Below are positions 1 to 64,000 of a stretch of DNA of 64,000 nucleotides, piece by piece. The notes below the pieces were generated by a model, which saw only the letters and a list, made by a program, of their open reading frames with translations, searched no databases and was not told the DNA's origin. Source of the DNA: Cellulomonas cellasea (GTDB lineage: Bacteria; Actinomycetota; Actinomycetes; Actinomycetales; Cellulomonadaceae); NCBI RefSeq assembly GCF_006538745.1, contig NZ_BJLR01000019.1, positions 124,001 through 188,000 on the forward strand. The letters are read 5' to 3'. Positions within the stretch are counted from its first letter, which is position 1; the number at the start of each line of letters is the position of its first letter. Position numbers and translations under genes: made by a program.

Positions 1-351
1 CCGCCGCCGTCCGCGGCCGACGGGCTGGCACCGGGCGCGACGGGCCTGCACCGGCCCGGGCGCAAGGCGGGGGCCGTGGTCGTGCTCGTCGACGGCGCGC
101 TCGTCCTCTACGTCGAGCGGGGTGGGCGCACGGTGCTCACGTTCACGCAGGACCCGGCGCTGCTCGACACCGCAGCGGGCCGACTGGCCGACGCGGTCCG
201 CACCGGCAACCTCGGGCGCATGACGCTGCACCGCGCCGACGGCGCCGCGCTCCTCGAGGCCGAGGCGCTGCGCAGCCCGCTCGGTCGCGCGCTCGCCGCC
301 GCCGGGTTCGCCCCGACGCCCCGGGGCCTGCGCCTGCGCGGTCAGGCATGA
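1..351 (+). CDS. lhr: Lhr-family ATP-dependent helicase, C-terminal end (partial)
   Basis: The reading frame is open from the first base of the window and stops at 349-351, so only the last 116 codons are present. The end of the protein (KAGAVVVLVDGALVLYVERG, then a hydrophilic tail closing in GLRLRGQA) resembles the extreme C-terminus of the large actinobacterial Lhr superfamily 2 helicases, which act in DNA repair. The helicase motifs lie outside the window. The endonuclease VIII gene follows after 33 bases on the same strand, and the lhr-nei pair is conserved in Actinobacteria (Rv3296-Rv3297 in M. tuberculosis), which supports the call. Confidence 0.8.
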   Translation, partial: PPPSAADGLAPGATGLHRPGRKAGAVVVLVDGALVLYVERGGRTVLTFTQDPALLDTAAGRLADAVRTGNLGRMTLHRADGAALLEAEALRSPLGRALAAAGFAPTPRGLRLRGQA

Positions 352-384
352 GCGCACGGCAGCCGAGCCGCTCCGAGGTGAGCC

Positions 385-1179
385 GTGCCCGAGGGTGACA
401 TCCTGCGGCGCACCGCGACGCGGATGGACCTCGCGCTCGCCGGGCGCGTCCTCGTGCGCGCCGAGCTCCGCTGGCCGTCCGCCGCGACGGTGGACCTCGT
501 CGGGCGCACCGTGCTCGAGAACGTGTCCTACGGCAAGCACCTCCTCACGCGCTTCGACGACGGGCGCACGCTGCACACCCACCTGCGCATGGAGGGCTCG
601 TGGCGCATCGCCCGCACCGGGACCCCTGACGCGCGCGCGTCGGGCGCCTGGGTCCGCGCGGTGCTGGCGAACGACGTGTGGACCACGGTCGGCGAGCGGC
701 TCGGGATGCTCGACGTGGTGCCCACGAGCGAGGAGCACACGCTCGTCGGGCACCTGGGACCCGACATCCTCGCGCCGGACTTCCCGACCGTGGGGCTCGT
801 CGAGGGGCTTCGGCGCTGGGGCGAGCGGGGCTCGGAGCCGGTCTGCGACGTGATGCTCGACCAGCGCGTCGTCGCCGGGATGGGCACCATCTACATGGCC
901 GAGCCGCTGTTCGCGGTCGGGCTCTGGCCGTGGACGCCCGCGGACGAGGTGCCGGACCCCGAGCGTCTGCTCGGCGTCGCCCGCGCGATGATGCTGCGGT
1001 CGGTCGAGGCCCGGATCCCCACGGCCACCGGCGAGCAGGGCTTCCGCGCGACCAGCCGGGTGCACGGCCGCGCCGGGCAGCCGTGCCGGCGCTGCGGGAC
1101 GCCGATCGAGAAGGGGCAGGCACGCAAGCCGCCCATGGAGCGTCCGGTCTTCTACTGCCCGCGCTGCCAGCACCCCTGA
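385..1179 (+). CDS. nei2: Endonuclease VIII (Fpg/Nei family DNA glycosylase)
   Basis: 264 residues from a GTG start. The protein begins MPEGD, giving the N-terminal Pro-Glu that Fpg/Nei glycosylases use to attack the damaged base and cut the abasic site. The helix-two-turn-helix segment (DQRVVAGMGTIYMAE) lies near residue 160, and a C-terminal zinc finger is visible as CRRCGTPI...YCPRCQ. It removes oxidised pyrimidines in base excision repair. It sits directly behind the Lhr helicase gene, suggesting one repair operon. A second Fpg/Nei paralogue is encoded at 44917-45801. Confidence 0.9.
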   Translation: MPEGDILRRTATRMDLALAGRVLVRAELRWPSAATVDLVGRTVLENVSYGKHLLTRFDDGRTLHTHLRMEGSWRIARTGTPDARASGAWVRAVLANDVWTTVGERLGMLDVVPTSEEHTLVGHLGPDILAPDFPTVGLVEGLRRWGERGSEPVCDVMLDQRVVAGMGTIYMAEPLFAVGLWPWTPADEVPDPERLLGVARAMMLRSVEARIPTATGEQGFRATSRVHGRAGQPCRRCGTPIEKGQARKPPMERPVFYCPRCQHP

Positions 1180-1260
1180 GCCGGGGCTCCGGGTCACCGA
1201 GCGCGGCGAGCCGCACGACGTCCGCCGCGGAGTCCGTGCCGTGCGCAGGACCCCGGACGC

Positions 1261-1303
1261 ACGAAACCCGCGGTCGCGCAGCGGCACGCGACCACGGGTT
1301 CGT
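1261..1303. terminator. Bidirectional terminator between nei2 and clgR
   Basis: An inverted repeat of about 17 bp with a short loop (left arm 1261-1278, right arm 1287-1303, one bulge and one G-T type mismatch) lies between two convergent genes. There is no clear T-run, as is usual for high-GC actinobacterial terminators. Confidence 0.6.
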
Positions 1304-1349
1304 CGTCTCAGCCGGCCCCGGGGAGCTCCCCGAGCCGGGACGTCAGCTC

Positions 1350-1691
1350 TCAGCCGATCGGAGCGAGCTCCGAACGGGGTCGGGCCCAGCCACCGTCGGC
1401 GGGTCCGCCGAACGACGCAGTCAGGTCCGCAGGGACCGTGTCGGGGATCAGGAGACCCTCGGCCACGGCGACACGGTCGCTCACCTCACGGAGCACGAGC
1501 GACAGGGGGACGTCGAGCGCGTCGCAGATGCTGCCGAGCAGCTCCGACGACGCCTCCTTCTGACCCCGTTCCACCTCACTCAGGTACCCGAGGGACACCC
1601 GAGCCGCGGAGGACACCTCACGCAGGGTGCGACCCTGCCGCTGCCGGGCATCCCGCAGCACATCGCCGATCTCGCGGCGCAGTACGACCAT
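1350..1691 (-). CDS. clgR: ClgR-like helix-turn-helix transcriptional regulator
   Basis: 113 residues with a Cro/C1-type helix-turn-helix in the N-terminal 70 residues ([20 protein letters not shown], then [13 protein letters not shown]). This closely resembles M. tuberculosis Rv2745c (ClgR), the activator of Clp protease and other proteostasis genes. Gene order agrees: ClgR is followed by cinA, pgsA and ftsK as in Mycobacterium. The ATG at 1691 is preceded by GAGAGGGGG; the frame is open further upstream, but that part is not helix-turn-helix sequence. In mycobacteria ClgR is unstable and autoregulated; I could not find a convincing ClgR operator upstream. Confidence 0.85.
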
Positions 1692-1927
1692 CTGGCGTCC
1701 CCCTCTCGCGTCTCGATCCTCACCCTGTGCGGGCGTCGGGAGCGAGGACCTGGTCCCGACCCCCACCGTGACGCCCGTACGTCCCCTCGCGGGGATACTT
1801 CCACCGTACCTCGCGCCGCTCGTGCGCGCGGTCCCGGGTCGAGCCGCCGGTCTGGTGTTCATCACGACCATCCCAACGCCCATGGTGACCCGGGTGTTCC
1901 CCCGGGCGCAGCGCCTGCACACGACAT
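1692..1927. other. Intergenic region upstream of clgR
   Basis: These 236 bases separate the end of cinA from clgR and should hold the clgR promoter. A small CCCGGG/CCCGGG hairpin (1889-1906) just past the cinA stop could be a weak terminator. The sequence CCCCTCGCGGGG around 1785-1797 could form a short hairpin. No convincing -10/-35 pair, ClgR box or gene is visible. Confidence 0.4.
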
Positions 1928-2449
1928 TCACCCCATGGGAGCGACAAGATCACGCGCGAGCGCGAGCACCGCGTCGCGCGACGCCGCACGGACCTGCGTG
2001 CGGTCCCCCGGCAGCGCGAGCGCGCGCACGTGCGCGCCGGCGGGGCCGACGACGGAGACGAACACCGTGCCGGGCGCCTGCCCGTCCTGCGGGTCGGGTC
2101 CCGCCACGCCGGTCGTCGCGAGGCCCACGTCGGCGCCCATGCAGGCCCGCACCCCCTCGGCCATCGCGTAGGCCACGTCGGGATCGACCGCGCCCCGGAC
2201 CTCGAGCAGCCGACGGTCGACGCCCAGGAGCGACGCCTTGAGGTCCGTGGCGTACGCGACGACGCCACCGCGGACCACCTGGGACGCCCCCGGCACGGCG
2301 ACGAGCTCGGCGACGACGAGCCCGCCGGTCAGCGACTCGGCGACCGCAACGGTCCAGCCCCGCAGCGCGAGCCCGGCGAGCAGACGCTCCGCGAGCCGCG
2401 CGGGACGTGGCCCGGCGCCCGGGACGGCGCCGTACGGCCGTTCTGTCAT
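1928..2449 (-). CDS. cinA: CinA C-terminal domain protein (nicotinamide-nucleotide amidase family)
   Basis: 173 residues beginning MTERPYG. The core matches the single-domain CinA/PncC family ([37 protein letters not shown]), which deamidates nicotinamide mononucleotide in pyridine-nucleotide salvage. Only the amidase domain is present; the N-terminal MoaB-like domain of full CinA is absent, as is normal for the actinobacterial form between pgsA and clgR. The ATG at 2449 follows the pgsA stop by 16 bases, so it is probably cotranscribed with pgsA. The historical link with competence (cin) does not itself imply transformation. Confidence 0.85.
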
Positions 2450-2465
2450 GTGCGACGGGGCCCGG

Positions 2466-3035
2466 TCAGTGGGCGGTGGCCGGCGGGCGGTGCTCGGCGC
2501 GCCGGACCCGCAGCGCGGTGCGCACGTAGTCCACGCCGGTGGCGAGCGTGACGGCGACCGCGGCCGCCATGACGACCGCCGCGACGACCTCGACGACGCC
2601 CGGCAGGTGGTCGAGCGGCAGCAGGTACAGGCCGATCGCCACCGACTGCAGCACGGTCTTCGCCTTGCCGCCGCGCGATGCCGGGAGCACGAGGTACCGC
2701 AGCAGGAAGAGGCGCATGACGGTGATCGCGAGCTCACGCGCGAGGACCACCGCGGTGACCCACCAGGGGAGGTCGCCGAGGACGGACAGGACGACGAGCG
2801 CCGTGCCGATGAGCAGCTTGTCCGCGATCGGGTCGAGGATCTTGCCGAGGTCCGTCACGAGGTTCGAGCGGCGGGCGATGTGCCCGTCGAACCGGTCGGT
2901 GACCGCCGCGAGGACGAAGATGCCCGTCGCGACGAGCCGCCAGCGCACCGTGTGACCGCCGTCGGCCAGGAGCGCAGCGGCGAAGAACGGCACGAGCACG
3001 ATCCGCAGGACGGTCAGCGCATTCGCGACGTTCAT
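2466..3035 (-). CDS. pgsA: CDP-diacylglycerol-glycerol-3-phosphate 3-phosphatidyltransferase
   Basis: 189 residues, an integral membrane enzyme of phosphatidylglycerol synthesis. The CDP-alcohol phosphotransferase motif D-x2-DG-x2-AR-x8-G-x3-D-x3-D is intact (DRFDGHIARR, then GKILDPIADK), with several hydrophobic segments around it. I chose the ATG at 3035 (MNVANALTVLRI), the typical family N-terminus; a GTG eight codons upstream at 3059 is also possible. In M. tuberculosis the corresponding pgsA3 lies at the same place between ftsK and cinA/clgR, though whether this copy makes PG or another phospholipid cannot be read from sequence. Confidence 0.88.
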   Translation of the reverse strand: MNVANALTVLRIVLVPFFAAALLADGGHTVRWRLVATGIFVLAAVTDRFDGHIARRSNLVTDLGKILDPIADKLLIGTALVVLSVLGDLPWWVTAVVLARELAITVMRLFLLRYLVLPASRGGKAKTVLQSVAIGLYLLPLDHLPGVVEVVAAVVMAAAVAVTLATGVDYVRTALRVRRAEHRPPATAH

Positions 3036-3145
3036 TCGGGAGGGGACGGCGGGAACCACGTCGACAGCCTACGGGTGCACCGGGGCGGGCTGCGCCTCGA
3101 CGGCCCCGGCGCGGGGGTCGTGCACCGCCCGGTCGCGCAGGTCCG

Positions 3146-5902
3146 TCACCGCGTCCCGAAGCCCAGGCGCCCCGGGTCGACCTCGTCGTCCGCGTCGTCG
3201 TGGTAGTCCGTGGCCACGGGCGGGTCCCCCGGCATCGCGCCGTCGGTGGACGCGTACCGGTCCGCGTCGGGCGCGGACGCCGCGGGCTCGCTGTGGTCGC
3301 CGCGCAGCATCGCCAGCGTGCCGGGGAGGTCGTCGGGCTGCACGAGGACCTCGCGCGCCTTCGAGCCCTCGGAGGGACCGACGATCTCGCGCGACTCGAG
3401 CAGGTCCATGAGCCGCCCCGCCTTCGCGAAGCCGACGCGCAGCTTGCGCTGGAGCATCGACGTGGACCCGAACTGGGTGGTCACCACGAGCTCGGCGGCC
3501 TGCAGCAGCAGGTCCAGGTCGTCGCCGATGTCCTCGTCGACCTGCTTCTTGGCCACGGTGACGGCGACGTCCTCGCGGTAGCTCGGCTTGAGCTGCTTCT
3601 TGACGTGCTCGACGACCGCGTGGATCTCGCTCTCGGAGACCCAGGCCCCCTGCGTGCGCATGGGCTTCGCGGCGCCCATCGGCAGGAACAGCGCGTCACC
3701 CTGGCCGATGAGCTTCTCGGCGCCGGGCTGGTCGAGCACGACGCGCGAGTCGGTCAGCGACGAGGTCGCGAACGCGAGCCGCGACGGCACGTTGGCCTTG
3801 ATCAGACCGGTCACGACGTCGACGCTCGGGCGCTGCGTGGCGAGCACGAGGTGGATGCCGGCGGCACGCGCGAGCTGCGTGATGCGCTGGATGGACGCCT
3901 CGACGTCGCGCGGGGCGACCATCATGAGGTCGGCGAGCTCGTCGACGATGACGAGCAGGTACGGGTACGTCGCGATCTTGCGCTCGGAGCCCGGCAGCGG
4001 CTTGACCTTGCCGGCGCGCACCGCGGTGTTGAAGTCGTCGACGTGCTTGAACCCGAACATCGCGAGGTCGTCGTAGCGCGCCTCCATCTCGCGCACGACC
4101 CACTCGAGGGCCTCGGCGGCCTTCTTCGGGTTCGTGATGATCGGCGTGATGAGGTGCGGGATGCCCTCGTAGATCGTCAGCTCGACGCGCTTGGGGTCGA
4201 CGAGCACCATGCGCACCTCGTCGGGCGTCGAGCGCATGAGCACCGAGACGATCATCGAGTTGACGAAGCTCGACTTGCCCGCGCCGGTCGCGCCGGCGAC
4301 GAGCAGGTGCGGCATCTTCGCGAGGTTGGCGACGACGTACCCGCCCTCGACGTCCTTGCCGACGCCGATGACCATCGGGTGCTCGCTGCGGCGCGCGGCG
4401 CTCGAGCGCAGCACGTCGCCGAGCGAGACGGTCTCGCGGTCCGTGTTCGGGATCTCGATGCCGATCGCGGACTTGCCCGGGATCGGCGACAGGATGCGCA
4501 CGTCGGCGCTCGCGACCGCGTAGGCGATGTTCTTCGACAGCGCCGTGACCCGCTCGACCTTGACCGCGGGCCCGAGCTCGACCTCGTAGCGCGTGACGGT
4601 CGGCCCGCGCGTGAAGCCGGTGACCTGGGCGTCGATCTCGAACTGGTCGAGCACGGTCGTGAGCGCCTCGACGACGCGGTCGTTCGCGGCGGAGCGGACC
4701 TTGTGCGGGGCGCCCTTCGCGAGCACCTCCTCCGACGGGAGCGTGTAGAGCACGTCGCCCTCGAGCATCGGCTGCTCGCCGCGCGGGACGGGGGCCGTGG
4801 GCGGCGGGGCGAGCGGCCGGCGGGCTGCTGCGGCCGGGGCGCCGGCGGCGGGCACCGCGCTCGTCGGCGTCGCGTCCGCCTGCGCGGCCGCCTCCGCCTC
4901 CGCGGCCTCCCGCTCGGCCTCCTCGCGGGCGGCCACGATCGCGGCGCGCTCGAACGCCTCGTCGCCCTCGTAGCCGTCGAGCAGCTCGGTGTCGGAGAGG
5001 TCCGGCGCGGTCTCGGCGCGGGGCTTGCGCAGCCCGAGGCGGCCGCGCGGCTTCTTCTTCGGCGGCGCCTCGATCTCGGGCAGCGCGCTGTGGCCCGCGT
5101 GGATCACGAGCGGGGCGCCGCCCGGGTCGAGCGGCGCGTCGAGCACGCGCTGGTTGCCCGTGAGCCGGTCGTAGCCGGCGCGCAGGCGAGGCACGATCTG
5201 GTGCACCGGGGTCGCGGTCACGACGAGCACCCCGAAGAACGCGAGCAGCACGAGGAGCGGCACGGCGACCCAGGCGGTGAGCAGGCTCTCGAGGGGCGTC
5301 GCGACGAGGTACCCGATGACGCCGCCCGCAGCCTGCACGGGACCGAAGCCGTCGGCGGGCGCCGGCAGCCCCGCCTCGAGGTGGATGCCGCCGCACGCCG
5401 CGAGCCCGATCGCGGAGAACCCGATGCCGATGCGGGAGTTGGCCTGCGCGAGCTCGGGGTGACGCATGAGGCGCACCGCGGTCGCGAGCAGCGCGACGGG
5501 CACCGCGACCCCGACCTGGCCGAACGTTCCGGCGACGACGTCGTGGATGGCGTCGCCGGCGCTCCCGGACAGCCCCCACCACTCGCGCGCCGCGACGACG
5601 ATCGCGACGGCGAGCAGCGTGAACGCGATGCCGTCGCGGCGGTGCGCGGGGTCGAGGTCGCGGGCGCCCTGGCCGACGCGACGTGCCGTGCCGCCCAGCA
5701 GGTGCGCGCAGCCCATCCACACGCCGCGCACGATCCGCAGCGGGAGGGCCGGGCGGTGCGGGGGCTGCTGCTTGGGGGTGCGGCCGGCGGGCCGGGTCGA
5801 GGCGGCGGCGCCGCGCGTCCCGGTGCGGGCACCGCCGCGGGCCTGCGACGACGAGGCGGACCCGCCCGCACGGGGGGTCGAGGAGGACGTACGGGTCGCC
5901 AT
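3146..5902 (-). CDS. ftsK: DNA translocase FtsK/SpoIIIE
   Basis: 918 residues. The N-terminal part has four hydrophobic segments within roughly residues 95-230 that anchor it at the division septum, followed by a low-complexity acidic/Ala-Pro linker. The motor domain has Walker A GATGAGKSS near residue 535 and Walker B VIVDELADLMM near 655. A winged-helix gamma domain that reads KOPS-type signals closes the protein (TTQFGSTSMLQRKLRVG near residue 815). It pumps chromosome ends through the septum before division and activates Xer recombination at dif; an xerC-like gene lies at 60560-61492. The ATG at 5902 starts MATRTSSS. Confidence 0.95.
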   Translation of the reverse strand: MATRTSSSTPRAGGSASSSQARGGARTGTRGAAASTRPAGRTPKQQPPHRPALPLRIVRGVWMGCAHLLGGTARRVGQGARDLDPAHRRDGIAFTLLAVAIVVAAREWWGLSGSAGDAIHDVVAGTFGQVGVAVPVALLATAVRLMRHPELAQANSRIGIGFSAIGLAACGGIHLEAGLPAPADGFGPVQAAGGVIGYLVATPLESLLTAWVAVPLLVLLAFFGVLVVTATPVHQIVPRLRAGYDRLTGNQRVLDAPLDPGGAPLVIHAGHSALPEIEAPPKKKPRGRLGLRKPRAETAPDLSDTELLDGYEGDEAFERAAIVAAREEAEREAAEAEAAAQADATPTSAVPAAGAPAAAARRPLAPPPTAPVPRGEQPMLEGDVLYTLPSEEVLAKGAPHKVRSAANDRVVEALTTVLDQFEIDAQVTGFTRGPTVTRYEVELGPAVKVERVTALSKNIAYAVASADVRILSPIPGKSAIGIEIPNTDRETVSLGDVLRSSAARRSEHPMVIGVGKDVEGGYVVANLAKMPHLLVAGATGAGKSSFVNSMIVSVLMRSTPDEVRMVLVDPKRVELTIYEGIPHLITPIITNPKKAAEALEWVVREMEARYDDLAMFGFKHVDDFNTAVRAGKVKPLPGSERKIATYPYLLVIVDELADLMMVAPRDVEASIQRITQLARAAGIHLVLATQRPSVDVVTGLIKANVPSRLAFATSSLTDSRVVLDQPGAEKLIGQGDALFLPMGAAKPMRTQGAWVSESEIHAVVEHVKKQLKPSYREDVAVTVAKKQVDEDIGDDLDLLLQAAELVVTTQFGSTSMLQRKLRVGFAKAGRLMDLLESREIVGPSEGSKAREVLVQPDDLPGTLAMLRGDHSEPAASAPDADRYASTDGAMPGDPPVATDYHDDADDEVDPGRLGFGTR

Positions 5903-6006
5903 GGTCCTCACGGTAGCGGCGGCGGGCCCCCGCGGCCGGGAGCGTCGCCGCACGTGCGTGTCGGGTCGGGCCGGTGCGCGCGCGTCCCGCACCGGCGCGC
6001 GCGCCC

Positions 6007-6420
6007 TCAGGACGCGGTGAGCAGCCCGATGCCGAGCGTCGCGACGCCGGCGGCGAGGACCACGGCGCCCACGGGGAGGAGCGCGACCCACGGGCTCGGG
6101 CGCTCACGCCCGCGACCCAGGGCGGAGAGGAAGAACCCGGCCGGCATGACGACGGCAGCCACGAGGACGCCGGTCTGCGCGAGCCACCGCGCGTAGCCGT
6201 CGAGCGTCGTGGCCTCGCCGAGCAGGAGGCACACGAGCCCGAGCGTCACGAGGACGCCGGCGTGCGCGTGGCCCGCGCGGTAGAAGCCGCGCTGGAACTC
6301 GGTCACGGGCACCTTCCCGGTCCCGACCCGGACCAGGAAGTAGCCGCCCGACTCGATCGCGACGACGGTGAGCGCGACGATCCCGGCGGTGGTGCGGGCT
6401 GCCTCGGTGAGCTCGATCAT
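6007..6420 (-). CDS. Four-helix integral membrane protein of unknown function
   Basis: 137 residues with four predicted membrane helices (about 8-28, 48-68, 83-103, 113-135) and a conserved-looking loop EFQRGFYRAGHAHAG containing two His between helices 1 and 2. I recognise the type as an uncharacterised actinobacterial membrane protein but cannot name an activity. The ATG at 6420 has a strong AGGAGG seven bases upstream. It is divergent from a TetR regulator across a 75-base gap holding one palindrome, so it is very probably the repressor target. Confidence 0.75.
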   Translation of the reverse strand: MIELTEAARTTAGIVALTVVAIESGGYFLVRVGTGKVPVTEFQRGFYRAGHAHAGVLVTLGLVCLLLGEATTLDGYARWLAQTGVLVAAVVMPAGFFLSALGRGRERPSPWVALLPVGAVVLAAGVATLGIGLLTAS

Positions 6421-6437
6421 GACGCCTCCTCTGTTTG

Positions 6438-6463
6438 CGAACAGTGTTATAGAACATCGTTCG
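6438..6463. promoter_or_regulatory. Probable TetR operator
   Basis: A 26-bp imperfect palindrome centred between 6450 and 6451. Outer arms are CGAAC/GTTCG and the core is TGTTATAGAACA; 10 of 13 half-site positions match. It is a locally AT-rich patch in the only gap between the divergent tetR and membrane protein genes, the classical arrangement for a TetR repressor controlling both itself and its neighbour. Confidence 0.7.
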
Positions 6464-6483
6464 TGAACCGGCGTCAAGCGACC

Positions 6484-6489
6484 TACACT
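6484..6489 (+). promoter_or_regulatory. -10 element of a leaderless tetR promoter
   Basis: TACACT ends six bases before the tetR ATG at 6496 and there is no Shine-Dalgarno sequence. This is the spacing expected for a leaderless actinobacterial transcript starting at the A of ATG. Confidence 0.6.
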
Positions 6490-6495
6490 CACCGC

Positions 6496-7113
6496 ATGCC
6501 CAGACCCCGCCTGCACGACGACGCCCTGCGGGACCGGCTGCTCGAGGTCGCCTCGGCCGCCATCTCGCGCGGCGGGGTCGACGCGCTGCGCGTGCGCGAC
6601 GTGGCCGCGAGCGCCGGGACCTCGGCGTCCGCCGTCTACGCGCTGTTCGGCGGCCGCGACGAGCTCGTGCGCGCGGTCGGCGACGAGGCGTTCCGCCGGT
6701 TCGCCGCCCACCTCGGCCGCGCCGGCCGGACCGACGACCCCGCGACCGATCTGCTCTCCCTCGGCCTCGCGTACCGCACGAGCGCGCTCACCGACCCGCA
6801 CTTCTACCGCGTGATGTTCGAGGCGGCGCGCGTCGGCGCGCAGGAACCCTCGCAGGGCCCGGCGACCGCGCACCCGACGTTCGTCGTGCTCCGGGACGCC
6901 GTCGACCGCGTGCTGGGCCTGACCGGCGCCCCGCGCCGCGAGGACGACGCGCTCGAGGCCGCGGTGCAGCTGTGGGGCCTCGTGCACGGGCTGGTCGGGC
7001 TCGAGCTCGCCGGTCTCGTGCCGGGCGACGCCCGCGAGCGCGAGGAGCGCTTCCGCGGCGCCCTGCTCGCGGTCGGGACCGCCCTGCTCGACGGCCCGCG
7101 GGGCGACGGCTGA
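6496..7113 (+). CDS. TetR/AcrR family transcriptional regulator
   Basis: 205 residues. The N-terminal DNA-binding domain (about 10-60) shows the family pattern: LLEVASAAISRGGVDALRVR, then VAASAGTSASAVYALFGGRDEL. The C-terminal half is the variable ligand-binding domain (TetR_C WHG type, VQLWGLVHGLVGLELAGL near residue 160). It probably represses the divergent membrane protein gene and itself through the palindrome at 6438-6463. The inducer is not predictable. Confidence 0.9.
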   Translation: MPRPRLHDDALRDRLLEVASAAISRGGVDALRVRDVAASAGTSASAVYALFGGRDELVRAVGDEAFRRFAAHLGRAGRTDDPATDLLSLGLAYRTSALTDPHFYRVMFEAARVGAQEPSQGPATAHPTFVVLRDAVDRVLGLTGAPRREDDALEAAVQLWGLVHGLVGLELAGLVPGDAREREERFRGALLAVGTALLDGPRGDG

Positions 7114-7307
7114 CGACGAGGTCGGGTGACCGCCGACGACGACGCGCCGGGCGAGGGCGGCCGCGGCGTCGCCCCTGACAGCCTGCGGGCAGATCTCGCC
7201 GACTGCCGCCCACCCTCTGCCGAAGTCCGTGCCTGCCCGCACGAGCAGCCCGGACCCGTCCCGAGTTGTCGGCGCCCGGTGGGACGCTGGCCCGGGAGGT
7301 GGGCGAG

Positions 7308-8546
7308 ATGGCGCGAACGGGGTCCACAAGGGCGCGGGCCGGCAGGGCGGGGACGAGCGGCGACGGCGTGCCGGTCAGCCGCGCGCAGGTCCTGCGCCAC
7401 CGCGTGCGCGCCCAGCAGCTCGACCGGCCGCTCGACGACACCCGGCGGCCGGACGACGCCGACGTGCTCGACCTGGGCGTCCAGGACACCGGCACCGGCG
7501 GCGCGGCGTGGTCGCTGGTCAACCGCGGCGTCCCGGTCGACGCCGACGCGGCGCGCTGGCCCGAGGAGCTCGCGCTCGCGTGGACGGTCCGCGGCGCCCC
7601 GCATGCCTACCGCCGGGCCGACCTGCCCGGCGTCGAGGTCGCGCTGCGCCCCTACTCCCCCGCCGACGCGGCGAAGCGGGTCTACGACGCGAGCAAGCCC
7701 CTGCACGACGCCGGCATCGAGGTGCCCGACGCGCTCGCCGCCGTCGCCCGCGAGATGCACCGCATCGTCGCGCAGCCGACCGTCAAGGGCGCGATGTCGA
7801 CGCAGCTCACCGCGGCGATGCCCGCGCCGTACCTGCGCTACTGCCGTCCCTGCGGCGCGACCCACCTGTACGAGATGCCGTTCCGGCTCGCCGCCCTGCA
7901 CGCGGGTCTCGAGCTCGAGCCCGGGACGTCCCCGCCGGTGCTGCGCCGGGTCCCCGGCTGGCCGCGCGAGCACCTCGCGGACCTCTCCCCCGCCCCGGCG
8001 CCCGGAAAGGGCTCCCGCGGCGCGCACCCGACAGAGCGGCTCGACGTCGTGCGCGCGTACCTGCACCACCTCGGGCCGGCGACCCCGAAGCTCGTCGCGG
8101 GGTACCTCGACGCCACGGTCGCCGACGTGACCGCCCGCTGGCCGCGCGACGTGCGGGAGGTGGACGTCGAGGGCGAGACCCGCTGGGTCCTCGAGGCCGA
8201 CGCCGACACGCTCCTGGCCGAGGTGGACCACCGGGCCGCCGGTGCGGGCCCTGTCGTCCGGCTGCTCGGGCCGTTCGACCTGCACCTGCAGGCCCGCGAC
8301 CGCTCGCTCCTCGTCCCCGACGCCGCCCGGCAGAAGGACCTGTGGCGCACGCTCGGCCGCCCGGGCGCCGTGCTCGTGGACGACGAGGTGCTCGGGACGT
8401 GGCGCCCGAAGGCGTCCGGGCGCCGGCTCACCGTGCAGGTCGACCCGTGGGAGCCGTGGCCGCGTGCGGTCGAGCGGGCGGTCGAGGTCGAGCAGGAGCG
8501 GCTCGCGGAGCACCGCGGGCTCACGCTCGTGCGGGCGGGCGCATGA
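7308..8546 (+). CDS. Winged helix DNA-binding domain protein (HTH_42/YcaQ-AlkX-like)
   Basis: 412 residues. The sequence SRAQVLRHRVRAQQLDRP at the start, the central AMPAPYLRYCRPCGATHLYE and the late DLHLQARDRSLLVP region fit the winged-helix HTH_42 family that includes the DNA-glycosylase-like YcaQ/AlkX proteins. The role may be DNA repair or DNA binding, but many actinobacterial members are uncharacterised. I chose the ATG at 7308, which follows GGGAGGTGGGCGAG; a TTG 14 codons upstream has no ribosome binding site. Its stop overlaps the next gene (ATGA), so the two are translationally coupled. Confidence 0.75.
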   Translation: MARTGSTRARAGRAGTSGDGVPVSRAQVLRHRVRAQQLDRPLDDTRRPDDADVLDLGVQDTGTGGAAWSLVNRGVPVDADAARWPEELALAWTVRGAPHAYRRADLPGVEVALRPYSPADAAKRVYDASKPLHDAGIEVPDALAAVAREMHRIVAQPTVKGAMSTQLTAAMPAPYLRYCRPCGATHLYEMPFRLAALHAGLELEPGTSPPVLRRVPGWPREHLADLSPAPAPGKGSRGAHPTERLDVVRAYLHHLGPATPKLVAGYLDATVADVTARWPRDVREVDVEGETRWVLEADADTLLAEVDHRAAGAGPVVRLLGPFDLHLQARDRSLLVPDAARQKDLWRTLGRPGAVLVDDEVLGTWRPKASGRRLTVQVDPWEPWPRAVERAVEVEQERLAEHRGLTLVRAGA

Positions 8547-9472
8547 GCCGCCGGGGCTGGGTCCTGCTCGTCGCCGTCGGCGTCATCTGGGGCGTGCCGT
8601 ACCTGCTCATCAAGGTCGCGGTCGAGGACGTCACCCCGCCGCTGCTGGTGCTGGTCCGGACCGCGCTGGGCGCCGTCGTCCTGCTCCCGTTCGCGCTGCG
8701 CGGCGACGGCCTGCGCGTGCTGCGCGGGAGGTGGCGCGCCGTCGCCGCGTTCGCCGCGCTCGAGATCGTCGGTCCGTGGGTCCTGCTGTCGAACGCCGAG
8801 CGGACGCTCGCGAGCTCGACGACCGGGCTCCTGGTCGCCACGGTGCCGATCATGGCCGTCGTGCTGGGCCGGCTCGTCGGCGACCGACTGCCAGTCGCGG
8901 GGGTCCGGTGGGCCGGGCTCGCGGTCGGCCTCGCGGGCGTCGCGGTCCTCGCCGGGCCCGGGTCGGGTGCGACGGAGGCGTGGCCGCTCGCGCAGGTGCT
9001 GCTCGCCGCCCTCGGGTACGCGGCGGCTCCCATCATCGCCGCGCGGTCGCTGCAGGGCGTCCCCGCCGTCACGCTGACCGCGGTGTGCCTGTCGCTGTCC
9101 GCGCTCGTCTACCTGCCCGTCGTGCTGCTGACCGGACCGCACGCGATGCCGGGGCCCGGCGCGCTGGGGTCGCTCGCGGCGCTCGGCCTGGTGTGCACCG
9201 CGGTCGCGTTCGTGCTCTTCTTCCGCCTGATCAGCGAGGTCGGCGCGGCGCGCTCGACTCTCGTGGCGTACATCAACCCGCTCGTGGCGGTCGCGCTCGG
9301 GGCCGTCGTGCTCGACGAGCCCGTCACGGCGGCGGTCGTCGTGGCCGCGGTGCTCATCGTGACCGGCTCCGCCGCGGCGTCCGTGCGGGGCCGGCCGCGC
9401 CGTGGTCGTCGTCCCGCCGCCGCCGCCGAGCCCGCGGCCCCCGAGGCGGCACGGACGGCGGCTCCGGGCTGA
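8543..9472 (+). CDS. EamA/DMT-family membrane transporter
   Basis: 309 residues with about ten hydrophobic helices and two EamA repeats. The first begins at VLLVAVGVIWGVPYLLIKVA and the second at LAQVLLAALGYAAAPIIAA; each ends with a helix like VAYINPLVAVALGAVVLDEP. DMT proteins export metabolites such as amino acids; the substrate is unknown. The ATG overlaps the stop of the winged-helix gene by four bases. The last 30 residues are a hydrophilic Ala/Pro/Arg tail. Confidence 0.88.
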   Translation: MSRRGWVLLVAVGVIWGVPYLLIKVAVEDVTPPLLVLVRTALGAVVLLPFALRGDGLRVLRGRWRAVAAFAALEIVGPWVLLSNAERTLASSTTGLLVATVPIMAVVLGRLVGDRLPVAGVRWAGLAVGLAGVAVLAGPGSGATEAWPLAQVLLAALGYAAAPIIAARSLQGVPAVTLTAVCLSLSALVYLPVVLLTGPHAMPGPGALGSLAALGLVCTAVAFVLFFRLISEVGAARSTLVAYINPLVAVALGAVVLDEPVTAAVVVAAVLIVTGSAAASVRGRPRRGRRPAAAAEPAAPEAARTAAPG

Positions 9473-9510
9473 CACCACCGCGCGGCTGCCGGGCGCGCCG
9501 CACTTGGACG

Positions 9511-9566
9511 CGCGAGAGCCGGCAGCCGCCCGAGGGTCCGTCCTCGTGCGCCTGCCGGCTCTCGCG
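9511..9566. terminator. Bidirectional terminator between EamA gene and rnj
   Basis: A perfect 15-bp inverted repeat (9511-9525 with 9552-9566, core CGCGAGAGCCGGCAG) with a 26-base loop lies between two convergent genes. The arms can be extended over a small bulge. Confidence 0.75.
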
Positions 9567-9577
9567 TGCGTCCTCGG

Positions 9578-11263
9578 CTACGCCTCGACGATGACCGGGA
9601 TGATCATCGGCCGGCGCCGCAGGCGGTTCGACACCCAGCGGCCCACGATGCGCCGCACGACCTGCTGGAGCTGGTGGGTGTCCGACGCCCCGCCGCGTGC
9701 GGCGTCCTCGAGCGCCTGCACGAGCTCGGGCATGATCCCCTCGAACACCGCATCGTCCTCGGCGAACCCGCGGGCGTGGATCTGCGGCCCGGCGAGGACC
9801 TTGCCGTCCGCGGAGCTGACGACGGCGAAGATCGAGATGAAGCCCTCCTCGCCGAGGATGCGCCGGTCCTTGAGCTCGACCTCGGTGATCTCGCCGACGC
9901 TCGAGCCGTCGACGTACACGTAGCCGCACGGCACCGCGCCCACGACCCGCGCGCGCCCGTCGATGAGGTCGATGACGACGCCGTCCTCCGCCAGGACGAC
10001 CCGGTCGGCCGGGACCCCGGTCTTGACCGCGAGCGCCGCGTTCGCGACGAGGTGGCGGACCTCGCCGTGCACGGGCATGACGTTGCGCGGCTTGAGGATG
10101 TTGTAGCAGTAGAGGAGCTCGCCGGCGCTCGCGTGCCCGGAGACGTGCACCTTCGCGTTGCCGCTGTGCACGACGCGCGCACCGAGGCGCGTGAGGCCGT
10201 TGATCACGCGGTACACGGCGTTCTCGTTGCCGGGGATGAGGGACGACGCGAGGATCACGGTGTCGCCGTGGCCGACCGAGATCTTGTGGTCGTTGTTCGC
10301 GATGCGCGACAGCGCGGCCATCGGCTCGCCCTGCGACCCCGTGCACATGAGCACGACCTCGTCGTCGGGCAGCCGCTCGATCTGCTTCTGGTCGACGAGC
10401 ACGTCGTCGGGCACCTTGAGGTAGCCGAGCTCGGACGCGATCGTCATGTTGCGGACCATCGACCGGCCGACGAGCGCGACCTTGCGCCCGTGCGCGTGCG
10501 CGGCGTCGAGGACCTGCTGCACGCGGTGCACGTGGGAGGCGAACGAGGCGACGATGATGCGCTTCGCGGAGTCGGCGAACACGCCGTCGAGCACCGGGCC
10601 GATCTCGCGCTCGCCCGTGACGAAGCCGGGGACCTCGGCGTTGGTGGAGTCGACCATGAACAGGTCGACTCCGGCCTCGCCGAGCCGCGCGAACGCCCGC
10701 AGGTCGGTCACGCGCCCGTCGAGCGGGAGCTGGTCCATCTTGAAGTCGCCGGTGTGCAGCACCGTGCCCGCGCCCGTGCGCACCGCGACCGCGAGCGCGT
10801 CGGGGATCGAGTGGTTCACCGCGACGAACTCGCACTCGAAGACCCCGAGCTGCTCCGTCTGACCCTCCCGGACCGCGAGGGTCAGCGGGTTGATGCGGTG
10901 CTCCTTGAGCTTCGCCTCGACGAACGCGAGCGTGAGCTGTGAGCCGACGAGCGGGATGTCGCGGCGCAGGCGCAGCAGGTACGGGACCGCGCCGATGTGG
11001 TCCTCGTGCCCGTGCGTGAGCACGATCGCCTCGATGTCGTCGAGCCGGTCCCGGATGTACTCGAAGTCCGGGAGGATCAGGTCGACGCCGGGCTGGTGGT
11101 CCTCGGGGAAGAGCACGCCGCAGTCGATGACGAGCAGGCGGCCGGCGTACTCGAGGACGGCCATGTTGCGGCCGACCTCCCCGAGCCCGCCGAGAGCGAC
11201 GACGCGGAGAGCGCCCTCGGGCAGGGCGGGCGGCAGCGTCAGCTCGGGGTGGGGATGGCTCAT
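9578..11263 (-). CDS. rnj: Ribonuclease J
   Basis: 561 residues, full length for the family. The metallo-beta-lactamase core is clear: HGHEDHIG near residue 79, the beta-CASP part with TGDFKMDQ and VDSTNAEVPG, and later TGSQGEPMAAL and SGHAS. RNase J has 5'-to-3' exonuclease and endonuclease activity in mRNA decay and rRNA maturation. The ATG at 11263 is preceded by CAGGAGA. It lies 12 bases after dapA on the same strand, so both form one operon as in M. tuberculosis (Rv2753c-Rv2752c). Confidence 0.95.
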   Translation of the reverse strand: MSHPHPELTLPPALPEGALRVVALGGLGEVGRNMAVLEYAGRLLVIDCGVLFPEDHQPGVDLILPDFEYIRDRLDDIEAIVLTHGHEDHIGAVPYLLRLRRDIPLVGSQLTLAFVEAKLKEHRINPLTLAVREGQTEQLGVFECEFVAVNHSIPDALAVAVRTGAGTVLHTGDFKMDQLPLDGRVTDLRAFARLGEAGVDLFMVDSTNAEVPGFVTGEREIGPVLDGVFADSAKRIIVASFASHVHRVQQVLDAAHAHGRKVALVGRSMVRNMTIASELGYLKVPDDVLVDQKQIERLPDDEVVLMCTGSQGEPMAALSRIANNDHKISVGHGDTVILASSLIPGNENAVYRVINGLTRLGARVVHSGNAKVHVSGHASAGELLYCYNILKPRNVMPVHGEVRHLVANAALAVKTGVPADRVVLAEDGVVIDLIDGRARVVGAVPCGYVYVDGSSVGEITEVELKDRRILGEEGFISIFAVVSSADGKVLAGPQIHARGFAEDDAVFEGIMPELVQALEDAARGGASDTHQLQQVVRRIVGRWVSNRLRRRPMIIPVIVEA

Positions 11264-11275
11264 GGTTCTCCTGGG

Positions 11276-12193
11276 TCAGCTGGGGACGACGTCGAGGAGG
11301 CCGGCTGCGCGCACTCCGGCGCGCACCCCCTCCGCCTCGTCGTCGGAGGCGGCCACCAGCGGCAGCCGCATGTGTCGGTTCGGGATGAGGCCGAGGGCCT
11401 CGACGGCGGCCTTGGCGGCGACCGCCTGGAAGCCGGCTCCGTTGAGCGCGTCGATCGCCGGGACGATCGACCGGAAGACCTGCAGGGCGCGGGCGTGGTC
11501 GCCCGCGTCGAACGCCTCGGTCACCTCGGCGAGCCGTGCGCCGGCGACGTGGCCGACGACGCTGACGACGCCCGCGGCGCCGTGCGCGAGCATCGCGAGG
11601 TAGGCGCCGTCGTCGCCGCAGTACCAGGCGAGCCCGGTGCGCTCGATCGCGGTGAGGCTCGCGTAGAGGTCGCCCGAGGCGTCCTTGACGGCGACCACGC
11701 GGTCGTGCGCGGCGAGCCGGTCGAGCGTGTCCGCGGCGAACCGGACCCCGGTGCGACCGGGGACGTCGTAGAGCATGACCGGCAGCGGGGTCGCGTCCGC
11801 GACCGCGAGGACGTGCCGATACACGCCCTCCTGGGACGGCCGGGAGTAGTAGGGGCTCACGACGAGCAGCCCGTGCGCGCCCGCGTCCGCGGCCTGCCCG
11901 GCCATCCGGACGGCGTGCGCGGTGTCGTTCGAGCCGGCTCCGGCGACGATGCTCGCGCGGTCCCCGACGGCGTCCACGACGGCGGCGATGAGCTCGGCCT
12001 TCTCGGGTGCGTGCGTCGTCGACGCCTCGCCGGTCGTGCCGTTGAGCACGAGGCCGTCGTGCCCGTGGTCGACGAGGTGGGTCGCGAGCCGGACGGCCGC
12101 GTCGAGGTCGAGCGCACCGTCCGGGGTCATCGGCGTGACCATGGCGGTGAGCACGGCACCGAACGGGCGCGCGGTCGAGGTGGCGCGAGGCAT
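11276..12193 (-). CDS. dapA: 4-hydroxy-tetrahydrodipicolinate synthase
   Basis: 305 residues of the TIM-barrel DapA family, condensing pyruvate with aspartate semialdehyde in the lysine and diaminopimelate pathway. The catalytic tyrosine motif YDVPGRTG is near residue 141 and the Schiff-base lysine is in VAVKDASGD near 167; the GTTGEAST substrate loop is also present. The next pathway enzyme, DapB, is encoded at 18341-19099. The ATG at 12193 has no Shine-Dalgarno sequence but has a leaderless-type -10 element. Confidence 0.95.
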   Translation of the reverse strand: MPRATSTARPFGAVLTAMVTPMTPDGALDLDAAVRLATHLVDHGHDGLVLNGTTGEASTTHAPEKAELIAAVVDAVGDRASIVAGAGSNDTAHAVRMAGQAADAGAHGLLVVSPYYSRPSQEGVYRHVLAVADATPLPVMLYDVPGRTGVRFAADTLDRLAAHDRVVAVKDASGDLYASLTAIERTGLAWYCGDDGAYLAMLAHGAAGVVSVVGHVAGARLAEVTEAFDAGDHARALQVFRSIVPAIDALNGAGFQAVAAKAAVEALGLIPNRHMRLPLVAASDDEAEGVRAGVRAAGLLDVVPS

Positions 12194-12199
12194 GGCCCC

Positions 12200-12205
12200 A
12201 AACTA
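12200..12205 (-). promoter_or_regulatory. -10 element of a leaderless dapA promoter
   Basis: On the minus strand TAGTTT is followed by six bases (GGGGCC) and then the dapA ATG. No ribosome binding site is present, so the dapA-rnj transcript probably starts at the ATG itself. Confidence 0.6.
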
Positions 12206-12334
12206 CCGTCCCGCGGCGCCCGGACGGCCGTGCGTGCCCGCCAGGTGGTCCGCCGACGCGGCGCGCCGACCGGCGGGGACGTGCGCCACGATGGGGAGGG
12301 GGCCGTGCCCCGCACCGTCAGCACAGGAGGAACC

Positions 12335-13057
12335 GTGCCCGCTCCCGACCGTCCGCTCGCCGTCGCGCACCGCGGCGACCCCGTGAACCACCGGGAGAAC
12401 ACCGTCGAGGCCGTGCTCGCCGCCGCCCGCCAGGGCGCCGACGCGATCGAGGTCGACGTCCAGCTCGCGGCGGACGGGACCGTCGTCATGGTGCACGACG
12501 ACACGTTCGCCCGGCTGTGGGACGACCCGCGGCCCGTCGCGGCGATGACGTGGCCGGAGATCGCCCGGCTCGGCGACGGCGACGTGCGCGTCCCCCGGCT
12601 CGCGGAGCTGCTCGAGGTCGCGGAGGGAGCGGGCGTCCCGCTCGTGCTGGACCAGAAGCACCCGGTCGCTGCGCTGCCGGCCCTGCGGGTCGTGCGCGCG
12701 GCGCGCGCGGACGCGACGGCGTTCTGCGGCTCGACCGACGGGCTGCTCGAGATCCGGACCGCCGACCCGGGTGCGACCGTCTACCTCAACGACGACAGCA
12801 TGATGCTGCCGGACGTCCGGCTCCTCGCGCAGCTGCGCCCGCAGCTCTACAACCCGTGGTTCAAGCTCCTGGCACCGGCGACCGTCGAGGCCATGGCGGC
12901 GTTCGGCATCCGGACGTGCTGCTGGACCCCGAACACCGACGCCGAGCTGCGGCTCGTGCTCGACCTCGGCGTGGACGCGGTCATGACCGACCGCGTCGGC
13001 CGGCTCGTCGAGATCCTCGACGAGCGCGCGGGCCGGGCCGGCGACGACGCGGGGTGA
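12335..13057 (+). CDS. Glycerophosphodiester phosphodiesterase family protein
   Basis: 240 residues. The GDPD signature is intact: VAHRGDPVNHRENTVEA, then IEVDVQLAADGTVVMVHDD, with the metal and catalytic His/Glu/Asp residues, and VLDQKH in the middle. It splits glycerophosphodiesters from lipid turnover into glycerol-3-phosphate and an alcohol. No signal peptide is visible, so it is cytosolic. The GTG at 12335 is preceded by an excellent AGGAGG. It stands alone on the plus strand and converges with folA. Confidence 0.9.
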   Translation: MPAPDRPLAVAHRGDPVNHRENTVEAVLAAARQGADAIEVDVQLAADGTVVMVHDDTFARLWDDPRPVAAMTWPEIARLGDGDVRVPRLAELLEVAEGAGVPLVLDQKHPVAALPALRVVRAARADATAFCGSTDGLLEIRTADPGATVYLNDDSMMLPDVRLLAQLRPQLYNPWFKLLAPATVEAMAAFGIRTCCWTPNTDAELRLVLDLGVDAVMTDRVGRLVEILDERAGRAGDDAG

Positions 13058-13064
13058 CCGGCGG

Positions 13065-13571
13065 TCAGCGCCGCGCGCGCTCGTACGTCACGAAGCGGTA
13101 CCGCAGGCCGTCGGGCCCGGTCGACGTGCACCAGCCCGCGGCGGGGACGCGCTCGACGACCTCCCACTCGCCGTCGACCACCGGGGCGTAGGTGTCGCCG
13201 GCGAGCACCGCATCCACCTCGGTGACCTCGAGACGGTCGGCGCGCGCGATCGCGGCCTCGTAGACCGCCCCTCCCCCGATGACCCAGACGTCGCGGTCCC
13301 CGACGTGCGCGAGGGCGTCGGCGAGCGTCGGGGCCACGGTCGCGCCGTCGGCCACGTACCCCGGTCGGCGCGAGAGCACGACGTTCTCCCGCCCAGGCAG
13401 CGGCCGGAACCGCTCGGGCAGGGACTCCCACGTCGCGCGGCCCATGATCACCGGGTGCCCGGTGGTCAGGGCCCGGAAGCGCGCCTGGTCCTCGGGCAGG
13501 CGCCACGGCAGCGTGTTCTCGACGCCGATGACGCCATCGAGCGTCTGCGCCCAGATCAGGGCGATGCTCAC
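13065..13571 (-). CDS. folA: Dihydrofolate reductase
   Basis: 168 residues, normal for bacterial DHFR. It starts IALIWAQTLDGVIGVENTLPW (after Met-Ser), carries HPVIMGRATWESLP for NADPH binding, and VIGGGAVYEAAI. It reduces dihydrofolate formed by thymidylate synthase, whose gene ends 11 bases upstream on the same strand. The start is a GTG at 13571. One operon with thyA. Confidence 0.95.
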   Translation of the reverse strand: MSIALIWAQTLDGVIGVENTLPWRLPEDQARFRALTTGHPVIMGRATWESLPERFRPLPGRENVVLSRRPGYVADGATVAPTLADALAHVGDRDVWVIGGGAVYEAAIARADRLEVTEVDAVLAGDTYAPVVDGEWEVVERVPAAGWCTSTGPDGLRYRFVTYERARR

Positions 13572-13582
13572 GGTCGCGCCCC

Positions 13583-14401
13583 TCAGACGGCGATCGGGGC
13601 CGCGATGCGCGGGTGGTGGCGGTAGCCGACGACCTCGACGTGGTCGAGCGTGTAGGCGTCGATCGACTCGGCCGGGCGCAACGCGAGGGTCGGGTACGGG
13701 TAGGGCTCGCGCGTGAGCTGCTCGCGCACCTGGTCGACATGGTTGTCGTAGATGTGGCAGTCCCCGCCGGTCCACACGAGGTCGCCGACCTCGAGGCCCG
13801 TCTGCTGGGCGACCATGTGCGTCAGCAGCGCGTACGACGCGAGGTTGAACGGCACGCCCAGGAACAGGTCCGCGGAGCGCTGGTACAGCTGGCACGAGAG
13901 CCGGCCGTCGGCCACGTAGAACTGGAACAGCGCGTGGCAGGGGGCGAGCGCCATCGAGGGGATGTCCGCGACGTTCCACGCCGAGACGACGTGCCGGCGG
14001 GAGTCGGGGTCGCGGCGGATCGCCTCGATGACCTGCGCGAGCTGGTCGACCTCGCCGCCGCCCGGCGTGGGCCACGAGCGCCACTGCACGCCGTACACGG
14101 GGCCGAGGTCGCCGTCGGCGTCGGCCCACTCGTCCCAGATCGTGACGCCCTGCTCGCGCAGCCAGCCGACGTTCGAGTCGCCGCGCAGGAACCACAGCAG
14201 CTCGAGGACGACCGACTTGAGGTGCACGCGCTTGGTGGTGACGAGCGGGAAGCCGGCCGACAGGTCGTAGCGCAGCTGGTGGCCGAAGAGGCTGCGCGTC
14301 CCCGTCCCCGTGCGGTCCGACTTGGGGGTCCCGGTCTCGAGCACGAGCCTCAGGAGGTCCTCGTACGGGGTCGTCACGGGCATCGTGGCCGCTTCCGTCA
14401 T
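13583..14401 (-). CDS. thyA: Thymidylate synthase (ThyA)
   Basis: 272 residues. The nucleophilic cysteine is in [12 protein letters not shown] near residue 153; RTGTGT (dUMP phosphate binding), [13 protein letters not shown] and the HIYDNH motif are intact. It methylates dUMP with methylenetetrahydrofolate. The ATG at 14401 is preceded on the minus strand by TAGGAT and six bases, a leaderless arrangement. No thyX is present between dapA and dapB, where some actinobacteria have it. Confidence 0.95.
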
Positions 14402-14407
14402 GGCGTC

Positions 14408-14449
14408 ATCCTAGGCTCCGTGGCGCCCGCCCCGACGCCGCGCCACACT
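14408..14449. promoter_or_regulatory. Divergent leaderless promoters of thyA and gabD
   Basis: Only 54 bases separate the two start codons. On the minus strand TAGGAT (14413 to 14408) stands six bases before the thyA ATG. On the plus strand CACACT (14444-14449) stands six bases before the gabD ATG. Neither gene has a ribosome binding site. Confidence 0.55.
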
Positions 14450-14455
14450 GGCCCG

Positions 14456-15937
14456 ATGACCTCCACCACGCTGCCCGCCGCCGTCGCCGAGCGCGTCCCC
14501 ACCGGTCTCCTGGTCGACGGGACGTGGCGCCCGGCCTCCTCCGGGGCCACGTTCGCCGTGACCGACCCCGCCACGACCGACACGATCCTCGAGGTCGCCG
14601 ACGCCGGGCCGGACGACGCGCTCGCGGCCCTCGACAGCGCCGACCGGTCCTGGGCGGAGTGGCGCGCCGTCGCCCCGCGCGAGCGCTCCGAGCTGCTGCG
14701 GGCGGTCTACGAGGCCCTCGTCGCCCGCACCGACGACGTCGCCGCGCTCGTCACCGCGGAGGGCGGCAAGCCGCTCGCCGAGTCGCGCGCCGAGGTCGCG
14801 TACGCCGCCGACTACGTGCGCTGGTACGCCGAGCAGGCCGTGCGCATCAGCGGGCTCACGCGCAAGGCCCCCTCTGGCGCCAACCACCAGCTCGTCCTGC
14901 GCCGCCCGGTGGGCCCCGCGCTGCTCATCACGCCGTGGAACTTCCCGATCGCGATGATCACGCGCAAGGTCGCCCCGGCGCTCGCCGCAGGCTGCCCCGT
15001 CGTGATCAAGCCCGCACAGCTCACGCCGCTGACCACGTCGTTCTTCGCGGAGATCGTGCGCGCCGAGCTCGAGGCCCGTGGCCTGCCCACCGGGGTCATC
15101 AACGTCGTGCCGAGCTCCTCGGCCCGCGCGCTGACCGAGCCGCTGCTCGCCGACCCCCGGCTGCGCAAGCTCTCCTTCACCGGGTCGACCGAGGTCGGCC
15201 GCACGCTGCTCGCGGGCGCCGCGCAGCGCGTGCTGCGGACCTCGATGGAGCTCGGCGGCAACGCGCCGTTCCTCGTCTTCGACGACGCGGACGTCGCCGC
15301 CGCCGTCGAGGGCGCCGTGACCGCCAAGATGCGCAACTCCGGGCAGACGTGCGTCGCGGCGAACCGGTTCCTCGTGCAGCAGGGTGTCGCCGAGGAGTTC
15401 ACCGCCGCGCTGACCGAGGCGTTCGACCGGCTCGTCGTCGGGCACGGCGCCCACGAGGGCACGACCGTCGGCCCGCTCATCGAGAAGGCTGCGGTCGACC
15501 GCGTCGAGGAGGTCGTCACCGCGGCGGTCGACGGCGGCGCGCACGTGCGCACCGGCGGCTCCCGTCCCGACGACCTGCCGCTCGGCGGCCACTTCTACTC
15601 CCCGACCGTGCTGAGCGGGGTGTCGCCGGACGACCGGGTCGTGACGGAGGAGGTCTTCGGGCCCGTCGCGTCCGTGCTCACGTTCGGCGACGAGGCCGAG
15701 GCCGTCGAGCTCGCCAACGGGACCGACTTCGGGCTCGTCGCGTACGCGTTCACGCGCGACGTCGGACGCGTGATGCGCCTCGCGGAGCAGGTCGAGGCCG
15801 GGATGCTCGGGGTGAACCGCGGGCTCGTGTCCGACGCGAGCGCGCCGTTCGGGGGCGTCAAGCAGTCGGGGCTCGGGCGCGAGGGCGGCGAGGCCGGGAT
15901 CGAGGAGTACCTCGAGTCGACGTACGTGTCGCTCTGA
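14456..15937 (+). CDS. gabD: NAD(P)-dependent succinate-semialdehyde dehydrogenase
   Basis: 493 residues of the aldehyde dehydrogenase superfamily. Visible motifs are TPWNFPIAMITRKVAPALAA, the catalytic Glu in MELGGNAPF near 264, and the catalytic Cys in NSGQTCVAANRF near 298. The end, PFGGVKQSGLGREGG, with the RISG/TRKAPSGA region is typical of succinate-semialdehyde dehydrogenases, which oxidise succinic semialdehyde to succinate. Substrate assignment is by overall resemblance. It is a single-gene unit divergent from thyA. Confidence 0.85.
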   Translation: MTSTTLPAAVAERVPTGLLVDGTWRPASSGATFAVTDPATTDTILEVADAGPDDALAALDSADRSWAEWRAVAPRERSELLRAVYEALVARTDDVAALVTAEGGKPLAESRAEVAYAADYVRWYAEQAVRISGLTRKAPSGANHQLVLRRPVGPALLITPWNFPIAMITRKVAPALAAGCPVVIKPAQLTPLTTSFFAEIVRAELEARGLPTGVINVVPSSSARALTEPLLADPRLRKLSFTGSTEVGRTLLAGAAQRVLRTSMELGGNAPFLVFDDADVAAAVEGAVTAKMRNSGQTCVAANRFLVQQGVAEEFTAALTEAFDRLVVGHGAHEGTTVGPLIEKAAVDRVEEVVTAAVDGGAHVRTGGSRPDDLPLGGHFYSPTVLSGVSPDDRVVTEEVFGPVASVLTFGDEAEAVELANGTDFGLVAYAFTRDVGRVMRLAEQVEAGMLGVNRGLVSDASAPFGGVKQSGLGREGGEAGIEEYLESTYVSL

Positions 15938-15992
15938 CCCGTCCGCGCCTCGGCGGTCCGGGGGTGTCGCCGGCGTATGCGACAGTGGCGGC

Positions 15993-16685
15993 GTGACGAC
16001 CGACGACCGTCGCGCCGAGGTGCGCGCCGCGATCCGCCAGGCCGTCTCGGTCTCGGTTGCGACGGGCCTGTACGGCGTGTCCTTCGGGGCGCTCGCGGTC
16101 GCCGCGGGGCTCGACCTGCCGCAGACGATGGCCCTGAGCCTGCTCATGTTCTCGGGTGGCTCGCAGTTCGCGTTCATCGGCGTCGTCGGCACCGGAGGCG
16201 CGTTCGGTGCCGCGGTCGCGACCGCCGGTCTGCTCGGGGTCCGCAACGGGCTCTACGGCGTCCAGGTGGCGCCGCTGCTGGGCGCCCGCGGCCTGCGCCG
16301 CACCGTCGCCGCGCAGCTGACCATCGACGAGTCGACCGCCGTCGGCACCGCGCACGCCGACCCGCAGGCCGCCCGGGCGGGGTTCTGGTGGACCGGGGTC
16401 GGGGTGTTCGTGCTGTGGAACGCGTTCACGGTCGTCGGCGCACTGCTCGGTGACGCGCTCGGCGACCCCCGCCGGTACGGACTGGACGCCGCCGCGGCGG
16501 CGGCGTTCCTGGCGCTCGTCTGGCCGCGGCTCGCGACCGGGCCCGCGCGGGTCGTCGCGGCCGTCGCCGTCGTCGTCGCGCTGGCCGTGACGCCGCTCGC
16601 CCCTGCCGGCATCCCGGTCCTCGCCGCTGCCGCCGTCGCGATCGTCCTCGGCTGGCGCACCCCCGCACGAGAGGCACGCACGTGA
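15993..16685 (+). CDS. azlC: AzlC-family branched-chain amino acid exporter subunit
   Basis: 230 residues, strongly hydrophobic with about seven helices. The N-terminal GLYGVSFGALAVAAGLDLPQ, MFSGGSQFAFIGV and RNGLYGVQVAPLLG stretches are typical of AzlC, the large subunit of a two-component exporter of branched-chain amino acids or analogues. The GTG start at 15993 is preceded by GACAGT and six bases, suggesting a leaderless transcript. Its stop overlaps the azlD start by four bases. Confidence 0.9.
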   Translation: MTTDDRRAEVRAAIRQAVSVSVATGLYGVSFGALAVAAGLDLPQTMALSLLMFSGGSQFAFIGVVGTGGAFGAAVATAGLLGVRNGLYGVQVAPLLGARGLRRTVAAQLTIDESTAVGTAHADPQAARAGFWWTGVGVFVLWNAFTVVGALLGDALGDPRRYGLDAAAAAAFLALVWPRLATGPARVVAAVAVVVALAVTPLAPAGIPVLAAAAVAIVLGWRTPAREART

Positions 16686-17005
16686 GCGCCCACAGCATGA
16701 CGTGGCTGGCGATCCTCGCCGCCTCCGCGGTGTGCTTCGCGATCAAGCTCGTCGGCCACCTCGTGCCCGAGCACTGGCTCGCCGAGCCGCGCGTCGCACG
16801 CACCGCCGCCCTCGTCACGGTCGCGCTGCTCTCGGCGCTCGTCGGCGTGCAGACGTTGACCGACGGCCGCGCGCTCGTCCTCGACGCCCGCCTGCCGGCG
16901 CTCGCGGTCGCCGGTGTCGCGCTCGCGCTGCGCGCACCGTTCGTGGTCGTGGTCGCCGCCGCGGCGCTGACCGCGGGCGTGCTGCGGGCGCTCGGCATGC
17001 CGTGA
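16682..17005 (+). CDS. azlD: AzlD-family branched-chain amino acid transport protein
   Basis: 107 residues with three to four hydrophobic helices (WLAILAASAVCFAIKLVG, then AALVTVALLSALVGVQ and further), as in the small AzlD partner of AzlC. The GTG start overlaps the azlC stop (GTGA), giving translational coupling and roughly equal production of the two subunits. After it, 17006-17240 contains no recognisable gene. Confidence 0.88.
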   Translation: MSAHSMTWLAILAASAVCFAIKLVGHLVPEHWLAEPRVARTAALVTVALLSALVGVQTLTDGRALVLDARLPALAVAGVALALRAPFVVVVAAAALTAGVLRALGMP

Positions 17006-17240
17006 CCGCGCCCCGAGCCGGGTCGCGACGGGCGGTGGCCGCCGGGCGGACCGCTCGAGCTCGGCGCCGGCGGCACATCGCCTGCGGCCCGGTCCTCGAC
17101 GTGCCCGTTGGTAGCCTGCCTCGGACGGCCGCGCCGACGCCCGCCGCGACCGCGCACCGCCCTCCCGCCCCCTGCCTCCCGGAGACCGTCGTGCCCTTCC
17201 TCCCGCTCCCGGCTCCGCGACCGCACGTCTCGACCGCGTG

Positions 17241-17807
17241 ATGGCGCTGTTCAGCGAGCAGGCCGACGTCTCGGTGCGCCCCGCGGTCCCCGGCGACGAG
17301 CTCGCGATCGCCGCGACCCAGCTCGCCGCGTGGCGGGCCGCGCACGCGGACACCCTCGGCCCGGACGTGCTTGCCCAGCTCGACGGCGCGGCGTTCGCCG
17401 AGCGCTGGGCGCAGGCCATCACCGCTCCCCCGGGCCGCGGCTACCGCGTGCTCGTCGCGTGCGAGGGCGCCGACGTCGTCGGCTTCGCGGCCGTCGCGCC
17501 CGTGGCCGCCCCGGAGGACACCCCGCTCGCCGCCCCGGGCGGGGAGCTGCTCGCGCTCGAGGTCGCGCCCGCGTCCCAGCGCGTGGGGCACGGCTCGCGC
17601 CTGCTGGCCGCCGCCGTGGACCTGCTGCGCGAGGACGGTGCGGACCACCTGCAGACGTGGGTGCTCGACGGCGACGTCGCCCGCGCGCAGTTCCTGACCT
17701 CCGCCGGGCTCGGGGCCGACGACGCCGTCCGCGCCCTCGCGACGGGCACGGGCCGGGACGGCGAGCCGCTCAGCGTGAACGAGCACCGCTGGTCGGCGAC
17801 CATCTGA
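17241..17807 (+). CDS. GNAT-family N-acetyltransferase
   Basis: 188 residues from the ATG (a GTG codon immediately before it is an equally possible start). The acetyl-CoA binding region reads LEVAPASQRVGHGSRLLAAA, a good match to the GNAT Q/R-x-x-G-x-G/A motif, followed by LQTWVLDGDVARAQFLTSAG. The substrate is unknown. Start choice is uncertain because there is no clear ribosome binding site. Confidence 0.85.
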   Translation: MALFSEQADVSVRPAVPGDELAIAATQLAAWRAAHADTLGPDVLAQLDGAAFAERWAQAITAPPGRGYRVLVACEGADVVGFAAVAPVAAPEDTPLAAPGGELLALEVAPASQRVGHGSRLLAAAVDLLREDGADHLQTWVLDGDVARAQFLTSAGLGADDAVRALATGTGRDGEPLSVNEHRWSATI

Positions 17808-17859
17808 CCGCCGGTCGGGCGACCCGGCGACGGGCGGCCGGACAGCGGGCTGCCGGGCG

Positions 17860-18336
17860 TTACCGCCCGCCGTGCAGTCGCGCCGCGGTGCGCAGCGCAG
17901 CGCGGGCCCGGCGCCGGTCCCCCGCGGCGTCGTAGGCGAACGCGAGCCGGTACCACGAGCCCCAGTCGTCGGGCGTGGCCTCGGTCTGGGCGCGGACCAC
18001 CTCGAACGCCGCGTCCGCCGCCGCCCGGTCGATCCGCCCGCCGGGTGAGCGCGGCAGGTCGTCGACCGTCAGCCCGCCCGTGGCCGCGAGCTCGTCGGCC
18101 ATCCGCTGGACCTGCGCCGCGAGGCGCCACTCGCGGGCGACGAACCACGCGGCGATCAGAGGCAGGACGAGGATGGCGGCGCCCAGACCGATCCCCACCG
18201 GGTCCCCGGTGCGCAGCAGCGCGACACCGCGCACCGCGACGACCCACACGTAGAGGCCGAGCAGCGCGGTCAGCGCGACGGCGCCGGCGATCGCGCGCCA
18301 CCGCCGCGACGTCTGCCGGCCCGGTGCCCCCGTCAC
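17860..18336 (-). CDS. Two-helix membrane protein with a C-terminal TPR-like segment
   Basis: 158 residues. Two hydrophobic helices (about 17-37 and 47-67) anchor the protein; the rest is hydrophilic and helical, ending in WYRLAFAYDAAGDRRRARAALRTA, which looks like a tetratricopeptide repeat. The GTG at 18336 lies four bases after the dapB stop, so the genes are probably cotranscribed. The function is unknown; a TPR suggests a protein-protein contact on the cytoplasmic side. Confidence 0.7.
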   Translation of the reverse strand: MTGAPGRQTSRRWRAIAGAVALTALLGLYVWVVAVRGVALLRTGDPVGIGLGAAILVLPLIAAWFVAREWRLAAQVQRMADELAATGGLTVDDLPRSPGGRIDRAAADAAFEVVRAQTEATPDDWGSWYRLAFAYDAAGDRRRARAALRTAARLHGGR

Positions 18337-18340
18337 GCCG

Positions 18341-19225
<885 letters not shown>

Positions 19226-20560
19226 TCAGGCTGCGGCGAACGGGCCGATCCGGACGGTGGACCGGGGCCGCGCGGCGAGCTCCGCCGCGAGCTCCTGGAC
19301 GTCCGAGGCGCGCACGGCCCGGATCCGCTCGAGCGTCTCGTCGACCGAGAGCAGCTCGCCGTGCACGAGCTCGGACTTGCCGAGCCGGCTCATGCGCGAC
19401 CCGGTGTCCTCCATGCCGAGGACCATGCCGCCCGAGAGCTGGCCGATCGAGCGCTGGAGCTCGGCCGCCGTGATGCCGGAGTCGGCGAGCCGCTCCCACT
19501 CGGAGACCAGGAGCTCGGTGACCTCGTCGACCTTGCCCGGCGCGCAGCCGGCATAGAGCCCGAAGACGCCCGTGTCGGCGTGCCCGGACGCGAACGAGTA
19601 CGTCGAGTACGCCAGGCCCCGCTTCTCACGGATCTCCTGAAACAGGCGCGAGGACATGCCGCCGCCGAGGACCGCGTTGAGCACCGAGAGCGTGAACCGG
19701 CGCGGGTCCGTGGCGGTGAGGCCCGTCCCGCCGACGATGACGTTCGCCTGCTCGGTCGTGCGGCTCACCGTGATCTGCGAGCCGTCCGTCGGGATGCCGC
19801 CGTCGACGTCGCGCGCCTCGCGGCGGGCGTTCGGCGCGACACCGTCGGTGAGGTTCCAGCCGCCCTCGGCGAGCGCGTGCGCCACCTGCTTGACGAGCAC
19901 GTCGTGGTCGACGCCGCCCGCCGCCGTGACCACGAGCGTCGCGGGGCGGTAGTGCTCGCGGTAGTGCTCCCACACGGCGTCGCGCGGGACGGCCCGGATC
20001 GTGTCCGGGGTCCCGCCGATCGGGCGTCCGAGCGGGTGCGTGCCCAGGACCGCCTCGGCGAAGCGCTCGTGCACGACGTCGCTGGGGTCGTCGTCGTTCA
20101 TCGCGAGCTCTTCGAGGATCACGCCGCGCTCGGTCTCGAGCTCGTCGGTGTCCAGGCGCGCGGAGGTCACCATGTCCGCGATCACGTCGACCGCCATGGG
20201 CAGGTCGGTGTCGAGCACGCGCGCGTAGTAGCACGTGTGCTCCTTGCCGGTCGCCGCGTTGGCCTCGCCGCCGACCTCGTCGAACGCCTCGGCGATGTCC
20301 ATCGCGCTGCGCCGGGCGGTGCCCTTGAACAGCAGGTGCTCGAGGAAGTGCGTCGACCCGTGGTGCCCGTCGCGCTCGTCGCGCGAGCCGATGCCGACCC
20401 ACGCCCCGACGGTCGCGGAGCGCAGGCCCGGCATGTGCTCCGTGAGCACGCGGACCCCGCCGGGCAGGACGGAACGACGCACGATGGCGTCGCCGTCCTG
20501 CCCGGCGGTCAGCTCGCTGCCCGGGTCACCGGGCCGTGCGAGCGGGAGGTCCAGCGGCAC
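19226..20560 (-). CDS. pepR: M16-family zinc metallopeptidase (PepR)
   Basis: 444 residues, the usual length for the processing-peptidase-like M16B protein encoded beside pnp in Actinobacteria (Rv2782c in M. tuberculosis). The inverted zinc motif HxxEH reads HFLEH at residues 71-75, and the distal Glu is in ELETERGVILEE. The second half has the R-Y pair region (EIREKRGLAYS). The GTG start directly follows the pnp stop with one base between, so the two are coupled. Substrate unknown. Confidence 0.92.
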   Translation of the reverse strand: MPLDLPLARPGDPGSELTAGQDGDAIVRRSVLPGGVRVLTEHMPGLRSATVGAWVGIGSRDERDGHHGSTHFLEHLLFKGTARRSAMDIAEAFDEVGGEANAATGKEHTCYYARVLDTDLPMAVDVIADMVTSARLDTDELETERGVILEELAMNDDDPSDVVHERFAEAVLGTHPLGRPIGGTPDTIRAVPRDAVWEHYREHYRPATLVVTAAGGVDHDVLVKQVAHALAEGGWNLTDGVAPNARREARDVDGGIPTDGSQITVSRTTEQANVIVGGTGLTATDPRRFTLSVLNAVLGGGMSSRLFQEIREKRGLAYSTYSFASGHADTGVFGLYAGCAPGKVDEVTELLVSEWERLADSGITAAELQRSIGQLSGGMVLGMEDTGSRMSRLGKSELVHGELLSVDETLERIRAVRASDVQELAAELAARPRSTVRIGPFAAA

Positions 20561-20561
20561 G

Positions 20562-22805
20562 TCAGGCTTCGGCCGGCTCGGTGGCGACGGTCTCGGCCGA
20601 GGCCGCGTCGTCCGTCGCCGCGGCCTCGTCGATCACCGCGTGCAGCGAGAGCTTGCCGCGCGGGTCGATCTCGCCGATCTCGACCTGGACCTTCTGGCCC
20701 ACCCCGAGCACGTCCTCGACGTTCTCCACGCGCTTGCCGCCGACGAGCTTGCGGATCTGCGAGATGTGGAGCAGGCCGTCCTTGCCCGGCGAGAGCGAGA
20801 TGAACGCGCCGAAGGTCGTCGTCTTGACGACGGTCCCCACGAAGCGCTCGCCGATCTCCGGCATGTGCGGGTTGGCGATCGCGTTGATCGCCGCCCGCGC
20901 GGCCTCCGCCGACGGACCGTCGGTGGCGCCGATGAAGACCGTGCCGTCGTCCTCGATGGAGATGTCGGCACCGGTCTCGGCCTGGATCTGGTTGATCATC
21001 TTGCCCTTCGGGCCGATGACCTCGCCGATCTTGTCGACCGGGACCTGGACCGTGATGACGCGCGGGGCGTACGGGCTCATCTCGTCGGGCGCGTCGATCG
21101 CCTCGGTGATGACGTCGAGGATCGCGAGGCGCGCCTCCTTGGCCTGGTTCAGCGCGCCGGTCAGCACCGAGGCGGGGATGCCCTCGAGCTTCGTGTCGAG
21201 CTGGATGGCCGTGACGAACTCGCGCGTGCCGGCGACCTTGAAGTCCATGTCGCCGAACGCGTCCTCGGCGCCTAGGATGTCGGTCAGCGCGGCGTAGCGC
21301 GTCTGGCCGTCGACCTGGTCGGAGACGAGGCCCATCGCGATGCCGGCGACCGGCGCGCGCAGCGGGACACCGGCGTTGAGCAGCGACAGCGTCGAGGCGC
21401 AGACCGAGCCCATCGACGTCGAGCCGTTCGAGCCGAGCGCCTCGGAGACCTGGCGGATCGCGTAGGGGAACTCCTCGCGGCTCGGCAGGACGGTCATGAG
21501 CGCACGCTCGGCGAGCGCCCCGTGACCGATCTCGCGACGCTTCGGCGACCCGACGCGACCCGTCTCGCCCGTGGAGTACGGCGGGAAGTTGTAGTTGTGC
21601 ATGTAGCGCTTGCGCGTCTCCGGGGAGAGCGTGTCGAGCTGCTGCTCCATGCGCAGCATGTTGAGCGTCGTGACGCCCATGATCTGCGTCTCGCCGCGCT
21701 CGAAGATCGCGGAGCCGTGCACGCGGGGCAGGACCTCGACCTCGGCCGAGAGCGTGCGGATGTCGCGCAGGCCACGGCCGTCGATCCGGAAGCCGTCCGT
21801 GAGGATGCGCTGGCGGATGAGCGTCTTGGTGACCGAGCGGACGGCTGCGGACAGCTCCTTCTCGCGACCGGCGAACTGCTCGCCGAGCCGGCCGAGGACG
21901 TCGGCCTTGACCTCGTCGAGACGGTTCTCGCGGGTCTGCTTGTCCGCGATCGTCAGCGCCTCGCCGAGCGGGCCGGCGGCCGCGGCCTGGACGGCCTCGA
22001 GCGCGTCGGGCTGGTACTCGGGGAAGACCGGGAACTCCTGCGTGGGCTTCGCGGCACGCGCGGCCAGGTCGGCCTGCGCCTCGGCGAGCACGCGGATGAA
22101 CGGCTTCGCGGCCTCGATGCCCTGCGAGACGACCTCCTCGGTGGGGGCGGTCGCGCCCTCCTCCTTGATGAGGTTCCAGGCCTTCTCGGGCGCCTCGGCC
22201 TCGATCATCGCGATGGCGACGTCGTCACCGACGACGCGGCCGGCCACGACCATGTCGAACGTGGCGCGCTCGCGCTCGGAGTAGCGCGGGAACGCGACCC
22301 ACTGGCCGTCGATGAGCGCGACGCGCACCGCGGCGACCGGGCCGGAGAACGGCAGGCCCGAGAGCTGCGTCGAGATCGACGCGGCGTTGATCGCGAGCAC
22401 GTCGTACGCGTCGTCCGGGTGGATCGACAGGACGGTCACGACGACCTGGACCTCGTTGCGCAGGCCCTTGACGAACAGGGGGCGCAGCGGGCGGTCGACG
22501 AGGCGGCACGCGAGGATCGCCTCGGTCGAGGGGCGGCCCTCACGGCGGAAGAACGAGCCGGGGATCTTGCCCGCGGCGTACTGCCGCTCCTCGACGTCGA
22601 TCGTCAGGGGGAAGAAGTCGAACTGCTCCTTCGGGTGCTTGCCGGCCGTGGTGGCCGACAGCAGCGTGGTCTCGCCGTCGAGGTACGCGACGGCCGCGCC
22701 GGCCGCCTGGCGCGCGAGGCGCCCGGTCTCGAAACGCACGGTGCGGGTGCCGAAGCGACCGTTGTCGATCACTGCCTCGGCGAACTGGATCTCGGGACCC
22801 TCCAT
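20562..22805 (-). CDS. pnp: Polyribonucleotide nucleotidyltransferase (PNPase)
   Basis: 747 residues. Two RNase PH domains (the second includes [19 protein letters not shown] and [19 protein letters not shown]), then a KH domain ([20 protein letters not shown]) and an S1 domain ([22 protein letters not shown]). It degrades RNA phosphorolytically from the 3' end. The ATG at 22805 follows GAGGAGGG. It is downstream of rpsO, the conserved rpsO-pnp order, but a strong hairpin separates them. Confidence 0.97.
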
Positions 22806-22973
22806 GGGTGCCCTCCTCTTCGTTGAAGGCGCCGGCCTGACCACGGCGGTCTTCGATCGAGGTACCCGGAGCGGGGCTCCGGACGCCACTACCGAGGACC
22901 GGACGGGTGGTCGGCGCGGTGGGTGGTGCTGGTGGTGCTGCCGGACGGCTCACCTGAGCGTGCCCGACGCGGA

Positions 22974-23005
22974 ACCAGCCCGGACCCGCGGGGGTCCGGG
23001 CTGGT
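22974..23005 (-). terminator. Terminator or processing hairpin after rpsO
   Basis: A perfect 14-bp stem (22974-22987 with 22992-23005, ACCAGCCCGGACCC) with a four-base GC-rich loop begins nine bases past the rpsO stop on the minus strand. It could end most rpsO transcripts or be the rpsO-pnp processing site. Confidence 0.75.
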
Positions 23006-23013
23006 CCGAGGTG

Positions 23014-23283
23014 CTAGCGGCGCAGGCCGAGACGCTCGATCAGGCTGCGGTAGCGGTTGATGTCGACCTTCTGGAGGTAGCCCAGGAGGCGGCGACGCTG
23101 GCCGACCAGGAGCAGCAGGCCACGCCGGCTGTGGTGGTCGTGCTTGTGCGCCTTGAGGTGCTCGGTGAGGTCCTTGATGCGCTGCGTGAGCATCGCGATC
23201 TGGACCTCGGGGGAACCGGTGTCGCCCTCGTGGGTCGCGTACTCGGTCATGATGGACTGCTTGGTGGCACTGTCGAGGGGCAC
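23014..23283 (-). CDS. rpsO: 30S ribosomal protein S15
   Basis: 89 residues, exactly the usual S15 length. The start [11 protein letters not shown], the central [22 protein letters not shown] and the end [12 protein letters not shown] are highly typical. S15 binds 16S rRNA early in assembly. The start codon is GTG at 23283. The stop codon is TAG, rare in this window. A likely promoter lies about 90 bases upstream. Confidence 0.97.
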
Positions 23284-23371
23284 GGTTCTCCAGGTGTGTA
23301 CTCGTTGCGCGGTGCTCCGGGGCATGTCCACCCGAGCGCTCTCGGTCCGCGGCCGATCTGACGGCACCAGC

Positions 23372-23402
23372 ATGTTACCAGCCGGTGACCTGCGGCCCCC
23401 AA
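23372..23402 (-). promoter_or_regulatory. Candidate rpsO promoter
   Basis: On the minus strand TTGGGG (23402-23397) and TAACAT (23377-23372) are separated by 19 bases; the leader to the rpsO GTG would be about 80 bases. The -10 is a good match, the spacing is long. Confidence 0.35.
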
Positions 23403-23471
23403 TCCGCCGGACCGCCGGGGCGGCCCCGCCCCACGTCAGGGTCGCCGGCGCGCCGCACCGTCGGCGCACCC

Positions 23472-24473
23472 TCAGCGCGCGGTGGCCGGGCCGTCCGCGA
23501 GGACCACGCGCGCACGCGCGACGTCGTCGTGCATCTGCTCGACGAGCGCCTCGACCGAGTCGAACCGCTCCGTCGGGCGCAGCCGGTCGACGAGCTCGAG
23601 GACGACCTCGTCGTCGTACAGGTCGAGGTCCGTGCGGTCGAGCACGTACGCCTCGACGCGGCGCTGGAGCCCCGCGAACGTCGGGTTGGTGCCGATCGAC
23701 ACCGCCGCGGGCAGCACCTCGGGCGCGTCCGCCGCGGGGCCGCCGGGCTCGGCGACCCGGCGCAGCCAGCCCGCGTACACGCCGTCGGCGGGCACCATGC
23801 CCGTCGCGTCCGGGGCGAGGTTGGCCGTCGGGAAGCCCAGCTCCCGTCCCCGCGCGTCGCCGTGCACGACGACCCCGCGCAGCCGGTGGGGGCGCCCGAG
23901 GACGTGCGCCGCGCCAATGACGTCGCCCGCGTCGAGCAGCTCGCGGACCCACGTCGAGGACCACCGCCGGTGCCCCTCGCCCTCGCTCGCGCTGGGCTCG
24001 GGCACGACGTCCTCGAGCACCTCGACGGTGAACCCGTACCGGCGCCCGAGCTCGATCATCGTGCCGAGATCGCCCGAGTTCTCCCAGCCGAAGCGCACGT
24101 CGCGGCCGACCACGACGGTGCGCGCGGCCAGACCGCCGACGAGATAGCGCTCGACGAACTCGGCGGGCGTCTGCCGCGCGAACCCGAGCGTGTACGGCAG
24201 GAGCAGCACGGCGTCGAGGCCGGTCCCCGCGAGCAGCTCGAGGCGGTCCGCGTCCCCCGTGAGGAGCGGCGGCGCGTGCTCGGGCCGGTGGACCTGCTGC
24301 GGGTGCGGCGTGAACGTCACCGCGACCGCGGACGCGCCCGACGCACGGGCGTCCGCGACGAGCCGGGTCAGCACGCTCACGTGCCCGCGGTGCACGCCGT
24401 CGAAGTTGCCGATCGTCACGACGGACGGGCCGAAGCCGTCCGGGACGTCGGCAAGGTCGGTCCAGCGGTGCAC
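23472..24473 (-). CDS. ribF: Bifunctional riboflavin kinase/FAD synthetase
   Basis: 333 residues. The N-terminal adenylyltransferase domain has [13 protein letters not shown] and later [10 protein letters not shown]; the C-terminal kinase domain has [17 protein letters not shown] and VSIGTNPTF. It converts riboflavin to FMN and FAD. The GTG at 24473 is preceded by GAGGAG. In most actinobacteria ribF follows truB; here a plus-strand Nudix gene separates them. FMN supply is relevant to the FMN-dependent sulfur operon at 30.3-35.8 kb. Confidence 0.95.
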
Positions 24474-24603
24474 GCGCGCTCCTCGGAGACGGGGCCGCGG
24501 TGGCGGCCGGTCAGGCGGGGACAAGCCTGCCACGCACGGGAGGTCCCGCCGGACCGCGCCCACCACGCGGCCCGCCCCACGGCCCGTCCGCGGTGCCGTC
24601 GGT

Positions 24604-24639
24604 GCTGCCGTCCGCGCTGCCGTCCGCGCTGCCGTCTCG
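24604..24639. repeat. Three tandem copies of a 12-bp unit
   Basis: GCTGCCGTCCGC occurs at 24604-24615 and 24616-24627, with a third slightly diverged copy at 24628-24639, in the 231-base gap between ribF and the Nudix gene. No gene or protein-coding role is visible. Confidence 0.7.
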
Positions 24640-24692
24640 CTCCCGCGCGCGTGGGGCCCGGGCGGTGCGGGCGGTGGACGGACCCGAGCCCC

Positions 24693-24698
24693 TAGGGT
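24693..24698 (+). promoter_or_regulatory. -10 element of a leaderless Nudix promoter
   Basis: TAGGGT ends six bases before the ATG of the Nudix gene; no ribosome binding site is present. Confidence 0.6.
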
Positions 24699-24704
24699 CG
24701 GACG

Positions 24705-25235
24705 ATGCGATGGCAGACCTTCGGCGAGCGGACCGTGTACGACTCCCCGTGGGTGCGCGTCGCGCTCGTCGACGTCGAGGTCCCCGGCGTGGGACGGCTC
24801 GACCACCACGTCGTCCGGATGCCGGCGCACGCCGCGGGCACGGTCGTGCACGACCCCGAGCGCGGGGTGCTCCTGCTGTGGCGCCACCGGTTCATCACCG
24901 ACACGTGGGGCTGGGAGGTCCCGGCCGGGCGACTCGAGGGAGCCGAGACCCCCGCGGAGGCGGCGGCGCGCGAGACGCTCGAGGAGACCGGCTGGCGGCC
25001 CGGACCGCTGCGCCCGCTCGTGGGGTACCACCCCACCAACGGCTCGAGCGACCAGACGTTCCACGTCTTCGTGGCCGACGGGGCGACGCACGTCGGCGAG
25101 CCTGCCGACGCGTTCGAGTCGGAGCGCATCGCGTGGGTCCCGCTCGACGAGGTCCGCCGCCTCGTGCTCGACGGCGGGATCGGCGACGGCCTGTCGCTCA
25201 CCGGGCTGCTGCGCTTCCTGCTCGACCGGCCCTGA
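24705..25235 (+). CDS. Nudix hydrolase
   Basis: 176 residues. The Nudix box is complete: G-x5-E-x7-RE-x-x-EE-x-G reads GRLEGAETPAEAAARETLEE followed by TGW. The surrounding fold (RHRFITDTWGWEVPAGRLE, GYHPTNGSSDQTFHVF) resembles ADP-ribose pyrophosphatases, which clear toxic nucleotide sugars; substrate is not certain. It is a lone plus-strand gene inserted between ribF and truB. Confidence 0.9.
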   Translation: MRWQTFGERTVYDSPWVRVALVDVEVPGVGRLDHHVVRMPAHAAGTVVHDPERGVLLLWRHRFITDTWGWEVPAGRLEGAETPAEAAARETLEETGWRPGPLRPLVGYHPTNGSSDQTFHVFVADGATHVGEPADAFESERIAWVPLDEVRRLVLDGGIGDGLSLTGLLRFLLDRP

Positions 25236-25268
25236 CGCCACCGCCGCCCGGTCCGGCCGCCCCGCTGG

Positions 25269-26285
25269 TCAGGCCGGGGCGAACACCAGGACGGGTGCGG
25301 CGTGCTCGCCGCGCTCCTCGAGCAGCGCCACGAGCGTCCCCTCCGGCGAGATGCCGGCGACCGGCCCCGCGGCGCGCGCGACGTCCGCCGGCCCTTCCGC
25401 GACCTGCGCCGCGATGCGCTTGCCGTACGACAGCGCCGCCGCCTCCGGCGCGGTGAGCTCCCGCACCGGGAACGTCGCCCGGGCGGCGTCGGCGAGCGCG
25501 AGCACCTCGAGCGGGACGTCCTCGGGCCAGGCGAGCAGGTCGTCGAGCGTGCGCGCGCCCGCGAGGTCGTAGCCGCCGACCCGCGTGCGCCGCAGCGCGG
25601 TCAGGTGCCCGCCCACGCCGAGCGCCGCGCCGAGGTCACGCGCGAGCGCCCGGACGTAGGTGCCCGACGAGCACACGACCGTGACGTCGACGTCGAGCGC
25701 GCCGGCGGGCACCGGCTCGCCGCCCGCTGCCGCCCGCTCGCCCGCTCGCCGCACCTCGTGCACGTCGAACCGGCTCACGGTGACCGGGCGCGCCGCGAGC
25801 GCGACGTCCTCGCCGGCACGCACCCGCGCGTACGCGCGCTGCCCGTCGACCTTGATCGCGCTCACCGAGCTGGGGACCTGCTCGATGCGCCCCGTGAGAG
25901 CGGCCACCGGACCCGTGAGGTCCGCGCGCGTGACGGCCGACGCGTCGGCCACCGCGAGGGTCTCGCCCTCGGCGTCGTCGGTGGTCGTCGTCACGCCCAG
26001 CCGGACCGTCGCGCGGTACTCCTTGTCGGCGCCGACGACGTACGTGAGCAGCCGCGTCGCCCGTCCGATGCCGACGACGAGGACCCCGGTCGCCATGGGG
26101 TCGAGCGTCCCGGCGTGCCCCACCTTGCGTGTCCCGGCGATGCGGCGCATCCGGGCGACGACGTCGTGGCTCGTCATCCCGGCCGGCTTGTCGACGACGA
26201 CGAGCCCGTCCGGGGCGGTGGGCCGGCGGGGGCCGGGCGCGGGGCGCTGGCGCGCGGTCCGCGGCGCGGCGTCGGAGGGATTCAT
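25269..26285 (-). CDS. truB: tRNA pseudouridine(55) synthase
   Basis: 338 residues. The catalytic aspartate lies in KVGHAGTLDPMATGVLVVG (Asp at about residue 62); VDKPAGMTSHDVV and CSSGTYVRALARDLG are TruB hallmarks. It makes pseudouridine 55 in the T-loop of tRNAs. The ATG at 26285 starts MNPSDAAP; residues 1-25 are a Pro/Arg-rich extension. In related genomes truB lies next to rbfA; here 9.6 kb of accessory genes intervene. Confidence 0.95.
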   Translation of the reverse strand: MNPSDAAPRTARQRPAPGPRRPTAPDGLVVVDKPAGMTSHDVVARMRRIAGTRKVGHAGTLDPMATGVLVVGIGRATRLLTYVVGADKEYRATVRLGVTTTTDDAEGETLAVADASAVTRADLTGPVAALTGRIEQVPSSVSAIKVDGQRAYARVRAGEDVALAARPVTVSRFDVHEVRRAGERAAAGGEPVPAGALDVDVTVVCSSGTYVRALARDLGAALGVGGHLTALRRTRVGGYDLAGARTLDDLLAWPEDVPLEVLALADAARATFPVRELTAPEAAALSYGKRIAAQVAEGPADVARAAGPVAGISPEGTLVALLEERGEHAAPVLVFAPA

Positions 26286-26397
26286 GCCCGGCAGGCTATC
26301 CGGCGCGCGGCCCACGGGGTCCCGCCGGGAGCGTCCGCCGCCGGACGCGCACCGATCCTCACGGGAGGTCCCACGTGTGCACGGCGGCCCCGCAGAT

Positions 26398-26424
26398 GCG
26401 TCTGCTTTGTGGGCATACAGACGC
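26398..26424. promoter_or_regulatory. Inverted repeat upstream of truB
   Basis: GCGTCTG (26398-26404) and CAGACGC (26418-26424) form a perfect 7-bp inverted repeat around an unusually AT-rich 13-base spacer. It lies between the GH9 terminator and truB, where a truB promoter is expected. It could be a protein-binding site or a promoter region; role unknown. Confidence 0.35.
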
Positions 26425-26480
26425 TTTCGCGGACGTCCTGCGTGTTGCGGTGGGGCCGGGACCGCCGCTGCCCACCGGGA

Positions 26481-26520
26481 CGACGCGAGGGGCCGAGCCG
26501 CAGCCCGGCCCCTCGCGTCG
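26481..26520 (-). terminator. Terminator of the GH9 cellulase gene
   Basis: A perfect 15-bp stem (26481-26495 with 26506-26520, CGACGCGAGGGGCCG) with a 10-base loop starts four bases after the cellulase stop codon on the minus strand. It should insulate truB from cellulase transcription. Confidence 0.8.
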
Positions 26521-26524
26521 GACG

Positions 26525-29500
26525 TCAGGAGCGCCGCGGAGCCGGCAGGACCTGGAGCGTCGCCGTACCCTCGCGACCGGAGGACGCCCCCCGCACCGTC
26601 ACGACGTAGGCGCCGGGGTCGGTGTGGCGCGGGACGCGCACGCTGATCGACACGGTGCCGTCCTTGCGCACCGCCCGGGTGTCCAGGAGCTCGTCACCGA
26701 GCCGGACCTGGACGATCTCCCGCGCAGCCGCACCCACGACCGCCACCGTCACGTGCCCGCCCGCGCGCACCGCCGGCGCCGAGAGCCGCACGGTGAGCGG
26801 CTCGGCCGCGACGACCGCGAGGCGGGCGACGTCGGTGGCCTCCGAGCCGGACGCGTTCGTGAACACCGCGCGGTAGAGCGTGCCGTGGTCGGCGATCGCG
26901 GCCGTCACGGTCAGTGTCGTGCTCGTCGCACCCGGCACGTCGACCCACCGCGCGCCCGGACGCTGCACCTGCCACCGCACGGTCGGCGCCGGGACGCCGG
27001 TCGCCGCGGCGGTGAACGTCGCGGTCGCCCCCGGAGCCACGGTCACGTCGGCCGGCTGCCCCGTGACACGCACCGGGGTGCTCGCGTCGGCGGACCCGTC
27101 CCCCTGGTCGGCGACGAACGACGCCACCCACGAGAGGGCCGAGTTCCAGTTGATCGCGACCTCGTTGGACGCCCACGACCCGAGCTCGTCGAGGTAGCAC
27201 ATGGACGGCGTGCAGCCGCCGGCGAACGCCGCCTGCATCGTCGGGTCCCACGTGCCGGTCGTCGAGTTGGGCCCGCCCGCGAGCGACCCCTCCGGAGACA
27301 CGCCCGGGACCGAGAGCGGGAACCAGCGGTTGTGCTGGTGCTGCGCGCTGACCTCGCCGTAGCCCGAGACGTAGGAGATGTTGAGCGCGTTGCGGCCCAG
27401 CAGGTAGTCCACCGCCTCGAGCGCCGACCGCCGGTAGGTCTCGTCGCCGGTGAGGTCGAACGCGGTCGCGATCACGACCGTGGTGTTGAGCACCATGCTG
27501 TTCGAGCCCCACTCGTACAGGCCGTCGGGCCGCACGTAGGTGCTCCCCCACGCCTGGGCGTCCTGCGTCGCGACGTACGCGTCGGCCGCGTCGAGCACGG
27601 ACTGCCGGATCGCGTCACGCGTCGGCAGGGCGTTCGGCACGGTCGCCAGGTCGAGGCGCCCCAGGCCCGCGGTGCTCCCCCAGTTCATCCCCCCGGGACC
27701 GAAGACGTCGCCGGTCGCGTGCGGGCTGGCGAGCAGGTGCTCGGCGAACGCGTTCTCGCCGGTCGTGAGGAACAGCTCCGCGGCGGCCCAGTAGAACTCG
27801 TCCGTCACGGTGCCGTCGCTGTACGCGCCGCCGCCGTTGTTGCCCGCGGCGTCGGGGGCGAGGACCGCCGGGTGCGCCTGCGCGGCGTCCCACGCCGTGC
27901 GCGCCGCCGCGAGGAGCTCGGCGGCGAACTCCGGGTCGTGCTCGGCGAACAGGCGGGCGCCCTGCGCGGCCGCGGCGGCGAGGTTGAGCGTCGCCGCGGT
28001 CGAGGGCCGGGCGAGGCGGCGCTCCTGCGGGTCCTGCGACGGCAGCAGCGGCAGGCCGGTCCACCCGACGTCGTGGATCTTGTGGTGGGCCATGCCGGCG
28101 TACTCCCCGCCGTCGGCGGGCACCTGCATGCTGAGCAGAAACTCGAGCTCCCAGCGCGCCTCGTCGAGCACGTCCGGGACCCCGTTGGAGCTCTCGGGGA
28201 CGGCGAGCGTGCCGTCCGCGAGCGCGCCGGGGTCGGCCGTGCCCGCGTGCAGGGTGCGCTCGTACGTGCTCAGGAGCTGCGCCGCGGCGATGCCGCCGTT
28301 GACGACGTACTTGCCGTGGTCGCCGGCGTCGTACCAGCCGCCGCGCACGTCGAGCGCGTACCCCTCGGGGCACGTCCAGTCGCCATAGGCCCACCCGGCG
28401 CCCTCGTCGGCCGCCGTGAGGCACGTGACCGCGCCGTCGCCCTTGTTGGGTGCGACGTCGACGTGGCCCGCCGGGCGCGCGTAGTCGGGGTCGATCGCCG
28501 CGTCGATCTCGGTGCCGCTGCGCATGAGGTAGAAGAAGTTCAGCGCGTCGTACCGGAGCTGCTGGTAGAGGTCGACGTCGATGTCGAACGGGCGGCTGGT
28601 CTCGCCGTCGGCCGCGAGGACCAGGCCCTCGGCCTCGGTCGCGAGCTCCCCGAAGTCGATCGTGTGCACGTTCAGGCCGGAGCTCGGCTCGACGCCGCGG
28701 GGCGTCGTGACACCCTCGGCGAGGACGCCTCCCGACACGGTGCGGACCTGCCAGACGACGGGCTCGGTCCTCTCGGTGACGAGCGTCGCCTGCTTGGGCC
28801 CGGCCGGCAGGTACCCGACCTGGTTGACCCGGACGCGCGGTCCGGTCTCCGGCGCGTACGGCGGGGGCGGCGTCAGGCTCTCGACCAGCGAGACGTTGTC
28901 CAACGTGAAGGTCCAGTCGTCCCCGCGCCCGCCGACCTGGAACGCGAGCTGCCCCTCGAAGGGGCCGCCGGGCGTCGTGGTCGCCGGGTAGGAGTCGGTC
29001 GCGGTGAACGTGTGCGAGACGGTCGTCGGCTCGGTCGTCACGGGGACCGTCTTGTCGAGGACGGTGCCGTAGCTCCCGCCGTTCTCCCCGACGATCGCGC
29101 GGATCGTGCGCTCCTCGGACGCGCTGACGTCGAAGGTCAGCGTGTAGCTGGTCCCCTCCTCGATCGCGAGCCCGTTGAACCCGACGCCCGCGTAGATGCC
29201 CGAGGCGGCGGGCACCGGCACGACGAGCGCGCCGCTCGACACGTCGGCGGGCCCGAGGTCCCCGGCGACGAACCACGGGTCGGTCGAGCCGCTCGCGAAG
29301 TCGCCGTTCGGGATCAGGTTGGTGCCGAGCGGCGTGATCGAGAAGTCGTCGATGCACAGCTCGTAGGGCTCACCCTGGTTGCCGAGCTGGAACGAGACGT
29401 TGCCGGTCGCCGTGGTCCAGTCGTCGGCGACCGGGCTGCCCTCGCCGGTCGGCCAGGCGGACGGGGAGAACGTGAGCGCGACGTGCTCGGGCGTGCTCGA

Positions 29501-29905
29501 CCCGTCGAGCTGCACGGACTGGCCGAACACCGCGGGGTAGCCGGGTCCGCCCTGCACGGGCACGGTCACGGCTCGGCTCGCGTGCGCGTCGAACTCGACG
29601 GTGTACGTCGCGTCGCGGTCGAACGTGACGGCGTCGTGCTGGATCGCGACGTCCCACGGGTTGCCGGTGTGCGCGCCGACCGCGGCGCACAGCTCGCCGG
29701 TCTCGGCCGACGCCGTGACCGCCTCGGGCGGGTACGAGAACCAGCCCTCGGTCCCGGTGGCGAAGTCGTGCACGTCGGTCAGCGGACCGGCGAGGGCGAC
29801 GGGGCTGACGGCGGCCGCGAGGGCGAGTACCGCCACGGTCGCTGCGGCGGCGCCCGAGGCCCGGGCGCTCGCATCGGGGAAGGAAACCACGGTGTCTCCG
29901 TTCAT
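26525..29905 (-). CDS. Secreted GH9 endoglucanase with two CBM4/9 and Ig-like domains (CenC-like)
   Basis: 1126 residues. Order: signal peptide (about 1-39, ending VALA), two carbohydrate-binding modules of CBM4/9 type (about 40-185 and 190-335; each ends in a DDFSI or LDNVSL motif), a CelD-type N-terminal Ig domain (RVRVNQVGYLPAGPKQATLV), the GH9 catalytic domain (about 440-905) and two Ig-like domains. The catalytic Asp pair is in GGWYDAGDHGKYV, the active-site His in HQHNRWFP, and the acid Glu in SNEVAINWNSALSW. This is the arrangement of Cellulomonas fimi CenC. It cleaves amorphous cellulose outside the cell. A CebR-type operator overlaps the start. An in-frame TTG at 29953 is an alternative start. 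Confidence 0.93.
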   Translation of the reverse strand: MNGDTVVSFPDASARASGAAAATVAVLALAAAVSPVALAGPLTDVHDFATGTEGWFSYPPEAVTASAETGELCAAVGAHTGNPWDVAIQHDAVTFDRDATYTVEFDAHASRAVTVPVQGGPGYPAVFGQSVQLDGSSTPEHVALTFSPSAWPTGEGSPVADDWTTATGNVSFQLGNQGEPYELCIDDFSITPLGTNLIPNGDFASGSTDPWFVAGDLGPADVSSGALVVPVPAASGIYAGVGFNGLAIEEGTSYTLTFDVSASEERTIRAIVGENGGSYGTVLDKTVPVTTEPTTVSHTFTATDSYPATTTPGGPFEGQLAFQVGGRGDDWTFTLDNVSLVESLTPPPPYAPETGPRVRVNQVGYLPAGPKQATLVTERTEPVVWQVRTVSGGVLAEGVTTPRGVEPSSGLNVHTIDFGELATEAEGLVLAADGETSRPFDIDVDLYQQLRYDALNFFYLMRSGTEIDAAIDPDYARPAGHVDVAPNKGDGAVTCLTAADEGAGWAYGDWTCPEGYALDVRGGWYDAGDHGKYVVNGGIAAAQLLSTYERTLHAGTADPGALADGTLAVPESSNGVPDVLDEARWELEFLLSMQVPADGGEYAGMAHHKIHDVGWTGLPLLPSQDPQERRLARPSTAATLNLAAAAAQGARLFAEHDPEFAAELLAAARTAWDAAQAHPAVLAPDAAGNNGGGAYSDGTVTDEFYWAAAELFLTTGENAFAEHLLASPHATGDVFGPGGMNWGSTAGLGRLDLATVPNALPTRDAIRQSVLDAADAYVATQDAQAWGSTYVRPDGLYEWGSNSMVLNTTVVIATAFDLTGDETYRRSALEAVDYLLGRNALNISYVSGYGEVSAQHQHNRWFPLSVPGVSPEGSLAGGPNSTTGTWDPTMQAAFAGGCTPSMCYLDELGSWASNEVAINWNSALSWVASFVADQGDGSADASTPVRVTGQPADVTVAPGATATFTAAATGVPAPTVRWQVQRPGARWVDVPGATSTTLTVTAAIADHGTLYRAVFTNASGSEATDVARLAVVAAEPLTVRLSAPAVRAGGHVTVAVVGAAAREIVQVRLGDELLDTRAVRKDGTVSISVRVPRHTDPGAYVVTVRGASSGREGTATLQVLPAPRRS

Positions 29906-29918
29906 GGGAGCGCTCTCA
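29905..29918. promoter_or_regulatory. CebR/CelR-type operator at the cellulase start
   Basis: On the minus strand TGAGAGCGCTCCCA ends on the A of the cellulase ATG. It matches the 14-bp palindrome TGGGAGCGCTCCCA bound by CebR of Streptomyces and CelR of Thermobifida at 13 of 14 positions. Binding would block initiation or elongation until cellobiose releases the LacI-family repressor. The regulator gene is not in this window. Confidence 0.75.
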
Positions 29919-30189
29919 CGACGATGTGGAGGAGCCCGGGACGATGTGCGCAAGCCACGCTAACAGGACACCCCCGCACGCGGCAGGGGGAGGCGCTCTC
30001 CGGGAGCGGCCCCGCCTCGCGGCCACCCGGCCCGAGCCGGCGCCGAGCGCCCCACGCGAGGGACCGCCAACCCCGCTCGCTCCCGAGGAGGCGCACATCG
30101 CCACATCCGGGGCGCAGCCATTCCCGTCGCGGCCGACGGACTACCGACCGCGCGCAAGCATTGTTCGCCAGGGGTGTTCTCGGGCGCGG

Positions 30190-30218
30190 ATTCCTGTCGG
30201 CGGGGAACCACCAGGAAT
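30190..30218. promoter_or_regulatory. Inverted repeat upstream of the sulfur operon promoter
   Basis: ATTCCTG (30190-30196) and CAGGAAT (30212-30218) form a perfect 7-bp inverted repeat with a 15-base spacer, about 90-118 bases upstream of the predicted transcription start. The position suits an activator or repressor of sulfonate use; the protein is unknown. Confidence 0.4.
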
Positions 30219-30270
30219 GCAATACTCGATCCCCGCCCGCGCCGTCGTCGTCTCACCCCATGGATGCGTA

Positions 30271-30300
30271 TTGCGCCGGCGCGGACCGTGTCACTAGTTT
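30271..30300 (+). promoter_or_regulatory. Promoter of the organosulfur operon
   Basis: TTGCGC (30271-30276) and TAGTTT (30295-30300) are separated by 18 bases. The -10 ends seven bases before the leader peptide ATG at 30308, so the transcript is probably leaderless at that ORF. Confidence 0.55.
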
Positions 30301-30307
30301 TCCCGAC

Positions 30308-30430
30308 ATGTTCACCGACGCCGCACTGCGCGAGGTCACCGAGGGTCGCCCGTCCGGGCACCTGCCGGTCCACCTCACGACCCAGCGCGCCGTCGACCTC
30401 ATGCGCGTCGCCAGCCGGCTCTGTCGGTAG
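30308..30430 (+). CDS. Cysteine-type leader peptide of the sulfur operon
   Basis: 40 codons ending in TAG. The last residues, RAVDLMRVASRLCR, match the pattern (H/A)VDLxRVAxxLC(R) of small actinobacterial leader peptides found before sulfate, sulfonate and cysteine-related genes. Translation of the late cysteine codon is thought to sense cysteine supply. No ribosome binding site is visible; the ATG sits seven bases after the -10 element. It precedes ssuB by 326 bases that contain hairpins suitable for attenuation. The family resemblance is recalled; the regulatory role is inference. Confidence 0.75.
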   Translation: MFTDAALREVTEGRPSGHLPVHLTTQRAVDLMRVASRLCR

Positions 30431-30756
30431 TCACCGCACCACGCCCGGCGCACCGCCGCGCCCCCCGCGCGTCCAGCCGCCCCCGCTGAGCACCGGTCCC
30501 GACGTCGGGACGCGCTCGCCGCGCACCGGCTGACCGCAGCGCCCGATCTCGGGTGCGCGCTCCCGCACCGCCCCGGGACGCACGATCCGTGCGCCCCGGC
30601 GTGTGCTCCCCGTCCGATGTGGCGGGGAGCGGCCGGCGCGCACCCGGCGTCCGCGGGCGGCCGCACCCGGGCGCAGCGCCGGGACCGTCCGCCTCGCCGG
30701 CACACCTCCGCACCGCCCGCTCCCCTGCCGCGCACCCCTGCCCGGAAAGGCTCGAC
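30431..30756 (+). promoter_or_regulatory. Candidate attenuator leader between the leader peptide and ssuB
   Basis: 326 bases without a gene, very rich in C and G. The strongest element is a perfect 8-bp hairpin, GCTCCCCG (30605-30612) with CGGGGAGC (30623-30630), over a 10-base loop. A smaller hairpin (GCACG-ATC-CGTGC) lies just before it near 30582-30594, and a palindrome CCCGACGTCGGG lies near 30498-30510. The region could switch between terminator and read-through forms according to ribosome position on the leader peptide. It ends with the GGAAAGG ribosome binding site of ssuB. Confidence 0.45.
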
Positions 30757-31611
30757 ATGCCCACGCCCAAGCTCAGGTTCGACCACGTGCATAAGGACTT
30801 CACGGTCCGCGACGACACCCGCGGACGCGGCGCACGCACGCTGTTCACGGCGCTCGACGACTTCACGCTCGACGTCCCCGCGGGGGAGCTGCTGACCGTC
30901 GTGGGCCCGTCCGGCTGCGGCAAGTCGACGTTGCTCGACCTGCTCGCGGGCCTCACGCAGCCGTCGTCGGGCGCGATCCTGCTCGACGGGCAGCCGCTCA
31001 CGGGCCCCGGGCTCGACCGCGGCGTCGTCTTCCAGCAGTACGCGCTGCTGCCCTGGCGGACGGCGCGCGCCAACGTCGAGCTCGGGCTCGAGGCCAAGGG
31101 GCTCAGCCGGGCCCGGCGCTCGGAGATCTCCGGGCGCTACCTCGACCTCGTGGGGCTGAGCGGCTTCGAGCAGCGGTACCCGCACGAGCTGTCGGGCGGC
31201 ATGAAGCAGCGCGTGGCGATCGCCCGGGCCCTGGCGTTCGAGCCGGAGGTGCTGCTCATGGACGAGCCCTTCGCGGCGCTCGACGCCCAGACCCGCGAGA
31301 CGCTGCAGGACGAGCTGCTGCGGATCTGGCGCGCGACCGGCACGACGATCGTGTTCATCACGCACGGTATCGACGAGGCCCTCTACCTGGGCCAGCGCGT
31401 CGCGGTCATGAGCCCCCGGCCCGGGCGGCTGCGCACCGTGATCGACGTCGACCTCGACCGCAGTCGGTCCGACGACATCCGCTCCGACCCCGAGTTCGGG
31501 CGGCTGCGGCACCGCGTGTGGACCGAGCTGCACAGCCCCGCCGGGACGCCCGACGAGGCCGAGACCGACCTCCTGCCCCTGCACGCCACCCTGGAGCCCG
31601 CCCGTGCCTAG
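30757..31611 (+). CDS. ssuB: Sulfonate/nitrate-type ABC transporter ATP-binding protein
   Basis: 284 residues. Walker A is GPSGCGKST, the Q-loop [11 protein letters not shown], the signature [15 protein letters not shown], Walker [12 protein letters not shown] and the switch His is in [10 protein letters not shown]. The sequence belongs to the SsuB/TauB/NrtD group that energises import of alkanesulfonates, taurine or nitrate; the neighbouring flavin monooxygenase points to organosulfur. GGAAAGG precedes the ATG at 30757. The stop overlaps the permease start by eight bases. Confidence 0.88.
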
Positions 31612-32524
31612 CACCCTGTCCCCCCGCACCGACCCGGCGGCCGCGCCCCCCGTCGTCCCGGCCGCCGAGGACACCGTCGCGTTCGCCGACCCGCCCACGC
31701 TCGGCCGCCGGCCGGCCCTCGCCGCGGACCGCGACGCGACGCCCACGCTCGCGCGACGCGTGCGCGCGCTCCTCGGACGGGTGCTGCGTTCCTCGATCGT
31801 GCTCGTCCTCTTCCTCGCCCTCTGGGAGGTCGCGCCGCGCGTCGGGCTCGTCGACGCGGTGTTCCTCCCGCCGCTGAGCCGGGTGCTCGACGCGTTCGGG
31901 ACCCTGGCGTCGAGCGGCGAGCTCGCCCTGCACCTCGGCGCGAGCCTGAGCCGGGCGGGCACCGGCTTCGCGATCGCCGTGCTCGCCGCGATCCCGCTCG
32001 GCGTCGCGATCGGCTGGTACGAGCGGGTGTCGGACGTGCTCAGCCCGTTCCTCGAGCTGTTCCGCAACACCGCCGCGCTCGCGCTGCTGCCCGTGTTCAT
32101 CCTCATCCTCGGCATCGGCGAGACCTCGAAGATCGCGCTCGTGGTCTATGCGTGCACCTTCCCGGTGCTGCTCACGACGATCTCGGCGGTGCGCTCGGTC
32201 GACCCGCTGCTCGTGAAGTCGGCGCGGTCGCTCGGGCTGTCGTCGCTGCGGCTCTTCCAGAAGGTGGTGCTGCCCGCCGCGGTGCCGACGGTCTTCACCG
32301 GCGTCCGGATGGCCGGCGCGTCGTCGATCCTCGTGCTCATCGCGGCCGAGATGGTCGGCGCGAAGGCCGGCCTCGGCTACCTGATCACGTACACGCAGTT
32401 CAACTTCCAGATCGAGAAGATGTACGCCGGAATCATCGCCATCGCGCTCGTCGGCGTGAGCGTCAACGGCGTGCTGCTCGCCCTCGAACGGCATTTCTCG
32501 CGCTGGCGCACCGCGTCCTCCTGA
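31604..32524 (+). CDS. ssuC: Sulfonate/nitrate-type ABC transporter permease
   Basis: 306 residues from a GTG that overlaps ssuB. After a hydrophilic N-terminus of about 65 residues there are six hydrophobic helices. The EAA-like cytoplasmic loop that contacts the ATPase reads SARSLGLSSLRLFQKVVLPA, typical of SsuC/TauC permeases. It forms the membrane channel of the importer encoded by the flanking genes. Confidence 0.88.
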   Translation: MPSTLSPRTDPAAAPPVVPAAEDTVAFADPPTLGRRPALAADRDATPTLARRVRALLGRVLRSSIVLVLFLALWEVAPRVGLVDAVFLPPLSRVLDAFGTLASSGELALHLGASLSRAGTGFAIAVLAAIPLGVAIGWYERVSDVLSPFLELFRNTAALALLPVFILILGIGETSKIALVVYACTFPVLLTTISAVRSVDPLLVKSARSLGLSSLRLFQKVVLPAAVPTVFTGVRMAGASSILVLIAAEMVGAKAGLGYLITYTQFNFQIEKMYAGIIAIALVGVSVNGVLLALERHFSRWRTASS

Positions 32525-32623
32525 GCGCCCGCCCACCCCGTTTTCCTGACTTCCGCACCGGCACGTCCTCCGCACGGCGTCGGCCTCCTCGTCGACCCCG
32601 AAAAACCCCTCTGGAGCATTCTC

Positions 32624-33700
32624 ATGTCCCTGTCCTCACGCCTGTCCGCCGCCGCGTCGGCCGCGCTCGCCGGAGCGCTCGTCCTCACGCTGGCCGCGTG
32701 CTCGGGCGCCGCCGACGCCGCGACGGTCGACGCCGACGGCACGACGACCATCCGCTACGACGGCTCGGCCGGGCAGGTCACGCTCCCCGAGCTGGCCGAC
32801 GACCTCGGCTACTTCGAGAAGGTCCGGCTCGAGTGGGTCGGCAACTCCACGGGCGGGCCGCAGAGCATCCAGTCCGCCGCGACGGGCGCGACCGACGTCG
32901 GCGGCGCGTTCAACGGGGCGATCGTCAAGCTCCGCTCGTCGGGCGCGAAGGTGACGTCCGTCATCTCGTACTACGGCTCGGACACCAAGGCGTTCGGCGG
33001 CTTCTACACGCTCGAGGACTCCCCCGTCACCGAGGCCCGCGACCTGATCGGCAAGAAGATCGGGATCAACACCCTCGGCGCGCAGAGCGAGTTCGTCATC
33101 CGCGAGTGGCTGGCCCGTGAGGGGCTCGACGCCGACGAGATCGCGCAGGTCGAGCTCACGGTCGTCCCGCCCGTCAACGCCGAGCAGGTCCTGCGCGAGG
33201 GCCAGGTCGACGTCGTCGCCATCAGCTCGGTCTTCCAGGACAAGGCCCTCGAGCGCGGCGGGCTGCGGCTGCTCTTCTCCGAGGTCGAGCTGTTCGGGGA
33301 GTTCAGCTACGGGTCGTACATCTTCCGGGACGACTTCATCGAGGAGAACCCCGAGGCCGTCGCGGACTACGTGCAGGGCATCGCCCGCGCGATCCGCTGG
33401 ACCCAGGTCACGCCCGTCGACGAGGTGCACGCGCGCTACACGCAGATCATCACCGAGCGGGACCGCGGCGAGACCCCCGAGCTGGTGCCGTTCTGGAAGT
33501 CGGTCGGCGTGTCCACCCCGGGCGGCGTGATCGAGGAGCGCGAGATCTCGACGTGGATCGACTGGCTCGTGCGCAACGGCGAGCTCGAGAAGGGCCGCTT
33601 CAGCGCGGACGACATCTACACCAACGAGCACAACCCCTACGCCAACGGCACCTACGAGCCGGGCAGCGGACCCGACGGCGAGCCCGTCGACGCCTCCTGA
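32624..33700 (+). CDS. ssuA: Sulfonate/nitrate-type ABC transporter substrate-binding lipoprotein
   Basis: 358 residues. A lipoprotein signal peptide ends in the lipobox LTLAAC with Cys at residue 26, so the protein is anchored outside the cell membrane. The body (TTIRYDGSAGQVTLPELADD, AATGATDVGGAFNGAIVKL, IGKKIGINTLGAQSEF) is an NMT1/SsuA-like periplasmic-binding fold. It captures the substrate for ssuBC. The exact ligand (alkanesulfonate, taurine or another organosulfur compound) cannot be read from sequence. A 99-base gap separates it from ssuC. Confidence 0.88.
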   Translation: MSLSSRLSAAASAALAGALVLTLAACSGAADAATVDADGTTTIRYDGSAGQVTLPELADDLGYFEKVRLEWVGNSTGGPQSIQSAATGATDVGGAFNGAIVKLRSSGAKVTSVISYYGSDTKAFGGFYTLEDSPVTEARDLIGKKIGINTLGAQSEFVIREWLAREGLDADEIAQVELTVVPPVNAEQVLREGQVDVVAISSVFQDKALERGGLRLLFSEVELFGEFSYGSYIFRDDFIEENPEAVADYVQGIARAIRWTQVTPVDEVHARYTQIITERDRGETPELVPFWKSVGVSTPGGVIEEREISTWIDWLVRNGELEKGRFSADDIYTNEHNPYANGTYEPGSGPDGEPVDAS

Positions 33701-33734
33701 CCCCTCACCCCTCCCACCGATCGCGAGGTCCACC

Positions 33735-35108
33735 ATGTCCGACCAGCCCGCTCGCCGACAGCTCAGCCTCAACCTGTTCATCAACGGCGTCGGCCACCAC
33801 GAGGCCGCCTGGCGTCACCCCTCGACGCGGGTCGAGGAGCTGTTCACCGCCGGCTACCACCACGAGCTCGCCCAGCACGCCGAGCGCGCCGCGTTCGACG
33901 CGATCTTCTTCGCCGACGGACCCGTGCTCAGCCCGGGCATCGAGTTCAACAGCGCCGCGCACCTCGAGCCGATCCTCACGCTCGCGTCGGTCGCCGCCGT
34001 GACGACGCACATCGGGCTCATCGCGACCGCGTCGACCACCTTCTACGACCCGTACAACCTCGCGCGGCTGTTCGCGACGCTCGACCACCTCAGCGGCGGA
34101 CGGGCCGGGTGGAACATCGTCACGACGGCCGCGTCGGCCGCCGCCGCGAACTTCGGGCTCGACGAGCACCCCGACCCGAGCGAGCGGTACGCGCGCGCCG
34201 GCGAGTTCGTCGAGGTCGCCACGCGGCTGTGGGACAGCTGGCAGGACGACGCCGTGCTCGCCGACCGTGCCACCGGGCGGTTCGCGGACCCGTCCCGCAT
34301 CCACCCGGCGGCGTTCCGCGGCGAGCACCTGCGGGTCGCCGGCGCGCTCAACGCACCCCGCCCGCCCCAGGGGCACCCCGTCCTCGTGCAGGCCGGCGCG
34401 TCGAACGAGGGGCGCGCGTTCGCGAGCCGCCACGCCGAGGCGATCTTCACGGCGCACCAGCAGCTCAGCGACGCGCAGGCGTTCTACTCCGACATCAAGG
34501 CGGGCGTCGAGCGCTACGGCCGCCGACCCGACCAGGTCAAGATCCTGCCCGGGATCAGCCCGTTCCTCGGCGGGACCGAGGCGGAGGCGCGAGCGCTCGA
34601 GCGGGAGTTCAACGAGCTCACCGTGCCCGAGTACGGGCTGCGCCAGCTCGCGACGCTCGCCGAGGCGACGTTCGACGTCGCGGACCTCGACCGGCCCGTG
34701 CCGCTCGACGTGTTCGCCGACGCGGGCGACGTGACGGACAACAACCGCTCCCGGCGGCAGGTCGTCGCGGGCATCGTGCGCCGCGAGCAGCCGACGCTCC
34801 GCGAGCTCCTGCACCGTCTTGCCGGGGCCCGCGGGCACCGCGTCGTTGCCGGCACGCCGGAGCAGGTCGCGGACACGATCACCGAGTGGTTCACGCACGG
34901 CGCCGCGGACGGCTTCAACGTCATGCCGCCGTACCTGCCCGGTGGCATCGAGGCGTTCACCGAGCACGTCGTGCCGCTGCTGCGTGCCCGCGGGCTCTTC
35001 CGCGAGGGGTACACGGGCACGACGCTGCGCGACCACCTCGGCCTCGACCGCCCGGTGAACCGGTACGCCACGGCCCCCGAGACCGAGCCCGCCCTCGCCG
35101 GCGTCTGA
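33735..35108 (+). CDS. FMNH2-dependent monooxygenase, NtaA/SnaA/DszA family
   Basis: 457 residues of the luciferase-like flavin monooxygenase superfamily. The N-terminal LNLFINGVGHHEAAWRHP and the central GGRAGWNIVTTA, RYARAGEFVEV, RIHPAAFRGEHLRV and PVLVQAGASNEGR segments are characteristic of the NtaA/SnaA/SoxA/DszA group. These enzymes use reduced FMN and oxygen to open C-S or C-N bonds; beside a sulfonate-type transporter, desulfurisation is the natural reading. The reduced flavin should come from the next gene, which is interrupted. Confidence 0.85.
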   Translation: MSDQPARRQLSLNLFINGVGHHEAAWRHPSTRVEELFTAGYHHELAQHAERAAFDAIFFADGPVLSPGIEFNSAAHLEPILTLASVAAVTTHIGLIATASTTFYDPYNLARLFATLDHLSGGRAGWNIVTTAASAAAANFGLDEHPDPSERYARAGEFVEVATRLWDSWQDDAVLADRATGRFADPSRIHPAAFRGEHLRVAGALNAPRPPQGHPVLVQAGASNEGRAFASRHAEAIFTAHQQLSDAQAFYSDIKAGVERYGRRPDQVKILPGISPFLGGTEAEARALEREFNELTVPEYGLRQLATLAEATFDVADLDRPVPLDVFADAGDVTDNNRSRRQVVAGIVRREQPTLRELLHRLAGARGHRVVAGTPEQVADTITEWFTHGAADGFNVMPPYLPGGIEAFTEHVVPLLRARGLFREGYTGTTLRDHLGLDRPVNRYATAPETEPALAGV

Positions 35109-35234
35109 CCGGGCCGGCAGCCCCCACCCACCCCGCACCAGGGAGCGCGCGGGCCGAGGCCCGGCGCGAGCCGGGGCCCGAGCCCCGCACACGCCGACCG
35201 GCCCGCGCGCTCCCCGTCCGAGAGGACCCCGCAC

Positions 35235-35810
35235 ATGACCCGCAGCACCGACGCCCCGCTCAAGGTCGTCGCCGTCAACGGCAGCCCGAGCGTCCCGTCC
35301 AAGACCGCGGCGCTCGTCGCCGAGATCGTCGAGCGCCTCGGCCGGCACCTGCCGCTCGACGCCACCACGATCCACGTGACCGACCTCGTGCCGTTCTTCA
35401 CCGACACGTACGGCGACCCGGGCTCGCCCATCGCCCGCTCGCTCGCCGAGATCGCCGGGGCCGACCTGGTCATCGCGGCGAGCCCGATCTACAAGGGCTC
35501 CTACACGGGCCTGTTCAAGCACGTGTTCGACCTGCTGGCGCCGACGGCGCTCGCCGGGACGCCCGTCCTGCTCGTCGCGACCGGGGGGTCCGAGCGCCAC
35601 ACGCTCGCGCTGGAGCACCAGTTCCGGCCGCTGTTCGGCTTCTTCCAGGCCGAGACGCTGCCCCTCGCGATCTACGCGCACGACTCCGAGTTCACGAGCT
35701 AGCAGGTCACGGGCGCGGAGCTCGACGCCCGCATCGACAAGGCGATCACCCGGGCGCTGCCGTTCCTGTCGGAGCGGCGCCGCGACGAGTCGCTCGTGCC
35801 GTCGATCTGA
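35235..35810 (+). pseudogene. NAD(P)H-dependent FMN reductase, interrupted by an in-frame TAG
   Basis: The frame encodes a flavodoxin-like FMN reductase of the SsuE/MsuE type: VVAVNGSPSVPSKTAALVAE, then IAASPIYKGSYTGLFKHVFD and LLVATGGSERHTLALEHQF. It stops at a TAG (35700-35702) after 155 codons. The same frame then continues for 35 residues (QVTGAELDARIDKAITRALP onward) to a TGA at 35808, which is what the family C-terminus should look like; the complete product would be about 191 residues. One base change (for example GAG to TAG) explains the break. The truncated protein keeps the FMN-binding core but loses its last helix. Real mutation, sequencing error or read-through cannot be separated here. 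Confidence 0.8.
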
Positions 35811-35827
35811 CCCGTCCCCGGACGCCG

Positions 35828-35865
35828 CGACGCCCGTGCCCCCAACGTGAGGGGCACGGGCGTCG
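35828..35865. terminator. Terminator between the sulfur operon and rbfA
   Basis: A perfect 15-bp stem (35828-35842 with 35851-35865, CGACGCCCGTGCCCC) with an 8-base loop lies 17 bases after the second stop of the reductase frame and serves both convergent units. Confidence 0.85.
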
Positions 35866-35883
35866 TCGTCTGCGTGCGGCGCG

Positions 35884-36336
35884 TCAGCGGACCTCGTCCG
35901 CCCCGTCCTCGTCGTCCTCGACCGGCTTCCGGTACGGGTCGGACTCTCCTGCGTAGCGGGCGGACGCGGCGAGCGCGGCCACCTCGGCGTCACGCCGGGC
36001 GGCCTCGAGCAGCGCGGCCTCGAGGTGCGCGGCCGTCTCCGGGACGGCGTCGAGGTGGAAGTCGAGCGTCGGCGTGAGCCGGATCCCGGTCTGCTTGCCG
36101 ACCTCCGAGCGGATGAGCCCCTTGGCGCTCTCGAGCGCCGCCGCGGTCCCCGCACGTGCCTCGTCGTCCCCGAGCACCGTGTAGAACACGTCGGCGTGCT
36201 GCAGGTCGCCGGTCATGCGCACGTCCGTGATCGTGGCGAACCCGAGGCGCGGGTCCTTGATCCGGGTGTCGATCATCTGCGCGACGATCTGCTGGATGCG
36301 CTCCGCGAGCTTCCTCGCGCGACCGTGGTCAGCCAT
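35884..36336 (-). CDS. rbfA: 30S ribosome-binding factor RbfA
   Basis: 150 residues. The core (RKLAERIQQIVAQMI, DPRLGFATITDVRMTGDLQH, AKGLIRSEVGKQTGIRLTPT) is clearly RbfA, which helps mature the 16S rRNA 5' end in 30S subunits. The tail is an acidic extension (EDDEDGADEV). AAAGGCGGAG precedes the ATG. It follows infB on the same strand, but a strong hairpin lies between them. Confidence 0.95.
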   Translation of the reverse strand: MADHGRARKLAERIQQIVAQMIDTRIKDPRLGFATITDVRMTGDLQHADVFYTVLGDDEARAGTAAALESAKGLIRSEVGKQTGIRLTPTLDFHLDAVPETAAHLEAALLEAARRDAEVAALAASARYAGESDPYRKPVEDDEDGADEVR

Positions 36337-36400
36337 GACATCTCCGCCTTTCGTCGTCGGTCAGGCCCCGTCGCGGGGCTGACAGGTGTCCTGAGCGCCA

Positions 36401-36430
36401 GGTGGCCCGGACCAGCAGGTCCGGGCCACC
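36401..36430 (-). terminator. Terminator after infB
   Basis: A perfect 13-bp stem (36401-36413 with 36418-36430, GGTGGCCCGGACC) with a four-base loop begins 43 bases past the infB stop on the minus strand. Confidence 0.75.
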
Positions 36431-36473
36431 CGACGTTCACGGCGTCATGCGGGTCGTGCGGTGGAGCACACGG

Positions 36474-39413
36474 TCAGGACCGCGGCTTCTCCCGCATCTC
36501 CCACGTCTCGATCGTGTCGCCGATCTCGATGTTGTTGAACGAGCCGAGCCCGATACCGCACTCGTAGCCCTCGCGGACCTCGGTCGCGTCGTCCTTGAAC
36601 CGCTTGAGCGACTCGATCGTGAGGTTGTCCCCCACGACGGTGCCGTTGCGGAGCACGCGCGCCTTCGTGTTGCGGCGGATCTCCCCGGAGCGCACGAGCG
36701 AACCGGCGATGTTGCCGAACTTCGAGGAGCGGAACACCTCGCGCACCTCCGCGGTGCCGAGCTGCGCCTCCTCGTACTCCGGCTTGAGCATGCCCTTGAG
36801 GGCGGCCTCGACGTCGTCGATGGCCTGGTAGATGACCGAGTAGAACCGGACGTCCACACCCTCGCGGTCGGCGAGCTCCTCGACGCGCTCCGCGTACTTG
36901 ACGTTGAACCCGATGATGATCGCGTTGTCGACCGTCGCGAGGTTGACGTCGTTCTGCGTGATGGCACCCACACCGCGGTGGATGACGCGCAGGTCGACCT
37001 CCTCGCCGACGTCGATCTTGAGCAGCGCGTCCTCGAGGGCCTCGACGGCACCCGAGACGTCGCCCTTGAGGACCAGGTTGAGGGTCTCGACCTTGCCCTG
37101 CTGGAGCGCCTGCGTGAAGTCCTCGAGGCTGATGCGCTTGCGACGCTTCGCCAGGAGGGCGGCACGCTCGGCCGCCTCGCGCTTCTCGGCGATCTGCCGC
37201 GCGGTGCGCTCGTCGGACGCCACCAGGAGGGTGTCGCCGGCGCGCGGGACCGACGCGAGACCGAGCACCATGACCGGACGCGCCGGCCCTGCTGCGGTGA
37301 CCGTCTCGCCGTGCTCGTCGAACATCGCCCGGACGCGGCCGTGGGCCGTGCCGGCGACGATCGCGTCACCGACGTGCAGCGTGCCCGACTGGACGAGGAC
37401 CGTCGCGACGGCACCGCGTCCCTTGTCGAGGTTGGCCTCGATGGCCACGCCGCGCGCGTCCTTGTCGGGGTTGGCCCGCAGGTCGAGCGCCGCGTCCGCC
37501 GTGAGGAGGACCGCCTCGAGCAGCGAGTCGATGCCCTGGTTCTGCTTCGCGGAGACGTCGACGAACATCGTGTCGCCGCCGTACTCCTCGGCCACGAGGT
37601 TGTACTCCGTGAGCTGCTGACGGATCTTGGCGGGGTTGGCCCCCTCCTTGTCCACCTTGTTGACCGCGACCACGATCGGCACGCCGGCCGCCTGGGCGTG
37701 GTTGAGCGCCTCGATCGTCTGGGGCATCACGCCGTCGTCGGCCGCGACCACGAGGATCGCGATGTCCGTGACCTGCGCACCACGCGCACGCATGGCGGTG
37801 AACGCCTCGTGACCCGGGGTGTCGATGAAGGTCAGCGCACGGTCGACGCCCTCGTGGACGTGACGCACCTGGTAGGCACCGATGTGCTGCGTGATGCCGC
37901 CGGCCTCGCCCGCGACGACGTCCGTGGAACGGATCGCGTCGAGGAGCTTGGTCTTGCCGTGGTCGACGTGGCCCATGACGGTCACGACGGGCGGCCGCGG
38001 CTGCAGCTGCTCGTCGTCCTCGTCCGCGAGCTCCTGGTCCAGGTCGATGTCGAAGGCCCCGAGCAGCTCGCGGTCCTCCTCCTCGGCCGACACCATCTCG
38101 ATGACGTACCCGAGCTCGACCGCGAGCGTGCCGAACGTGTCCTCGTCGAGCGACTGCGTCGCGGTCGCCATCTCACCGAGGTGGAACAGCACCGTGACGA
38201 GGCTGGCGGGGTTCGCGTCGATCTTGTCGGCGAAGTCGTTCAGCGAGGAGCCGTGACGCAGGCGCACGACCGTGCGCCCGTTGCCGCGGGGAACCTGCAC
38301 GCCACCCAGCGAGGGGGCCTGCATCTGCTCGAACTCCTGGCGCTTCGCGCGCTTCGACTTCCGTCCGCGCACGGGGCGACCGCCGGCGCGACCGAACGCA
38401 CCCTGCGTGCTGCCGCGACCGGCACCGCCGGGGCGACCACCGCCGCCACCGGGACGACCGGCGAAGCCGCCGCCGCCCGCAGGAGCGCCGCCGGGGGCGC
38501 CACCGGGACGACCGGCGTAACCGCCGCCGCCGCCACCGGGACGACCACCGGGGCCGCCACCACCCGGACGACCGCCGGGACCCGGGCGCTCACCCGGGCG
38601 GCCGACGCCGCTCGAGCTGCGGCCCGGCATCATGCCGGGGTTGGGACGCGGTCCACCGGGACGGGGACCGCCCGGACGCTCGCCCGCGGGGGCCGGGGCG
38701 CCGGACGCGGCCGCGGGGGCCTCGCCGCCGCGACGGTCGCCGGGACGGGGCATGCCCTGCGACGGCGCGAACGGGTTGTTGCCCGGACGCGGGCCGCCCG
38801 GACGGGGACCGCCCGAGCCGCCCTGACCACCGGAGCGGGGCATGCCCTGCGACGGTGCGAACGGGTTGTTGCCGGGACGCGACGCGCCACCGGGACGACC
38901 GGACTGAGCCGGTGCGGCCGGGGCCGGACGGGGGCCGGGGCGCGCGGCGTCGCCGGCGGAGCCGGGACGACGTGCCGGTGCCGGGGCGCCGGGAGCCGGT
39001 GCGGCGGGTGCCGAGGCGCTCGCCGCACGGGCGGGGGCGCTCGGCGCGGCCGGAGCGGTCGCGGCCGGGGCCGCCGGAGCGGCCGGGGCCGGTGCGGCCG
39101 GACGTGCGGGAGCCGGCGCGGCGGGTGCCGCAGCGGCCGGGCTGGGGGCAGCAGCGGCAGGTGCCGGTGCGGCCGGGGCGGCAGCGGCAGGCGTCGGCGC
39201 GGCGGCCGGCTTCGGCGCCGCGGGACGTGCCGGCGCCGGGGCGGTCGCGGAGCCACCCACGGGGTAGAGGTCGCGCAGCTTGCGCACGACGGGCGGCTCG
39301 ATCGTCGAGGACGCCGAACGGACGAACTCCCCGAGGTCGCCCAGCTTGGTCATGATGGTCTTGCTTTCCACACCGAGCTCTTTGGCGAGCTCGTAGACGC
39401 GGACCTTGGCCAC
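36474..39413 (-). CDS. infB: Translation initiation factor IF2
   Basis: 979 residues from a GTG preceded by AGGAGA. The IF2N domain ([20 protein letters not shown]) opens the protein. A very long Ala/Pro-rich and then Gly/Arg/Pro-rich low-complexity linker follows (about residues 55-345). The GTPase domain then has [19 protein letters not shown] and NKVD, and domains II-IV complete the protein. IF2 brings initiator tRNA to the 30S subunit. The start is ambiguous by design or chance: ATGTG at 39415-39411 offers an out-of-frame ATG overlapping the GTG and encoding 21 codons. Upstream lies the micro-ORF ladder at 39457-39537. Confidence 0.96.
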
Positions 39414-39456
39414 ATCTCTCCTGTCTCGGTCCGCCCAGGAGAGGGTCGGACCGTCG

Positions 39457-39474
39457 TTAGTGCGAGGTACTCAT
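39457..39474 (-). CDS. infB leader micro-ORF 4 (MSTSH)
   Basis: Five codons, ATG AGT ACC TCG CAC then TAA. Its ATG overlaps the stop of micro-ORF 3 in ATGA (39474-39471). It is the last rung of the ladder; 43 bases separate its stop from the infB start. Whether it is translated is unproven. Confidence 0.5.
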
Positions 39475-39488
39475 CGCTGGGTACTCAT
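39471..39488 (-). CDS. infB leader micro-ORF 3 (MSTQR)
   Basis: Five codons, ATG AGT ACC CAG CGA then TGA. Its start overlaps the stop of micro-ORF 2 and its stop overlaps the start of micro-ORF 4, each through ATGA. The unit repeats every 14 bases (GTACTCATCG on the plus strand at 39467 and 39481, GTGCTCATCG at 39495). Confidence 0.5.
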   Translation of the reverse strand: MSTQR

Positions 39489-39502
39489 CGGTGCGTGCTC
39501 AT
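39485..39502 (-). CDS. infB leader micro-ORF 2 (MSTHR)
   Basis: Five codons, ATG AGC ACG CAC CGA then TGA. The start overlaps the stop of micro-ORF 1 in ATGA (39502-39499). Like micro-ORFs 1 and 3 it ends with the rare arginine codon CGA directly before TGA. Confidence 0.5.
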   Translation of the reverse strand: MSTHR

Positions 39503-39537
39503 CGGGCAGCCATCGGCTTGTCAAACCCGCTTCCCAT
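39499..39537 (-). CDS. infB leader micro-ORF 1 (MGSGFDKPMAAR)
   Basis: Twelve codons, with a second in-frame ATG at codon 9. It contains TTT and other codons unusual for this GC-rich DNA. A GGGAG lies about 16 bases upstream, too far for an ordinary ribosome binding site. Its CGA-TGA end overlaps the start of micro-ORF 2. It lies in the 172-base gap between ylxR and infB, after a small hairpin at 39556-39572. Confidence 0.5.
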   Translation of the reverse strand: MGSGFDKPMAAR

Positions 39538-39555
39538 GTCGACGGTTCGGTGCTC

Positions 39556-39572
39556 CCGGGTTCGGGACCCGG
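39556..39572 (-). promoter_or_regulatory. Hairpin at the head of the infB leader
   Basis: CCGGGT (39556-39561) pairs with ACCCGG (39567-39572) over a 5-base loop, 14 bases past the ylxR stop. It could be a partial terminator or a structure that presents the micro-ORF ladder. Confidence 0.4.
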
Positions 39573-39585
39573 TCGCTGGTTCCCC

Positions 39586-39849
39586 TCAGCCGCGCTCGAG
39601 ATGCTCGCGCACCGGTGCGACGTCCAGCGGACCTGCATGACGCAGGGCCCGCGGGAACGCCCGACGGCGCTCGGCAAGCTCGAGGCAGTGAAGCTCGGGG
39701 TGCAGCCACGCCCCCCGGCCCGGCATCCGACGACCGACGTCGACGACCACTGCGGGTTCCCCCGCGGTGCCCGTCCCGACGACCGTCCTCAGCAGGACCG
39801 ACCTCGGGCCGGTCGACCGGCACCCCACGCACGTGCGGGCCGGACCCAT
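39586..39849 (-). CDS. ylxR: YlxR/RnpM-family RNA-binding protein (DUF448)
   Basis: 87 residues from the ATG at 39849. The family signature is complete: RTCVGCRSTGPRSVLLRTV, then VDVGRRMPGRGAWLHP, and RRAFPRAL near the end. Members lie between nusA and infB in most bacteria; in Bacillus the protein binds and modulates RNase P RNA. The frame is open up to a GTG at 39942 that overlaps the nusA stop, so a form 31 residues longer is possible. A TAGACT at 39928-39923 could be an internal promoter for ylxR-infB. Confidence 0.85.
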   Translation of the reverse strand: MGPARTCVGCRSTGPRSVLLRTVVGTGTAGEPAVVVDVGRRMPGRGAWLHPELHCLELAERRRAFPRALRHAGPLDVAPVREHLERG

Positions 39850-39938
39850 GACGGACACCGGGGGGGTGTCAGGGGGTCGCCTGCTCGGCGCGGAGAACCG
39901 GGCATCCAGCCCAGCCTCCGGAAGTCTACCGCGCCTCG

Positions 39939-41051
39939 TCACCGCGTGGGACCGGAGCCGGCTCCCCGCTGCGTCTCGCCGCGGGCCGGCACGTCGCGGC
40001 GCCCGTCCTGCGGGCCGTCGCCGTGCCCCTCGCCGGACGCACCGGCCGGGGCCTCGGCGTCCGAGCGGATGTCGATGCGCCAGCCCGTGAGCTTGGCGGC
40101 GAGGCGGGCGTTCTGCCCCTCCTTGCCGATCGCGAGCGACAGCTGGTAGTCCGGCACCACGACGCGAGCGGCGCGCGCGACCGGGTCGACCACCGTGACG
40201 GACACCACACGCGCGGGCGAGAGCGCGTGCGCCACCATCTCGGCCGGGTCGTCCGAGTGGTCGACGATGTCGATCTTCTCGCCGTGCAGCTCCGCCATGA
40301 CCGCCCGCACGCGGGCACCGAGCGGGCCGATGCAGGCGCCCTTGGCGTTGAGGCCCGCGACCCGGCCGCGCACGGCGACCTTGGTGCGGTGACCCGCCTC
40401 GCGCGCGATCGCGGTGATCTCGACCGAGCCGTCGGCGACCTCGGGGACCTCGAGCGCGAAGAGCTGGCGCACGAGGTTCGGGTGCGTGCGCGAGAGCGTG
40501 ATCTGCGGACCCTTCGGCCCGCGCGCGACCTCGAGCACGAGCGAGCGCAGCCGCTCGCCGTGCACGTACTGCTCGGTCGGGACCTGCTCGTGCGCGGGCA
40601 GGACGGCCTCGGTGCCCCCGACCTCCACGAGCACGACGCGCGGGTCGCGACCCTGCTGGATCACGCCGCCGAGCACCTCGCCCTCCTTGCCGCGGAACGC
40701 GCCGAGCACCTGGTCGTCCTCGGCGTCGCGCAGGCGCTGCACGATGACCTGGCGCGCGGTGGCCGTGGCGATGCGCCCGAAGCCCTGCGGGGTGTCGTCG
40801 AACTCGGGCCCGGGAGCCGGCGGCGGCACCGCGACGCCGTCCTCCGCGGGCTCGGGCGCGGGCTGCTGCTCGCGTGCCCAGACCGTCACGTGCCCGGTCT
40901 TGCGGTCGAGCTCGACACGCGCGGTCGCGTGCGCACCGGGCGTGCGGTGGTAGGCGGACAGCAGCGCCTGCTCGATCGCGGACACGAGCACGTCGAGACT
41001 GATGTCCCGCTCGCGCTCGAGCATCCGCAGGGCGGCCATGTCGATGTCCAC
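39939..41051 (-). CDS. nusA: Transcription termination/antitermination factor NusA
   Basis: 370 residues. The N-terminal domain ([32 protein letters not shown] split by one helix) is followed by the S1 domain ([14 protein letters not shown]) and KH domains ([19 protein letters not shown], then [21 protein letters not shown]). It has the short actinobacterial form without C-terminal acidic repeats. NusA controls pausing, termination and rRNA antitermination. The GTG at 41051 lies one base after the rimP stop and is preceded by GAGGAG, so the two genes are coupled. Confidence 0.95.
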
Positions 41052-41052
41052 G

Positions 41053-41718
41053 TCAGCTCTCCTCTGGGGCCGGCGCACCGGCGTCGGGGTCGGCGGCGTC
41101 GGTTCCCGAGCCGTCCGGTTCGAGGTCGTCGACGTCGAGGTCGTCGACGTCGTCGGTGCCCGTGTCCTCGTCCAGGTCCTCGCCGAACAGCTCGGCGTCG
41201 GACCCGTGCGCGAGGCGGGCGAGCTCGACCTCCACGTGCGCGTCGCGCACGCGGTCGAGCGTGATGTCCTGGGGCGGGGCTGCGACGGGCTTGCGGCCCT
41301 TGACGCTCACGGGCTCGGGGACGACGTGCAGCACGGTCGCCGGGCCCTCCCCCTCGACCGAGACGAGGCGTCCGGTCACGGGCTCGCCGTCGTGCAGCCG
41401 CACGGTCAGGAGCCGGCCGCGCGCCCGTGCGAAGTGGCGGCGCTCGGTCAGCGGGCGCGAGACGCCCGGGCTCGACACCTCGAGGGTGCTCTCGCCCGGG
41501 ATGACGTCGTCGAGGGCGGTCGAGATGTCGCGCGAGACCTCCGCGATGCGGTCGAGGCTCAGGCCGCCGGTCTCGTCCTCGTGGAGGTCGAGGACCACGC
41601 TCACGACCGTCCGTGCGCCGACCCGCGTCACCTCGAGCTCCTCGAGGTGCAGGCCGGCCGCGCTCACGACCGGTTCGATGACGTCCCGGACCCGGTTCGT
41701 CGGTGCTGGCGCGGGCAT
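41053..41718 (-). CDS. rimP: Ribosome maturation factor RimP
   Basis: 221 residues. The RimP core ([22 protein letters not shown], then [34 protein letters not shown] and GRLLTVRL) is clear, with a long acidic tail rich in Asp and Glu (about 175-221). It helps 30S assembly and is first in the rimP-nusA-ylxR-infB order. AGGAGG precedes the ATG at 41718. Confidence 0.93.
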
Positions 41719-41795
41719 GGTCGCCTCCTGTCGGCTCCGGCGGGTCACCCTGACGCGCCCCTCCGGACTGCCGACCCTGTGATGTTGTGGCGCCC

Positions 41796-41801
41796 AGCCT
41801 A
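41796..41801 (-). promoter_or_regulatory. Candidate rimP-nusA operon -10 element
   Basis: On the minus strand TAGGCT (41801 to 41796) would start a leader of about 70 bases before the rimP ATG. No convincing -35 hexamer is seen. Confidence 0.35.
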
Positions 41802-41876
41802 ACGACTCGACGCGGCTCGCCCGACCGCCGGCTCCGCCACCGTGCGAGCACCGCACCCGTGGGAGGATCGCGGGCG

Positions 41877-43001
41877 ATGAGAGCCACCTGCCCTGCGGAG
41901 CCGTCCGCGCACACCGTCCGGCCCAGGAGCGGGGCACGCGCACCCCGGACCGGCGCGCGCGCGACGAGCCGCCCCGCCCGCCTGCTCGTCGGCCTCCTCG
42001 GTGCGGTCCTCGCGCTCTCGGGGTGCGGCCTGCGCCTCGAGACCCCGCCGCCGGAGCCGCTCGTCCCCGACGCCGTGGAGGTGGTCCGCAGCCGCGCGGT
42101 CGACGACGCCCTCGCGCTCGCCGCGGGTGCGGCCGACCTGACCGAGGCACGGGCGGCCGCGGCCGCACCCGAGGACGCGCTGACGCCGGTGCTGGCCGAC
42201 CTGGTCGCCTTCTCGACCGCGCACGCCGAGCAGCTCGGCGGCGTCTACGACTCGGGCCTGCCCGAGCCGACGGGGACCGCGACGGCGGCGCCCTCCCCCG
42301 CGCCCGTCGCCGACCCGGCCGCCCTGCTCGCCCTCGTCGCGACCGCGGCGGACACCGCGCGCACCGACGCCGACGCCGTCGAGGACGGTCAGCTGGCCCG
42401 CCTGCTCGCGTCGGTCGCGACCGCACGCTCCGGCCTGCGCGACCGGCTCGGCGCCGCGATCGGGTCGACCCCGCCCGAGCCCGCCGACCCGGCGCCGAGC
42501 CCGGCCGCGTCCGTCCAGGCCGGCCCGCTGACGCCCGGCACGTACGCCGACCTCGTCGTCGCCGAGGACGAGGTCGGCTACGCGTACGAGGTCGTCGCGG
42601 CGAAGCTCTCGGGCGACGCCCGGGCCGCCGCGCAGGCCGACGCCGCGGCGCACCGGGGACGGGCCGAGGCGTGGGCGCGCGAGGCCGGCGTCGACGGCAC
42701 CGCGATCGACCCCCGCCGCACCGCGTACGCGCTGCCCGGCGGCATCGACGACCCCGCGGTCGCGGTCGAGCTCGGGCGCACGCTCGAGCTGCGGCTCACC
42801 GTCGCGTACGCGAGCGCCGTCGCGGTCGCCCCGGCCGGCGCGCGCACCGCGGTGATCGAGGCCCTGCGGACCGCCGACGCCGAGTCCGCCGCGCACGGCG
42901 CTCCCCCGGTCGCGTTCCCCGGGCTGCCCGAGCGGCAGCCGGGCGCCGACGCCGCGCCCGACGCCGGGCCGGCCGAGCCCGCGGGCGGCGCGGACGGCTG
43001 A
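41877..43001 (+). CDS. Lipoprotein with DUF4439 ferritin-like domain
   Basis: 374 residues. A long Arg-rich n-region leads to a hydrophobic helix ending in the lipobox ALSGC (Cys 50), so the mature protein is anchored outside the membrane. The C-terminal third (PGTYADLVVAEDEVGYAYEV onward) is a ferritin-like four-helix bundle of the DUF4439 type found beside rimP/proS in actinobacteria. The middle is Ala/Pro-rich and helical. The function is unknown. GGGAGG precedes the ATG; a start nearer the hydrophobic helix would give a more normal signal peptide. Confidence 0.75.
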   Translation: MRATCPAEPSAHTVRPRSGARAPRTGARATSRPARLLVGLLGAVLALSGCGLRLETPPPEPLVPDAVEVVRSRAVDDALALAAGAADLTEARAAAAAPEDALTPVLADLVAFSTAHAEQLGGVYDSGLPEPTGTATAAPSPAPVADPAALLALVATAADTARTDADAVEDGQLARLLASVATARSGLRDRLGAAIGSTPPEPADPAPSPAASVQAGPLTPGTYADLVVAEDEVGYAYEVVAAKLSGDARAAAQADAAAHRGRAEAWAREAGVDGTAIDPRRTAYALPGGIDDPAVAVELGRTLELRLTVAYASAVAVAPAGARTAVIEALRTADAESAAHGAPPVAFPGLPERQPGADAAPDAGPAEPAGGADG

Positions 43002-43027
43002 CGCCGGAGGCGGCGGGTTCGCCGGGC

Positions 43028-43055
43028 GCGGCCCCGCGTCGACGACGGGGGCCGC
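43028..43055. terminator. Terminator between the lipoprotein gene and proS
   Basis: GCGGCCCC (43028-43035) pairs perfectly with GGGGCCGC (43048-43055) over a 12-base loop between two convergent genes. Confidence 0.6.
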
Positions 43056-43069
43056 CGCACCGGTGGCGG

Positions 43070-44881
43070 TCAGCCCGCGAGCAGGTCGTCCACGAGCTCG
43101 GCGACCCGGTCCGCGGCCTCGGAGACCGGGACCTGCTCGGCGGCGGGTCCGCCCTCGACCGCCACGCGGGGACGGACCTCGACGACGCCCTCGGCGAGCC
43201 CGCGCCCCACGACGACCACGAGCGGCACGCCGAAGAGCTCGGCGTCGTTGAACTTGACCCCGGGCGCGACCTTGGGACGGTCGTCGTAGAGCACCTCGAT
43301 GCCGCGCGCGGACAGCGTCGTGGCGAGCGACTCGGCGGCCTCGAAGACGGCCGCGTCCTTGCCGGTCGCGACCACGTGCACGTGCGCCGGGGCGACGCCC
43401 GGGGGCCAGGCGAGCCCGCGCTCGTCGTGGTTCGCCTCGGCGAGGGCCGCGAGCACGCGTGTGACGCCGATGCCGTAGGAGCCCATCGTGACGACGACGG
43501 CCTTGCCGTTCTGGTTCAGCACGGTCAGCCCGAGCGCCTGGGCGTACTTGCGGCCGAGCGCGAAGATGTGGCCGATCTCGATGCCGCGCGCGAGCTCGAG
43601 CGGGCCCGAGCCGTCGGGCGCGGGGTCGCCGGCGCGCACCTCGGCGGCCTCGATCGTCCCGTCGGCGGTGAAGTCCCGGCCCGCGACGAGGTCGAACACG
43701 TGGCGCCCGGGCTCGTTCGCGCCGGTGATCCACCGGGTGCCCGCCGCGACTCGCGGGTCGAGCAGGTAGCGCAGGCTCGTGCGGGTCTCGTCGTCGGCAG
43801 CCTGGCCCGTGGGGTTGGGGCCGAGCACGGCCGGGCCGAGGTAGCCCTTGACGATCTCGGGGTGCGCGGCGAAGTCCGCCTCGCCCGCCGGCTCGACCTC
43901 GGCCGGCGAGACGGCCGCCTCGAGGCGCTTGAGGTCGACCTCGCGGTCGCCGGGCAGCCCGACGACGACGAGCTCGCGCTCCCCGGTCGGGTGGACGAGC
44001 GCCAGGACGACGTTCTTGAGCGTGTCCGCGGCCGTCCAGGCCCGGTCGGGGCGCGCGAAGCGCTCGTTCGCGAGCGCGACGAGCGTGTCGATCGTCGGGG
44101 TGTCGGGGGTGTCCTCGACGTGCGCGGCCGGCGCGTCGTCGAACGGCACGGCGTCGGGGACGACGGTCGTGACGGCCTCGACGTTGGCGGCGTACCCGCC
44201 CGCCGAGCGCACGAACGTGTCCTCGCCGATCGCGGTCGGCGTGAGGAACTCCTCGCTGCGCGAGCCGCCCATCGCGCCCGACGTCGCGGCGACGATGACG
44301 TACTCGAGCCCGAGGCGCGTGAAGATCCGCTCGTACGCGTCGCGCTGGCGCTGGTAGGACTGCGCGAGGCCCTCGTCGTCGACGTCGAACGAGTACGCGT
44401 CCTTCATGATGAACTCGCGGCCGCGGATCAGGCCGGCACGCGGGCGGGCCTCGTCGCGGTACTTCGTCTGGACCTGGAACAGCGTGAGCGGCAGGTCCTT
44501 GTACGAGGAGTACAGGTCCTTCACGAGCAGCGTGAAGAGCTCCTCGTGCGTCGGCGCGAGCAGGTAGTCCCCGCCCTTGCGGTCCTTGAGCCGGAAGATG
44601 TTCGGCCCGTACTCCGTCCAGCGGCCCGTCGCCTCGTACGGCTCGCGGGGCAGGAGCGCCGGGAAGTGCACCTCCTGCGCACCCGCCGCGGCCATCTCCT
44701 CGCGGACGACGGCCTCGACCTTGGCGAGCACGCGCAGGCCCAGCGGGAGCCACGTGTAGATGCCCGGGGCGGCCCGGCGGATGTACCCGGCGCGCACGAG
44801 CAGGCGGTGGCTCGCCACCTCGGCGTCGACCGGGTCCTCTCGCAGGGTGCGGACGAACAGCGAGGACAGGCGCAGCAGCAT
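43070..44881 (-). CDS. proS: Prolyl-tRNA synthetase
   Basis: 603 residues, the bacterial-type class II enzyme with an editing (INS) domain. Motif 1 and 2 regions read [16 protein letters not shown] and [26 protein letters not shown]; the editing insertion spans about 225-385; motif 3 is in [15 protein letters not shown]. The C-terminal anticodon-binding domain ends [16 protein letters not shown]. It charges tRNA-Pro. No ribosome binding site precedes the ATG; TAGGCT lies seven bases upstream, so the transcript may be leaderless. Confidence 0.96.
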
Positions 44882-44888
44882 GGCGCAG

Positions 44889-44910
44889 AGCCTAGTGCGT
44901 GCTCCACGAT
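44889..44910. promoter_or_regulatory. Divergent leaderless promoters of proS and the Fpg/Nei gene
   Basis: Minus strand: TAGGCT (44894 to 44889), seven bases before the proS ATG. Plus strand: CACGAT (44905-44910), six bases before the GTG of the Fpg/Nei gene. The two start codons are only 35 bases apart. Confidence 0.5.
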
Positions 44911-44916
44911 GGACCC

Positions 44917-45801
44917 GTGCCGGAGCTTCCCGAGGTCGACGCGCTCGCGTCCTTCCTGCGTGAGCGCGTCGTCGGGCGCGCCGTGACCGGGGCCGACGTC
45001 GGGGCGATCAGCGCGCTCAAGACCTTCTCCCCCGGTCCGGCGGACCTCGTGGGGCGCACGGTCGTCGGCGTCGAGCGGCACGGCAAGTGGATCGACGTGG
45101 CCGTGGGGGACGAGCCGGCGCTGCACCTCGTGCTCCACCTCGCGCGCGCGGGCTGGCTGCGGTGGTACGACGCGGTGCCGAAGACCGCCGTCAAGCCGGG
45201 CCGCTCGCCCATCGCGCTGCGCGTGCGCTTCGACGACGGGAGCGGGTTCGACCTCACCGAGGCCGGCACCCGCAAGCGCCTCGCGGTCTACGTCGTGACC
45301 GACCCGCACGAGGTCCCGCAGGTCGCGACCCTCGGGGTCGAGCCGCTCTCGGCCGAGTTCACCGCGGCCCGGCTCCGGGAGCTCCTCGCGGCGCGCAACC
45401 AGCAGGTCAAGGGCCTGCTGCGCGACCAGGGCACGATCGCCGGCATCGGGAACGCCTACTCCGACGAGATCCTGCACGCGGCCCGGCTGAGCCCGTTCGC
45501 GCCGACCCGCTCGTTCGACGCGGACCGCGCCGCGGTCCTCTACCGGGCGGTCGTCGACGTGCTCACCGAGGCCGTCGGCGCCGCCGCCGGGAAGCCCGCC
45601 GCCGAGCTCAAGGACGCCAAGCGGCGCGGGATGCGCGTGCACGGCCGGACGGGTGAGCCGTGCCCGGGCTGGGACGGCGTGCCGTGCGGGGACACGGTCC
45701 ACGAGGTCTCGTTCGCGGACTCCTCGCTGCAGTACTGCCCGACGTGCCAGACGGGCGGCCAGCCGCTCGCGGACCGGCGGCTCTCGCGCCTGCTGCGCTG
45801 A
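44917..45801 (+). CDS. Fpg/Nei family DNA glycosylase
   Basis: 294 residues from GTG, giving the required N-terminus [10 protein letters not shown], in which Pro2 and Glu3 are catalytic. The central [20 protein letters not shown] holds the helix-two-turn-helix and the asparagine that contacts phosphate. The zinc finger near the end is atypical: [11 protein letters not shown] followed by YCPTCQ. It removes oxidised bases (formamidopyrimidine or pyrimidine lesions) in base excision repair. It is the second Fpg/Nei paralogue in the window, after nei2 at 385. Confidence 0.9.
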
Positions 45802-45831
45802 GCGCGCGGCCGTCGACGGACGCCCGCAGGG

Positions 45832-46734
45832 TCAGAACAGGACCGTCGCGTACGTCCCGACCTGGCGGAACCCCACGGACCGGTACGCGGCGAGCGCGCG
45901 GGCGTTGTAGTGGTTGGCGTACAGGCTGACCACCGGGGCGACGTCCCGCCGGGTCGCCGCGACGACGGCCGCCATGCCGGGCTCCGAGAGCCCGAGGCCG
46001 CGGTGCGACGGGCTGACCCACACGCCCTGCACCTGGGCGACGCCGCCGGCCACCGCGCCGAGCTCGGCCTTGAAGACGACACCGGGACCGCCGTCGGGCG
46101 CGACGTCGTCGTCGATGCGCACGAACGAGCGGCCGTCGGCGATGAGGCTGCGCACCCGTGCCTCGTACGGGCCGTCGCTGCCGGAGACCGGCGAGTAACC
46201 GACCTCCTCGACGAACATCCGCACGCACGCGGGCAGGACGAGCGGGTACTCCCCCGGCTGCGAGCGGCGCACCGCCGGGTCGGGGGCGAGCACGGGGTCG
46301 TCGTCGAGCACCATCGACGGCTGGTCCGCCCGGACCTCGCGCGCCCGCGGCCACTCGTCGGCGAGCCGGTCCCACAGGCCGAGCACCGCGGGGGCCTCGC
46401 CGACGATCGAGGAGCACCGGCGCCCGTGCCGCGACGCGAGCGCCGCAAAGCCGTCGAGCGCGTCCTCGGCGGCGTCCTCGACGGGGACGACAGGCACGAG
46501 GTTCGCGCCGGCCCAGCAGACCGCGAGCAGCTCGCCGGCGTCCTCGTACCCCCACAGCTGCCCGCCGGTCGAGCGCAGGCCCGTCCGCGCGGCGGACTCC
46601 AGGCGTGCGGTCGCGAGCACCGAGGCGACCGGGTCGAGCGCGCACACCGCGAGGGCCGCCGCGACGTCCGCGTCACCCAGGAGACGCCCACCGGCGACCT
46701 GGCGGTCCTGCGTGGCCCAGCGCCCACGTCCCAT
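45832..46734 (-). CDS. GNAT acetyltransferase with DUF4081 domain
   Basis: 300 residues: an N-terminal DUF4081-type half and a C-terminal GNAT half (VWVSPSHRGLGLSEPGMAAV, VSLYANHYNARALAAYRSVG). Together with its place directly downstream of ispG this matches M. tuberculosis Rv2867c. The substrate is unknown. The ATG at 46734 is preceded on the minus strand by CAGAAT and seven bases, so a leaderless transcript is possible. Confidence 0.85.
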   Translation of the reverse strand: MGRGRWATQDRQVAGGRLLGDADVAAALAVCALDPVASVLATARLESAARTGLRSTGGQLWGYEDAGELLAVCWAGANLVPVVPVEDAAEDALDGFAALASRHGRRCSSIVGEAPAVLGLWDRLADEWPRAREVRADQPSMVLDDDPVLAPDPAVRRSQPGEYPLVLPACVRMFVEEVGYSPVSGSDGPYEARVRSLIADGRSFVRIDDDVAPDGGPGVVFKAELGAVAGGVAQVQGVWVSPSHRGLGLSEPGMAAVVAATRRDVAPVVSLYANHYNARALAAYRSVGFRQVGTYATVLF

Positions 46735-46811
46735 GGCAGCGATTCTGCCCCACGTCCCGCCGGCGCGCCGGGCCGGCGCGAGCCCGGTCCCCGGCTCCGG
46801 GCGGCTCGTCC

Positions 46812-47972
46812 TCAGCCGACCGTCACGACCGTCGGTCCGCCCGCTCCGTCGACCGGCTCCATCGAGTCCGCGAGGCGCATGGCCTCCTCGATGAGCGTCT
46901 CGACGATCATCGACTCGGGCACGGTCTTGATGACCTCGCCGCGCACGAAGATCTGGCCCTTGCCGTTGCCCGACGCGACGCCGAGGTCCGCCTCGCGTGC
47001 CTCGCCCGGCCCGTTGACGACGCAGCCCATGACGGCGACGCGGAGCGGGACCTCGAGCCCCTCGAGCCCGGCGGTCACCTTCTCGGCGAGCGTGTAGACG
47101 TCGACCTGCGCGCGCCCGCACGACGGGCACGACACGATCTCGAGCTTGCGCGGGCGCAGGTTGAGCGACTGCAGGATCTGGATGCCGACCTTGACCTCCT
47201 CGACGGGAGGCGCGGACAGCGAGACGCGGATCGTGTCGCCGATGCCCTTGCTCAGCAGCGCGCCGAACGCGGTGGCGGACTTGATCGTGCCCTGGAACGC
47301 CGGGCCGGCCTCGGTCACGCCGAGGTGCAGCGGCCAGTCGCCGCGCTCGGACAGCATCTCGTAGGCCCGGACCATGATCACGGGGTCGTTGTGCTTGACG
47401 GAGATCTTGAAGTCGTGGAAGCCGTGCTCCTCGAACAGCGACGCCTCCCAGACCGCGGACTCGACGAGCGCCTCCGGCGTCGCCTTGCCGTACTTCGCGA
47501 GCAGGCGCGGGTCGAGCGAGCCGGCGTTGACGCCGATCCGGATCGAGACGCCGGCGTCGGTCGCAGCGCGCGCGATCTCCTTGACCTGGTCGTCGAACTT
47601 CCGGATGTTGCCCGGGTTGACGCGCACGGCGGCGCAGCCGGCGTCGATCGCCGCGAACACGTACTTCGGCTGGAAATGGATGTCGGCGATCACGGGGATC
47701 TGCGACTTGCGCGCGATCGCGGGCAGCGCGTCCGCGTCGTCCTGGCTCGGCACCGCGACGCGCACGATGTCGCAGCCGGACGCCGTCAGGGCGGCGATCT
47801 GCTGGAGCGTCGCGTTGATGTCGGTCGTCGGGGTCGTGCACATCGACTGGACGCTGACCGGGGCGTCGCCCCCGACCGCGACCTTGCCGACGTTGATCTT
47901 GCGCGTCTTGCGACGGGGGGCCAGCACCGGGGCGGGGGCCTCCGGCATGCCGAGGTTGAGGGGGATGCTCAC
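46812..47972 (-). CDS. ispG: 4-hydroxy-3-methylbut-2-enyl-diphosphate synthase
   Basis: 386 residues. The TIM-barrel half ([40 protein letters not shown]) is followed by the iron-sulfur half with Cys residues in SCPSCGR (about 281 and 284) and [10 protein letters not shown] (about 314), plus the catalytic Glu. It makes HMBPP in the MEP isoprenoid pathway; dxr of the same pathway is encoded at 51066-52256. The start is GTG at 47972. Confidence 0.96.
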
Positions 47973-47978
47973 CGTCCC

Positions 47979-47984
47979 AGTGTC
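47979..47984 (-). promoter_or_regulatory. -10 element of a leaderless ispG promoter
   Basis: On the minus strand GACACT is followed by six bases (GGGACG) and the ispG GTG; no ribosome binding site is present. Confidence 0.45.
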
Positions 47985-48080
47985 CCACCCGCAGCCGCCG
48001 GCGGTGCCCCGGAGTGACGACTCTCACCACACCCACCCACTCCCCTCGCGCGACCTCACCGGCCGCGCCGAGGGCGGGCG

Positions 48081-49394
48081 TCAGCCGAGCGTGATGGGCT
48101 TGAACAGGTCGGCGTAGACGAGCAGCAGGCCCATGCCCGCGAGCAGCACGAACACGCCGTACGCGAGCGGCACGAGCCGCGCGGTGTCGAACGGCCCGGG
48201 CCGGGGCAGGCCGCGCAGGCGGGCGACCTGCCGGCGGGCGCCCTCCCACAGCGCGCCGACCACGTGCCCCCCGTCGAGCGGCAGGAGCGGGATCAGGTTG
48301 AACGCGAACAGCGCGATGTTCAGCCCGGCGACGAAGCTCAGGAAGTACTGGACCTGCTCGAGCAGCGAGCGGCTGTCGTCGTCCGCGATCTCGCCGGCGA
48401 ACCGGCCGAGCCCGACGACGCCGATCAGCCCCTGCTCGTCGCGGGGCTGCGTGCCGAAGGTCGACTCCACGAGATTCCCGACGTGCACGGGGAGGGTCGC
48501 GACGACCCCGAAGGTGCGCCACGTCGCGTCCGCGACGAACGGGACCGCCGCCGTGATCGGCTGACGCACGAGCTCGTCGGCCGGGGTCATGCCGAGGAAG
48601 CCGACCTGCGTCGTGCGCGGCTCCCCGTCGTCGTCGAGCACGACCGCGCCCTCGTCGTCGAGCAGGGCCCGCTCCGCGACGATCGAGGTGATCTCCGTCG
48701 TCACACGCTCGCCGTCGCGCTCGAGCACGAGGTCGACCTCCTCGCCGCCCGACGCCCGGATCTGCGTCTGCAGCTCGGTCCAGCCGTCGACCGCGACGCC
48801 GTCGAAGGACACGACACGGTCGCCCGGCTGCAGCCCGGCCGCGGCGGCGGGCGCGGGGGTGTCGTCGTCGGTGCAGGCGCGGGAGGCATCCTCGCTGACC
48901 GGGATGACGCACTGGCTGATCGACTCGAGCGTCGTGCTGGGCGTCGGGACCCCGATCCCGGAGAGCAGGACCGTGAACAGGACCAGCGCGATGAGCAGGT
49001 TCATGAACGGCCCGCCGAGCATCACGACGAGCTTCTTGGGGGCCGAGAGGCGGTAGAAGGCGCGCGCGTCCTCACCCGGGCGGATCTCCGCGGCGCTGAC
49101 CTCGCGGGCGTCCGCGGCGACACGGCCGAAGAACCCCCGCGGCTGCGGGTTGCCGACCGCCTCGGCCGGGGGGTACATCCCGACGAGCCGCACGAAGCCC
49201 CCGAGCGGGATCGCCTTGAGCCCGTACTCCGTCTCCCCGCGCACGCGCGACCACAGCGTGGGCCCGAAGCCGACCATGTAGTGGCTGACCCGCACGCCGA
49301 AGCGCTTCGCCGGGACCATGTGCCCGACCTCGTGCAGCGCGATCGACACGAGCACGCCGACCACCAGCACGAGGACACCGACCAGGTACTCCAT
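48081..49394 (-). CDS. rip1: Site-2-type intramembrane metalloprotease (RseP/Rip1)
   Basis: 437 residues. The zinc motif HEVGH lies at residues 21-25 in the first membrane helix, the second active-site motif LDGGH near residue 375, and a PDZ domain (LQPGDRVVSFDGVAVDGW) lies between them on the outer side. In M. tuberculosis Rip1 (Rv2869c) cuts anti-sigma factors and controls envelope responses. Gene order ispG-rip1-dxr is the same as there, except for the plus-strand oxidoreductase inserted before dxr. Confidence 0.95.
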   Translation of the reverse strand: MEYLVGVLVLVVGVLVSIALHEVGHMVPAKRFGVRVSHYMVGFGPTLWSRVRGETEYGLKAIPLGGFVRLVGMYPPAEAVGNPQPRGFFGRVAADAREVSAAEIRPGEDARAFYRLSAPKKLVVMLGGPFMNLLIALVLFTVLLSGIGVPTPSTTLESISQCVIPVSEDASRACTDDDTPAPAAAAGLQPGDRVVSFDGVAVDGWTELQTQIRASGGEEVDLVLERDGERVTTEITSIVAERALLDDEGAVVLDDDGEPRTTQVGFLGMTPADELVRQPITAAVPFVADATWRTFGVVATLPVHVGNLVESTFGTQPRDEQGLIGVVGLGRFAGEIADDDSRSLLEQVQYFLSFVAGLNIALFAFNLIPLLPLDGGHVVGALWEGARRQVARLRGLPRPGPFDTARLVPLAYGVFVLLAGMGLLLVYADLFKPITLG

Positions 49395-49619
49395 GACAGC
49401 TCCGCTCCCGTTCCGGTCCGGACGACCGCCCGTCCCGGGCACCATCATCCCCCGCGCGCGCCGGGATCCGGGTCCGCGGGTCGGCGGATCACCCGCGGAC
49501 GAGCCGCCGGGCGCGCGTCGACGCGGACGGTCGAGGTGGGCGGGGTCGCGCCGAGCGGTCCTGGGGGGCGGACGCGCAGGGAGTCGGTCCCGGGACGCGC
49601 GGGTCGCGCACGCGCTCGT

Positions 49620-49625
49620 TAGGGT
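49620..49625 (+). promoter_or_regulatory. -10 element of a leaderless micro-ORF promoter
   Basis: TAGGGT ends six bases before the ATG of the nine-codon ORF at 49632, as in the other leaderless units of this window. Confidence 0.5.
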
Positions 49626-49631
49626 CGCGCC

Positions 49632-49661
49632 ATGAGCACGCCCACCGGACGCCCGGCATGA
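49632..49661 (+). CDS. Nine-codon leader ORF coupled to the FAD oxidoreductase
   Basis: ATG at 49632 encodes MSTPTGRPA and ends in TGA at 49659, overlapping the ATG of the oxidoreductase (49658) in ATGA. If the transcript starts at 49632 the main gene can only be reached through reinitiation after this ORF. Translation is not proven. Confidence 0.45.
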   Translation: MSTPTGRPA

Positions 49662-51055
49662 CGGTCCCGCCCCGCGGAGAGCCGGCGGCGGCGCAGCCGC
49701 CGCTGCCCGCACCCGTGTGGGACGACGCGGCCGGGCTGGTCGACGACCGGGCCGGCGGCGGGCTCGACGGCGGGCTCGACGGCGGGCTCGACGGCGACAC
49801 CGTGGCGGACGTCGTGGTCGTCGGGGCGGGCGCCGCGGGGCTGTGGGCCGCGTACTACCTGCTCGAGGCCGACCCGGCCCTCGACGTCGTGGTGCTCGAG
49901 CAGGCGCGCGCCGCGACCGGCGGCAGCGCGCGCGGACTGGGCTCGTGCTCCGCCCGGCTCGCCGTGAGCGCCGAGGACGTGGCGCGCACGCACGGGCCCG
50001 CCGCGGCGCGGAGCCTGCGGGCGGCGATGCGCGACGCGGTCGTCGAGGTCGGGGGCGTCGCCGCGGCCGAGGAGATCGACTGCAACTTCACGTACACGGG
50101 CGCCGTCACCGTCGCCCGGACCCTCCCCCAGCTCGCGCGCATGCGGTCCCGGACGTCCGGCGCCGGAGCGTGGGGCGACGAGGAGCACCTCCTGGCGCCC
50201 GACGCCGTCGCGGAGCACGTCGGGACGCCCGGCGTCCTCGGCGGGTCCTGGACGCCCGACAGCGCCCAGCTCGACCCGGCGCGGTTGCTGCGCGGGCTCG
50301 CGGACGTGCTCGTCGCCCGCGGCGTGCGGCTCGTCGAGGGCACCCGGGTCGTGCGGGTGTCGCCCGGCGCCGTCGTCACGGAGCACGGGACCGTCCGTAC
50401 GCGCGTCGTGGTCCGGGCACCGGGCGCGTGGACCCCGGCCGTCGCACCTGCGGACCACACGGTCGCCGCGGCGGCGGTGGACCTCCTCGCGACCGAGCCG
50501 CTCACCGGCGCCGCGCGGCGGGACGTCGGGCTCGCGCGCGGGCAGGGGCTCGCGGACGCCGCCCACGACCGGGTCGAGGTCCGTCCCACCGCCGACGGCC
50601 GGCTCGTCGTCGCGCTGCCCGCCCGCCGCACGCGTGCCCGGACGGGGACGCTCGCCGCCGACGACGTCGAGCGCCTGCGCCGACGCCTCGTCGACGTGCT
50701 GCCCGGTGCCGCCGGCACCCGCGTCACGCACGCGTGGCGCGCACCGCTGGCCGTGACGCGCGACGGGATGCCGCGCGTGGGGCTCGACCGGGACACCGGC
50801 CTCGGCTGGGCCGTCGGCTTCGGGCGCGACGGCCTCGCCGCGGCGAACGTCGCCGGGCGGACGCTCGCCGACCTCGTGACCGGGAGCGTCACCGAGCTGA
50901 GCCGGCTGCCGTGGGTCGAGCACGGCGCCGGGCGGACGCGGCTGCCCGCGCGCCCGACGGCGCTCGCGCTCGCGACGCACGTGGGCCGGGTCGCGGACGC
51001 CCTCGAGGCCCGGACCGGACGGGAGAGCCGCGTGCCGGGCCGAGCCCGGTGGTGA
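49658..51055 (+). CDS. FAD-dependent oxidoreductase (DAO family)
   Basis: 465 residues. After a 50-residue variable N-terminus with three GLDG repeats, the Rossmann motif VVVVGAGAAGLWAAYYLLE binds FAD, followed by VVVLEQARAATGGSARGLGS, which is typical of D-amino-acid-oxidase-like enzymes including gamma-glutamylputrescine oxidases. The end GLGWAVGFGRDGLAAANVAG closes the FAD site. The substrate (an amine or amino acid) is unknown. No operon partner is seen; it converges with dxr. Confidence 0.85.
   Translation: MTVPPRGEPAAAQPPLPAPVWDDAAGLVDDRAGGGLDGGLDGGLDGDTVADVVVVGAGAAGLWAAYYLLEADPALDVVVLEQARAATGGSARGLGSCSARLAVSAEDVARTHGPAAARSLRAAMRDAVVEVGGVAAAEEIDCNFTYTGAVTVARTLPQLARMRSRTSGAGAWGDEEHLLAPDAVAEHVGTPGVLGGSWTPDSAQLDPARLLRGLADVLVARGVRLVEGTRVVRVSPGAVVTEHGTVRTRVVVRAPGAWTPAVAPADHTVAAAAVDLLATEPLTGAARRDVGLARGQGLADAAHDRVEVRPTADGRLVVALPARRTRARTGTLAADDVERLRRRLVDVLPGAAGTRVTHAWRAPLAVTRDGMPRVGLDRDTGLGWAVGFGRDGLAAANVAGRTLADLVTGSVTELSRLPWVEHGAGRTRLPARPTALALATHVGRVADALEARTGRESRVPGRARW
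49760..49795 (+). repeat. Three tandem 12-bp units in the oxidoreductase gene
   Basis: GGGCTCGACGGC is repeated three times without change (49760, 49772, 49784) and encodes GLDG three times in the N-terminal linker before the FAD-binding fold. Confidence 0.85.
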
Positions 51056-51065
51056 CACGTCGCGG

Positions 51066-52256
51066 TCAGCGGCGGTCGAGCACCTCGTGCGCCCGGGCCC
51101 GCGCCCAGGTCTCGGCCGCGAGCACGTCGGCGAGGGTCACGTCCGCGGGGGCGGTGCCGCTGTGCTCCGCGAGCACCCGCTCGACGGTCGTGACGATGTC
51201 GAGGAAGCCGATCCGTCCGGCGAGGAACGCGGCGACGCACTCCTCGTTGGCGGCGTTGAGCACCGCGGGGTGCGTCGCCGAGGCGGCGACCGCCTCTCGC
51301 GCGAGCGCCACCGCGCCGAAGACCTGCTCGTCGAGCGGCTCGAACGTCCAGGCCGTCGCCCGCGTCCAGTCGCACGCCGGGGCGGCGTCCGCGACCCGCT
51401 CGGGCCAGGACAGCCCCAGCGCGATCGGCAGCCGCATGTCCGGCGGGGAGGCCTGCGCGATCGTCGAGCCGTCGACGAACTCGACCATCGAGTGGACCAC
51501 GGACTGCGGGTGCACGACCACCGTGATGTCCTCGACCGGCACGTCGAACAGCAGGTGCGCCTCGATCAGCTCGAGGCCCTTGTTCATGAGCGTCGCCGAG
51601 TTCACCGTGACGACCGGTCCCATCGACCACGTGGGGTGGTTCAGCGCCTGCTCGGGCGTCACGGCCTTGATCTCGTCGCGGTCGCGCCCCCGGAACGGTC
51701 CGCCCGACGCGGTGAGCACGAGCCGGCGCACCTCCCGCGGGGTGCCCGAGCGCAGCGCCTGGGCGATCGCCGAGTGCTCGGAGTCGACGGGCACGATCTG
51801 GTCCGGGCGCTGCTGCGCCGCGCGCACGAGCCGCCCGCCCACGACGAGGGACTCCTTGTTCGCGAGCGCCAGGGTGCTGCCGGCCGTGAGGGCAGCGAGC
51901 GTCGGCCCGAGCCCGACGGACCCGGTGATGCCGTTGAGCACGACGTCGGCCCCCCGCTCGGCGAGCCGCGTCGCCGCGTCGGGGCCGGTGAGCACCTCGA
52001 CGCCGAGCTGACGCAGGCCCGCGTCGGCGCTCGCGCGGGTCAGCTCCGCAAACAGGGGGCCAGCGGCGGCCGGGTCCGCGACCGCGACCGCGTCGACGCC
52101 GAGCTCGACCGCCTGGCGTGCGAGCGCGACCGGGTCCGCTCCCCCGGCGCTCAGGCCCGTGACCCGGAACCGGTCGGGGTTGCGGCGGACGACGTCGACG
52201 GCCTGGGTCCCGATGGACCCGGTCGACCCGAGCAGGAGGACGGTGCGCTGGCTCAC
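51066..52256 (-). CDS. dxr: 1-deoxy-D-xylulose-5-phosphate reductoisomerase
   Basis: 396 residues. NADPH binding GSTGSIGTQ at 9-17, [12 protein letters not shown], and the substrate/metal motifs [13 protein letters not shown] and TASGGPFRG are intact, with the [20 protein letters not shown] segment typical of Dxr. It makes methylerythritol phosphate in the MEP pathway. The GTG at 52256 is preceded by GATGAT and six bases on the minus strand, so the gene may be leaderless. Confidence 0.96.
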
Positions 52257-52366
52257 GTGGCCATCATCCCTGGTCCGCCGGCGCGCTCCGTGCAGGTCGG
52301 TGCGCCGGGGCACCGCGAGCGGGGGCGTCCACCGGCGACGTGCCGGGTGCCGCGCCGGGCGTCAGT

Positions 52367-52921
52367 TCACTCCGCGCCGAGGATGACCTCGACGGCGCGG
52401 TCGAGGAACGCGTCGACCGGCGCCTCGGCGTAGCCCGCCCGCCCGTTGCGGCGACGGAACGTCGCGGAGCGCAGCTCCTGCGCGGTGAGCGGCTGACCCT
52501 TGTCGAAGTACGCGATGAGGCGGTGGCAGATGTCGTCGACGTCCGCCGGCTCGTAGCCGGGCTGGCGCCCGTGCGGGGGTGCGAAGCGCTCGCCGTCGGG
52601 GCGGGTGAGCCGCCCGTACAGCGTGCGCGCCTGCTCCGCGAGCCGGTCCATCCACGCCTGCTGGCCGTGCTCGGCGACGAAGTCGGCCCGCGACCGCGCC
52701 ACGAAGGCCGCCTCGAGCCGGTCGAGCGCCGCGTCGACCGCGGACGTCACGTACCCGCGACGGACCATGTCGAACGCGACCGTCCGGACGTCCCGACCCG
52801 ACAGCGCGCCGGCCGGACCCTTCTCGTACACCGCTCGCGCGTGCTCGAAGAAGTCGTCCACCTCGTCGGGGTCGTAGCCGGTGCGCAGGCCCGAGACGGT
52901 CCGGAACATGACGTCGCTCAC
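52367..52921 (-). CDS. DivIVA-domain protein with two internal repeats
   Basis: 184 residues. Two similar segments are visible: [19 protein letters not shown] (about 11-29) followed by [10 protein letters not shown], and [17 protein letters not shown] (about 119-135) followed by AQELRSATF. Both match the short DivIVA-type motif of actinobacterial peripheral wall-growth proteins. There is no long coiled coil. The function is unknown, perhaps polar growth or division. The GTG start overlaps the rlmN stop by four bases, so it is coupled to rlmN. Confidence 0.8.
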
Positions 52922-54045
52922 CCTTCCTCATCGGCTGCGAGCTGGCCGCACGCGCCGTCGATGTCACTCCCCCGAGTGTCACGGATCGTCGTCGGGATGC
53001 CGTGCGCGCGCAAGCGTGCCACGAACTCGGCCTCGACCGCGGGATCGCTCGCCGTCCAGATCGACCCCGGTGTCGGGTTGAGCGGGATCGGGTTGCAGTG
53101 CACCCAGCCCTTGCCGCGCGCGTTGAGCTTCTCGCCCAGCATGTCGGCGCGCCACGCGTGGTCGTTCATGTCGCGGATGAGCGCGTACTCGATCGACACC
53201 CGGCGGCCGGTGACCTGGAAGTATCGGTACGCGGCGTCGAGCGTCTGGTCGACGCTCCAGCGGGTGTTGACCGGGACCAGGGTGTCGCGCAGCTCGTCGT
53301 CGGGGGCGTGCATCGACACGGCGAGCGTCACCGGGATGCCCTCGTTCGTGAGCTTCTCGATCGCCGGCACGAGCCCGACCGTCGAGACCGTGATGTTGCG
53401 CGCCGACATGCCGAGGCCGTCGGGCGCGGGGGCGACGAGGCGTCGCACCGTCTCCATGACCGCCTTGTAGTTCGCGAGCGGCTCGCCCATGCCCATGAAC
53501 ACGAGGTTCGACAGCCGCGTCGGCCCGCCGGGGATCTCGCCGTCCGCGAGCGAGCGCGCGGCCGCGCGGACCTGCTCGACGATCTCCGCGGTCGACAGGT
53601 TGCGGGTCAGACCGAGCTGGCCCGTCGCGCAGAAGGGGCACGCCATGCCGCAGCCGGCCTGGCTCGACACGCACAGCGTCGACCGGTTCGGGTACCGCAT
53701 GAGCACCGACTCGACCTTGGCGCCGTCGAACAGGTGCCACAGCGTCTTGACGGTCGTGCCGCCGTCGGCCTGGAGCGTCCGGGCCGCCGTGAGCAGCGGC
53801 GGGAACAGCTCCGCGGCGAGCGTGTCGCGGCTCGCCTTCGGCAGGTCGGTCATCTCGGCCGGGTCGGACGTCAGGTGCGTGAAGTAGTGCGTCGCGAGCT
53901 GCTTGGCCCGGAACGGCTTCTCGCCGAGCGCCGTGACGGCCTCGACGCGCTGCTCGGGCGTGAGGTCGACGAAGTGGCGCGGCGGCTTGCCGCGGGCGCC
54001 GCGCGTCGGCGCGGACATGTTCAGGGTGACGGGTGTCCCGCTCAT
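52918..54045 (-). CDS. rlmN: 23S rRNA (adenine2503-C2)-methyltransferase RlmN
   Basis: 375 residues of the radical SAM family. The cluster-binding CxxxCxxC reads CGMACPFC near residue 131; [23 protein letters not shown] and the C-terminal [15 protein letters not shown] with the second catalytic Cys are present. It methylates 23S rRNA A2503 and some tRNAs. GAGAGGGGG precedes the ATG at 54045. Confidence 0.95.
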
Positions 54046-54082
54046 GACGGGCACCCCCTCTCGGGTTCGGGTCGTGCGCCGC

Positions 54083-54952
54083 TCAGACGACCGGCTGGAG
54101 CACGGTGAGGATCAGGTAGACGACCGGGGCCGTGAGGAGCATCGAGTCCAGGCGGTCCAGCAGACCGCCGTGGCCCGGGAGCAACGAGCCCATGTCCTTG
54201 AGCTCGAGGTCGCGCTTGAGCAGCGACTCGGACAGGTCGCCGAGGGACGCGGTGACGACGGTCGCGACGCCGAGCGCCACCCCGACGACCGGGGCGCCGT
54301 CGAACATGGCCCCGATCCCGACGACGCCGACGAGGCACGCCAGGACGAGCGAGCCGATGAGGCCCTCCCACGTCTTCTTCGGGCTGACCGACGGCGCGAG
54401 CGGGTGCCGGCCGATCAGGACCCCGACGACGTAGCCGCCGGTGTCGCTCGCGACGCACAGCAGGATGAACAGCAGGACGCGGAACGCGCCGTCGGGCTGC
54501 GCGAGCAGGAGCATCACGAAGCCCGCGAGGAACGGCAGGTACGCCGCCGCGAACGCCGCACCGGTCGCGTCGCGCAGCGCGGGGGCGCCGCTCCCGTCGA
54601 GCACACGCCAGACGACGGCACCGCCGACCGTCAGCATGAACGCGACGAACAGCGCCTCCGCGCCGGCCATGTACGCCGAGACGAGGATGCCCACGTCCCC
54701 GACGAGCAGCGGCAGAAGCGGCAGGTGGATCCCGCGCCGCGCGAAGGCCTGCGCGAGCTCCCACAGCCCCGCGCCGACCGCGAGCACCGTGAGGACGAGG
54801 AAGCCCTCCTTGCGGACGAACAGCGAGGCCCCGACGATCGCGAGGAGCGTCAGGCCCACCACGACGGCGACGGGCAGGTCGCGGCCCGTGCGCGAGACCC
54901 CGGGTGTCCGGGGTGCGCTGGCGGCGGCGAGGCGGGCGGCGTTCTGGGGCAT
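54083..54952 (-). CDS. cdsA: Phosphatidate cytidylyltransferase
   Basis: 289 residues with about eight membrane helices. The signature S-x-K-R/K-x4-KD near the end reads [20 protein letters not shown], followed by DRLDS. It makes CDP-diacylglycerol, the substrate of PgsA (2466-3035). The ATG overlaps the frr stop by one base pair of codons (ATGA), giving translational coupling. Confidence 0.95.
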
Positions 54953-55509
54953 CAGACCTCGAGCAGCTCGTTCTCCTTGGCGGAGAGCACGGTGTCGATC
55001 ACGTCGACGTGCCGCTTCGTGAGCTGCTCCAGCTCCTTCTCCGCGCGACCGACCTCGTCCTCGCCCGCCTCGCCGTCCTTCGCGATGCGGTCGAGCTCCT
55101 CCTTGGCACGCCGGCGGATGTTGCGCACCGAGATGCGCGCGTCCTCGGCCTTGGTGCGGGCGAGCTTGACGTAGTCCTTGCGGCGCTCCTGCGTGAGCGC
55201 AGGCAGCACCACGCGGATGACGTTGCCGTCGTTCGTCGGGTTCACGCCGAGGTCGGAGTCCCGCAGCGCCTTTTCCACGGCGCTCGACGACGACTTGTCG
55301 AACGGCGTGATGAGGATCGTGCGGGCCTCGGTCACGTTGAACGACGCGAGCTGCTGCAGCGGGGTCGGGCTGCCGTAGTAGTCGACGAAGATCTTCGAGA
55401 ACATGGCGGCGTTCGCCCGCCCCGTGCGGATCGTCGCGAAGTCCTCCTTGGCGACCTCGATCGCCTTGTCCATCTTTTCCTCGGCCTCGAGGAGGGTCTC
55501 GTCGATCAC
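54952..55509 (-). CDS. frr: Ribosome recycling factor
   Basis: 185 residues, the standard length. [20 protein letters not shown], then LVTPF-like ILITPFDKS, and [19 protein letters not shown] near the end are typical. It splits ribosomes after termination with EF-G. The GTG at 55509 follows AAGGAG. Confidence 0.97.
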
Positions 55510-55573
55510 CGGTGCTCCTTCATGTGCTCGGGGGTGCGGTCGTGCGGGGGTGGTCGTGCGGCGCGGACGCCCG

Positions 55574-56317
55574 TCAGTCGACGGTGACCAGCGTGCCGAT
55601 CTTCTCACCCTGCAGCGCGCGCGTGACGTTGCCGGGCTCCATGCCGAACACGCGCATCCGCACGTCGTTGTCGCGGCACAGGCTGATCGCCGTGGCGTCC
55701 ATGACGCCCAGGTCGTTGACGAGCGCGTCGGTGTAGGTCAGGTGGTCGAGCTTGACCGCCGTGGGGTCGGTGCGGGGGTCCGCGGTGTAGACGCCGTCCA
55801 CGCCGTTCTTGCCCATGAGCACCTCCTGGCAGTGCGTCTCGAGCGCGCGCTGCACGGAGACCGTGTCCGTCGAGAAGAACGGCATGCCGGCGCCGGCGCC
55901 GAAGATCACGACGCGGCCCTTCTCCATGTGGCGGATCGCGCGCAGCGGGATGTACGGCTCGGCGACCTGGCCCATCGTGATCGCGGTCTGCACGCGCGTG
56001 CTGACGCCCGCCTGCTCGAGGAAGTCCTGCAGCGCGAGGCAGTTCATGACCGTGCCGAGCATGCCCATGTAGTCGGCCCGGGCGCGGTCGATGCCGCGCT
56101 GCGCGAGCTCGGCGCCGCGGAAGAAGTTGCCGCCGCCGACGACGATCGCGACCTGCACGCCGCTGCGGACCGCGACCGCGATCTCGGCGGCGACCCGCTG
56201 GACGACGTCGGGGGCGAGGCCGACGGCGCCGCCGCCGAACATCTCCCCCGAGAGCTTGAGGAGGACCCGGCGAGGCAGGACGCCGTCCTGGTCCGGTGCG
56301 ATCGCGTCCTGGCCCAC
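55574..56317 (-). CDS. pyrH: UMP kinase
   Basis: 247 residues of the amino acid kinase fold: [23 protein letters not shown], the [17 protein letters not shown] segment, GTGNPFFSTD-like [13 protein letters not shown] and [13 protein letters not shown]. It phosphorylates UMP to UDP. AGGAGG precedes the GTG at 56317. It heads the pyrH-frr-cdsA transcription unit. Confidence 0.97.
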
Positions 56318-56362
56318 GGTGCCTCCTGCTGTGCTCGACGTGCTCGGTCTGGGGTGCTCGTG

Positions 56363-56400
56363 CCGGTGGCCCCGGCCCGTGGTCGGGCCGGGGCCACCGG
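56363..56400 (-). terminator. Terminator of the rpsB-tsf operon
   Basis: A perfect 16-bp stem (56363-56378 with 56385-56400, CCGGTGGCCCCGGCCC) with a six-base loop begins 14 bases past the tsf stop on the minus strand and separates it from pyrH. Confidence 0.85.
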
Positions 56401-56414
56401 TGTCGCGTCGGTGC

Positions 56415-57254
56415 TCAGGCGCCGACGCGGAACCGCACGAACGCCGTGACGGTGCCGCCGGCCTCGGTGAGGACCTGGCCGACCGTCTTCTTCGGGTCCT
56501 TGGCGAACGCCTGCTCGAGCAGGACGTTCTCCTTGAAGTAACCGTTCAGGCGTCCCTCGATGATCTTCGGGAGCGCGGCCTCGGGCTTGCCCTCGTTGCG
56601 CGCGGTCTCCTCGGCGATGTGACGCTCCGAGGCGACCGTCTCCTCGGCGACCTCGTCACGCGTGAGGAACGTCGGGGAGTACGCCGCGATGTGCGTCGCG
56701 ATGTCGCGCGCGACCGCGGCACCGGCCGCGTCCGTCGCCACGAGGACGCCGACCTGCGGGGGCAGGTCCTTGTTGACCTTGTGCAGGTAGACCTCGACGT
56801 GCTCACCGGCGACGCGCGCCACGCGGCGCACGACGACCTTCTCGCCGAGCGTCGCGGCCGTCTCGTCGACAACCGACTGCAGCGAGGAGCCGTCGACGTC
56901 CGAGGCCAGGAGCGCCTCGGCGTCCGCCGCACCCGACGCGACGGCGGCCGCGAGGACCTTGTCGGCGAGCCCGATGAACGTGGTGTTCTTCGCGACGAAG
57001 TCGGTCTCCGAGTTGACCTCGACGAGCACGCCCGTCTGGCCCTGGCCGTCGGCCGCGACGTTCGCCGCGACGAGACCGTCGGAGGCCGAGCGGCCCTCGC
57101 GCTTGCCGACACCCTTGAGGCCCTTGACGCGGATGATCTCGAGCGCCTTGTCGGCGTCGCCCTCCGCCTCCTCGAGCGCCTTCTTGACGTCGAGCATCCC
57201 CGCGCCGGTCTTCTCGCGGAGCGCCTTGATGTCAGCGAGGCTGTAGTTCGCCAT
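56415..57254 (-). CDS. tsf: Elongation factor Ts
   Basis: 279 residues. It opens [19 protein letters not shown] and [13 protein letters not shown], then has [10 protein letters not shown] and the long core; it ends [19 protein letters not shown]-Ts exchanges nucleotide on EF-Tu. The ATG at 57254 lies 43 bases after the rpsB stop, in the conserved rpsB-tsf order. Confidence 0.97.
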
Positions 57255-57297
57255 CAGTCTGTGTCCGTCCTTGTCGTCAGATGGGGATGGGTGCGCG

Positions 57298-58314
57298 TCA
57301 CTTGGACGCGGCGTCACCCTCGGTGGCGGGCGTGGCGACGTCCGGGACGTCGATCGCGGGGGCGGCGTCCTGGCCCGGGGCCTCGGCGGCCTCGCCGGCC
57401 GGCGTGGAGTCGTCCCCGACGGTCGCGGCGTCCTGCGCGGCGGCGTCCGTGGCGGCGACGACCGGCTCGGCGGCGGCCTCGGTGGTCTCGGCCTGCGCGG
57501 CCTCGGTCGGGGTGGTCGCCCCGCCCGCGAGGTCGGCCTCGGCACCGGCGAGGAGCTCGCGCTCCCACTCGGCGAGCGGCTCGGCGTCGGCAGCAGCCGC
57601 GTCCGTGCCGCCGCTGCGGCCTGAGTGACGCTGCATGAGGCCCTCGGCCGCGGCGTCCGCGATCACGCGGGTCAGCAGCGAGACGGCGCGGATCGCGTCG
57701 TCGTTGCCCGGGATCTTGTAGTCGACGACGTCGGGGTCGCAGTTCGTGTCGAGGATCGCGACGATCGGGATGCCGAGCTTGCGCGCCTCGTCGACCGCGA
57801 GGTGCTCCTTGTTCGTGTCGACGATCCAGATCGCCGAGGGCACCTTCGTCATGTCGCGGATGCCGCCGAGCGTCTTGGCGAGCTTGTCGCGCTCGCGACG
57901 CATGATGAGGAGCTCCTTCTTCGTGAAGGCGCTGCCCGCGACGTCGTCGAAGTCGACGAGCTCGAGCTCCTTGAGGCGCTGGAGCCGCTTGTTGACGGTC
58001 TGGAAGTTGGTGAGCATGCCACCGAGCCAGCGCTGGTTGACGTAGGGCATGCCCACGCGCGCGGCCTGCTCGGCGACGGGCTCCTGCGCCTGCTTCTTCG
58101 TGCCGACGAAGAGGATCGTCCCGCCGTGCGCGACGGTCTCCTTGACGAAGTTGTAGGCGCTGTCGATGTACGTCAGCGACTGCTGCAGGTCGACGATGTA
58201 GATGCCGTTGCGCTCGGTGAAGATGAAGCGCTTCATCTTGGGGTTCCAGCGGCGGGTCTGGTGCCCGAAGTGGACACCGCTCTCGAGCAGCTGGCGCATG
58301 GTCACGACGGCCAT
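57298..58314 (-). CDS. rpsB: 30S ribosomal protein S2, with long C-terminal extension
   Basis: 338 residues. The conserved part ([20 protein letters not shown], then [36 protein letters not shown]) ends near residue 230. The remaining hundred or so residues include an acidic, Ala/Glu/Thr-rich low-complexity tail, longer than in most S2 proteins (about 230-280). S2 joins the 30S subunit late and S1 docks on it. GGAAGG precedes the ATG. A long structured leader lies upstream. Confidence 0.95.
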
Positions 58315-58580
58315 GGCACGTCCTTCCGGCGCGCACCCGTGGGCACGCGCGTCTGGGCGGGTCCCACGCCGGGGACCCGCATCTCGGTTGTCGGCCTCGA
58401 CCGGTCGGTCGGTGCCCCTGGCGCCACGTCGCTGCTGGCGCCGGGCTGCGAGCCCGGACCGGTGCCAGCGCCGACCCTCGTGCCCGTGCGTGGTCGCACC
58501 CGGACCGGGTGCGTGCCTGCGGGGCGGAGATGATGACGCGCGATGTCGACCGGCACGTACCGGTCGCGAGCGTCAGTCTA
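58315..58580 (-). promoter_or_regulatory. Structured rpsB leader and promoter
   Basis: On the minus strand TAGACT (58580 to 58575) is a good -10 element, giving a leader of about 250 bases. It can fold into successive hairpins: GCACCCG-GTC-CGGGTGC, CCGGGCT-CGC-AGCCCGG, a GGCGCC-type pair, and a perfect 9-bp hairpin GCGGGTCCC with GGGACCCGC (58357-58380) shortly before the ribosome binding site. Such a leader suits autoregulation by S2, as in other bacteria, but no known motif was matched. Confidence 0.45.
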
Positions 58581-58844
58581 GCGGACGGTCGCGGAGGTCT
58601 CGGCCACGTGGCGCGGGCGCCGGGCCGCCTCGGTCCGAGCCGGCACTCCGCCCCGTCGGCCCCGTCCGCCTTGCCTGTCGCCGTCCGGTGCTGTCCGACG
58701 TGCGGCGCCCGTCCCCACGTCGACCCTCCCGTCGACGCCGAGGAACCCGACCTCGGCCACCCCCAGCCCCGCCTCGGCTCCGCGACCCGCACGGTCGACC
58801 GGAGGCCCGTCGCGCGGCGCGCTCCCCCCGACCAGCGTGGAGGC
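58581..58844. other. Intergenic DNA between rpsB promoter and M23 peptidase gene
   Basis: 264 bases between divergent genes. It should contain the -35 of rpsB and the promoter of the peptidase gene; a CAGCGT six bases before the peptidase ATG is a weak -10. Nothing else is recognised. Confidence 0.3.
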
Positions 58845-59579
58845 ATGGACGAGACCCCGACCGCGCACCCCGACGCCGACGGAACCGCGCTCGGCGCGCA
58901 CCGGAGCGACCCCCTGGCTCCGAACCCTTCGCGGGCGCACCGCACACGCAGCGGCCACCGGACGTCGCGTGCCGGACCACTGGCTGCACCGGGGAGCGTG
59001 CCGGTCCCGCCGCGCCGGGCCTCCCGGATTCGCAGGCTGCGCGCGGTCGTCCTCGGAGCCGTGCTCGCCGTGCCGCTCGCCACCGTCGTCGCCGCGGACG
59101 TCGTCGCAGGGCCGGGCGCGGCGCCCGGTGAGCGCCTCGGCGCGTCGCCGGCGACGGACCGCGGGTACACGTTCCCGCTCGAGGAGCCCGTCGAGGTCGT
59201 CCGCGCGTTCGACGCGCCCGAGGAGCGCTGGCTCAGCGGGCACCGCGGCGTCGACCTCCGGGCCGCGCCCGGGGACCCCGTGCTCGCGCCGGCGCCGGGC
59301 GTCGTGACGTTCGCCGGCCCGGTCGCCGGGCGCGTCGTCCTGACGCTGCGGCACCCGGACGGCCGTCGGTCGAGCGTCGAGCCGGTCGTGCCCGGGGTCG
59401 CCGCCGGCGACGCGGTCGAGCAGGGCGCGGTGGTCGGTCAGGTGGGTGGCGGGGAGACGCACTGCGCCCCCGCCACGTGCCTGCACTGGGGCGTGCGGAC
59501 ACCCGGCGACGCGTACGTCGACCCGCTCACGCTCCTGGCCGGACGGGGGCCCGTGGTCCTGCTGCCGGACGCCCCGTGA
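58845..59579 (+). CDS. M23-family peptidase (LytM-like) with N-terminal membrane anchor
   Basis: 244 residues. A positively charged N-terminal stretch of about 60 residues is followed by one hydrophobic segment (VVLGAVLAVPLATVVAADVV) that exports or anchors the protein. The M23 domain has GHRGVDLRAAPGDPVLAPAPG and the second zinc motif CLHWGVR. These enzymes cut or bind peptidoglycan cross-links. The first motif keeps the H-x3-D pair (HRGVD) and the last keeps HxH-like LHW, where the second His of HLH is replaced, so activity is not certain. The position between rpsB and the sigma factor gene is conserved in actinobacteria. Confidence 0.85.
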   Translation: MDETPTAHPDADGTALGAHRSDPLAPNPSRAHRTRSGHRTSRAGPLAAPGSVPVPPRRASRIRRLRAVVLGAVLAVPLATVVAADVVAGPGAAPGERLGASPATDRGYTFPLEEPVEVVRAFDAPEERWLSGHRGVDLRAAPGDPVLAPAPGVVTFAGPVAGRVVLTLRHPDGRRSSVEPVVPGVAAGDAVEQGAVVGQVGGGETHCAPATCLHWGVRTPGDAYVDPLTLLAGRGPVVLLPDAP

Positions 59580-59597
59580 CGGCGGCGGCGCCGGGCG

Positions 59598-60563
59598 TCA
59601 GGCGCGGTCGGACTCGGTCAGCTTGGTGCGCAGCCGCAGCATCGCCGCGGTGTGCATCTGCGAGATCCGCGACTCGGTGACGCCGAGCACGCGGCCGATC
59701 TCCGCGAGGGTCATGCCCTAGTAGTAGTAGAGGACCAGCACGATCTTCTCGCGCTCGCCGAGCTGCTCGATCGCGCGGGCCAGCAGGAACTTGGTCTCCT
59801 GCGCCTCGAACGAGCCCGCAGGGTCCTGCGCGCGGTGGTCGCCGAGGGTGTCGACGAGGCTCACCTTGTCCGAGCGCTCCGAGCCCGCGCCGAGCAGCTC
59901 GTCGAGCGCGACCACGTTGACCGTCGAGAGCTGGGTGAAGACCCCGCGCAGCTCGCCGACGCCCATCTCGAGCCGCCCGGCGACCTCCTGCTCGCTGGGC
60001 GTGCGGTGCAGCTCGCCCTCGAGCTCGGCGTACGCACGGTCGACCGCTCGGGCCTTCGTGCGGACCGAGCGCGGGATCCAGTCCATCGCGCGGAGCTCGT
60101 CGATGATGGCGCCGCGGATGCGCGCGCTCGCGTACGTCTCGAACTTCACGGCCCGGTCGAGCGCGTACTTCTCGATCGCGTCGATGAGCCCGAACATGCC
60201 GTACGAGACCAGGTCCGCCTGCTCGACCGTACTGGGCAGGCGCATGCCGACGCGCGACGCGACCGAGGTGACGAGCGGGGCGTAGTGCAGGATCAGCCGC
60301 TCGCGCAGCAGACGGTCGCCCGTCGCCTTGAACTCGCGCCACGCCGCCTCGATCGGGTCGACCTCGAGGAGGTCCACGTCGCCGGGGACGGCGGCCGGGA
60401 TCGCCGGCGCGGGCACCGAGCTCAGGCGACGCTGCGCGGGGACGACCGCGGCGGCGTGCGGCTGCGGCACCACACCGTCCGGGGCCGTCACGCTGCGGGC
60501 GCGCTCAGCGAGGGACGCGACCGTCTCGGCGTGTGCCGTCATCGTGCTCTCCGAATCCGTCAT
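59598..60563 (-). pseudogene. WhiG/FliA-type sigma factor, interrupted by an in-frame TAG
   Basis: From the ATG at 60563 (overlapping the xerC stop in ATGA; an ATG at 60542 with GGAG upstream is an alternative) the frame runs 281 codons through region 2 ([55 protein letters not shown]), region 3 and the start of region 4 ([13 protein letters not shown]). It stops at TAG 59720-59718. The same frame continues [20 protein letters not shown] and [13 protein letters not shown] to a TGA at 59600-59598. That continuation is region 4.2, the helix-turn-helix that binds the -35 element. Family members usually have Glu at the stop position (YYYEG), so GAG to TAG fits. Without it the sigma factor should not recognise its promoters. 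In actinobacteria this type runs sporulation or flagellar genes. Confidence 0.85.
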
Positions 60564-61492
60564 GCTCGTGGGTGAGCCTGCTCGAACGACGAGCGCAGGC
60601 GCTCCGCCGTGACGTGGGTGTACCGCTGGGTCGTCGCGAGGCTCGCGTGCCCCAGCACCTCCTGGACGCTGCGCAGGTCGGACCCGCCCTGGAGCAGGTG
60701 GGTCGCGGCGCTGTGGCGCAGGGCGTGCGGGGCGATGTCGTCGACGCCCGCGAGCGCGGCGAGGTCGTGGGAGACGGCGCGCAGCTGGCGCTGGTCGACG
60801 CGACCGCCTCGGCGGCCGAGGAGCAGCGCCGGCTCGGTGCCGCCCTGCGCGAGGACGGGACGGCCGGTCGTGAGCCACGCCTCGACGGCCTCCGCGGCCG
60901 GGAGCCCGAAGGGGACGACGCGCTCCTTGTCGCCCTTGCCGACGACGTGGAGCGTGCGCTCGGCGACGTCGACGTCGGTGACGTCCGCGCGACACAGCTC
61001 GCCGACGCGCGCGCCGGTCGCGTAGAGCAGCTCGAGTGCGGCCCAGTCGCGCAGGTGCACCGGGTCGGCGTCGTCGGCTCGGGTGCGGGCGACCTCGAGC
61101 AGGCGCGCCGCGTCCTCGACCGCGAGGACCGTCGGGAGCGCCGCGGTCGGGCGCGCACTGGCGAGCCGCAGCGCGGGGTCGGTCGCGACCCGGCCGGTGC
61201 GGACCGCCCAGTCGAAGAACGTGCGGACGGCGGCACCGCGGCGGGCGAGCGTCGCCCGGCTGCGCTGGGCCGCGGACATCGCGGCGAGCCAGCCTCGCAG
61301 CACGGCCAGGTCGATGTCGACGAGGTCGGCGCGGCCGTGGCGCGCGGCGTAGGCCAGGAGGTGCTCGACGTCGCCGACGTAGGCCCGGACGGTGTGGTCC
61401 GAGAGCCCGCGCTGAGCGCGCAGGTGCAGCGCGAAGTCGGCCGTGAGACGGACGGCCGGAGCCGCCGCCGTGACCCCCGTCGCCGTCTGCAT
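60560..61492 (-). CDS. xerC: Tyrosine recombinase XerC
   Basis: 310 residues. The N-terminal SAM-like domain ([20 protein letters not shown]) is followed by the catalytic domain with Arg in [10 protein letters not shown], HxxR in [10 protein letters not shown], His in [10 protein letters not shown] and the nucleophile Tyr in QRYTHV. It resolves chromosome dimers at dif together with XerD and FtsK. The ATG at 61492 is the likely start. The stop overlaps the sigma factor start, a conserved order in actinobacteria. Confidence 0.93.
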
Positions 61493-61937
61493 GTCCCTAC
61501 CGTGACGGGTCACACGGGTGGCCCACAAGCGGACCCGCACACAGTTCACCCTCTGCGCGGCTCAACCGTCGCACTTGTCCGGATTTGAACATGGGCACCT
61601 GTCCAGTTCGACCCGTCGGGTCGATGTCGGTGGTCTCGCCGTGCGGACGTGACGGAGGGGATCGCGCGCTCGGACGGCCCACTCGGACGGGTCACGCCAC
61701 CCTGCCGGGCGAGCACCGCGGACGACCCCGTCGGGCCGCGCCGCGGAGTGCGCATGCCGGTCCGCGCGCCGGTCCGCACGCCGGTCCCAACCCCCCGGGA
61801 CCAGTCCTCGGCACGCCCGGTGAACCAGTCCTCGACTCACCCCTGGCCCCGTCCCCGACACGGCCTGCGGACCGGTCTCCCGGCACGCCCCCGTGGACGG
61901 GCGCCGCGCCACGCAGCGCCGCGGCGCGCGTGCGCCG
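61493..61937. other. Intergenic region between dprA and xerC
   Basis: 445 bases without a recognised gene between two minus-strand genes. It holds a palindrome CGACCCGTCGGGTCG near 61608-61623, three tandem 12-bp units at 61756-61791, and two copies of ACCAGTCCTCG near 61800-61833. Minus-strand reading frames are open but show no family features. The xerC promoter should lie near its right-hand neighbour of the start codon. Confidence 0.35.
61756..61791. repeat. Three tandem 12-bp units upstream of xerC
   Basis: GCCGGTCCGCGC, GCCGGTCCGCAC and GCCGGTCCCAAC follow one another at 61756, 61768 and 61780. Confidence 0.75.
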
Positions 61938-63350
61938 TCAGGTCACCGGATTCGTCCGGCGCCACCCCGTCGCCCGCAGCTCGGCGAGACCCGCGAGCTC
62001 GAGGGTCCCGAGGGCGCCGCGGACGTCGGCCGGGGAGAGTCCCGCGCGTCGGGCGAGGGTGTCGACGGTCGCCGCCGACCGCAGCGACAGCGCGTCGAGC
62101 AGGCGGTCCGCGACCCAGTCGAGCCCGTCGTGCGGGCGGGCCTCCTCGGGCCGCTCGTCGGGCGGGGCGCCGAGCGGTCCCACGAGCTCGAGCACCTCCG
62201 CCGCGTCGGTCACGCAGACCGCCGCACCCTCGCGCAGCAGGCGGTGGCAGCCGGCCGACGCGACCGACGTCACCGGCCCGGGGACGGCGCCGAGCGGGCG
62301 CAGCAGGGACGCGGCGTGGTGCGCGGTGCTCAGGGCGCCCGAGCGCCACGCGGCCTCGACGACGACCGTCGCCCGGCTCACCGCGGCGATCAGCCGGTTG
62401 CGCATGAGGAACCGGCTGCGGCTCGGCACGCCGCCCGGGGGCACCTCGCTCAGGACGGCGCCGCCCCCGTCGAGGAGCCGCTCGAGCAGCTCCGCGTTGC
62501 CGGCCGGGTAGGCCCGGTCGACGCCACCGGCGAGGAGGGCGACGGTGACGCCCCCGCCCGCGAGGGCTCCGCGGTGCGCCGCCGCGTCGATGCCGTAGGC
62601 CCCCCCGGACACGACGCACACCCCGCGGGCCGCGAGTCCCTCCGCGAGCTCGACCGCGACCCGCTCCCCGTACGCGGTCGAGGCGCGTGCACCGACGAGC
62701 GCGACCGAGCGCGTCAGCAGACTCCCCAGGTCCGGTACCCCGCGCTGCCAGAGGCCCAGCGGCGCCGCCGCACCGAGGTCGTCGAGCCCGAGCGGCCAGC
62801 CGGGAGCCCCCGGGCGCAGGAAGCGCCCGCCGAGCCGGTGCACGTGGTCGATCTCGCGGCCGGGCTCGAGGCCCGCGAGCCGGGGTTCCCAGCGGGCGAG
62901 CGCCGAGCGCAGGCGTCTCCGGAGCGGTGCCAGGGACTCGTCCTCGCGGGCCACGAGCGTCTCGACGGCGGCCTCCGCGCGCCCGGGTGCCGCGGCCCAG
63001 CGGACCCAGTCGAGCGCCTCGCGCGCGCCCAGGGTGTGCACCAGCGCGCCCGCGACGGTGTCCCCCGGTTCGACCAGACGGCTCCACGCGGCCCGCGCGA
63101 GCGTCTCGTCCACCTCGCTCCCCCGGTCCCCAGCAGCCGCGGGCACCTCGTCGGCCTCGTTCCCCCGGTCGCCGGCCCGCGCCGGCGTCTCGTCCACCTC
63201 GTTCCCCCGGTCGGCAGCCCGCGCCAGCGTCTCGTCCACCTCCCTCCTCCGGTCCCCGGCCGCCGCCGTCGCCGTCTCGCCGGCCGCGCTCCCCCGGTCC
63301 GCAACCCGCGCGCGCGCCTCGTGGGCCCCGCCCGCCCTGCCCCCGGTCAT
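61938..63350 (-). CDS. dprA: DNA-processing protein DprA with tandem-repeat N-terminus
   Basis: 470 residues. The Rossmann-like DNA-binding domain is clear: VALVGARASTAYGERVA, CVVSGGAYGIDAAAHRGAL, AGGVDRAYPAGNAELLERL, SRSRFLMRNRLIAAVS, and a C-terminal winged-helix part (ALSLRSAATVDTLARRAGLS). DprA loads RecA on incoming single strands during transformation. Residues about 16-87 are five tandem 14-residue repeats of the type DRGNEVDETLARAA, which look like multiplied copies of the normal first motif (DETLARAAWSRL). The ATG overlaps the comM stop by four bases. Confidence 0.92.
   Translation of the reverse strand: MTGGRAGGAHEARARVADRGSAAGETATAAAGDRRREVDETLARAADRGNEVDETPARAGDRGNEADEVPAAAGDRGSEVDETLARAAWSRLVEPGDTVAGALVHTLGAREALDWVRWAAAPGRAEAAVETLVAREDESLAPLRRRLRSALARWEPRLAGLEPGREIDHVHRLGGRFLRPGAPGWPLGLDDLGAAAPLGLWQRGVPDLGSLLTRSVALVGARASTAYGERVAVELAEGLAARGVCVVSGGAYGIDAAAHRGALAGGGVTVALLAGGVDRAYPAGNAELLERLLDGGGAVLSEVPPGGVPSRSRFLMRNRLIAAVSRATVVVEAAWRSGALSTAHHAASLLRPLGAVPGPVTSVASAGCHRLLREGAAVCVTDAAEVLELVGPLGAPPDERPEEARPHDGLDWVADRLLDALSLRSAATVDTLARRAGLSPADVRGALGTLELAGLAELRATGWRRTNPVT
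63092..63301 (-). repeat. Five tandem 42-bp repeats inside dprA
   Basis: Units of exactly 42 bp start at 63092, 63134, 63176, 63218 and 63260. The first four are close copies on the plus strand around CGTCTCGTCCACCTCG and CCCCCGGTC; the fifth is degenerate. Each encodes 14 residues in frame, so gain or loss of units would keep dprA open. Confidence 0.9.
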
Positions 63351-64000
63351 GTGGTCGCCTGCCCGCGGGTGCGAAGCAGCAGCGCCTGGCCGACGTCGGT
63401 ACGGGTCGGTGCCGTCCGGCCCGCGAGGTCCGCCAGCGTCCACGCGACGCGCAGCACCCGGTCGACACCGCGCAGGCTGAGCAGGCCGCGGTCGAACGCG
63501 TGGTCGAGGTCCACGACGAGGCGGCGGTCGGGTCCGAGCCGCGCCCGCAGCCATCCGCCCGGCACGTCCGCGTTCGTGCGCCATGGCGTCCCGGACAACC
63601 GCTCCGACTGCGCCGCGCGCGCCTGCGCGACGCGGGCGGCGACGGTCGCGGTGCTCTCGGCCGCGGACGCCCTCGCGAGCGCTGCGCGCGACACCGGTTG
63701 CACGTCCACCTGGAGGTCGACGCGGTCGAGCAGCGGGCCCGAGAGCTTGCTGAAGTAGCGCCGGCGCTGCTCCGAGCGGCACGTGCAGTCGAGCCCCTTG
63801 CCGACGGCGCGCCCGCACGGGCACGGGTTCGCCGCCATGACGAGCTGGAAGCGCGCCGGGTAGCGCGCGACCCCGGCCGCCCGGTGCAGGACCAGCTCGC
63901 CGTGCTCGAGCGGCTGGCGCAGCGTCTGGAGGACGGCGGTGGAGAACTCGGGCGCCTCGTCCATGAACAGCACCCCGCGGTGCGCCCGGGATGCGGCACC
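63347..64000 (-). CDS. comM: YifB/ComM family Mg chelatase-like AAA protein, C-terminal part (partial)
   Basis: 218 codons are present and the frame runs off the window at 64000. The visible part begins in the Walker B/sensor area (GVLFMDEAPEFSTAVLQTLR), then has MAANPCPCG followed by DCTCRS, a Cys-rich loop typical of the family, SKLSGPLLDRVDLQVDV, and ends in the Mg-chelatase C-terminal domain (LSLRGVDRVLRVAWTLADL). ComM promotes branch migration of recombining DNA in transformation. It is coupled to dprA by an ATGA overlap. Confidence 0.93.
   Translation of the reverse strand, partial: GAASRAHRGVLFMDEAPEFSTAVLQTLRQPLEHGELVLHRAAGVARYPARFQLVMAANPCPCGRAVGKGLDCTCRSEQRRRYFSKLSGPLLDRVDLQVDVQPVSRAALARASAAESTATVAARVAQARAAQSERLSGTPWRTNADVPGGWLRARLGPDRRLVVDLDHAFDRGLLSLRGVDRVLRVAWTLADLAGRTAPTRTDVGQALLLRTRGQATT

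Follow-up and report, generated by a model that had tools for sequence, protein, structure and literature searches.

Leader reading frames whose translation governs the gene behind them are known from transcription attenuation of trp and his and from translational attenuation of the ermC type, and among the initiation factors infC is autoregulated through IF3. To our knowledge, control of the amount of IF2 in bacteria is poorly known outside E. coli, and we know of no earlier leader that reads initiation-factor activity through serial termination-reinitiation. Excerpts of one report give infC (IF3) a non-canonical start codon and state that infB and infC of S. coelicolor belong to the SigR regulon (PMC5472188). 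Here we describe the leader of infB, which encodes IF2, in a 64-kb stretch of Cellulomonas cellasea DNA (the window) and in its relatives. The architecture of this leader, a ladder of coupled micro-ORFs followed by a hairpin and a competing helix, is well supported by comparison among leaders. That it would act as a translational attenuator, gauging (re-)initiation capacity and feeding back on IF2, is a reading for which we find the case evenly balanced.

The infB leader of Cellulomonas cellasea

An earlier note on this DNA had described, on the minus strand between ylxR and infB, four tiny ORFs of which three end in CGA-TGA, a 14-nt spacing of the rungs and an ATG at 39415 that overlaps the infB GTG. 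Direct reading bears out each of these, with the starts and stops given in Table 1, and Pfam backs the identities of YlxR, NusA and IF2 at the flanks. The first rung was only partly right: the ATG from which it was drawn (39537) exists, but the conserved rung start is the in-frame ATG at 39513, giving MAAR. Because a four-codon MAAR or MATR first rung is found in four of the five Cellulomonas-named records (L099, L102, L107 and L108; in the fifth, L101, the first ORF is longer and closes with MATR), 4-5-5-5 codons is the best reading of the ladder (MAAR-MSTHR-MSTQR-MSTSH), with MGSGFDKPMAAR as a possible longer form of rung 1. No other chain of at least three coupled ORFs of 3-14 codons occurs elsewhere in the 64-kb window, and a 24-base double motif occurs there twice, in overlapping copies, against a shuffle mean of 0.00.

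Table 1. Features of the infB leader and its flanking genes in the window, in order of transcription.
Feature	Coordinates	Strand	Remarks
ylxR, upstream gene	39586..39849	minus	87 codons and stop if the start is ATG 39849; Pfam YlxR, E 1.8e-19
Conserved box GGAAGCGGGTTTGACA	39519..39534	minus	Found by eye; GGAAGCRGGTCGAGA-like in many of the leaders listed
ORF1, MAAR	39499..39513	minus	4 codons; TGA 39501-39499 overlaps the next ATG; longer form MGSGFDKPMAAR from ATG 39537
ORF2, MSTHR	39485..39502	minus	5 codons; ATG at 39502; TGA 39487-39485; ATGA coupling
ORF3, MSTQR	39471..39488	minus	5 codons; ATG at 39488; TGA 39473-39471; ATGA coupling
ORF4, MSTSH, last rung	39457..39474	minus	5 codons; ATG at 39474; stop TAA 39459-39457
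Arm A of H1 (CGGUCCG)	39447..39453	minus	Starts at the 4th nt past the last stop
H1 loop segment CUCUCCUG	39436..39443	minus	Complementary to CAGGAGAG, the infB Shine-Dalgarno region
Arm B of H1 GGGCGGACCG	39427..39436	minus	Pairs with A or, through its GCGGACC, with infB codons 3-5
infB Shine-Dalgarno region CAGGAGAG	39416..39423	minus	Read directly
Element C (G-GUC-CGC)	39399..39405	minus	Spans the end of infB codon 3 through codon 5; could pair with arm B in place of A
infB (IF2)	36474..39413	minus	GTG start, 979 aa; Pfam IF-2 and IF2_N

The start context of infB reads AUGUG (39411-39415, minus strand), the overlapping ATG being out of frame; the Mycobacteriales-like leaders L015 and L017-L019 have ATGTAGTG instead, a start-stop pair that overlaps the infB GTG. 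An Rfam identity for the leader was rejected, as no covariance model matched 39300-39700 at E up to 1. A gathering scan of the window returned Actino-pnp RNA only elsewhere (RF01688, 56.6 bits, at 22845-22903 on the minus strand).

Distribution of the ladder

Searches with the N terminus of IF2 matched 160 of 246 genomes across the phylum and 388 of 394 in the class, and part of these class leaders were read. The 231 leaders of class Actinomycetes used here comprise 24 from the phylum search (window included), 28 from the class search, and sets of 40, 80 and 59; the 80 named records are the best 80 of 497 candidates, 50 of them Streptomycetaceae, and the 59 were drawn from 60 fetched leaders, L238 being left out for want of a start. 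With rungs defined as 3-14 codons with ATG or GTG starts, 222 of the 231 (206 of 215 distinct leaders) carry three or more coupled micro-ORFs before infB, and the leaders that fall short have ladders that are reduced, longer-rung or nearly coupled. A chain of at least three arose in 126 of 10,750 dinucleotide shuffles of leaders from the class (1.2%). No such chain was found in 26 leaders from other classes of Actinomycetota (6 + 20, the infB start in the 20 being the match position and maybe a few codons off), two of which have a chain of two.

When rungs of up to 40 codons are allowed, all 42 family codes and 103 of the 105 genus codes have at least one leader with a ladder, so that the earlier note's tentative mention of similar repeats in other actinobacteria proves well founded for every family code of the class that was sampled. 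Across these leaders the ATGA links are kept while peptides, middle codons and rung lengths differ. The commonest lengths of the last three rungs are 4-4-6 (58/213, mostly Streptomyces) and 4-5-6 (46/213). In L034 and L109 an ORF of 30 and 18 codons, respectively, is ATGA-coupled to a single four-codon rung (MRKQ, MRRQ), and inspection by eye suggests that both loci lack ylxR.

A triple ATGA pattern with 11- and 14-nt spacing matched 54 times in 98 genomes, compared with once for the reversed pattern. It is nearly private to infB: out of the 54 matches, 30 were fetched and 29 of these are infB leaders (27 assigned by script; the coordinates of the other two, L285 and L288, place them 67 and 72 nt upstream of infB matches).

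Sequence evidence for probable translation of the ladder

When neighbouring ATGA sites separated by 5-24 nt were counted with no ORFs assumed, 139 of the 152 distinct stretches had a spacing of 2 mod 3 (359/415 when repeated stretches are counted), namely 8, 11, 14, 17 or 20 nt; the ATGA stop/start overlaps thus stand in the phase that termination-reinitiation coupling calls for. GTG takes the place of ATG at the middle link in 18 of 213 ladders. The link dictates an ANN second codon and an NNA last codon, and since the middle codons vary at all three positions, the peptides are not conserved. To judge from this pattern, it is the reading-frame architecture that is kept, while the peptides vary. 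Peptide-specific stalling was rejected as unlikely because the micro-ORF peptides are not conserved, and among the class leaders, in which the middle codons vary, we found no conserved codon run or peptide such as an amino-acid-sensing leader peptide would hold.

The letters GAUGAGYAC are common to many families, and the repeats might therefore be taken for protein-binding sites with the ORFs incidental. Against this stand the 2 mod 3 phase over all of those spacings, the substitution of GTG for ATG, and the freedom with which the letters differ while the links stay (MDN/MSGSK/MRPVRQ in L188 and MSTQP/MKQHQR/MKVTAND in L187). We rejected an untranslated motif on the ATGA phase and regard it as extremely improbable.

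Shine-Dalgarno strengths, calculated against what we take to be the letters of the 16S tail, fall off within the ladder, with median anti-SD energies over 193 distinct leaders of -5.0 for ORF1, -1.9 for ORF2, -2.2 for ORF3 and -9.4 for infB. An energy of -5 is reached by 9% of these leaders at ORF2 and 1% at ORF3, and all 193 distinct infB starts tested have -5 or lower. As Shine-Dalgarno sites are mostly missing there, ORF2 and ORF3 are probably reached only by re-initiating ribosomes, and the conserved box upstream is the probable weak Shine-Dalgarno of ORF1. By eye, the conservation of this box in the window and at many other loci seems to go beyond what a weak Shine-Dalgarno would need. 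In the Microbacteriaceae-like leader L024 the ladder is apparently entered from the ylxR stop via TAATG. The serial termination and reinitiation that the earlier note envisaged is thus strongly supported, as far as comparison of leaders can do so, by the phase, the GTG at the middle link and the mostly missing internal Shine-Dalgarno sites.

The stops could point to a different gauge, one that responds mainly to RF2, RRF or EF-G and not to IF2, with infB as its output. Internal ATGA links use TGA, although of 132 distinct last ORFs 107 close with TAA or TAG, and among 167 distinct internal units 93 have CGA as their final sense codon, both of which would suit a sensor of termination or recycling. 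The internal UGA, however, is imposed by the ATGA overlap itself and hence is not independent evidence, and such a gauge gives no reason why infB rather than a release-factor gene should carry the ladder; we consider it quite unlikely.

A hairpin after the last stop

The earlier account of the leader stands for its ladder half, but it missed the output half, namely the hairpin H1 (arms A and B) and the competing pairing of arm B with infB codons. In the window H1 has a folding energy of -20 kcal/mol, and 6 of 200 shuffles are as stable. Across the 169 distinct leaders in which three rungs are present and the last stop lies within 75 nt of infB, 159 have H1 at -10 kcal/mol or lower, compared with 40% of 6680 dinucleotide shuffles; the mean z-score is -2.83, and 85% of the 169 lie below -1.5. 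The case for H1 is made from folding energy and z-score in place of position, as a first base pair no more than 9 nt from the last stop, seen in 165 of the 169 leaders, is also seen in 95% of shuffles and was discarded as evidence. Likewise, an A:B swap test with arms taken from the fold is circular and was not used.

H1 begins a median of 3 nt past the last stop and 24 nt past the start of the last rung, and ends a median of 14 nt before the infB start. Excerpts of one study put the ribosome footprint at about 12 nt downstream of the codon being read (PMC4833913). By that measure arm A falls inside the footprint expected of a ribosome terminating at the last stop, which should mask it, and beyond the reach of one that is still starting the last rung. 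Where the last rung has grown to 23-25 codons, in the Arthrobacter-type leaders L123, L144, L149, L164 and L216 and in L237, its stop is still 0-4 nt from H1, and in L180 and L201 arm A appears by eye to lie inside the end of the last rung. Family f76 supplies two exceptions, L190 and L192, which lack H1 and arm B but keep the ladder; their last stop is just 20-21 nt before the infB GTG.

An alternative helix with infB codons

In most of 45 hand-picked leaders (36 families; f2, f66, f69, f76, f79 and f93 are not included), arm B is complementary to infB codons 3-6 (element C). Binding of the H1 loop and B to the ribosome-binding site and infB start came to -20.4 within a leader's own sequence versus -17.2 when leaders were swapped (0/5000). 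In the 34 of these leaders with enough sequence, control swaps against later infB codons or against the ladder gave no own-leader effect (725 and 4787 of 5000). In 115 of 126 distinct loci, and in 91 of 102 after collapsing, arm B pairs with the wobble position of Arg codon 5 in infB, versus a mean of 62 and a maximum of 76 in 10,000 permutations; 220 class leaders entered this test, 64 being skipped because the last stop, B or C was unrecognisable, and 11 with a hand-located start were left out. The H1 base opposite the codon-5 partner pairs in 78 of the 110 loci where a simple pattern could name it. Taken column by column over 71 distinct pairs, two of nine B:C positions beat every permutation and the remainder barely vary.

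Phylogeny was allowed for on a tree of 67 IF2 sequences, of which 62 pair, compared with a mean of 34 and a maximum of 58 in 971 runs of independent evolution and a maximum of 53 in 691 composition-matched runs. An independent-pairs test leaned the same way (2.7 for and 0 opposite of 4; 1.5 and 0.1 of 3) and is underpowered. Codon 5 is CGG in 39 of 75 loci, compared with 482 of 3864 CGN codons elsewhere in the infB fragments, and when native B:C was ranked among synonymous variants at 72 loci the median was the 13th percentile, with 16 loci at or below 0.05 and 51 at or below 0.5. None of these covariation tests depends on the evidence for H1. B:C therefore covaries beyond phylogeny in this comparison, one of the covarying infB positions being synonymous, although some families are exceptions. 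This suggests RNA pairing as the constraint on a synonymous codon position early in an essential gene.

Most Microbacteriaceae-like and Mycobacteriales-like leaders show no preference for B:C over its synonymous variants (percentiles 0.58-0.99), L185 and L196 standing at about 0.27. By eye, these leaders offer other pairings, either loop CCTGTC with Shine-Dalgarno GACAGG, which is also seen near the window, or arm B CCTC with Shine-Dalgarno GAGG, and such loop:SD or B:SD pairing would have to replace B:C there. In L201, also by eye, codon 4 of infB encodes Ile in place of Val (AAG-ATT-CGG) and the sequence of arm B is GGATC and not GGACC, a change that follows C, while A keeps GGTCCGG.

In a reading with positive coupling and no switch, the ladder would hold ribosomes and pass them on to infB, and H1 would serve to shorten the effective distance from the last stop to the Shine-Dalgarno. 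With H1 folded about 17 nt remain, the sum of a 3-nt median gap before the hairpin and 14 nt between it and the infB start; in the f76 leaders, which lack H1, the last stop is 20-21 nt from the GTG; and upstream short ORFs have been proposed to raise downstream translation (excerpts of PMC4833913 and PMC12548453). Yet infB owns a strong Shine-Dalgarno (median -9.4), the linear distance from the last stop is mostly 35-60 nt, serial links could only lose ribosomes on the way, and the covarying B:C pairing would go unexplained. Delivery without a switch is in our judgement unlikely.

A putative gauge of initiation capacity

What comparison of the leaders shows is the ladder, its phase, the weak or absent internal Shine-Dalgarno sites, the geometry of last stop and hairpin, and a covarying helix that excludes H1. 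Beyond this we infer that the ladder is translated in vivo, that its use turns infB off and that IF2 is the quantity sensed. In the attenuator that we propose, a ribosome would start de novo at the weak Shine-Dalgarno site of ORF1, and with ATGA overlaps and scarce later Shine-Dalgarno sites it would be mainly terminating and re-initiating ribosomes that advance along the ladder. The flow reaching the last rung would be roughly the entry rate times p to the power n, p being the probability of re-initiation, which should rise with IF2, since IF2 and fMet-tRNA are both required for re-initiation. Once at the last ladder stop, a ribosome would cover arm A and so leave arm B free for infB codons 3-6; a further pairing, of the H1 loop with the Shine-Dalgarno, would be available in the window and some relatives. 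Either pairing, B:C or loop:SD, would bury the infB start and lower IF2 synthesis. When re-initiation is poor the ladder would be empty, A:B would form first as the RNA emerges and the infB start would stay free, the net outcome being steep negative feedback on IF2.

In E. coli, re-initiation is raised by overproduction of IF2 and lowered by that of IF3, and its need for IF2 may exceed that of de novo initiation (excerpts of PMC2268962), and it is because of this requirement that the ladder could gauge initiation capacity. The earlier note had supposed that the ladder could sense initiation, termination or recycling capacity and set the level of IF2, and by analogy with E. coli we follow it for initiation. 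The sign of the regulation is the weakest step of a model that, taken overall, we hold about as firmly as we doubt it. The fuller version, a class-wide RNA device that would multiply the probability of re-initiation over two or three serial restarts with little or no Shine-Dalgarno and then close infB by the A:B/B:C flip, is put forward tentatively, at somewhat less than an even chance.

Equilibrium folding agrees with a downstream effect of ribosome position for the window, where masking 9 nt past the stop lowers the openness of the Shine-Dalgarno from 0.80 to 0.28, but not in general. Among 201 leaders folded in this way a clear drop with A masked is confined to the window and some relatives; most change little, some rise (L066, from 0.11 to 0.66), and in several Streptomyces-type leaders (L004, L005, L126 and L162) B:C is the predicted minimum even unmasked. 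Sequestration of the Shine-Dalgarno as the sole, universal output was rejected, as masking A does not generally lower its openness at equilibrium. Because most leaders change so little, the general model would have to rely on A:B forming first during transcription.

In a 1998 study by Karimi (cited in PMC10192219), IF1 and IF2 are said to eject short peptidyl-tRNAs, an effect opposite to the one proposed here. Under such a scheme IF2, with IF1, would empty a ladder of 4-6 codon rungs when abundant, and with positive coupling to infB this would give negative feedback without a switch; 4-6 codons is the length class of minigenes prone to drop-off. Positive coupling is nevertheless a requirement of this alternative, the B:C helix is left unexplained and the last rung can reach 23-25 codons, and we think a drop-off gauge very unlikely. 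Were the proposed attenuator to hold, it would be a steep, cooperative IF2 homeostat across Actinomycetes, and a leader conserved over 42 actinobacterial family codes would give a concrete mechanism for setting the IF2 level. It would also serve as a natural in vivo reporter of re-initiation and would test how post-termination ribosomes restart.

Comparison with known systems

With A:B set against B:C and A masked by a ribosome, the proposed switch has the logic of an attenuator. As in the trp, his and ermC attenuators, there are exclusive helices (1:2 versus 2:3) and a ribosome on a leader ORF would mask segment 1; both helices have evolutionary support, in the energy of H1 and the covariation of B:C, with some families excepted, and the micro-ORFs, which are predicted to be translated, are conserved together with their phase and the geometry of last stop and H1. 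The infB leader differs from these attenuators in that segment 3 is the regulated gene's own coding sequence, in that the masking ribosome would come by serial re-initiation, and in that neither peptide nor codons are conserved, so that no amino acid or drug seems to be read. With infC (IF3) it would share the principle that an initiation factor's own mRNA reads the activity of the factor; IF3, however, reads its own start codon, whereas infB would use a separate ladder and an RNA switch. The programmed frameshift of prfB (RF2) similarly autoregulates a translation factor via the step it catalyses, but the step is another one and there is no RNA switch.

The 4-nt stop/start overlap is that of ATGA termination-reinitiation gene pairs, which in excerpts of PMC6728339 are real genes, typically with a Shine-Dalgarno before the second, whereas the ladder consists of three to four serial micro-ORFs mostly without one. 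Mycobacterial small ORFs and MIRU repeats also use an RTGA link to the next frame, as single links in the excerpts of PMC4633059 and PMC12548453 and not in series as at infB, and the word infB is not present in the main text of PMC4633059. In the open literature searched, the titles and beginnings of abstracts of the papers listed gave no prior description of an actinobacterial infB ladder or leader switch. The parts of this leader are of known kinds, and it is their combination, a serial re-initiation ladder joined to a switch for which the gene's own coding sequence supplies the third strand, that appears to be new.
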